Shown here piece by piece: positions 1 to 32,239 of a stretch of DNA of 32,239 bases. The position numbers and the translations under genes are program-made. The notes under the pieces were generated by a model. That model saw only the letters and a program-made list of their open reading frames with translations, did not search any database and had not been told where the DNA came from. Positions within the stretch are counted from its first letter, which is position 1, and every line of letters begins with the position of its first letter. Source of the DNA: Akkermansia muciniphila (GTDB lineage: Bacteria > Verrucomicrobiota > Verrucomicrobiia > Limisphaerales > UBA9464); contig CAMDGV010000053.1 of assembly GCA_945898055.1 (NCBI GenBank), forward strand, positions 1 through 32,239, written 5' to 3'.

Positions 1-363
1 GCCGGACATGGTATGCCGTAGACTGATGCTGTTTCTGGACCGGGCCGGCCACATTGAACTGCCCGCCTCGCGCGCCCAGATGATCAACAGCGCGATCCTG
101 CACCGTCGGGTCCGGGAAGTTGCCGTCGTGGACCAAATCCCGATCGAAGGTTCGCTGGCCTCCCTGGGGCCCGTCGCTCTATCCGCCTGGTCCGCCGTAG
201 CGAAGGCGAGGACCTCTTCGCTCATCTTTTGAGTCGGCACCATTACTTGGGTTACTCCCGGAAGGTGGGGGAACATCTCAAGTACCTAATCCTGGCCGCC
301 GGCCAACCGATCGACTGCTTGGGTTGGAGTTCCGTGCATTCACGAGTAGTCGGTAAGAATTAG
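1..363 (+). pseudogene. DUF4338 / DruA-like protein remnant, frameshifted and truncated
   Basis: Two reading frames joined near position 180 give one DUF4338-like protein. Frame 2 reads VCRRLMLFLDRAGHIELP and then PIEGSLASLGPVAL. Frame 1 continues IRLVRRSEGEDLFAHLLSR, then HHYLGYSRKVGEHLKYLILA and CLGWSSVHSRVVGKN before a TAG at 361-363. The HYLGY...VGEHLKYL block is a hallmark of DUF4338, the family that includes DruA of the Druantia anti-phage system; many homologues lie near mobile elements. The 5' end is outside the window, there is a -1/+2 type frameshift, and the usual C-terminal half is missing. I infer a dead fragment, not a working defence gene. Confidence 0.7.
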
Positions 364-512
364 TCCCAGAGGAGGTGATCGTCCTTGTTTCTGATCAGAA
401 CGCAGAGCCGTAGGAGGTGAGAAAAACCGGGGCGGGTATCGAACTGACTTGAACTCTACCATCGCCACCAAAGCAAGCCCTGCGACTGATCCTCAACTCC
501 CCATTGATTTCA

Positions 513-539
513 GCTCTCGCCTTTTTTAGAGCCGAGAGC
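513..539 (-). terminator. Possible hairpin downstream of the cyclase gene
   Basis: A 7-bp perfect inverted repeat (GCTCTCG at 513-519, CGAGAGC at 533-539) encloses a 13-base loop containing a run of T. It lies about 100 bp past the stop of the minus-strand cyclase gene. There is no clear U-tract after the stem on the minus strand, so a terminator role is weakly supported. The rest of 364-635 shows no gene I trust. Confidence 0.25.
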
Positions 540-635
540 CTACCACCCAGGACACGAAGGGCAGAACTGGCGGCGGAGAAGGGTTGCCGTTCCGCGCGGG
601 CGCAGCCCCGCGACCGATGAGCACTTTTCACCGAG

Positions 636-1658
636 TTAGCCATTCACCCAGTAGGTCGTGATTTCGTGCTCGATGCCCTTGATCTTGATCGGCCCCCGCA
701 CGTCGCACCAGAAGTTGTCCTTCACTAATTCGTAGGTTGCTTGCGAAATCAGGATGCGGCCCGGCTCGGAACCTTGCTCCAGTCGGGAAGCCATGTTCAC
801 TGCGTTCCCCATGATGGTGTAGTTCATCTGCTGCTGCGTGCCAAAATTGCCGACGTGCGCGGGGCCGGAGTTGATGCCCGCGCGGATCTGGATGTCCATG
901 GACGCCGCGCTCTGCATCATCTCGATGGCCATGCGCACGCAGGCCACAGCGTCTTCCTTCACGCCATGGGATTGCGGGTCGCCAAAGAACACCATCACCG
1001 CGTCGCCGATGAACTTGTCGAGCGTGCCGCCGTGCTTGAACACCTGAGCGGCCATTTGCTCACAGTAGCTATTGAACCACCGGGTCAGCTCCTGATCGCC
1101 CAGCTTCTCGGTGCAATTGCTAAAGCCAACGATGTCGGAGAAGAACACCGTCAGCGGCTTCTGCGTGGTCGTCAGCAAGGTGTCTTTCTCGCCCTTGAAG
1201 ATGGCTTGGAAGACGTGCGGGGAGATGTAGCGAGACGCCTTCTGGGTGAGGTCCTCCAAGTCCAGATGCGCCTGCCGCAGCGCGAGGTGCGTGTGGATGC
1301 GCGCAAGCAACTCAGAGGCGTGGAACGGCTTCCCGACATAGTCTACCGCTCCCAGTTCGAAGCCCTTCACGATGTCGTTGGACTCCATGTTGGACGTCAG
1401 GAAGATGATGGGAATGTCTTGCGTCTCTGGGTTGGCCTTGAGTATTTTACAACATTCGTGGCCGTTCATCTCCGGCATCTCCACATCCATTAAGATCAAG
1501 TCTGGCTTGGTCTTTTCGACCACTTGGAGCGCCTGTTTTCCGTTGCGGGCGATGTTGAGCTGATAGCCCTTCTCCTTGAGGATCGTACCGGCCAACTGGA
1601 TGTTTTCTATGACATCATCCACCACCAGAATCCGGGATGACCTACGTGGAGCGTTCAT
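636..1658 (-). CDS. Response regulator with class III adenylate/guanylate cyclase domain
   Basis: A 340-aa two-domain signalling protein. Residues ~9-125 form a receiver domain: acidic pair D14-D15, phospho-acceptor D58 in LILMDVEMPEMNG, T88, and K110 in GKPF. Residues ~165-340 form a class III nucleotide cyclase domain with metal-binding Asp residues in FFSDIVGFSN and DKFIGDAVMVFFG, and the transition-state Asn/Arg in GNAVNMASRLE. Lys in DKFIGD and Thr in YTIMGN fit the adenine-selecting pair, so cAMP is the likelier product (inference). It probably makes cAMP when phosphorylated by a histidine kinase that is not in this window. The ATG at 1658 gives a normal receiver N-terminus; a TTG extension to 1739 adds 27 unlike residues. 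It is the only clearly intact gene among the remnants of the first 2.5 kb. Confidence 0.9.
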   Translation of the reverse strand: MNAPRRSSRILVVDDVIENIQLAGTILKEKGYQLNIARNGKQALQVVEKTKPDLILMDVEMPEMNGHECCKILKANPETQDIPIIFLTSNMESNDIVKGFELGAVDYVGKPFHASELLARIHTHLALRQAHLDLEDLTQKASRYISPHVFQAIFKGEKDTLLTTTQKPLTVFFSDIVGFSNCTEKLGDQELTRWFNSYCEQMAAQVFKHGGTLDKFIGDAVMVFFGDPQSHGVKEDAVACVRMAIEMMQSAASMDIQIRAGINSGPAHVGNFGTQQQMNYTIMGNAVNMASRLEQGSEPGRILISQATYELVKDNFWCDVRGPIKIKGIEHEITTYWVNG

Positions 1659-1795
1659 AAAATGCGGAAGGTTTGCACCGGAGTCGTTGGAAGCAGCTGT
1701 TCGGAATGGTTGAGGCCCATACAATAAGATATCGCGCAATTAAGAACGTATTGGGTGAGCTTGGCGAGTAAAGTTAATCCAACGGCGCGGACGGC

Positions 1796-2240
1796 ACAAA
1801 ACAGTTTCACCTCGCGGTGGAAACGCCGGTTGGTAACCTTGTCGCGGGTAGGCAATGGCTGCAGGCGACGTTTGCCAACCTTTTTAACCGGCTGCGGGGC
1901 GAACGCGGTCACCTGTTTCAGGGGCGCTACAAGGCGTTGCTGGTCGAGCTAGGCTGGCCGCTCGGCGCTCAGGCATTTAAGATGACCCTGGTCAAGGACC
2001 ACACTCGGTCGACAACGAGCCGAGGGTCGGAGGCCAGCGGGGCGCGGGAAATCTGCGAGGCACAATGGGCCGAACTTCTGGGGCGCGGTTGCCGCGTGTT
2101 ACGACACGAACTCACGGCGGCGCCCCGACCCCAAAATCAGCCGACTGGAAAGTGGCGGCCGCGGTGTTCTTGAAGCGCCGCACCTAGGCTAGCACCGGGT
2201 GGCTCGCACGGGAGTTGCGATGGACGTGGCCGCTTTCCGT
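1796..2240 (+). pseudogene. REP-associated tyrosine transposase (RAYT, Y1_Tnp) remnant
   Basis: The plus strand reads FHLAVETPVGNLVAGRQWLQ, then FANLFNRLRGERGHLFQGRY and KALLVE. These are characteristic of RAYT/IS200-like transposases of Verrucomicrobia, which handle single-stranded REP DNA with a catalytic Tyr. The segment that normally follows (HLNPVRAG region) is deleted, and the reading jumps to LGWPLGAQAFKMTLVKDHT. A later frame carries the typical tail KSADWKVAAAVFLKRR, interrupted by TAG. The N-terminal HUH part is missing upstream of 1796. The deletion, frame change and stop show a dead copy. Confidence 0.7.
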
Positions 2241-2704
2241 GGAATTACCGTGATGGCGTCGAGTTTCCGGCCGGCAGCATAGACATCGATCTCCGAGAGG
2301 AAACCGCTCCGACTCCACTCGGGTTTGTTCGCTGACAGGTCAAACAGCGATACTGACCGATCAAACCGTTCCGGGAGTGGATGCGCGAACCGTGCTTGCC
2401 GCCTTCTCCCAAAGCCAACGGATCGACTTTGGCAACCTCCCGCCAACTCTTGGAGAGATCGGCGGCCTCAGTCATCGGAGCAGATTCGGCATCCGACGCC
2501 CACAGCGTGTAGCGTTGAGACGACAGCGCGCCCGACTACCAGATATAGACGTTGACCTTGGAGATGCGGGTGTTTCGACCGAAATCCACGAGCACACGCG
2601 CATTCCCTTTCGTGTCGAACCACGTGCTGTTGGCCGAATCGTCGCCGCTTGTGGCAAACTTTCCATCATTCAGTCGTGGCAGATTGAAACCACGTGCGCC
2701 CGCA
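2190..2704 (-). pseudogene. Discoidin-like (F5/8 type C) domain protein remnant
   Basis: On the minus strand one frame reads GFNLPRLNDGKFATSGDDSA, then NSTWFDTKGNARVLVDFG and ISKVNVYIW. It then meets an in-frame TAG near 2536 and resumes as SGALSSQRYTLWASDAESAP. A frame change leads to RFAHPLPERFDRSVSLFDLS and GFLSEIDVYAAGRKLD. The order (DG...T.G, VDFG..ISKVNVY, R.TLWAS, SEIDVYA) fits a galactose-binding/discoidin-like beta-sandwich common in exported verrucomicrobial proteins. It is broken by at least one stop and one frameshift, and it abuts the thrC remnant directly. Confidence 0.5.
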
Positions 2705-2950
2705 CAGCATGGCTTCAAACTCGCGCAGGCTAGGCTTGATTTCGCGCGTCTTGCCGACGTGGCCCACGACCGCATCGAGCGTCTTCAAGCCGTTGCCGGC
2801 TATGCAGAGGACCTCAGAGCCATTCGCCGGAATTTTGCCCGAGGCAATGAGTTCCTTGGCCACGCCCACGGTCACACCGTCCGCTGGCGTGCCAATGGCG
2901 AGGGATTTCGCAATTACCCTCCGCATCAAAAAAGCAATTTTCTATCAATT
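2705..2950 (-). pseudogene. thrC: Threonine synthase (thrC) 3'-end remnant, copy A
   Basis: The minus strand encodes RRVIAKSLAIGTPADG joined to GVTVGVAKELIASGKIPANG, then NGLKTLDAV and IKPSLREFEAML. These match the C-terminal end of threonine synthase, the PLP enzyme that turns O-phosphohomoserine into threonine: LAIG.PADG.YAL...GGVTV..LK.L...GNGLKT.DAV...LREFEALL. The PLP-lysine half is absent, and the middle is deleted (about 49 bp more than in copy B). It cannot be functional. It shares the sequence from 2742 to 2950 with copy B at 5568-5825, including about 20 bp beyond the homology to thrC. Confidence 0.65.
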
Positions 2951-3040
2951 GGACGCTACGCGGTTTACTTTTTAAATGTTTCTATTCGCACTGTCCGCCC
3001 ACTAACGCAAAACCCGTGTTAACTGATATTTCCGAGTGGT

Positions 3041-3047
3041 GTCTAAC
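3041..3047 (-). other. Possible integron-type core site (R'-like GTTAGAC)
   Basis: The minus strand reads CATCTTTCGTTAGAC, matching the GTTRRRY core of attC right ends. The TAG inside it is the stop codon of the 104-aa ORF. I could not find the partner RYYYAAC half at normal distance, so this is only a motif match, supported by similar sites at 4947 and 5515 in the same orientation. Confidence 0.25.
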
Positions 3048-3357
3048 GAAAGATGCGGAGGCCTTTGCACTCTGCGGTCAGCGAAGCCATGGCTGTGGGT
3101 GCGTGCCTATGGATAAATGCAATCTTGCGGGCAATTTCTTCGCGTGTATACAGACGGCTCTTATCGCGATCTGCACTGAATGGTGAGATTTCCGAAATGG
3201 GTGCATCGGGATTCTCGCTCCAGCGCCTCAAGAGGATGTCGATGCCTTGAATTTTGAACAGCATAGATCGTTGGTTGGATGACTGATAGGAACTGATAGG
3301 AATTTGCTTTCTGGACGCTACGCGGTTCAGGGAGAATTGCTTTTGCGTCGGGTTCAT
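3043..3357 (-). CDS. Hypothetical protein, 104 aa
   Basis: No family recognised. The ATG at 3357 is preceded by AAAGGA at SD distance. The protein is basic at the N-terminus and has a plausible helical end (LYTREEIARKIAFIHRHAP). The frame stays open upstream to 3594, but that extension runs through an antisense transposase stub and is unlikely to be coding. The 15-mer GGACGCTACGCGGTT inside this ORF (3313-3327) recurs at 2951-2965 beside the thrC remnant, so part of the ORF may be repeat-derived. It lies in the candidate cassette region, on the same strand as its neighbours. Confidence 0.35.
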   Translation of the reverse strand: MNPTQKQFSLNRVASRKQIPISSYQSSNQRSMLFKIQGIDILLRRWSENPDAPISEISPFSADRDKSRLYTREEIARKIAFIHRHAPTAMASLTAECKGLRIFR

Positions 3358-3562
3358 CTCGATTCCTTTCTGCGCCTTTTTGAGGGCATGGCAAAGGCTT
3401 TTTAAAGCCACGCTGCGCGGTGTCCTTGCCGTGTTTGCTGAACACGGTTGTGGGAATGGCCGGCGCCTTCGGTGTAGGGCAAACTTGCCGGGGGTGACGT
3501 GACTGCGTTTTTTCGGGCCGTGTGAAGTGTTAGTCTGGGGCCAACAAAGAAAGGCAACAGAC

Positions 3563-3602
3563 ATGAAAGGCAAGCGGTATACGACCGAAGACAAGATTCG
3601 GA
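3563..3602 (+). mobile_element. IS3-type transposase OrfA stub
   Basis: ATG at 3563, preceded by AAAGAAAGG, reads MKGKRYTTEDKIRI. This is the usual beginning of IS3-family OrfA (helix-turn-helix subunit), which normally continues into an AD.GK...CREHNIS-type sequence. Here homology ends abruptly at about 3602, where the 3' end of the antisense superoxide dismutase gene begins. TGAAGTGTTAGTCTGGGGCC at 3524-3543 could be the left terminal repeat (inference). The rest of the element is gone, so this is a deletion scar. Confidence 0.5.
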
Positions 3603-3603
3603 T

Positions 3604-4329
3604 TTACTTCGGCTGCTTGGTGACGGATTGGAACCGGCGGTTGGCCTCGGACCAATCAATGAACTGAAGGAATTTCTGCGCGTAGTCCGCTTTGCGATTC
3701 TGGTAATCGATGTAGAAAGCGTGTTCGTAAGTATCGATGACCACGAGCGGAACCGACATCCAGAGCGGCCCGTGCGCGTGTTCGTCGCTGATGAGATTGT
3801 ACAGCCTGCCGTTGACCGGATGCACCACCAGCATCGCCCAACCCGCGGCGGCCTTTGCGCTAGCGAGGAAATCGTCCGCCCATTTCTCGATCGAACCGAA
3901 CCGTTTCTCAATCGCACTGCGGATGGCGGGCGCAGGGTCGTTGGCCTTGAGCGCCAAGCCGTCGAAATAAAGCTCGTGGAGAATCACGCTGTTGCCACGG
4001 CTTGATTTCTGCCGCTGGAGCGTCTCGAAAGCCGCTGCGTCCAGCACCTTGGTTTTAGCAAACTGCTCCTCGAACTGTTTTTCGATGCCGACAAACGCCT
4101 TGAGCGCGCCGCCATAATGCGCGGTGTGATGCGGTGCCACCTGCGCGGCGCTGAGGAAACCGGGGATCTCCCGATGACGGACCGGCTTGGGCGTGCCGGT
4201 GATGAGTCCGCTCCCCGCGGAAAGCGAATCGGGCGACTCCTGCGCGGTGTCCGCGCCCGGAACGAGCAGCTAGCCAGCGAACGCCCCCGAGGATGCAAAG
4301 AGAAAGTTCCGTCGAGAGGTCGTACTCAT
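3604..4329 (-). pseudogene. Fe/Mn superoxide dismutase with Tat signal, interrupted by in-frame TAG
   Basis: From ATG 4329 (AGGA about 8 nt upstream) the frame reads MSTTSRRNFLFASSGAFAG, a classic twin-arginine signal, and then meets TAG at codon 20 (4270-4272). The same frame continues without further damage for 221 codons of a Fe/Mn superoxide dismutase. The metal-binding region shows His residues in PHHTAHYGG and in ILHELYFDGL, and the C-terminal Asp and His in VIDTYEHAFYIDY, where Tyr replaces the usual Trp of DxWEH. SOD converts superoxide to peroxide and oxygen; the Tat signal implies export of the folded enzyme. A GTG at 4140 could start a cytosolic 178-aa form that keeps the ligands but lacks the signal. 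It may be a fresh pseudogene, a read-through gene or a sequencing error. Confidence 0.75.
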
Positions 4330-4358
4330 AGATTGATTCCTGGAGAGTGTGCGAGAAC

Positions 4359-4452
4359 GCCGAACGACCCCAAGCCCAGCGACCCAACCCAGGAGGACGT
4401 TCGATTGTAACCTGGACGCGATGGCCGGCCTCGCTGCAGCGCCTGGTTAGGC
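4359..4452 (-). other. Candidate attC site following the toxin-antitoxin genes
   Basis: On the minus strand the element runs from R''-like GCCTAAC (4452-4446) to R'-like GTTCGGC (4365-4359), 94 bp in all. Just inside the ends, CGCTGCAGCGA and TCGCTGGGCTTGG can pair over CAGCGA/TCGCTG with an unpaired base, as expected of L''/L' of an integron attC. It begins 8 bp after the toxin stop and ends 30 bp before the SOD start, which is where a cassette boundary should be. No integron integrase is visible, so identification rests on sequence pattern only. Confidence 0.45.
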
Positions 4453-4459
4453 GTTGCGG

Positions 4460-4726
4460 CTATTCGCGATAAACGTCCTTCCGGTGCCGGACGCGCTGAA
4501 CCTCGATAATCCGTGACTCCGCGAAAACCTCGTAGATGACGCGGTAATCTCCGACGCGAATCCTGCATGTCCGCTCGGAGCCGGAAAGCTTCTGCGAGCC
4601 GTGTGGCAGAGCGTCGTCGGCAAGCTCGCCGACCGCAGAAACGACATGAGCTACCTCCTGACGCGGTAAGTTCCGAAGGTCTTTCTTGGTCGAGTTGCGC
4701 CATTGAATCTTAAAACGGTCCATCAT
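4460..4726 (-). CDS. RelE/ParE-family toxin of a type II toxin-antitoxin pair
   Basis: An 88-aa protein with the family's length and typical C-terminal signature: CRIRVGDYRVIYEV, then EVQRVRHRKDVYRE. RelE-like members cut mRNA on the ribosome and ParE-like members poison gyrase; sequence alone does not say which. The N-terminal FKIQWRNSTKKDLRNLP is the usual first strand and helix. The start at 4726 overlaps the end of the antitoxin gene by 17 bp, so the two are translationally coupled; a second ATG follows directly. Antitoxin-first order and overlap are normal for such pairs. The stop lies 8 bp before the candidate attC site, which fits the known abundance of such modules in integron cassettes. 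Confidence 0.85.
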   Translation of the reverse strand: MMDRFKIQWRNSTKKDLRNLPRQEVAHVVSAVGELADDALPHGSQKLSGSERTCRIRVGDYRVIYEVFAESRIIEVQRVRHRKDVYRE

Positions 4727-4898
4727 GCTTCAGGTCGGCAATGAATTGGTCGTGAGGAATCACCGGTTCGTCGCGTCGCTCGGCGACTACTGCCAAGTCG
4801 TCCAAATCTTCGAGGAGCTTCTCGTAGTCTTTGATTGGAAGAACGACGGCAGTGCGCTCGCCGCGGTCGTCAGTGAGGTATTGAAGTGTCTGGCCCAT
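4710..4898 (-). CDS. Antitoxin of a type II pair (Phd/YefM or RelB-like)
   Basis: A 62-aa acidic protein: MGQTLQYLTDDRGERTAVVL, then PIKDYEKLLEDLDDLAVVAE. This is the common short antitoxin pattern that precedes RelE-like toxins: an N-terminal strand-helix segment that binds operator DNA, then an acidic toxin-binding helix. It overlaps the toxin gene by 17 bp. Such antitoxins usually repress their own promoter together with the toxin. No strong SD precedes the ATG; the 54-bp leader begins at the candidate cassette junction TTAGGC (4952). Confidence 0.8.
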   Translation of the reverse strand: MGQTLQYLTDDRGERTAVVLPIKDYEKLLEDLDDLAVVAERRDEPVIPHDQFIADLKHDGPF

Positions 4899-4946
4899 GG
4901 AGAAAGGCTACGCCGCCGTTTCCGAGTGTCGAGCGCGCGTAGTGCC

Positions 4947-5054
4947 GCCTAACGACCCAAGCTCAGCAATCAACATCTCCGGTTCCACAACTTGGCTGCT
5001 CCCCACGCTCCGAAGAGTAATCCAAATGCTGGAGCCACTCGGTAGTGGTCGGGC
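4947..5054 (-). other. Candidate attC right end (GTTAGGC) with degenerate left end
   Basis: On the minus strand GCTGAGCTTGGGTC followed by GTTAGGC (4953-4947) closely resembles the end of the site at 4359-4452 (GCTGGGCTTGGGGTC then GTTCGGC). A possible degenerate R'' (GCCCGAC) is at 5054-5048, but its inner arm pairs poorly. The right half is therefore convincing as a repeat, the left half is not. It separates the two-ORF unit above from the toxin-antitoxin unit below. Confidence 0.35.
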
Positions 5055-5161
5055 TGCAAAATCAGTGGATGGAATCCCTGTATGAAGTCAAACACGCTGC
5101 GGCAACACAAATCGTGAGTGAGCGAAATCCTCGCATCATTCTTCTCCATCTGAACCATCAT
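4970..5161 (-). CDS. Hypothetical small protein, up to 63 aa
   Basis: No family recognised. The start region overlaps the end of the preceding 121-aa ORF (ATG 5161, or 5149 for a 59-aa form), suggesting translational coupling. The C-terminal half has a short hydrophobic stretch (APAFGLLFGAWGAAKLW) ending in basic residues, so membrane contact is possible. Its stop codon lies directly before the attC-like right end, and the ORF covers the possible left half of that site. It may therefore be only the coding-looking part of a recombination site. Confidence 0.35.
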   Translation of the reverse strand: MMVQMEKNDARISLTHDLCCRSVFDFIQGFHPLILQPDHYRVAPAFGLLFGAWGAAKLWNRRC

Positions 5162-5501
5162 AAACGACTTCTGCGCTCTCCCGGTCGATAATCATGACCT
5201 GTTCAGCACCGAGGTAGCCTAACCTACGATTTTTGTTCGAATAATGGGCGTACCAGTAAGTGCGGTTCGGAGGAATCGGACCACGATTGTAGCCAAGGCA
5301 TCGAATCGAGTACGGGGCATCCAAAATCCCCAGCGAATCCAAGTTTGGAATGGCCAGCAGCCTCTGTCTTACGGCGTCACTGACTACAAGCGCGGTCTCC
5401 ACACGCTGATAACTCTCGTAACTCACACTGCCATCGGATGAAAATGTCGTCGAACGTTTCTCTCTGTAAACGCTGAAGTCGATTGGTGGTTTTGAGGGCA
5501 T
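5136..5501 (-). CDS. Hypothetical protein, 121 aa
   Basis: No family recognised. The protein is soluble, with ordinary composition and no signal peptide: MPSKPPIDFSVYREKRSTTF at the start, an aromatic-rich middle (NRTYWYAHYSNKNRRLGYLG) and an acidic end. The ATG lies 19 nt after the core-site cleavage point (TTAGAC at 5520-5515). There is no SD, which is common for integron cassette genes. The next small ORF overlaps its 3' end. Orientation matches the SOD and toxin-antitoxin genes. Confidence 0.55.
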   Translation of the reverse strand: MPSKPPIDFSVYREKRSTTFSSDGSVSYESYQRVETALVVSDAVRQRLLAIPNLDSLGILDAPYSIRCLGYNRGPIPPNRTYWYAHYSNKNRRLGYLGAEQVMIIDRESAEVVYDGSDGEE

Positions 5502-5514
5502 GGTGCGTAATGCG

Positions 5515-5521
5515 GTCTAAC
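5515..5521 (-). other. Possible integron core site (GTTAGAC) next to the thrC fossil
   Basis: The minus strand reads ATACCCTGCGTTAGAC. A matching GGGTAT lies 14 bases earlier (5550-5545), giving a short stem. Beyond it the sequence switches to the thrC remnant, as if the outer half of the site had been replaced. This is a motif match only. Confidence 0.3.
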
Positions 5522-5567
5522 GCAGGGTATGGTCAAGCGATTCGATACCCACGCGTCAAAATCAAAC

Positions 5568-5825
5568 TCGCGCGTCTTGCCGACGTGGCCCACGACCGCA
5601 TCGAGCGTCTTCAAGCCGTTGCCGACTGTGCAGACGACCTCAGGACCCTTCGCCGGAATTTTGCCTGAGGCAATGAGTTCCATGGCCGCGCCCACGGTCA
5701 CACCGCCCGCTGCGCTGCCGGTTTTCTTCCGCACGCGCAAGGCGTAGAAGCCGTCCGCTGGCGTGCCAATGGCGAGGGATTTCGCAATTACCCTCCGCTT
5801 CAAAAAAAGCAATTTCCTATCAATT
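5568..5825 (-). pseudogene. thrC: Threonine synthase (thrC) 3'-end remnant, copy B
   Basis: The minus strand encodes RRVIAKSLAIGTPADGFYAL, then RVRKKTGSAAGGVTVGAAME and VVCTVGNGLKTLDAV. This is again the C-terminal region of threonine synthase. About 25 residues normally between the YAL and GGVTV blocks are missing here; copy A at 2742-2950 lacks a further ~49 bp. The reading frame diverges after KTRE. Both copies begin at the same non-thrC junction (a poly-A/T and CAATTT.CTATCAATT stretch), so they descend from one already truncated fragment that was then duplicated about 2.8 kb apart in direct orientation. Confidence 0.65.
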
Positions 5826-5891
5826 TGAATGTCCGTTTTACTCTTGCTCATAAAGGTATCGCCACCTCTTCATTTCCAGCAGGATTCGCGC

Positions 5892-8432
5892 ATGCGGTTA
5901 AGTTTTTTTTTGCTTCGGTGGGTTTCATGGATCGTGCTTTTCCTTGGCCTGACGCCGTCATCGTCGACCTCCGAGCCAGTGATTTTGTCGGTCGATTTCG
6001 CCAAGACCAACGGAATGTTCCGCGCCCTGCATGGTGTAAACAAGGGCCCGCTCGGGCCGGGCGGTCTCCTCGACCTAACCGCCGAACATCGCGCGCTGGG
6101 TATCCCACTCACCCGCCTGCACGATTGTTATTGGCCCAATCCTTATGTGGTTGATATCCACGCGGTTTTTCCTGATTTCAAGGCCGATCCCTCCCTGCCT
6201 GAAAGTTACGACTTTCGGCTGACCGATGAGTACATTTCCGCGGTGCGAGCCACCGGCGCAGGCATTGTTTATCGCCTCGGCGAGAGCATTGAGCACACCA
6301 GCGTGAAACGCTTCGTGCATCCTCCGGCCAACTATGACACGTGGGCGGAAATCTGCCTGGGCATCCTCCGGCACTACAACGAGGGTTGGGCCAGAGGCTT
6401 TCACCACGATATCAAGTACTGGGAGATTTGGAATGAACCGGAGAACCGCCCCGTCATGTGGAGCGGCAACGACGAAGATTACTTCCGGCTTTACCGAGTG
6501 GCCGCAGTCGCGATCAAGCGTGCTTTTCCCCTAGTCAAAGTGGGAGGCCCCGCTGTCGGCGCGAGTGGGCAGTTCGTAGGTGGCAAATTCAAGCCTACCG
6601 ATTTCGTGACGCACTTCCTCCAGTTGTGCCGCACTGCGTCGCTGCCCTTGGATTTCTTCTCCTGGCACTGCTACACCGCCGACCCCAGTGAGTTGGTGTT
6701 GCGCACCAAAGCCATCCGGCAACTGCTCGATGAAAACGGCTTCATAAAAACCGAGAGCCACCTGAATGAATGGAACTACCTTCCCGGCAATTCTTGGACT
6801 CCCCTGGCACGCAATAGCCCGAGTCCCGACCGTCAGCGGTATTATGAGGAGATGTCGGGCGCAGCAGGCGCGGCCTTCATTGCCTGCTCGCTCATTGGAT
6901 TGCAGGATGTGCCCCTGGATATGGGCAACCTTTTCCACGGCGAGGCCGGTGCCTTCGGTCTGTTCAACGAATTCGGCGTGCCCCAGAAGAATTACTTCGC
7001 GGTCCGCGCTTTTCACGATCTCCTGGGCACTCCCCGGCGCGTTAAATCCAACGGGGCTGCTGTAGGTCGTGCCATCGCGGCGGGACTTAACGCCTCGGAC
7101 TCGCAAGCAACCGTACTAATCAGCAACTTTGCCGAGGATCGGTCGGAGTTCCGTGTCGAGCTGAACCACCTACCTTGGAGCGGCGATACCTTGGCTGAGC
7201 TTCGAATCGTCAACGCATACCACAATCCTGATGCCGTGCGGACAGAGACCATCGAATCTCAAAAACCCTATCTATCATTGCGTCTTGCCAAACCTACGGT
7301 CGCCTTGATCCAACTTCGTCCTGCCAAACCAACCGCCCAATACGCCCTTAAGATCACTTCACCCGCCAACCGTCTGGTCTTCCAACGCAATCATGCGGGA
7401 CGTGCCGAGATCCCGATCACTGTCACCACCTCACTGCCTCATTCCATCGTGGAGGCCCGACTTGTCACGGTCGGTCATCCGGAACAACCTTCCTTTTGGA
7501 AGAATCTGGGCGCGGCCAAAGCCGATGGAACTTTCATCGGCCGTCTCGGGGTTGAATCAGGCTGGTATCAATTGGAGCTTCGTGCCACCTCTGCAGCGGG
7601 CGCGATCACCCAATCCAAAGTGGATCGCGTCGGGGTGGGAGAGGTGTTTGTGATCGTGGGCCATTCCGTGGCGCAAGGGGGCGACATCAACCTGCCCGGC
7701 AGCACCGATGATCGAGTGAACACCGTGGCGTTGGACTTGGATTATCCCGAGACGCAACGCAGTTACGAGCGCACCGCTGATACCCAGTTTCTGCCGGAAC
7801 CGGTCGGCGTCCAGTTTGCCAGCGGAGTCCAACCCGCACCCTTTGGTCATGGCACCTATTTCTGGGCGCGCTTCGGCGAGCTTGTGGCAAAAAAGGAAAA
7901 GGTGCCCGTGATGATTTTCAATGCCGGCTTCGGCGGCACCTCTTTGGAGCATTGGGCGAAGTCCGCGCGCGGCGAAGCCTTTGAGCACTCCTTCGTAAAG
8001 TCTCCCCTTCGCATGCCCTACATTAACGTGCGCAACACCTGGCAGCGCTACGTCTCGGTCACCGGCGTTCGCGCCATTCTCGCCGATCAGGGCCAGAACG
8101 ACGCCAACGAACCCGATGCGACTGTCATCGTTAACAATTACCGCACTTGGATAGATCAGGCCCGCAAAGATTTGGGATACGCCGGGTTGGCCGTGGTCGT
8201 GAATCGTCAAACGCCCTACCTGCAACGGACCGTCATTCGCCAGGCGCAGGAGCGCATCCTTCACGAGGTGCCCCATTGCTTCACAGGTCCTGATTATGAT
8301 CTTCTCGCACCTGAGGATCGTTACGATCGCATCCACCTCAGTCTGAGCGGGGCAGAGGGCGCGGCTCGACTTTGGGCCGAAGCTTTGGATTCAGAATTCT
8401 TCTCCAAGTCCTCACCTTTCCAGCCAAGATAA
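5892..8432 (+). CDS. Secreted GH39-like glycosidase fused to SGNH/sialate-esterase-like domain
   Basis: 846 aa from ATG 5892 (AGGA 8 nt upstream). The frame is open to 5829, but residues before MRLSFFLLRWVSWIVLFLGL spoil the signal peptide. Residues ~30-480 form a TIM-barrel glycosidase of clan-A type resembling GH39 beta-xylosidases: acid/base E182 in YWEIWNEPE and likely nucleophile E293 in ESHLNEWNY. Residues ~575-840 resemble SGNH esterases of the sialate O-acetylesterase kind: Ser ~591 in VIVGHSVAQGG, a GFGGTSLEHW block, QGQND, and Asp/His in YDRIHLSLSG. Such pairs would cut and de-acetylate a polysaccharide outside the cytoplasm. Substrate is unknown. It reads C-rich at third positions and is the first intact large gene after the remnants. 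Confidence 0.8.
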   Translation: MRLSFFLLRWVSWIVLFLGLTPSSSTSEPVILSVDFAKTNGMFRALHGVNKGPLGPGGLLDLTAEHRALGIPLTRLHDCYWPNPYVVDIHAVFPDFKADPSLPESYDFRLTDEYISAVRATGAGIVYRLGESIEHTSVKRFVHPPANYDTWAEICLGILRHYNEGWARGFHHDIKYWEIWNEPENRPVMWSGNDEDYFRLYRVAAVAIKRAFPLVKVGGPAVGASGQFVGGKFKPTDFVTHFLQLCRTASLPLDFFSWHCYTADPSELVLRTKAIRQLLDENGFIKTESHLNEWNYLPGNSWTPLARNSPSPDRQRYYEEMSGAAGAAFIACSLIGLQDVPLDMGNLFHGEAGAFGLFNEFGVPQKNYFAVRAFHDLLGTPRRVKSNGAAVGRAIAAGLNASDSQATVLISNFAEDRSEFRVELNHLPWSGDTLAELRIVNAYHNPDAVRTETIESQKPYLSLRLAKPTVALIQLRPAKPTAQYALKITSPANRLVFQRNHAGRAEIPITVTTSLPHSIVEARLVTVGHPEQPSFWKNLGAAKADGTFIGRLGVESGWYQLELRATSAAGAITQSKVDRVGVGEVFVIVGHSVAQGGDINLPGSTDDRVNTVALDLDYPETQRSYERTADTQFLPEPVGVQFASGVQPAPFGHGTYFWARFGELVAKKEKVPVMIFNAGFGGTSLEHWAKSARGEAFEHSFVKSPLRMPYINVRNTWQRYVSVTGVRAILADQGQNDANEPDATVIVNNYRTWIDQARKDLGYAGLAVVVNRQTPYLQRTVIRQAQERILHEVPHCFTGPDYDLLAPEDRYDRIHLSLSGAEGAARLWAEALDSEFFSKSSPFQPR

Positions 8433-8953
8433 GTTCGGCGCGTTTAATTTTTTACAAAATTTGGCGACGACTCGAGTGCGGGGCGGGGAAGTTTGCGGCG
8501 CCAGATTCACTAGGATCTGACCCAGCTGTCAGCGAATCGAACCTAGCAAATGGAGGGCTGCCGCGATGACTTTGCGCCCGTTTTTGGTAGGACTGGCTGC
8601 GGACAATTCTGTGGGCAGCAAGGCCTGCCACCGCTCCTTTGATGGTGTGTCGCGGTTAAAAAAAGGACGCTCACTTTCTCTGGAACTGACATCCACCAAC
8701 CCCTTCGAGATGCACCGCTTCAAATGGCGGACGAAGCAAGGCCAAGGCTGGCCGGACGGCAGCGCAAAGTTTAGAGATAGTTACGGCTCACGTCTTCGAT
8801 CAAGATCGGCGTTGTTTGAGATGAATCAGCCCTGATTAGAGAGATCGCACGCTTGGAGTGATCAACGTTGTCTTCTGAGCTTCTGAAGAGAGTGGGGGTT
8901 CAAGAGAGTTTTTGATTCAGGTATCGAGGTTCTTGGTATATTCCTCATCCCTG
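8433..8953. other. Intergenic stretch with no recognised gene
   Basis: About 520 bp between the glycosidase-esterase gene and the DUF1080 gene. An 89-codon ORF (8566-8835, plus) and a 64-codon antisense ORF are open here, but neither looks like a known family or has a convincing composition. I saw no clear promoter or terminator. Confidence 0.4.
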
Positions 8954-9643
8954 ATGAACCTTCGCCTGAGCCTCTTGGCTGTTATCTCTTTTAGCCTCCT
9001 CGCCGCAACTGATCCCAAGGAACCCGCCATGGTTACTACAGGAGGCGCGGGGTCGCCGCCCTCCGATGCGATCGTCCTTTTTGATGGAAAGGATTTATCA
9101 GCTTGGAAGAGCGAGGATGGGACTCCATCGAAATGGGCTGTAACCGATGGTTACGCCGAAATGCGTGGCAAAAGTATTCTGACACGGCAGGAGTTCGGTT
9201 CCATCCAGCTTCACATTGAATGGGCCTCTCCTGCGGAAGTGAAAGGGGAAGGTCAAGGGCGAGGCAATAGTGGGGTCTATTTTCAAGGGCGCTATGAAAT
9301 CCAAGTCCTCGATTCTTGGCACAATAAAACCTACTTCAACGGACAGGCTTCCGCTTTCTACGGTCACAATGCTCCGCTGGTAAACGCCAGTCGCAAGCCC
9401 GGCGAGTGGCAGGCTTACGACATTATCTTTCATCCCCCCACCCCCTCAGCCGAGGGCAAGATTGTTCCAGGCTCTTTCACCGTGTTTCATAATGGGGTGC
9501 TCGTGCAGGACCATATTCCAATCTCGGGCGATGCTACAACTTCGGCTAAGTTTAGCGGAGCCACTCCCACCGGACCGCTTATGCTGCAAGACCATGGTAA
9601 CCCAGTCCGTTACCGCAACATCTGGTTGCGTAAACTAGACTGA
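8954..9643 (+). CDS. DUF1080 (3-keto-disaccharide hydrolase-like) exported protein
   Basis: 229 aa from ATG 8954; an in-frame TTG at 8912 would add 14 residues ahead of the signal peptide MNLRLSLLAVISFSLLAA. The mature part is a single DUF1080 domain, a concanavalin-like beta-sandwich very abundant in Verrucomicrobiota and Planctomycetota. Family marks are VLFDGKDLSAW, GRGNSGVYFQGRYEIQVLDS, PGEWQAYDIIFH and a final PVRYRNIWLRKL. Family members act on or bind sugars, and some hydrolyse 3-keto-glycosides. Location is probably periplasm or surface. No SD is evident. It converges with the dienelactone-hydrolase-like gene 45 bp downstream. Confidence 0.88.
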   Translation: MNLRLSLLAVISFSLLAATDPKEPAMVTTGGAGSPPSDAIVLFDGKDLSAWKSEDGTPSKWAVTDGYAEMRGKSILTRQEFGSIQLHIEWASPAEVKGEGQGRGNSGVYFQGRYEIQVLDSWHNKTYFNGQASAFYGHNAPLVNASRKPGEWQAYDIIFHPPTPSAEGKIVPGSFTVFHNGVLVQDHIPISGDATTSAKFSGATPTGPLMLQDHGNPVRYRNIWLRKLD

Positions 9644-9688
9644 CGCAAATTCTGTTCCGACTGCGCTAGGCTTCCGCGCGCGAATCTC

Positions 9689-10489
9689 TTAGCGGAAGAG
9701 TTCTTCGAAGAAGCCTTTCATGGCTTTCCAAGAACGGGCGTCGGCCTTCTCGTTGTAGGCCGCACCTTTAGAATTATCGGAGCCAGCGGTCCAATGGGTA
9801 AAACTGTGGACCGCACCGCCATAAGACACCAATTGCCAATCGCACTTGCCGTCTCGCATTTCTTTCTCGAATCCAGCGACCTCGGCCACTGACACAAAGG
9901 GATCGTCTGCCCCATGGAGCGCGAGCACTTTGCCACGGATCTGTGCAGCGTCGGTTGGGGTTGGGGTGGCTAGGCCGCCATGGAAGCTGACCACCCCCTT
10001 AAGGTCGGCTCCGCTTCGCGCTAATTCCAAGGACGCTGTGCCCCCAAAACAGTAACCAATCGCAACTGTCTTGGCGGGATCACAGGCTTTTAAACCTTTC
10101 AAGACACCCAGTCCGGCGGCCATTCGGCGACGTAAGAGGCTTCGGTCACCTTTGTATTTACCAGCCAGTCCGCCCGCCTCGCCAGACGTCGATGGTCGTA
10201 TCCCTTTACCGTAAATATCGGCGGCAAAGGCTACGTAACCGAGACTGGCTAACATTTCACAGCGCTTGATTTCGTAAGCGGTTAATCCCATCCACTGGTG
10301 GGTCACTAAAATGCCAGGCCTCGGGCCAGCAATGGAATCATCGTAGGCAACAAATCCTTCGAGTACGGTATCGCCATCTCGGTACTCAAGTCGTTCGGTG
10401 TGAATTGCTGCCCCTAAAACCGACACCAAGAGCAACGAAAGTGCTGCGGCAAAAAAGTGTTTCATCACCGGAACAATAACACCCCTCAT
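9689..10489 (-). CDS. Dienelactone hydrolase family protein, exported
   Basis: 266 aa from ATG 10489, chosen because GGAAG precedes it at SD distance; ATG 10465 (258 aa, MKHFFAAALSLLLVSVLGAA) is an alternative. Either gives an N-terminal signal peptide. The alpha/beta-hydrolase carries the triad typical of this family: Cys in IGYCFGGTASLELA, Asp in LHGADDPF, and His in AVHSFTH. Family members hydrolyse lactones or esters; here the substrate is unknown, and export separates it from cytosolic dienelactone hydrolases of aromatic degradation. It lies divergent from the RNA methyltransferase gene, with about 130 bp between starts. Confidence 0.85.
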   Translation of the reverse strand: MRGVIVPVMKHFFAAALSLLLVSVLGAAIHTERLEYRDGDTVLEGFVAYDDSIAGPRPGILVTHQWMGLTAYEIKRCEMLASLGYVAFAADIYGKGIRPSTSGEAGGLAGKYKGDRSLLRRRMAAGLGVLKGLKACDPAKTVAIGYCFGGTASLELARSGADLKGVVSFHGGLATPTPTDAAQIRGKVLALHGADDPFVSVAEVAGFEKEMRDGKCDWQLVSYGGAVHSFTHWTAGSDNSKGAAYNEKADARSWKAMKGFFEELFR

Positions 10490-10619
10490 AACCACTTCCA
10501 ACCGGGTTTTCAACCGAAGCCGTAGGGTCTTTTTCAAATTCTGTTAAAGTCCATCCTTCCGTTTGACCCTCGGTTCATGGCAAGTATAACCGGTGGAATT
10601 GCACAAAAATGGAACGCCG

Positions 10620-11786
10620 ATGGCTGGGCAGCGGGTTACTTTGGATATTACCGATCTCGCCTTTGGTGGAGAAGGGGTGGGTCGAATCGATGATTTTGTC
10701 GTCTTTGTGCCCTTCACCGCACCCGGCGATCAGGTCGAGGTTAAATTGACCGAAGTTAAAAAAAGCTTCGCCCGTGCTGATTTAGTTCGTGTGCTCCAAC
10801 CTTCGACTGAACGGGTCACCCCGCTCTGCGAGTACTTCACCGAATGCGGTGGTTGCCAATATCAACATCTCGACTATCTCGCTCAACTCCGTTGGAAACA
10901 ACATCAGATCCGAGAACTCCTGCGCCGAATCGGTGGCTTTGATCCTTCTATTGTCCATGCCGTCACTCCGTGCCCGCAACCCTACGGCTATCGCAATCGT
11001 ATCCTTGTTCGTAGTCAGTGGAATAAGCCCGCTCAGAAACTAAATCTCGGTTTCATTCGCTCCGATTGTAATCTGGTCTGTGATATTAAATCGTGCGCGA
11101 TCGCCGAACCCGCCATCAATCAATCAATCCTCGAATGGCGTCGTAATCCCCCGCCCAAGGGGGGAATTAAGACGGTGCTTCGCATTCAACCTGAAGGGTG
11201 GGAAGTTCCTGAACATTCCTTTTTTCAAAACAATTTTTTCCTGCTACCCGCCCTGCTGGCCGGGGTCAAAGAACGATTGGCTAACTCAGGGGCAACTCAT
11301 CTGATCGACGCCTATTGCGGGGTGGGATTTTTTAGCATCGAATTAGCTTCTGTGGTGGAGTCGTTTGTCGGCGTAGAACTCGATGCACCCGCCATTCGTG
11401 CGGCGCGTCAAAATATGGTGACTCGGGGTATTCTTAATGGAGCCTATGTCGCAGGGGATACAGACCAACTCTTACCTTCTCTTTTACAGCGCTTGGATCC
11501 GACCAAGACAACCGTCCTCCTAGATCCACCTCGGGTCGGCTGTCGCCCCCCCAGTCTGGAAGTGCTCCGTCGCACTGGGCCGAGCCAAATCCTTTACGTA
11601 TCCTGTCATCCTGCCACTTTGGCGCGCGATTTGAAAAGTCTGTGTGCCGATGGCCGGTACCGTTTAGTCGAGGTTCGTCCGTTCGACATGTTTCCCCAGA
11701 CCCAACACGTCGAGTGTGTTGCTGATCTGCGTCTCGCAGGGCCATTACCAGAGGGCGAACAAGGCGATCCTCCACCGGCGGCCTAA
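10620..11786 (+). CDS. rlmD: RlmD/RumA-type RNA (uracil-C5)-methyltransferase
   Basis: 388 aa from ATG 10620, with GGAA upstream; a GTG at 10593 would add 9 residues. Order: TRAM domain (~1-60), Fe-S cluster cysteines in LCEYFTECGGCQYQ (C70, C76, C79) plus a fourth Cys near SCAIAEPAIN, SAM-binding loop IDAYCGVGFFSIELA, DPPR motif LLDPPRVGC, and catalytic Cys in LYVSCHPATLARDL. The enzyme puts a methyl group from SAM on C5 of a uracil in RNA; in E. coli RlmD this is U1939 of 23S rRNA. Specificity among RlmD, RlmC/RlmCD and TrmA-like relatives cannot be settled by eye, but the Fe-S motif argues against TrmA. Confidence 0.88.
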   Translation: MAGQRVTLDITDLAFGGEGVGRIDDFVVFVPFTAPGDQVEVKLTEVKKSFARADLVRVLQPSTERVTPLCEYFTECGGCQYQHLDYLAQLRWKQHQIRELLRRIGGFDPSIVHAVTPCPQPYGYRNRILVRSQWNKPAQKLNLGFIRSDCNLVCDIKSCAIAEPAINQSILEWRRNPPPKGGIKTVLRIQPEGWEVPEHSFFQNNFFLLPALLAGVKERLANSGATHLIDAYCGVGFFSIELASVVESFVGVELDAPAIRAARQNMVTRGILNGAYVAGDTDQLLPSLLQRLDPTKTTVLLDPPRVGCRPPSLEVLRRTGPSQILYVSCHPATLARDLKSLCADGRYRLVEVRPFDMFPQTQHVECVADLRLAGPLPEGEQGDPPPAA

Positions 11787-11831
11787 GGATGAATTGACGC
11801 GGCCTAAGGAGATTCGCGAAACTCCAAGACT

Positions 11832-13127
11832 ATGGTTCCCTCTCCTCCCTTGGCCACCCTGCGCTCCTTGGCGACTGCGTGTCTCATCGCTTTTGGAATA
11901 AAGCTAACTGGAATGGCGGGTGATTGGCCTCAATGGCGCGGGCCAGATCGGACCGGGCATGCGTCCAAAGATGAACCTCCGTTAGCCACACTGGCGGCAA
12001 CCCCACGGGTTGTCTGGAAAGTAAGGGCTGGGGAAGGATTTGGATCGCCGGTGGTGACTGGCGGACGTGTCTTTGGTTTAGAAGCACGGAGCGGCAAGGA
12101 AGTCCTGCGGGCCTTGGATGCTGCGGAGGGCCGTGAGCTTTGGGCGACGGTCATTGATAGCACTTTTACCGATTCACAAGGTCCACCGGCTCCGCGTGGA
12201 ACCCCAGTGGTGTCCGGTGGACAGGTCTATGCTCAGTCGTGTCGAGGGGAATTAGTGTGTCTTGACGCGTCGTCGGGTCAGCGTCGATGGGCGGTGAACT
12301 ACACTCGCGATTTCGGGGCTAATTTTTTTGGGGAAAAGGGCAATGCCCGTGGATCAATGCGGCACGGAAACACCGGTTCTCCTTGGGTTGAGGAAGGTTG
12401 GGTTTGGGCTTCAGCCGGTTCCACCAATGGGGCAGGTCTCATCGCTCTCGATGCGATGACTGGCAGTGTTCGTTGGAAAGGCGGTAATGAGGTAGCAGGT
12501 TATGCGGCACCGATGATGGCTTCCTTAGATGGGACGCGACAGGTGATCAACTTTATGGCTGATGCGGCGGTCGGATTTGATGCAAAGTCGGGAGTAGTAT
12601 TGTGGCGATACCCTCTAAAAACGGACTTTTCTCGTCATGTGATCACCCCAATTATTTTTGGTAATCAGGTCATTCTAGGTTCACATCAGACGGGGTTAAT
12701 CGGCTTGCACGTGGCTCGTAAAGGCGGCGGGTGGACAGTTTCAGAGACGTGGAATTCGCGTGAAGCCGCACCAAATGTGGCCTGTCCCGTAAAGATTGGG
12801 GATTGGATTTTTGGATTGGGACCGCAACAAAATGTTATCTGTGTGAGTGCGACAGACGGCCATCTTCAATGGTCAAAAAAGGGTTGGATCTCGACGGCTC
12901 CAGACAAAGCTCATGCGGGATTTATCGCCATCGGCGAGAAGACGGTCTTGATGCTGAACGATACGGGCGAACTCATTCTTTTTGCAGCGAACGCGACTGA
13001 ATGCCTCGAACTGGGGCGTGTACAGGTTTGCGGCTCCAATTGGTGCAATCCCGCATTGGCCAAGGGACGTTTATATTTGCGGGAGGGTGTCCGGAACAGT
13101 GGTTCTTGGATGTGTCTCGAACTATAA
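11832..13127 (+). CDS. PQQ-binding-like beta-propeller protein, exported
   Basis: 431 aa. An N-terminal hydrophobic segment (~9-27) is followed by DWPQWRGPDRTGH, the standard opening of verrucomicrobial and planctomycete PQQ-like outer-compartment proteins. Repeated blades follow the pattern G.v.aLDa..G...W, for example VLRALDAAEGRELWATV, LVCLDASSGQRRWAV, LIALDAMTGSVRWKG and AVGFDAKSGVVLWRY. There is no quinoprotein dehydrogenase active-site signature that I can see, so a structural or binding role is as likely as an enzymatic one. The start is 45 bp after the methyltransferase stop; co-transcription is possible. It converges with a pseudopilin gene 33 bp downstream. Confidence 0.85.
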   Translation: MVPSPPLATLRSLATACLIAFGIKLTGMAGDWPQWRGPDRTGHASKDEPPLATLAATPRVVWKVRAGEGFGSPVVTGGRVFGLEARSGKEVLRALDAAEGRELWATVIDSTFTDSQGPPAPRGTPVVSGGQVYAQSCRGELVCLDASSGQRRWAVNYTRDFGANFFGEKGNARGSMRHGNTGSPWVEEGWVWASAGSTNGAGLIALDAMTGSVRWKGGNEVAGYAAPMMASLDGTRQVINFMADAAVGFDAKSGVVLWRYPLKTDFSRHVITPIIFGNQVILGSHQTGLIGLHVARKGGGWTVSETWNSREAAPNVACPVKIGDWIFGLGPQQNVICVSATDGHLQWSKKGWISTAPDKAHAGFIAIGEKTVLMLNDTGELILFAANATECLELGRVQVCGSNWCNPALAKGRLYLREGVRNSGSWMCLEL

Positions 13128-13160
13128 CGAGTTTAGGACGGCGAAGACGGGGTCATCCGA

Positions 13161-13976
13161 TCACGGTCGTTTATCTGGGGCCCTGTAATTGCGATGCCAA
13201 GCCAGAGACCACAAACGGTCGAGTGGCACCAATTCAACATGACCATCCACCATCGTAAAGTTAACTCCCCCCGGTAGCTTTGTCTCTGGAGTCAAGGTGA
13301 GGGTCCCTCGAAACGTGGAACCGTGCCGTGAAATACAGAATCGTTGCATCATCGAATCATTTCCACCCATCCCCAAATTCTTCGCCGCTTTGTCGGTGGC
13401 GAGTGGCCAAGAATCAGCCCAAACGGAGTCGGCAAAAATCGGCGTGGTGACTGGGGTCTCGTAGTTACTCTCTTTCGCAAAAGCTTTAGTGACATCGATA
13501 GCACCCTCGCCTTCCGGCGAATACTGCCAACCGTTCATTCCATAACTGCTCTCAAACCCGGTATTCCATTGCACTGGCGTCTTTAGTGGTCCGTACCAGG
13601 CCGCGGTGGCCGTGCCCATCGATTCACCAGTGGCCACCCGCTTCGCCGGAATGGGTGCGGTCGGACAGATACGAATGGCGTCAGAGGGAACGTTATTAGT
13701 CCGTAATACCGCCATCCAAAATTTTGCCGGCGTGTAGGCGACAGGGAAAGTTTTTCCGGTATCGTTCAAGTACATAAAGAAGCCCAATCCCATTTGCTTC
13801 AAGTTACTAAGGCAAGCGACCGATGCGGCCCGTTGTTTGGCCCGACTGAGTGCCGGTAGAAGCATTCCAGCCAAGATGGCGATGATTGCAATCACCACCA
13901 GTAGTTCGATCAGCGTGAATGCTCGGGTGATTTGCCTCCGTTTAGGCTCGGTTTGTGAAAAGTGCGAATGGATCAT
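13161..13976 (-). CDS. Type II secretion-type pseudopilin (prepilin N-methylation motif)
   Basis: 271 aa. A 17-residue basic leader precedes [20 protein letters not shown], the prepilin peptidase recognition and transmembrane helix, with Glu at +5 of the mature protein. The body ([27 protein letters not shown]) and C-terminal [14 protein letters not shown] belong to the DUF1559/H-X9-DG-like pseudopilins that are greatly expanded in Verrucomicrobiota and Planctomycetota. These are processed in the inner membrane and thought to form short pseudopili or surface structures. It stands alone, opposite in strand to the PSCyt1 gene. Confidence 0.9.
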
Positions 13977-14354
13977 TCCCTAATTACAAAGTAATTTTAC
14001 CACTCTTTCAAGCGAAGGTTGTGGTAGCCGTGAATTTAGACTCGAGCAAGGGACAGAAGCTCCGTAATCACTTTCGCAAGGTTAGAGCCAGAGGGGTTCC
14101 ATTCGCCCCGGGGTCGCCCGTCCGAAATTTTGTCACTCTCCAAAACGACTTCAACGACGCGAATCTCCCCCCTTCTTATCCTACCGAACAAATGGGCAAC
14201 GCCGGTTCCCGATCCTTTATGAAAAGACGAATCTAGAATTCGTTGCGGTGACAAAGTAGGCTCCCAACAGGCCATTCTATTTGCACCGAAAAAACGACTG
14301 GTGATCGTCTAGGACCGGCCTATCTTCTGGGGGTGGTTTTGGTCTTTTTGCGTT
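13977..14354. other. Intergenic stretch, divergent promoter region
   Basis: About 380 bp between the divergent pseudopilin and PSCyt1 genes; it should hold promoters for both. A 79-codon minus-strand ORF (14036-14275) is open but unrecognised and lacks a clear SD. I saw no operator or riboswitch that I could name. Confidence 0.4.
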
Positions 14355-17300
14355 GTGATAAAATTAATTTCACTGATGGGTTTGATGTTGGTCGTGACTG
14401 CCACGCTGAGGGCGGCGTCACTCCAGCCTGACTACAATACGAGTGTCCGTTCGATTCTCTCGCGGAATTGTTTCAAGTGCCACGGACCAGACGAGGCCGC
14501 TCGAAAGGGGAAACTGCGTCTTGATGTAAGGGAGGTTGCTCTACGACCCGCGAAATCGGGTGCGGTCGCTCTTGTGCCGGGCCGACCGGATTCCAGTGAA
14601 TTATTCCGGCGTCTGGCTTCGACTGATCCAGAGGAAAAGATGCCGCCGCCCGAAACTGGCCAAAGGCTGAGTGCCGCCGAAACAGAGACATTACGGAATT
14701 GGGTGGCAGGCGGAGCTGAATACCAACAGCACTGGGCCTTTGTTCCGCCCCGTCTTGTTTCGGTGCCTTCTGCTCCTAATGACACTTGGAGTCGCAACAG
14801 TATCGACCTTTTTGTCCTCCAGAAACTCCAGCAGCAAGGATTAACCCATTCGCCCGAGGCTGATCCCTATTCGCTTTTGCGTCGCCTTTCGCTGGACCTC
14901 ACCGGTTTGCCTCCCACCCCAGAAGAAATGGAGTTCTTTTTAAACGATCGTTCAGCAGGGGCTTATGAACATCAAGTAGATCGGCTGCTGGGATCTCCCC
15001 ACTATGGCGAACGCTGGGGGCGGCGCTGGATGGATCTTGCTCGGTACGCTGATACCAACGGATACGAGAAAGATCGGAACCGAACCATCTGGCCCTGGCG
15101 AGATTGGGTAATTCGTGCTCTCAATGCCGATATGCCCTTCGACCAATTTACTGTCGAACAACTCGCGGGCGATCTTTTACCGCAGTCTTCCAACGATCAG
15201 CGGATCGCCACTGGTTTTCATCGGAATACCATGCTTAACGAAGAAGGGGGTATTGATCCTTTGGAATTTCGTTTTCACGCAATGACCGACCGGGTGGCCA
15301 CCACAGGGACAACTTGGCTGGGCCTTACTCTGGGTTGCGCCCAATGCCATACCCATAAGTATGATCCAATCCCTCACCAAGAGTATTATCAGATGATGGC
15401 TTTTCTAAACAACGCCGACGAACCGGAATTGGATCTCCCCAATCCTCTTGCAGAAGAGCGTCATCGGCTCGGTTTAGAGCGAGCCGATCGCCTTGTGCGT
15501 GGTTTGGCCGATGGCTTTCCTCTCTCAGACGTCCTCTGGCACACCCCGCGTCCGTCCAAAGCCATGGCTGCAAGTGGCGAAAATCCACAGATTCTCGAGG
15601 AGGGTTCGGTCCTCTTCAATGGAGCGGCTCCCGAGCAGGATACTTACACCATCACCTTAGAAACAGGTTCCGAGGGTGTGGATCGATTACGTTTGGAAAC
15701 CCTTACCGATGCTTCCTTACCGAAAAAGGGGCCTGGGCGCGTGGCTCATGGCAACTTTGTCTTGAGTGAACTGCGTATCACCGCTGCGCCTCGAAATGAT
15801 CCGGCACGTCTTCGACCGATTAAACTGCGTTCAGCCACCGCAGATGTGGAGCAAACGGGTTACTCTGTAAGTCAGGCTATTGATGGTCGGAGTGATACCG
15901 GATGGGGTGTCGATATTGGAGCAGGCGGGCTTGGACTACCTCATACGGCGACTTTCCAATTTGACGAGCCGGTTTCCTATCCGGGCGGAGCTCAGTTTGT
16001 TATTACGCTCGAGCATCGGTTGTCTGGCAAACACCTTATCGGACGCCCTCGACTCAGTCTCGGATCGCCAACTCTAGCCACTCGACCGATCGCGGAACGA
16101 AGACGCGAAATTGTCGAAGAGCGCTTCAATCAATGGTTATCGGCTATCCGCACCAAGGTCATTCCTTGGCGCAGTCTCAAACCGTCTCGGGCAACATCCA
16201 ACCAGCCTAAATTGACTGTGCTTGCCGATGATTCGGTCCTAGCCAGTGGCGATATCACCAAGAGCGACAGGTATGATCTCACCTTTGATGTTCCAGTAGA
16301 AAAGATCACCGCTTTGCGGTTGGAAGCTTTACCCGACGACAGTTTACCTGCGCACGGTCCTGGTATGGCCTACTACGAGGGGCCTAAAGGAGACTTCTTC
16401 TTAGGTGAACTTCAGTTGATTGCGAATGGGAAGGCGATTGCTTTTGCTGGGGCCTCCCATAGTTACGCCAAAAATAGCTTTGGCAGCGATGCTCCTGCGA
16501 GCGCGGCCATCGATGGCGATATGCAGACCGGTTGGTCAACTGGAGGTCGCGAAGGTCGACGACATGAGGCTGTTTTTGTCCTGAAAGAACCCTTAACCGC
16601 GCAGGAGGGTTTAAAGATTCAACTCCACTTTGGACGTCACTATGCCTGTTCCTTGGGTCGATTTCGACTCTCTGTTACCACACAGACGAGTGGTGTTCAG
16701 GCTGCGGATCGATCTCCAGAGTTAACCGCACTTCTCCAGCAGTCTGCGGTGGAACTGGGAGCTACCGGACTTCAGTCGTTGCGAGATGAATTCCTCTTAA
16801 ACACCCCCGAATTAGCCCACGTTCAGCGCGAAATCGAAGAGCTTCGACGCCCTCTTTCGCATCGGACTACCTTGGTGCTTCGTGAACGACCCAAGACGAA
16901 TCCGCGACCCACATTTCGTCATCATCGAGGAGAGTACCTCCAACCGACTGAATCAGTAGAACCGGGTGTTTTATCAGTTCTTTCTCCTTTTTTACCCAGC
17001 TATCCCCCGAACCGTCTGGGTCTCGCTCAGTGGTTGATTTCCACTAATAATCCCCTCACCGCTCGGGTCACGGTCAATCGCCAGTGGCAGGCTTTCTTTG
17101 GTCGGGGACTCGTCCGAACTACCGAGGATTTTGGTTATCAAGGCGACTTGCCGTCTCATCCTGAATTGCTGGATTGGTTAGCAGTAGTTTGGATGCAAGA
17201 TGGATGGTCTATGAAGCGGTTGCATAAACGGATTGTCATGAGTGCCACCTATCGCCAGTCATCGCGGATCTCTCCTGATCTGCGGCTCAGGGATGTCGAT

Positions 17301-17936
17301 AATCGTTGGTTGGCCCGGGGGCCATCAGTCCGCTTGGATGCCGAACAGATCCGTGATGCAGCCCTGTTTGCGAGCGGATTGCTTTCGATGAAAATGGAGG
17401 GGCCTGGGGTTTATCCGCCTCAACCCGTTGGAATCATGGAAGCGGCTTGGGGTGGAGCAAGATGGCCTGTCAGCGAAGGGGAAGATCGCTACCGTCGCAG
17501 TGTCTATACTTTCGTTAAGCGTACCGCCCCGTTTGCTCTGTTTAATACCTTCGATGCCCCCAGTGGAGAATCCTGTCTGGCGCGCCGTGAAGTTTCCAAT
17601 ACGCCTCTTCAGGCACTGACTCTTCTCAATGACATCGTTTTCCTTGAGGTCGCTCGAGCGCTGGGTCGTTCTCTAGCCGTCTATCCGGGGACGACCAGTG
17701 CTCGAATTGAATATGCCTTTCGCCGCTGTATGACGCGGCTGCCGACTCCAGACGAGACGGCCTCTCTGCAGCGTTTTCTGGAGGTGCAACGAGGGCGATT
17801 TACAAAGGGTGAATTGGACCCAAATTCCCTGATGGGCGATGAATCTGGGACAGTGCTGGAACGGAGCGAACGTGCGGCGTGGACCGCTCTCGCTCGAGCT
17901 CTGCTAAACTTGGATGAAATGATAGTAAAAGGCTGA
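14355..17936 (+). CDS. PSCyt1/DUF1549/DUF1553 protein with two inserted discoidin-like modules
   Basis: 1193 aa from GTG 14355 (ATG 14376 also possible), with signal peptide ~1-21. A cytochrome-c-like PSCyt1 domain follows, with haem motif CFKCH (C39, C42, H43) and probable Met ligand in EEKMPPP (~96). DUF1549 (PSCyt2) spans ~140-345 (DLTGLPPTPEEMEFFL, MDLARYADTNGYEKD, GCAQCHTHKYDPI). Two related modules at ~428-575 and ~618-778 share LRLE.L.D.SLP..GPG, F.L.ELR and AIDG...TGW. DUF1553 (PSD1) begins ~883 (SYPPNRLGLAQWL) and ends in the TPLQALTLLND region. These proteins are hallmarks of Verrucomicrobiota and Planctomycetota, often encoded next to DUF1501 and sulfatases. A redox role in polysaccharide use is suspected but unproven. 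Confidence 0.9.
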   Translation: MIKLISLMGLMLVVTATLRAASLQPDYNTSVRSILSRNCFKCHGPDEAARKGKLRLDVREVALRPAKSGAVALVPGRPDSSELFRRLASTDPEEKMPPPETGQRLSAAETETLRNWVAGGAEYQQHWAFVPPRLVSVPSAPNDTWSRNSIDLFVLQKLQQQGLTHSPEADPYSLLRRLSLDLTGLPPTPEEMEFFLNDRSAGAYEHQVDRLLGSPHYGERWGRRWMDLARYADTNGYEKDRNRTIWPWRDWVIRALNADMPFDQFTVEQLAGDLLPQSSNDQRIATGFHRNTMLNEEGGIDPLEFRFHAMTDRVATTGTTWLGLTLGCAQCHTHKYDPIPHQEYYQMMAFLNNADEPELDLPNPLAEERHRLGLERADRLVRGLADGFPLSDVLWHTPRPSKAMAASGENPQILEEGSVLFNGAAPEQDTYTITLETGSEGVDRLRLETLTDASLPKKGPGRVAHGNFVLSELRITAAPRNDPARLRPIKLRSATADVEQTGYSVSQAIDGRSDTGWGVDIGAGGLGLPHTATFQFDEPVSYPGGAQFVITLEHRLSGKHLIGRPRLSLGSPTLATRPIAERRREIVEERFNQWLSAIRTKVIPWRSLKPSRATSNQPKLTVLADDSVLASGDITKSDRYDLTFDVPVEKITALRLEALPDDSLPAHGPGMAYYEGPKGDFFLGELQLIANGKAIAFAGASHSYAKNSFGSDAPASAAIDGDMQTGWSTGGREGRRHEAVFVLKEPLTAQEGLKIQLHFGRHYACSLGRFRLSVTTQTSGVQAADRSPELTALLQQSAVELGATGLQSLRDEFLLNTPELAHVQREIEELRRPLSHRTTLVLRERPKTNPRPTFRHHRGEYLQPTESVEPGVLSVLSPFLPSYPPNRLGLAQWLISTNNPLTARVTVNRQWQAFFGRGLVRTTEDFGYQGDLPSHPELLDWLAVVWMQDGWSMKRLHKRIVMSATYRQSSRISPDLRLRDVDNRWLARGPSVRLDAEQIRDAALFASGLLSMKMEGPGVYPPQPVGIMEAAWGGARWPVSEGEDRYRRSVYTFVKRTAPFALFNTFDAPSGESCLARREVSNTPLQALTLLNDIVFLEVARALGRSLAVYPGTTSARIEYAFRRCMTRLPTPDETASLQRFLEVQRGRFTKGELDPNSLMGDESGTVLERSERAAWTALARALLNLDEMIVKG

Positions 17937-17968
17937 CCCCTGACGTTCTACAACTTCTTTACTTTACG

Positions 17969-19414
17969 ATGAACCGCCCTCCTTTTCAATCCGTTGATGT
18001 CAGTCGTCGCCACTTCCTTCAGGACTGCGGTATCGGTCTGGGAAAGATGGCCCTTGCTGGTTTGCTTTCTGGGGTCGGACTTCAGCGACTTCGAGCGGAG
18101 GAGGCCTCTGGAGCTGGGTCGCAAGGGCCGCGAGCACCGCACTTTCCAGGGAAAGCCAAGCGGGTGATCCATCTCTTTATGGCGGGGGCACCCAGTCAGT
18201 TGGAACTTTTCGATTTCAAACCGGCACTCGCGAAGTTAGAGGGAAAACCATTGCCCCCCTCGGTGATCGGAGGTCAACGATATGCCTTCATTCGACCCGA
18301 TGCGGCGGTGCTGGGGCCTCGTTTTAAATTCGCCCGACACGGCCAGTGTGGAGCTCAGATTTCTGAAGTTCTCCCCCATTTAGCTAAGATTGTGGACGAG
18401 ATCTGCTTTGTACGCGCGGTCCGTACCGATCAGTTTAATCATGCCCCGGCGCAGATTTTTTTTAACACAGGCTTTGCTCAACCCGGTCGCCCGAGCCTGG
18501 GTTCGTGGGTCCTTTACGGGCTTGGAGCTGAATCACAGAATCTCCCAGCCTTCGTAGTCATGAGCACAGCCGGTGGGCTCAGTGGCGGAGCTTCCCTCTG
18601 GTCCAGCGGCTTTCTGCCCACGGTTCATACTGGGGTTCGACTCCGGAATCAGGGGCCGCCCATTCTGAATGTCGATACGCCCGCAGGCATTGATCAGCAA
18701 TTACAGCGAGAGACACTCGACGTGGTAGGTGATCTCAATCGAAAGCGCCTTGAGGGGGCGGGTGATCCTGAGATCGCCACCAGAATTGCCTCTTATGAGA
18801 TGGCATTTCGACTGCAGACATCGGCTCCGGTGCTGATGGATTTGCGGGGCGAATCTAAGTCGACCCTCGATCTTTACGGTTGTGATCCAGCAAAACCTTC
18901 CTTTGCTCGCGCCTGTCTTCTCGCACGTCGAATGGTTGAACGCGGGGTTCGTTTCGTGAATATATACCACGAAGGCTGGGACGCCCACAGTGATGTCGCA
19001 GGTAATGTACGGTCCAACGCAGCGACCACAGATCAGGCCAGCATGGCTCTAATCCTCGATCTCAAACAACGGGGAATGCTTGAGGACACCTTGGTGGTTT
19101 GGGGCGGAGAATTCGGTCGGACCCCGATGATCGAATCCAATCCGGCACTCGGTCGCAGCCAAGGACGAGATCATCACCCGCAAGCCTATACAGTGTGGAT
19201 GGCGGGGGGCGGGATTAAAGCTGGGTTCAGCTACGGTGCAACCGACGAACTAGGATTTCACGGCGTTGAAAACCCAGTTCACGTCCATGATTTGCAGGCG
19301 ACCTTACTGCACTGTCTCGGCTTCGATCACGAACGGCTCACCTACCATCATGCAGGCCGTGATTATCGGCTCACTGATGTTCATGGTAAAGTTATTCGCG
19401 AAATACTCACCTGA
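17969..19414 (+). CDS. DUF1501 protein with Tat signal
   Basis: 481 aa. Residues 1-45 carry a twin-arginine signal (VSRRHFLQDCGIGLGKMALA), so the folded protein is exported. The rest is DUF1501, an alkaline-phosphatase/sulfatase-superfamily fold: KRVIHLFMAGAPSQLELFDF near the N-terminus, VRTDQFNHAPAQIF, YHEGWDAHSD and VVWGGEFGRTPM in the middle, and a GRDHHPQAYTVWMAGGGIK block with metal-type His residues. It starts 32 bp after the PSCyt1/DUF1553 stop. This arrangement recurs across the phylum, so the two are almost surely one operon and act together outside the cytoplasm. Confidence 0.93.
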   Translation: MNRPPFQSVDVSRRHFLQDCGIGLGKMALAGLLSGVGLQRLRAEEASGAGSQGPRAPHFPGKAKRVIHLFMAGAPSQLELFDFKPALAKLEGKPLPPSVIGGQRYAFIRPDAAVLGPRFKFARHGQCGAQISEVLPHLAKIVDEICFVRAVRTDQFNHAPAQIFFNTGFAQPGRPSLGSWVLYGLGAESQNLPAFVVMSTAGGLSGGASLWSSGFLPTVHTGVRLRNQGPPILNVDTPAGIDQQLQRETLDVVGDLNRKRLEGAGDPEIATRIASYEMAFRLQTSAPVLMDLRGESKSTLDLYGCDPAKPSFARACLLARRMVERGVRFVNIYHEGWDAHSDVAGNVRSNAATTDQASMALILDLKQRGMLEDTLVVWGGEFGRTPMIESNPALGRSQGRDHHPQAYTVWMAGGGIKAGFSYGATDELGFHGVENPVHVHDLQATLLHCLGFDHERLTYHHAGRDYRLTDVHGKVIREILT

Positions 19415-19547
19415 ACGACCCTGTTTTTAGCGATTCTAATACTAGGTTGCGGATCGTCCCCTTGGCTAGGTCAGCCTTGATCTGAACCACTAGATTAAAT
19501 TAAGCTCCGAAAGTTCTCCGGTTACATTTGAGATTTTCAGATTTCAG

Positions 19548-20474
19548 ATGGCTCGACTTGTTAGATTTAACGATTTTATGACCTCTTTTGTTTTGCCAAA
19601 TCATCGGTTCCGCCGTGGGTTCACCTTAATTGAACTCTTAGTGGTGATTGCCATTATAGCCATTCTTGCGGGGATGCTCTTGCCCGCCTTAGCTAAGGCG
19701 AAGACGAAGGCTCAAGGGATTGGTTGTCTTAACAACACCAAGCAATTGACCCTCGCTTGGCATCTTTACTCCGGTGATTTTCAAGACAAAGTTGCCAACA
19801 ACTATGGGGTTTCTGAGACCATCGAAGCCATCGACAAGCGGGTCTTCGATAATTGGGTTAACAACGTGATGACCTGGGGTGTGGGGACTGGAACTCTCGA
19901 ACGGAGTGTCACCAACAAGGAGTGGGTGGCCAACGGAGTCCTAGGGAAGTACACTGGGGGTACGGTCGGCGTCTATAAATGTCCGGCCGATACACGGGCT
20001 TCGCCGGCACAAGTAGCCAAGGGTTGGTCCCGCAATCGTAGTCTCGCTATGAACTCCTTTTTTGGACGATTCAGCATCGGTAACGATCCTACTTTAAGCG
20101 GAAGAAATTGGGGGTTTAATGATCGGATCCAATTTCTCAAGCAGGCAACCGTCCCAAATCCCTCAAAAACTTGGTTAACCTTGGATGAACATCCCGATTC
20201 GATTAACGACGGCTATTTCATTAATAATCCTGATGCGGGTAATTGGGGGGATATCCCAGCCTCTTATCACAATGGTGCCTGCGGCTTTTCCTTTGCTGAT
20301 GGGCATTCCGAAATCAAGAAATGGATGAGCAAAAGCTCCATTTACCCCAAAGTGAGCTTTGCTTATCCCAATGTCTTGCCCTTCGATGCAAATGGACGTC
20401 TCGACCTCCAATGGTATCGGGAACGGACCGGTTATGTGTTAGCAGCAGGCAATATTTCGCAATACGGCTACTAA
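19548..20474 (+). CDS. Pseudopilin of the H-X9-DG type
   Basis: 308 aa; a second ATG at 19578 would shorten the leader. The leader ends [20 protein letters not shown], the prepilin peptidase site followed by the membrane helix. The C-terminal half contains [20 protein letters not shown], an exact H-X9-DG motif. [10 protein letters not shown] and [12 protein letters not shown] are typical of the family. Probably a minor pseudopilin or surface filament component. It lies 130 bp after the DUF1501 gene in the same direction, so a shared transcript is possible, although such pilins are often independent. Confidence 0.9.
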
Positions 20475-20497
20475 AACACTGGGAAAGAGGGGCCGTC

Positions 20498-20971
20498 TCA
20501 GAGGCTGTTGCGGAACATAATTCGGGCAATTCCATAAAGGATCAGTAACAAAAAACTGAGCGATAAAAGGAATCGGCGACGAGCGATCTTACGTTCGTAG
20601 CGAAGGGGGCGAAGTCCGTGAACCGAACCGGCAGCCATCAAAGTGACCAGGCCTGAGGGGGTTCGTGGACGTGGCCCAAACTTGGTTTTCCATCGGGCCC
20701 ATGCCTCCACTAAGTTGTAGCGATCGAGTGGTGCACTTGAAGAGTGGAATCCGCCCGAGGGAAGCGATGATGGACGGGGTGCAGGAGTGGGGATAGGTCG
20801 ATCGGCTAAGACTCCTCGGACTGAGGGAGAAGGTTGACGTTGGTTCAGTTTGACTTGAGGCGGCGGTTGAGCGGAGAGATGAGTAATCCGTTTCTGGAGC
20901 CGAGAGATTTCCCGCTCCAGAGTTCTCTGGCGGGCCTGCATTGGGTCGTTCGTTTTGCTAAACCAGCCCAC
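20498..20971 (-). CDS. Unknown protein with N-terminal coiled coil and C-terminal membrane anchor
   Basis: 157 aa from GTG 20971, with AGGA 7 nt upstream. No family recognised. Residues ~10-35 form a likely coiled coil (QRTLEREISRLQKRITHL). Residues 36-80 are Pro/Ser-rich and probably disordered. Residues ~130-152 (FLLSLSFLLLILYGIARIMF) are one hydrophobic helix preceded by a very basic stretch (RYERKIARRR), so the protein should be tail-anchored with its bulk in the cytoplasm. It starts 9 bp after the stop of the 225-aa coiled-coil gene and shares its architecture. The two are surely co-transcribed and may form one complex. Confidence 0.65.
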   Translation of the reverse strand: MGWFSKTNDPMQARQRTLEREISRLQKRITHLSAQPPPQVKLNQRQPSPSVRGVLADRPIPTPAPRPSSLPSGGFHSSSAPLDRYNLVEAWARWKTKFGPRPRTPSGLVTLMAAGSVHGLRPLRYERKIARRRFLLSLSFLLLILYGIARIMFRNSL

Positions 20972-20980
20972 CTCAAATCC

Positions 20981-21658
20981 TCAACGTTTCAAAGCGATTA
21001 CCACAGTCAGAGCGAACACTCCCAAGGCCAATAAAAGCACCGGCCAGTTCAAAGCCAAACCAACACGAGCTAACTGTGACTTTGAGAGATCAGCTAGGTT
21101 GGAGGCCGGGGTTAGAGGTGGATTATCTGAAGCACCAATGGCCCCTTGACCCTCTAAAATAGGCCATGACAACCGGGCTTTTGTATACTCCATTCGTGCG
21201 TTTTCAATCGTAGCGAGCGAGCGAGATAAGTCAGTTTCCCATGTGCTATCGGTCCAGACTTGTTCATTCAAGCTTTGCACTTGGGTCAAAGCCGTTTTTA
21301 GATCCTCCAAGGTTCGACCTATCTGCTGAGAATCCCGACGAAGGCTTTGCTCAGATTGATCGAGCAAACCGACCCCTCGGATGAGGCTATGGAGCATCTC
21401 TTCGCGGCCAGTCTGGAATTCAGCTCGACGCCGGCGCATTTCTTCGACCGCCGATTTGGCTCGCTCTAATTGATTTTGGGCTTCTCTTAAGCGGATTAAT
21501 TCCTGTTGTGTCGCGGTTAATTGGTCGTCCAGTTCTTCGCGGGTTGGAGCTCGGCCGGCCGCAGTTGCAGCCTGAAAATGAGCCTCGGCCGGTCGCGGCA
21601 GAGAACCCGAACTGGTGCGAAAATCCGTATCCACAAAATCAGTCCCTTCGATTCGCAT
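20981..21658 (-). CDS. Unknown tail-anchored coiled-coil protein
   Basis: 225 aa, no family recognised. Residues ~38-160 are Gln/Glu/Arg/Leu-rich with heptad character (LTATQQELIRLREAQNQLER, AVEEMRRRRAEF), predicting a long coiled coil. Residues ~202-222 (WPVLLLALGVFALTVVIAL) form one C-terminal transmembrane helix ending KR. There is no signal peptide, so the coiled coil should face the cytoplasm. It lies 68 bp after a pseudopilin gene and 9 bp before another tail-anchored protein, all minus strand. A role in pilus or envelope scaffolding is conceivable from position only. Confidence 0.65.
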   Translation of the reverse strand: MRIEGTDFVDTDFRTSSGSLPRPAEAHFQAATAAGRAPTREELDDQLTATQQELIRLREAQNQLERAKSAVEEMRRRRAEFQTGREEMLHSLIRGVGLLDQSEQSLRRDSQQIGRTLEDLKTALTQVQSLNEQVWTDSTWETDLSRSLATIENARMEYTKARLSWPILEGQGAIGASDNPPLTPASNLADLSKSQLARVGLALNWPVLLLALGVFALTVVIALKR

Positions 21659-21726
21659 AATTGTTACCAGTCGACGATACGATTGCTGAGGTCAGATGGG
21701 AAGCCGCAGATAGGGATTCGTTAAAA

Positions 21727-22464
21727 TCACCACCAGAAATGAGGGACCGATCCGTCAGTTCGAACCTCCTGACGCGCAAAAGAACGAAATTCAGAATGAC
21801 CATCGAGGGCAAGAATATTTCCACCCGCCGGAAGTTGACCATTCAAATGAGCGGAACTATGACCCGCCCAACCGCCGTCCACTTTGGTGAAATTGCGGAT
21901 AGTACCGGTTCGGGTTGCCGAATTTGACAGCGTTGCATCGGCGACAATCACTCTCGCTGAGGGGCCGGGTTCAAATTCCTGTCCACCAACAATCCAAGGC
22001 TTAGGATTAAAATTTTCCGTGATATTAGTAATTTTGACCCGTCCCGCCCCTTTGAAAGCAACAACATAACCGATGACTCGATAACCCGTGGTGGTGTCAG
22101 AGGCGACCTCGTTGGTGACCCCCGTTGTAAAACTCCAGAGTTGATTATTGTTTTGTTTCTCAAAGCCGGGGCAATAAAGGATGCTCCTTTGACCTCCATA
22201 CCGCACAAACGCATTGGCCGCTTTTGCTGGGAGATCCCAAGGCCAGACGGCTCCGGTACAGTCGGGAAATTGGTCGCGGTTATCGTCCGAATACATGCGT
22301 ATCGCTAATCCCAAGTTTCTCAGATTACTTGAGCATTTGGTGACAATCGCTTTGCTTTTCGCTTTCCCAAGGGCCGGAAGCAACATTCCAGCTAGGATAG
22401 CTATGATGGCGATCACAACCAGTAACTCAATCAGGGTAAAACCACTTCGCAGAGATCTGTTCAT
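21727..22464 (-). CDS. Pseudopilin, H-Xn-DG-like variant
   Basis: 245 aa with an 8-residue leader (MNRSLRSG) before [20 protein letters not shown], a canonical prepilin peptidase site and helix. The body has [20 protein letters not shown] and the C-terminal [20 protein letters not shown], in which the His-to-DG distance is 14 instead of 9. The short leader is typical. It is the first gene of a minus-strand group with two tail-anchored coiled-coil proteins, unlike the other two pseudopilins of the window, which have no such partners. Confidence 0.88.
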
Positions 22465-22532
22465 AGGCTGGCTTAAACAGTATTGAATCTTTGTAAATGA
22501 GTCGAGAAAGTCTACTCTAGTCCCAAAAAAAT

Positions 22533-22593
22533 CAGACCTCAGAAAAATGGGGGTAAAGCCGGCTTAACTCCCAATTTTCTGAGATCTGAGGCT
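22533..22593. repeat. Long imperfect hairpin, arm shared with 31921
   Basis: The arms 22536-22560 and 22561-22585 are complementary at about 21 of 25 positions with almost no loop (centre GCCGGC). The left arm (GACCTCAGAAAAATGGGG) recurs at 31921-31943 with two mismatches in 23. It could be a bidirectional terminator or a dispersed palindromic element of the REP kind, which would fit the RAYT remnant. Confidence 0.45.
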
Positions 22594-22595
22594 CA

Positions 22596-22635
22596 TTTTA
22601 ATAAAAACGGCGATCCCCGTTGAGAGATCGCCGTT
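22596..22635 (-). terminator. Rho-independent terminator of tig
   Basis: A perfect 10-bp stem (AACGGCGATC 22606-22615, GATCGCCGTT 22626-22635) with a 10-base loop. On the minus strand it is followed by TTTTTATTAAAA, a U-rich tail. It begins about 30 bp after the trigger factor stop. Confidence 0.85.
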
Positions 22636-22665
22636 AAATTTATTTGGAAGCGAGTTCCTCAGCGT

Positions 22666-23997
22666 TTAAGCCGTCGGAATTGGCGCTAACTCTGCCAGAG
22701 GGGCATCCTCAATCTGCGCATTCAATTCGATCATGTCCAAGACCTTGCCGGTCACAATCTCTTGAGCGATGTCAGGGAAAGCATTTCGCTCCTGAAGTGA
22801 CTTCGCAAACTTCTCTACTGGCGTCTTGTTCTGCTCGGCGAGAGCCACGACACGACGAGTCATCTCTTCCCGATCTGCTTTTACGCCTTCAGCGACAGCG
22901 ATCCGCTGGAGAATCAAAGCCGCTTTAACGCGATCTCTGGCACTTACCTCAGCCGTAGCAAAAATCTCGTCCTTACGTTCTTCAATCAGTTCCTTAGAGA
23001 CACCGCGCTGTTGATTCTCATTGACGATGTTATAGACAACATTGCGAGTTTCGTTCGTCAGTAGGCTCTCCGGCAACTCAAAAGAAACTTGATCGAGAAG
23101 GCCCTTGATCAGCTGATCTCGAACCGCTCGCCGAGCACGGAAATCCAGTTCGCTCTTTAGATCCTGACGGATGCCATTCATTAGAACTTCCAAGGATTCA
23201 GCTCCGAATGCTTTGACGAAGTCGTCATTCACTTCGGGTAGGACCTTCAATTTTACACTGACGATTTCCACCTCATAGAGCACTGCTTTACCTGAAAGAT
23301 CTTTGACCACAAAATCAACCGGCAAAGTGAGGGAGACTGTACGACGATCACCCGCACTGGCGCCGATCAAAGGGGTGGTGAAGCCGGGGATGAAAGACTC
23401 TTCTTTCACCAGCACCCAAAAATTTTGTTTGGTGGTTAGGCCTTGAGCAGTCGAGACGACAGCGCTAATCGGCTGACCGTCTAGTGTGCCGGTGTAATTC
23501 ACCACAGCGATATCCCCTTCAAGAATGGCCCGCTGGACATCGGTATACTGCACTTGTTGTTCGCGGAGGATATTCAGCGCACGTTGAGCATCCTCTTCCG
23601 ACGGCAGAGCGGCAGGACGTTGCGCCTTCAGCCCTTTGTACTGCGGCAAGACAAACTCCGGTTCATGCTCGAGGGTGACAGTGTAAGAGAACGGCATCCC
23701 GCGACCAAAAGCCAGTTCTTCGACATTCAAGGTGGCCACCACCCTCAATTTCTGTTGCTCAACAGCCTTTTGATAAGAGTCATTAAAGAGCTTTTTACGA
23801 ACTTCCTCATCGATACGGCCTTCAAAAGACTTCAGCACCAAATGCTTTGGAGCCTTACCCGGCCTAAAGCCAGGTAATTGAGCCTGTTTTTGGAAATTTG
23901 CGGTGATGGAGTCAAAGGAGGCGTTCACCTCTTCGACTGGCACCTCCACTCGGATGAGCTGCTTGCACTGACCCAGATTCTCGGCGGAAACGTTCAT
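22666..23997 (-). CDS. tig: Trigger factor, ribosome-associated chaperone
   Basis: 443 aa, the usual length. The N-terminal ribosome-binding domain has LPGFRPGKAPKHLV (GFRxGxxP signature at 43-50), which docks on ribosomal protein L23 at the exit tunnel. The FKBP-like peptidyl-prolyl isomerase domain lies at ~150-245 (GDIAVVNYTGTLDGQPI, FIPGFTTPLIGASAGD). A helical C-terminal chaperone domain follows. Contrary to many bacteria, no clpP/clpX genes follow; the gene ends at its own strong terminator. It is transcribed away from the carB half-gene, the two starts being about 240 bp apart. The second half of the FKBP domain has non-standard residues, which is common in this group. Confidence 0.95.
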   Translation of the reverse strand: MNVSAENLGQCKQLIRVEVPVEEVNASFDSITANFQKQAQLPGFRPGKAPKHLVLKSFEGRIDEEVRKKLFNDSYQKAVEQQKLRVVATLNVEELAFGRGMPFSYTVTLEHEPEFVLPQYKGLKAQRPAALPSEEDAQRALNILREQQVQYTDVQRAILEGDIAVVNYTGTLDGQPISAVVSTAQGLTTKQNFWVLVKEESFIPGFTTPLIGASAGDRRTVSLTLPVDFVVKDLSGKAVLYEVEIVSVKLKVLPEVNDDFVKAFGAESLEVLMNGIRQDLKSELDFRARRAVRDQLIKGLLDQVSFELPESLLTNETRNVVYNIVNENQQRGVSKELIEERKDEIFATAEVSARDRVKAALILQRIAVAEGVKADREEMTRRVVALAEQNKTPVEKFAKSLQERNAFPDIAQEIVTGKVLDMIELNAQIEDAPLAELAPIPTA

Positions 23998-24234
23998 GTA
24001 CTTTCTACAATGATTGAGAAGGGTCTCTCAGAGGGATCGACCCGACAAAGGTGGGCAGACTAGGAATTGAGAGGCCAACTGGTCAAGCGATCGTTCGGGT
24101 ATCTGCGTGATCAATTTCGGGAAGGTGTCTTAAACTGAGATTTGAAAATTAAATCAGAGCGATCCGGTGCGGCCCAGACTCGACAGTTGTCCCGCACTCC
24201 GGTTTCCTCGTTACGCCTTTCGCGATACCGAAAC

Positions 24235-26025
24235 ATGAACCTCGACCTGCTAGTCCGCGCCAAGACCCTCGGATTCTCTGACCGCCAGATAGCTCATCTG
24301 ACTCGCCGAACTGAGGACGAAGTCCGAGCTGAACGCAAACGCCACCAACTCGTCCCAAGTTATCGACTCGTCGACACCTGCGCTGCCGAGTTTGAAGCGT
24401 ATACTCCTTACTACTATTCCACCTACGACCGTGGGGACGACGAAGTCACACTGACCCAGACCCAGAAGATTATGATTCTCGGTGGCGGCCCCAACCGGAT
24501 TGGTCAAGGAATTGAGTTTGACTACTGTTGTGTCCACGCCGCCTTTGCCCTGAAGGAGGACGGATTTGAGACCATCATGGTGAACTCAAATCCTGAAACG
24601 GTTTCCACCGATTACGATACCAGTGACAAACTCTTCTTTGAACCACTGACCCTAGAGGATGTCCTTCATATCTATGAACGTGAAGGGTGCAAGGGCGCGA
24701 TCGCTCAGTTTGGCGGTCAAACTCCTTTGAATCTGGCCCTTGGTCTAAAGAGGAACGGGGTAAATATCATCGGAACAACTCCGGAAAACATCGAGATTGC
24801 TGAGGACAGAAAGCTATTTGCAGCGATGTTAGACAAGCTCGGCATCCCACAACCGCCCAACGGTCTCGCCGTCAATGCGGAAGAAGCTTTGGTGGCGAGT
24901 CATCGACTCGGCTACCCAGTCTTAGTGCGACCCAGTTTCGTGCTTGGCGGACGCGCTATGCAGATCGTCTATTCCGATTCTGAACTGACACACTATATGC
25001 GATTCGCCGTCGAGGCATCGCCGGAACGTCCAGTGCTGGTCGATAAGTTCCTCGAAGACGCCACCGAAGTGGATGTCGACTGTATTGCTGATGTGGGACA
25101 TTTCACCAATGTTGAGGACGGCACGATTGTGGTGGGAGGCATGTTGGAGCACATCGAGTTTGCCGGGGTTCATTCGGGCGATGCTGCCATGGTTCTTCCT
25201 CCGCATACATTGTCTCAAGGAGTCATCGAGACTATCCGGGGTTACACTCACGCTATGGCGAAGGAGTTGAGGGTTTGTGGACTGATGAATGTCCAATACG
25301 CCGTCAAAGGCGACACCGTCTACGTCCTTGAGGTCAATCCGCGCGCTTCAAGAACTATTCCCTTTGTTAGCAAAGCCATCGGAGTTCCTCTTGCGAAGTT
25401 AGCCGCCAAGGTGATGGCTGGGAAAACCCTCAAGGAACTAGGCTTCACCGCTGAGATTTGGCCAAGTTATTGGGCGGTGAAAGAATCGGTGTTTCCCTTC
25501 AATAAATTTCTTGGTCAAGACATTGTCTTATCCCCAGAAATGCGATCCACGGGCGAGGTTATGGGGCTCGATGCGGATTTAGGTATCGCCTATGCCAAGG
25601 CGCAAATGGCTGCCAATTCGCCTTTACCACTCAAAGGCCGTGTCTTTATTTCTATTGCTGATGCGCACAAAAAAGACCTCGTCCAACTGGCGCAAAGCTA
25701 TCTGGATCTCGGCTTTGAATTAGTGGCGACCAACGGAACTGCCACCGCATTAGAAGCCGCAGGAATAAAAGTGCAGCGCACTTTGAAGGTGTTACAGGGA
25801 CGGCCCAACATCGTTGATCTCCTCAAAAATAAGGAAATTCAATTGGTGATTAACACCCCAAATGGCTCTGCTCCGCGAGAGGATGAAGTTAAGATTCGAA
25901 CCACGGCGGTCATGACAGGTACCCCGATCATGACCACGATCAGTGGAGCAAAGGCCGCCGCCCTTGGAATCGCCGCTCTTCAAAAACACGGTTACTCAGT
26001 AAAAACCATCCAAGAATATTTTTAA
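24235..26025 (+). CDS. carB: Carbamoyl-phosphate synthase large subunit, C-terminal half (split carB)
   Basis: 596 aa from ATG 24235; an in-frame TTG at 24142 would add 31 residues. The protein starts within the oligomerisation domain (AKTLGFSDRQIAHLTRRTED, VDTCAAEFEAYTPYYYSTYD). It continues through the second ATP-grasp synthetase unit (ILGGGPNRIGQGIEFDYCCV, FGGQTPLNLAL, VNPRASRTIPFVSKAIG) and ends in the MGS-like allosteric domain (~467-596, GRVFISIADAHKKDL). This half phosphorylates carbamate to give carbamoyl phosphate for arginine and pyrimidine synthesis. The first ~480 residues of normal CarB are absent, and nothing upstream encodes them. Split carB genes are known in Aquifex and some archaea, so a separate carB N-half elsewhere is expected. 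Confidence 0.9.
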   Translation: MNLDLLVRAKTLGFSDRQIAHLTRRTEDEVRAERKRHQLVPSYRLVDTCAAEFEAYTPYYYSTYDRGDDEVTLTQTQKIMILGGGPNRIGQGIEFDYCCVHAAFALKEDGFETIMVNSNPETVSTDYDTSDKLFFEPLTLEDVLHIYEREGCKGAIAQFGGQTPLNLALGLKRNGVNIIGTTPENIEIAEDRKLFAAMLDKLGIPQPPNGLAVNAEEALVASHRLGYPVLVRPSFVLGGRAMQIVYSDSELTHYMRFAVEASPERPVLVDKFLEDATEVDVDCIADVGHFTNVEDGTIVVGGMLEHIEFAGVHSGDAAMVLPPHTLSQGVIETIRGYTHAMAKELRVCGLMNVQYAVKGDTVYVLEVNPRASRTIPFVSKAIGVPLAKLAAKVMAGKTLKELGFTAEIWPSYWAVKESVFPFNKFLGQDIVLSPEMRSTGEVMGLDADLGIAYAKAQMAANSPLPLKGRVFISIADAHKKDLVQLAQSYLDLGFELVATNGTATALEAAGIKVQRTLKVLQGRPNIVDLLKNKEIQLVINTPNGSAPREDEVKIRTTAVMTGTPIMTTISGAKAAALGIAALQKHGYSVKTIQEYF

Positions 26026-26048
26026 GCTGCACGGACCCTCTTCTAATT

Positions 26049-29000
26049 ATGTCTCTAGTTTTAACCGCGGAAGAAACATCTGCATTTAATAATTATCTCG
26101 AGGACCTTAAGGTATCGACTTTGGAAAAAGGTCGAAAGTTGGCGATCATGGGTCGTGTTACCTCTCTGTCGCGGGGCGAGACACCCTCGACTTTCCGAGG
26201 GTTGTTTCGTGACGCCAAGCAGTACCAAGTAACTTTTACGGTTGCTGCCGAGACGGTGATCGATTTTTGCACCTGTCCTGTTCAGGTACACTGCATCCAC
26301 TGCGCGGCCGTTGCTTTCGGCCTCGTCACATTTAAAGAAAAACTTCCTAAACAACTGGAAGCACCCGTCCCTAAAGTAGAGCCCATCACCCCGTTCAAGA
26401 TTCTCAGCGCCGCGGTCGTCCAAGGATTAGGAATCAAGACCCCATCAGACGAGACTTCGCGATTCATCACCCGAGTCGATGCGCTGTTCCAGCGCGCCCA
26501 AAAGGAAAAAGGCTTAGCCATCTCTGCATTGGTTGATTTGGACCAAAATCGGAAACGTCCTTATTTTCCCTATTTCCAGCAAATCGAAAGTTGGCCGTAT
26601 CCCCCGGCCTCAATTCTCGATTTTTGGCATTGTCTCGATCGGGAAGCGACTCAGTTCAAGATAGCACTTCCATCATTCATGCAAGCGGTGGCTAAGGTTT
26701 CGTCTCCCTCGCAATTTCTCATCAATTACTGGGCGGACTTGGATTTAGCGGAATGGCTTGCCAAGATTGAGTCGGCGAAAAAAGAACTCGAAGAATCCCC
26801 GAATTTCGCGCCCGACCAACTTTCAGAAATGGATTTCCGCTTTACGGTTAGCGATAAGGGATTTGATGCAGAAACCCGCTTAGCCTCAACGAATTCGTGG
26901 AAAATTCTGAAGAAGACGCAGTTTTTCCAACTGGTGACGCAGTATAATCGATCGCCCTTTCCTATCATTGCGGAGGCACGCCCGGTCTGGGACGCCTTAC
27001 TTCGAAATAGTAGGTTCGACGAGGGTCTTTATGAACCCAGTAATGATTTTACATCTCGAATTACGGAGAGCTTGGCCAGCTTTTTAAGTGAGTCAAATTC
27101 GACGACTCAAGTCGTAAAAAAAGACAGTGTTCCTTTCGAACGACCGGAAGGGCAGTTGATGATGAAGTCCACTTTATCAACCACTTCTCCGGGATTTTAT
27201 CGCTTTGAACTCACCCAGCCAAATGGGGCTTCGTTGGGGCCAATCTTAGGGAGTATTCGTTCACAACAGACGTGGCTCTTCACCGAAAACCAAATCTGGC
27301 GTAGCCCGAAACTTCCCGAACTTTTTAAGCTCAATGGGCCCACTTTGATTCCATCGGCAGCCATTGAAAATGATATCGGATTAAGTCTTCTCATTCGGAT
27401 GAAGATGGAGGTTCCAGAACGTCTTCGCGAACGTTTGATTGAAGTGCCCCTTCAACCGGTCATTTCAGGGCGGATTAGCAATCCCAATGAAAGTGTGAAG
27501 GAATCTCTTGTTCTTGATCTGACCGGCCAATCTCCCGAGGGTCATCTCTATTGCCGTTACTGGGGGAACCTATGGCTTGATTTACAACAAGACCAACCCA
27601 AGAAACACTTGGGGAAAGAAAAGGAAAAAAAACTAATCCTCGTTCATCGAGATGCGCTCCAACCTATTCCCAGTCACCTTCATCGTCTGGGCGTAAAACC
27701 CTTCACCATAGCCAATCCTTGGACGTTGCGTATCACGCGTACCTTCCCGGAAACTTTTGTCGAATGGGCTAAATCACTGCCGCCAACCGTCCGTCTCGAC
27801 TTAGATAACGACCTCCGATCTCTTCTCGAAGATCCGATCAGCGCGACCTTCGGACTAAAGCTCGAACCCGCTGGCACCGACTGGTTTGATCTCGCGGTTC
27901 ATATCGATGTCGATGGACTCGAACTGTCACCGGAGGAGCTAAAATTACTGTTGAATGCCCGTGGTGGCTATGTCCGATTGGGTAGCAAGGGGTGGCGCCG
28001 ATTGGAATATAAAATGTCCCCAGAGGACGAAGAGCAGTTAGCTCGCCTCGGTTTAGATGCTAAGGATTTCAGCGGCGAAAAACAGCGTTTGCACGCCATT
28101 CAATTAGCCGATTCGAACGCCACCCGTTTTCTCCCAGAGCGCGAAGTCGCCGCGATCCGAGTCCGCGCAAATGAAATAAAGGCGAAGGTAAGTCCACCGA
28201 TTCCCTCGGAGATCTGTGCCGAACTCCGTCCTTACCAAATTGAGGGATTTCACTTCCTCGCTTATCTGTCCGAAAATCATTTCGGCGGCGTCTTAGCCGA
28301 TGATATGGGCCTAGGTAAGACGGTCCAGACGCTGACTTGGATATCGTGGCTTCGACAACGCAAGCCAACGGTTGATGCCACCAAAATCCTCATCATTTGT
28401 CCAAAAAGTGTTGCCCCTAACTGGCAATCGGAGATGGCCCGCTTCCTTCCCAAATGGCGTGTCCATGTCTGGCGCGGTGACACCGAGGTGACACTCAAGA
28501 CTGCCATCCAAGTCGGTGATGCAATCGTGGTAAATTATGCTCAATTGCGCCGCTTACAACCGGAACTAGAAGCGATCCGTTGGCTTGCGGTAATTCTCGA
28601 CGAGGCTCAGGCAATTAAAAACCCAAACTCTCAGACGGCTCAATCAGCCAGAGGATTGACCGCAGAACATCGTCTCGCACTCACTGGGACTCCCATCGAA
28701 AATCGGCTTCTCGATCTATGGAGCATTCTCTCCTTCGCCATGCCCGGGGTGTTGGGAACTCGCACTCAGTTTAATCGTTCTTTTGGCTCGGCTGAGGACC
28801 CGCTCGCTCGTCGACGCCTCTCCGCTCGAGTTCGCCCCTTTCTGCTTCGACGCACCAAAGCTCAAGTCGCCAATGATCTTCCTGACCGGATTGAGGAAGA
28901 CTTATCCTGTGAAATGGAAGGAATTCAACAATGCCTGTATGATGCGGAGTTTAAGAAGGCGCGCGCCTTGCTCCTCAAAGTTAAGACGAAGGCTGACCTT

Positions 29001-29600
29001 GATCAGTTCCGCTTCCACTTCCTGACGTCACTTTTGCGATTACGCCAAATCTGCTGCCATCCCGCTCTTGTTGATGCCGCACAAAGAAACACCCCGAGTG
29101 CCAAACTTGAAGCGCTCTTCGATGTCCTCGAACCTCTGATGGAGGAAGATCAGAAAGTTCTGATTTTTTCACAATTTGTGACCATGCTCGACATTATCCA
29201 AGAAGAGATCGAGACCCGTAAATGGAAGACGTTTTACTTGGCGGGCGACACCGAAGATCGAGGAAAAGTGGTGGCCGATTTCCAGAGCCACAAGGGTAGC
29301 GCTGTCTTTTTGATTTCTATTAAAGCCGGAGGATTCGGTCTGAATTTGACCGCGGCTAGCTATGTGGTTCTCTTCGATCCTTGGTGGAATCCTGCCGTCG
29401 AAGCTCAAGCCATTGACCGAACTCATCGGATCGGTCAGACCCAAAAGGTGATCGCCTACCGACTCATCTCCAAAGGATCGATCGAAGAGAAAATACGCGC
29501 GCTGCAGCAGAAAAAGAAAGCGGTGGCCGAAGATATCCTCGGCGAAGAACGCTTCTCCCAAAGTTTGACGGTGGACGATCTTCGTTTTCTGTTCGACTAA
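26049..29600 (+). CDS. SWIM zinc-finger SNF2/Rad54-family helicase-like ATPase
   Basis: 1183 aa. The N-terminal SWIM finger is CTCPVQVHCIH (C74, C76, C82, H84). A ~600-residue region follows that resembles the bacterial SNF2-associated domain. The SNF2 ATPase core starts near 720: ADDMGLGKTVQTL (Walker A, ~750), LDEAQAIKN (DEAH-box variant, ~850), LTGTPIENRLLDLWSI, then the helicase C lobe with ISIKAGGFGLNLT and DRTHRIGQTQKV. The enzyme would use ATP to move on double-stranded DNA; such bacterial proteins are linked to RNA polymerase recycling, repair or defence, and the role here is open. ATG 26049 is 23 bp after the carB stop, so read-through transcription is likely, without a functional link being obvious. 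Confidence 0.92.
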   Translation: MSLVLTAEETSAFNNYLEDLKVSTLEKGRKLAIMGRVTSLSRGETPSTFRGLFRDAKQYQVTFTVAAETVIDFCTCPVQVHCIHCAAVAFGLVTFKEKLPKQLEAPVPKVEPITPFKILSAAVVQGLGIKTPSDETSRFITRVDALFQRAQKEKGLAISALVDLDQNRKRPYFPYFQQIESWPYPPASILDFWHCLDREATQFKIALPSFMQAVAKVSSPSQFLINYWADLDLAEWLAKIESAKKELEESPNFAPDQLSEMDFRFTVSDKGFDAETRLASTNSWKILKKTQFFQLVTQYNRSPFPIIAEARPVWDALLRNSRFDEGLYEPSNDFTSRITESLASFLSESNSTTQVVKKDSVPFERPEGQLMMKSTLSTTSPGFYRFELTQPNGASLGPILGSIRSQQTWLFTENQIWRSPKLPELFKLNGPTLIPSAAIENDIGLSLLIRMKMEVPERLRERLIEVPLQPVISGRISNPNESVKESLVLDLTGQSPEGHLYCRYWGNLWLDLQQDQPKKHLGKEKEKKLILVHRDALQPIPSHLHRLGVKPFTIANPWTLRITRTFPETFVEWAKSLPPTVRLDLDNDLRSLLEDPISATFGLKLEPAGTDWFDLAVHIDVDGLELSPEELKLLLNARGGYVRLGSKGWRRLEYKMSPEDEEQLARLGLDAKDFSGEKQRLHAIQLADSNATRFLPEREVAAIRVRANEIKAKVSPPIPSEICAELRPYQIEGFHFLAYLSENHFGGVLADDMGLGKTVQTLTWISWLRQRKPTVDATKILIICPKSVAPNWQSEMARFLPKWRVHVWRGDTEVTLKTAIQVGDAIVVNYAQLRRLQPELEAIRWLAVILDEAQAIKNPNSQTAQSARGLTAEHRLALTGTPIENRLLDLWSILSFAMPGVLGTRTQFNRSFGSAEDPLARRRLSARVRPFLLRRTKAQVANDLPDRIEEDLSCEMEGIQQCLYDAEFKKARALLLKVKTKADLDQFRFHFLTSLLRLRQICCHPALVDAAQRNTPSAKLEALFDVLEPLMEEDQKVLIFSQFVTMLDIIQEEIETRKWKTFYLAGDTEDRGKVVADFQSHKGSAVFLISIKAGGFGLNLTAASYVVLFDPWWNPAVEAQAIDRTHRIGQTQKVIAYRLISKGSIEEKIRALQQKKKAVAEDILGEERFSQSLTVDDLRFLFD

Positions 29601-29623
29601 ACCGCCACCGTTTTTCCAGTTCT

Positions 29624-30073
29624 ATGAACTTAGAGCGCCCACCCTCTTACCCTCCAATTTCCGCAGTACTAACCGTCCCAAGCGCCCTGTTGGCCATCGG
29701 TTTTTATGGACGGGCTTTCGGTGCAATGGAACGTTTTCGACTCACCGATCCCGAGTCGGGTCGGATCGCCCATGTTGAACTCACCCTCGGGGCCGGCCTC
29801 CTCCTATTAACGGAAGCAGCGACGGACTCCCCTTCCGAGTTAACCCCTGCGCTCGGGATTCGTCTGTGTTTTTTCGTAACCGACGTTGATGCCGTAACTC
29901 AAGCCGCTGTCGCTGCGGGGGCGCTCGTTCAACGTCCTCCGCGTGACGAATTTTATGGGCATCGTTGTGGTCGAATTCGGGATCCTTTCGGATATGAATG
30001 GATGCTCTTTCAAGAGAACGAGTTTTTGACCCCGTCCGAGATGCAACGCAGATGGCCTGTCCGCGACCGCTGA
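29624..30073 (+). CDS. VOC-superfamily (PhnB/glyoxalase-like) protein
   Basis: 149 aa, one beta-alpha-beta-beta-beta pair module typical of the PhnB-like branch: AIGFYGRAFGAMERFRLTDP, GRIAHVELTLGAGLLLL, FFVTDVDAVTQAAVAAGA, and GHRCGRIRDPFGYEWMLFQE. The potential metal-contacting positions are His in RIAHVEL and Glu in LFQE. Members include isomerases, dioxygenases and resistance proteins; the substrate cannot be told. It starts 23 bp after the SNF2 gene and is probably in the same transcript. Confidence 0.88.
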   Translation: MNLERPPSYPPISAVLTVPSALLAIGFYGRAFGAMERFRLTDPESGRIAHVELTLGAGLLLLTEAATDSPSELTPALGIRLCFFVTDVDAVTQAAVAAGALVQRPPRDEFYGHRCGRIRDPFGYEWMLFQENEFLTPSEMQRRWPVRDR

Positions 30074-30085
30074 CCCCAGTCAACT

Positions 30086-30101
30086 TGCAGAAATATCTGC
30101 A
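30086..30101. promoter_or_regulatory. Perfect palindrome ahead of comM
   Basis: TGCAGAAATATCTGCA is a 6-4-6 perfect inverted repeat 13 bp after the VOC gene stop and 170 bp before comM. It is the size of a dimeric repressor site, but no regulator is nearby and a single copy may be chance. Confidence 0.2.
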
Positions 30102-30270
30102 TTGGAGAAGTCATCTTAGCTATTTCGTATCGAATCAGGAGCTCGATTTATGGCCAAATATTTCCAGTCTTCGCCCTAGGCCTTCTAGGACCTACCAACA
30201 AGCGGCTTTAGATCAAAGACGGAATCCGCTGCCGGGGGTGGGCGCCACTCGCCCATTGGAGCAAACAAAA

Positions 30271-31815
30271 ATGTGTGTTTACGCTCCCCAGATGTTAGCT
30301 CAAATTCGCTCCGCCTGTGTTCAAGGAATCGACGCTTCCCCAATCGAGATCGAAGTCGATTCAGGCTGTGGCCAACAGCAAATGGTCATCGTCGGTCTGC
30401 CTGATACCGCAGTGAAAGAATCCCGCGATCGAGTTGGGACAGCACTTCTCAATAGTAGTTTCCGATTTCCCTTAGGTCGTACCACCGTCAATTTGGCCCC
30501 AGCGGATATTCGCAAACAGGGGCCCAGTTTCGACCTTCCCATTGCCATCGGAGTGTTGGTCTCCAGTGAGCAGATTAAATCGAGTCTCCTGAAGGACTAT
30601 GTCATCGTTGGCGAACTGGCATTAACCGGAGCCGTTCGACCAATCAAAGGAACCCTACCCGTCGCCCTGCGGGCCCGCGATGAAGGTCGCCGCGGAGTGA
30701 TTGTTCCCCACGAGAACGCCGCCGAAGCTGCCGTGGTCGAGGGGCTAGATGTCATCCCTATCGCCAATCTCCGCGAAGCCGCAGAATTTCTCGAAGGTAT
30801 TTTCTCGATCAATCCTGTGCGTGTCGATACCACTGCCCTCTTCGAAAAGGCTCCGCTCGACGACTTTGATATGTCCGATGTCAAGGGGCAGGAATCCGTC
30901 AAACGAGCTTTGGAAATCGCCGCTGCCGGCGGCCATAACGTCCTACTTATTGGCCCACCTGGAACAGGAAAGTCGATGCTGGCCAAGCGTTTGGCAGGCA
31001 TTTTGCCGCCGCTCACCCTCGACGAGGCTTTGGAGACCACTAAAATCCACAGCATCATCGGTCTTCTAACTCAAGGTCAGGCTTTGGTTACACTGCGTCC
31101 CTTTCGATCACCTCATCACACCATCAGCGATGCGGGACTTCTCGGAGGAGGAACTCATCCGACGCCGGGCGAGATTTCTTTAGCGCATCACGGAGTGCTT
31201 TTTCTCGATGAACTCCCCGAGTTTAAACGCAGTGTGTTGGAGACCATGCGTCAACCATTGGAAGATGGAAAAGTCACAATCAGCCGTGCGGCGGGTTCAA
31301 TGACCTTCCCCTCCCAATTTATGCTCGTAGCCGCTATGAACCCGACGCCGGATGGGAAAATGCCCCAAGAATCTCGATCCACACCCCGTGAAATTCAAGC
31401 GTATCTAGGACGTGTTTCCGGCCCTTTACTCGACCGGATTGATCTCCATGTAGAGGTTCCCGCAGTTACTTTCTCGGACCTCAGTCGAGCGAAGCCGGGG
31501 GAGTCGAGCCGTGAGATCCGACAGAGGGTGATTGAGGCGCGTCAACGCCAACATCGGCGCTTTGATCGCCGTCGTATTAGTTGCAACGCACGAATGGGAA
31601 CCCGTGAACTGAGAGAATTCGTTGCCCTGGAAGAATCCACTCAGACTTTGCTCAAACACGCGATGAGCGACCTAGAGCTTTCAGCAAGGGCCTATGACCG
31701 GATTCTGAAAGTTGCACGGACCATTGCTGATCTGGTGGGCTGCGAACGGGTGTCGCATGAACATGTTTTCGAGGCGATTCAATACCGATCTCTCGACCGT
31801 CAACTTTGGGGCTGA
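30271..31815 (+). CDS. comM: ComM/YifB-family Mg-chelatase-like AAA+ ATPase
   Basis: 514 aa from ATG 30271, which has GGAG 9 nt upstream; the frame is open further to 29998 inside the VOC gene but that part is not family-like. The N-terminal ChlI-like domain (ACVQGIDASPIEIEVDSGCG, VGLPDTAVKESRDRV, FDLPIAIGVLVSS) is followed by the AAA+ core with Walker A GPPGTGKSMLAKRL (~230) and Walker B VLFLDELPEFKR (~312), then the C-terminal helical lid (RAYDRILKVARTIADLVG). ComM is a hexameric helicase that drives branch migration during natural transformation in Vibrio and Haemophilus. It is widespread even in bacteria not known to be competent. Confidence 0.93.
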   Translation: MCVYAPQMLAQIRSACVQGIDASPIEIEVDSGCGQQQMVIVGLPDTAVKESRDRVGTALLNSSFRFPLGRTTVNLAPADIRKQGPSFDLPIAIGVLVSSEQIKSSLLKDYVIVGELALTGAVRPIKGTLPVALRARDEGRRGVIVPHENAAEAAVVEGLDVIPIANLREAAEFLEGIFSINPVRVDTTALFEKAPLDDFDMSDVKGQESVKRALEIAAAGGHNVLLIGPPGTGKSMLAKRLAGILPPLTLDEALETTKIHSIIGLLTQGQALVTLRPFRSPHHTISDAGLLGGGTHPTPGEISLAHHGVLFLDELPEFKRSVLETMRQPLEDGKVTISRAAGSMTFPSQFMLVAAMNPTPDGKMPQESRSTPREIQAYLGRVSGPLLDRIDLHVEVPAVTFSDLSRAKPGESSREIRQRVIEARQRQHRRFDRRRISCNARMGTRELREFVALEESTQTLLKHAMSDLELSARAYDRILKVARTIADLVGCERVSHEHVFEAIQYRSLDRQLWG

Positions 31816-31822
31816 AACCGTC

Positions 31823-31840
31823 CGGGCATCTCTCTGCCCG
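31823..31840 (+). terminator. Possible hairpin terminator after comM
   Basis: Stem CGGGCA (31823-31828) and TGCCCG (31835-31840) with a six-base loop, 7 bp after the comM stop. There is no T-run after it, so it may need Rho or be only an RNA-stabilising hairpin. Confidence 0.35.
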
Positions 31841-31915
31841 AGGCACCAAGAAATTTGGCCTCCTCGAATATGGATTTCCAAGCACAGCCGAATGGGCTCC
31901 GACTCTTCCGACAAA

Positions 31916-31957
31916 GATCGGACCTCAGAAAATTCGGGGTAAATCCCCAAAATCAGG
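31916..31957. repeat. Second copy of the 22.5-kb hairpin arm
   Basis: GACCTCAGAAAATTCGGGG at 31921 onward matches the left arm at 22535-22557 in 21 of 23 positions. Here the second arm is reduced to CCCC pairing with GGGG across TAAAT, so the palindrome is degenerate. It lies about 100 bp past comM. Confidence 0.4.
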
Positions 31958-32017
31958 TGAGACTTCAAATCCCTTAATTTTGAGCGATTTTTTGCGAAGG
32001 CAGACTTCTCGTGGGGA

Positions 32018-32239
32018 ATGCCAGACGATGAAAGTAGCGACTTGTTTCCAGAGTTGGTTGCTGCGGTGCCACCCCCGCTGATGGCACCGACCGAGCCGGT
32101 GATTTCGATTCAGGCCGCCGCTTCGGATCGCCATTCGGCGTCGAAACCCGCCCGCTCGGCACCCCTGCCGTCCTCCGGTCAATTGATCTCGGAGCCGATC
32201 AGCGCAATCCCCTGCTCACCGTCTACCACGATGGGGAAC
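32018..32239 (+). CDS. Possible 5' end of a gene cut by the window edge
   Basis: ATG 32018, after GTGGGG, opens a frame to the window end: MPDDESSDLFPELVAAVPPP, then a Pro/Ala/Ser-rich stretch, unrecognised. A second frame on the same strand, open from 32039, reads FGSPFGVETRPLGTPAVLRS and ends NPLLTVYHDGE, which also looks protein-like. Only one can be right, or a frameshift joins them; the fragment is too short to decide. Confidence 0.3.
   Translation, partial: MPDDESSDLFPELVAAVPPPLMAPTEPVISIQAAASDRHSASKPARSAPLPSSGQLISEPISAIPCSPSTTMGN

Follow-up and report, generated by a model that had tools for sequence, protein, structure and literature searches.

The locus studied here raises the question of why the gene for an exported superoxide dismutase (SOD), apparently sound in its enzymatic part, should carry a single amber codon within its signal peptide. 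Our analysis covers one stretch of 32,239 nucleotides (the window), and the features on which the argument depends are as follows.

3604..4329, minus strand: Fe/Mn superoxide dismutase gene with a Tat-type signal, interrupted by TAG (translation and domain match).
4270..4272, minus strand: in-frame TAG at codon 20 (L110, the near-identical copy, and the planctomycete relatives have a sense codon here).
3607..4269, minus strand: intact part after the stop, 221 codons, ligand positions conserved (translation, alignment and model).
4359..4452, minus strand: attC of the toxin-antitoxin cassette, R'' GCCTAAC at 4452-4446 and R' GTTCGGC at 4365-4359 (model, 90.6 bits, and pairing layout).
4460..4726, minus strand: ParE-family toxin reading frame, 88 aa (PF05016).
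4710..4898, minus strand: RelB-like antitoxin reading frame, 62 aa (PF18506; the scan used 4709-4898, and the last base of the stop codon is 4710).
4947..5054, minus strand: degenerate attC-like stretch with a good 3' core, TCGTTAGGC, and a decayed 5' half (10.2 bits, E 0.099).

Reading from the ATG at 4329, the gene encodes a Tat-like signal (MSTTSRRNFLFASSGAFAG), the TAG at 4272-4270, 221 sense codons and a TAA at 3604, which confirms the preliminary description of a Tat-type SOD in which codon 20 is a lone TAG and the 221 codons behind it are intact. The codon directly 3' of the TAG is CTG (4269), and the next in-frame ATG, GTG or TTG is the GTG at 4140. A Tat signal consists of a twin-arginine motif followed by a hydrophobic stretch; here the motif is present and the hydrophobic stretch is broken by the TAG, such that no Tat signal lies in a single open frame. 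The product matches Sod_Fe_C (PF02777) at 89.5 bits against a cut-off of 20.9, which identifies an Fe/Mn superoxide dismutase domain, and its closest solved structure is 1coj (E 1.3e-28). In an alignment of the window with 22 of the 78 loci found, H47, H98, D179 and H183 (numbered from codon 21), which we take to be the four metal ligands of Fe/Mn SODs (three His and one Asp), are invariant in all 23 sequences, and the earlier statement that the metal ligands are preserved thus holds. The structure model built from 23 aligned sequences has a mean pLDDT of 88.5 and a pTM of 0.86. The start region has not decayed either, since an AGGA is placed 8 nt 5' of the ATG (4327-4341); this motif is absent from the near-identical L110 (2929-2943).

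A sense codon at codon 20 had been proposed as the state to look for in homologues, and this is what they carry. None of the 13 relatives examined with upstream sequence (L034-L045 and L110) has a stop in the signal; seven of them (L034-L037, L041, L045 and L110) have a Ser or Ala codon opposite the TAG, and in L038-L040 and L042-L044 the signal is uninterrupted, with the column that matches the TAG less certain. To judge from these relatives, the TAG at codon 20 is a derived state. The relatives also speak to the origin of the gene. L034-L040, which are 63-73% identical to the window SOD, are all planctomycete records and resemble it in their Tat-type N-terminus, mature sequence and ligand positions, whereas the SODs of 18 genus-mates are only 26-34% identical to it. 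The planctomycete genes differ from the window in their uninterrupted signal and in having no convincing match to the attC model nearby (best 15.0 bits, E 0.19). These similarities suggest that the window SOD is an exported Fe/Mn SOD of planctomycete type that was horizontally acquired, probably by transfer between phyla. The viral contigs searched gave no relative, and the 167 plasmid records returned are every one below 60% identity. Beyond the window genome (G000) and a 5' part in G041, the search for further copies of the SOD cassette, which covered 320 genomes in the order and 384 in the class, turned up only matches of approximately 27-78 nt inside the SOD; a full intact copy was not found in the genomes searched, and the G041 copy breaks off with its contig at codon 47.

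The SOD cassette starts at the R' core (4365-4359) of an attC site directly upstream. This integron cassette context, which is missing from the preliminary description, explains the foreign origin of the gene and helps to explain its dispensability. An attC site is laid out as complementary R'' and R' cores enclosing an L''/L' arm with unpaired bases, and its R' consensus is GTTRRRY; the R' of the window is one base off this consensus, as in several relatives. The window site scores 90.6 bits, being itself among the sequences that build the model. Because the alifold structure of that model missed the arms, the layout was tested by hand on 35 copies chosen from the matches, with duplicates and most partial or weak rows left out: pairing was present in 95.2% of 765 cells, versus 18-45% with the arms slid. 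Covariation is weak: in two pairs both partners have changed, a number equalled or exceeded in 66 of 500 shuffles, and the score was reached by 4 of 500, and the support for the attC rests on complementarity and position. The lone window strand folds no better than its shuffles, 64 of 200 of which equal or surpass it (z -0.42). With one mismatch allowed, the core GCCTAAC by itself occurs at chance level in the window (65 found, 64.4 expected), and Rfam gave no match at the gathering threshold.

When the SOD and its upstream region were searched in the 320 order genomes, 92 matched; by a manual row count, the match falls in the attC region in 87 of these and is confined to the SOD in the other 5. 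Many of the matching genomes carry several attC copies at intervals of a few hundred bases, often with cassette-like spacing. An integron integrase over the curated cut-off is present in 9 of 15 carrier genomes, a set picked by hand for good arrays and thus not a random sample, and on G179:C89, G127:C47, G031:C230 and G073:C327 the integrase shares a contig with attC copies at a distance of 0.4-2.2 kb. This attC type, which is highly conserved in sequence and not in structure only, occurs in about 50 of 118 sampled genera (a manual count without SOD-only matches); the main text of an attC taxonomy paper contains no word beginning with Verrucomicrob (PMC8352920). The draft genome of the window has no integron integrase over the cut-off (best 80.6 versus 265 bits), and the array is CALIN-like in this respect. 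An attC 3' of the SOD was not found (positions 2000-6000, filters off), the downstream values on this strand being at most 3.6 bits versus 90.6 upstream, so this copy of the SOD is probably immobile. The same genome has a second attC cluster (L170, G000:C120, 4580-6400), in which small reading frames are separated by two full attC copies and by shorter attC-like elements, and the genome that shares the SOD cassette has a good integron integrase of 454.5 bits on another contig (L226, G041:C37).

The boundaries of the cassettes are visible as breaks in similarity. The toxin-antitoxin cassette, with the attC-like stretch at 4947-5054 as its 5' boundary, is identical together with its attC at 592 of 617 nt (96%) to G167:C421, a contig from another family; this match begins about 24 nt before the end of one attC and extends to the core of the next, and the sequence that follows the attC in G167 differs from the window's SOD. 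The start of the SOD matches G041 at 96% over 170 nt from the core onward, while the attC before the core is only about 70% alike (a value implied by 87% over 264 nt). The 5' boundary of the SOD cassette is thus at the R' core, before which another genome has different sequence. Since similarity breaks at the attC core on both sides, the SOD is the cargo of a cassette. The cassette region is flanked by direct repeats (2742-2942 and 5568-5816) that are 91-92% identical and whose minus-strand translation presumably resembles the C-terminus of threonine synthase; the two best thrC loci of the genome show no similarity to these repeats, and the reading frame at 5423-5851 has no Pfam match. The protein of 867 aa encoded at 5829-8432 joins a GH39-like part to a SASA esterase part. 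As for an empty site in sister genomes, the best match to the adjacent cyclase gene in 18 genus-mates is 50% over 145 residues, too distant for such a comparison. In the portion of PMC9668308 available to us, the prevalent contents of archaeal cassettes include toxin-antitoxin systems, at 10.5% of those with predicted function, and proteins with a signal peptide, at 13.2%, and integrons and SOD are mentioned together in a reference title only. A description of any SOD cassette was not recognised in the literature at the level of titles, abstract starts and term counts, which is no proof of absence in print.

The age of the stop can be approached through L110, a contig of a metagenome-assembled genome labelled Akkermansia that is identical in sequence to G041:C96, from a genome of the window's order. 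After the attC core, 163 of 170 nt are the same in the window and in L110 and 7 are different, and their shared reading frame of 141 nt has four differences, one of which creates the TAG. In the mature SOD, the window deviates at 1 of 63 columns that are invariant in 10 relatives; among these relatives the count is 0 or 1 for eight, and 13 and 6 for the two that are most distant. With a closer set of relatives, the window deviates at 4 of 101 columns and its four nearest relatives at 0 to 5. The earlier assertion of no other decay is sound inside the frame; immediately beyond it one element, an attC 3' of the SOD, is missing. Neutral divergence was taken as 1.4-2.1%, i.e., half of 4/141 and of 7/170 on the assumption of an equal split, and approximately 3.2% of weighted single-base changes in the SOD frame produce a stop. 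At this divergence 0.30-0.44 further stops are expected and the probability of none is 0.74-0.64, so a lone stop is likely even without selection. With an assumed one indel per ten substitutions, the probability of no further stop or indel is 0.29-0.16 for a TAG as old as the branch itself; therefore, either the mutation is young or the indel assumption is too harsh. The intact frame after the TAG accordingly counts as weak evidence for continued function, and at so small a divergence the lone stop does not testify to function. Of the three options in the preliminary description, a very recent nonsense mutation is best supported by these comparisons, as relatives have no stop at this position and no more than 7 of 170 nt separate the window from its nearest copy; the stop would be lone because it is young. 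A codon-usage search for other interrupted genes across the genome had no power, the bias being 0.13 bit per codon: none of 1493 stops passed, and just 62 of 2188 windows in long reading frames passed the same threshold.

Based on the interpretation of these data, we consider it likely that the TAG arose by recent nonsense mutation in an integron gene cassette that had been acquired horizontally, leaving a freshly broken, redundant copy of SOD. In the proposed sequence of events, a planctomycete-type exported Fe/Mn SOD would have entered, as an integron gene cassette, a lineage that the label of a metagenome-assembled genome of the same order places in Verrucomicrobiota, and settled behind the toxin-antitoxin cassette. 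One recent substitution in the host lineage would then have turned codon 20, which lies within the hydrophobic part of the signal peptide, into TAG, and translation from the ATG at 4329 would now end in a 19-residue peptide and no enzyme. The genome has two other SODs with no internal stop within the match; one of them lacks an obvious signal, and the other has a twin-arginine, Tat-like N-terminus. The latter (G000:C9) resembles the window SOD in being an Fe/Mn SOD with a twin-arginine N-terminus, but it has no internal stop and is only 27% identical. The TatC match in the genome reaches 117.6 bits, below the cut-off of 132.7. Loss of the cassette enzyme may be tolerated because these two intact SODs are kept and because chromosomal integrons leave many of their cassettes unexpressed. 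That a redundant foreign gene should lose its signal frame is unremarkable. Counting against the proposal are the mature sequence free of relaxation, the start region with its AGGA, the incomplete tRNA set, the failure to find a full intact copy of the cassette in the genomes searched, and the attC strand that by itself folds no better than shuffles.

Other readings of the TAG have to be weighed against a recent nonsense mutation. One of them, unlikely but not negligible, is that the metagenome assembly has a consensus error at the TAG, or shows a minority strain allele there, and that the gene is intact in the population. The genome is a draft of 136 contigs, the frame after the TAG is fully intact, and two of the differences between the window and L110 lie within 4 nt at the TAG, all of which would fit; by our own estimate, however, a consensus error that makes a stop in one given gene should be rarer than pseudogenes, and non-functional genes are put at 2-8% in free-living bacteria in the available part of an integrase survey that quotes this figure (PMC2426708). 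We regard it as improbable that some enzyme is still made, whether exported after near-cognate read-through of the amber codon or cytosolic after a restart at the non-standard CTG 4269 or at GTG 4140. The intact downstream frame and ligands and the CTG directly after the TAG speak for such expression, but none of the 13 relatives, L110 included, has a stop in its signal, and the machinery of the host argues against it. ARAGORN returned no CUA anticodon among 44 distinct tRNAs (from 43 tRNA matches in the draft genome, a set that is incomplete since tRNA-Ile was not found), release factor 1 is present (447 bits), and TAG terminates 21 of 161 long reading frames in a 432-kb sample and is thus an ordinary stop in this genome. 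The suggested amber suppressor, and the read-through that would depend on it, consequently find no support. The suggested switch to a cytosolic enzyme started at GTG 4140 fares no better: inspection by eye revealed no Shine-Dalgarno-like sequence upstream of this codon, which is residue 44 of the post-stop protein and lies three residues into the modelled helix that bears the first ligand (41-72), and starting there would remove these three residues as well as the well-ordered residues 21-40 (pLDDT block means of 92 and 97).

A more elaborate proposal is that the cassette is live and regulated at translation, with a few ribosomes continuing past the amber codon of the signal or restarting to give little exported and some cytosolic SOD, while shuffling by integrons disperses silent cassettes of this kind to serve as a reserve; we consider this very improbable. 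Least credible of all is that there is no cassette, i.e., that the upstream repeat of 94 nt is another dispersed palindrome and that ordinary homologous or illegitimate transfer brought in the SOD. The lack of an integrase over the cut-off and of an attC 3' of the SOD, and a single attC that folds no better than shuffles, would suit this reading, yet the pairing layout of the 35 copies, the position of the repeat beside integrase genes in relatives and the breaks in similarity at the core on both sides all oppose it.

Our findings on the probable recent nonsense mutation in a cassette-borne gene provide a clean case in which an exported antioxidant enzyme was carried in by a cassette, probably between phyla, and would then have been lost in a host with SODs of its own. 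They also indicate that integrons with a common attC type are frequent in this verrucomicrobial order, and they warn that, where the nearest copy differs by only a few percent, a single stop in a gene that is perfect in other respects should not be taken as a sign of recoding. Among known systems, the locus can be compared with the cassettes of sedentary integrons and with CALIN, with which it shares an attC, a toxin-antitoxin cassette, foreign single-gene cargo and, in a draft genome, no integrase over the cut-off; it is unlike these arrays in having only one well-preserved attC and a SOD with no detectable attC of its own. A parallel for the stop itself is offered by intI2 of class 2 integrons, which carries an internal stop codon according to the available part of PMC2426708 and is likewise an integron-associated gene silenced by one such codon, although intI2 encodes the integrase, whereas the gene interrupted here encodes a cargo enzyme.
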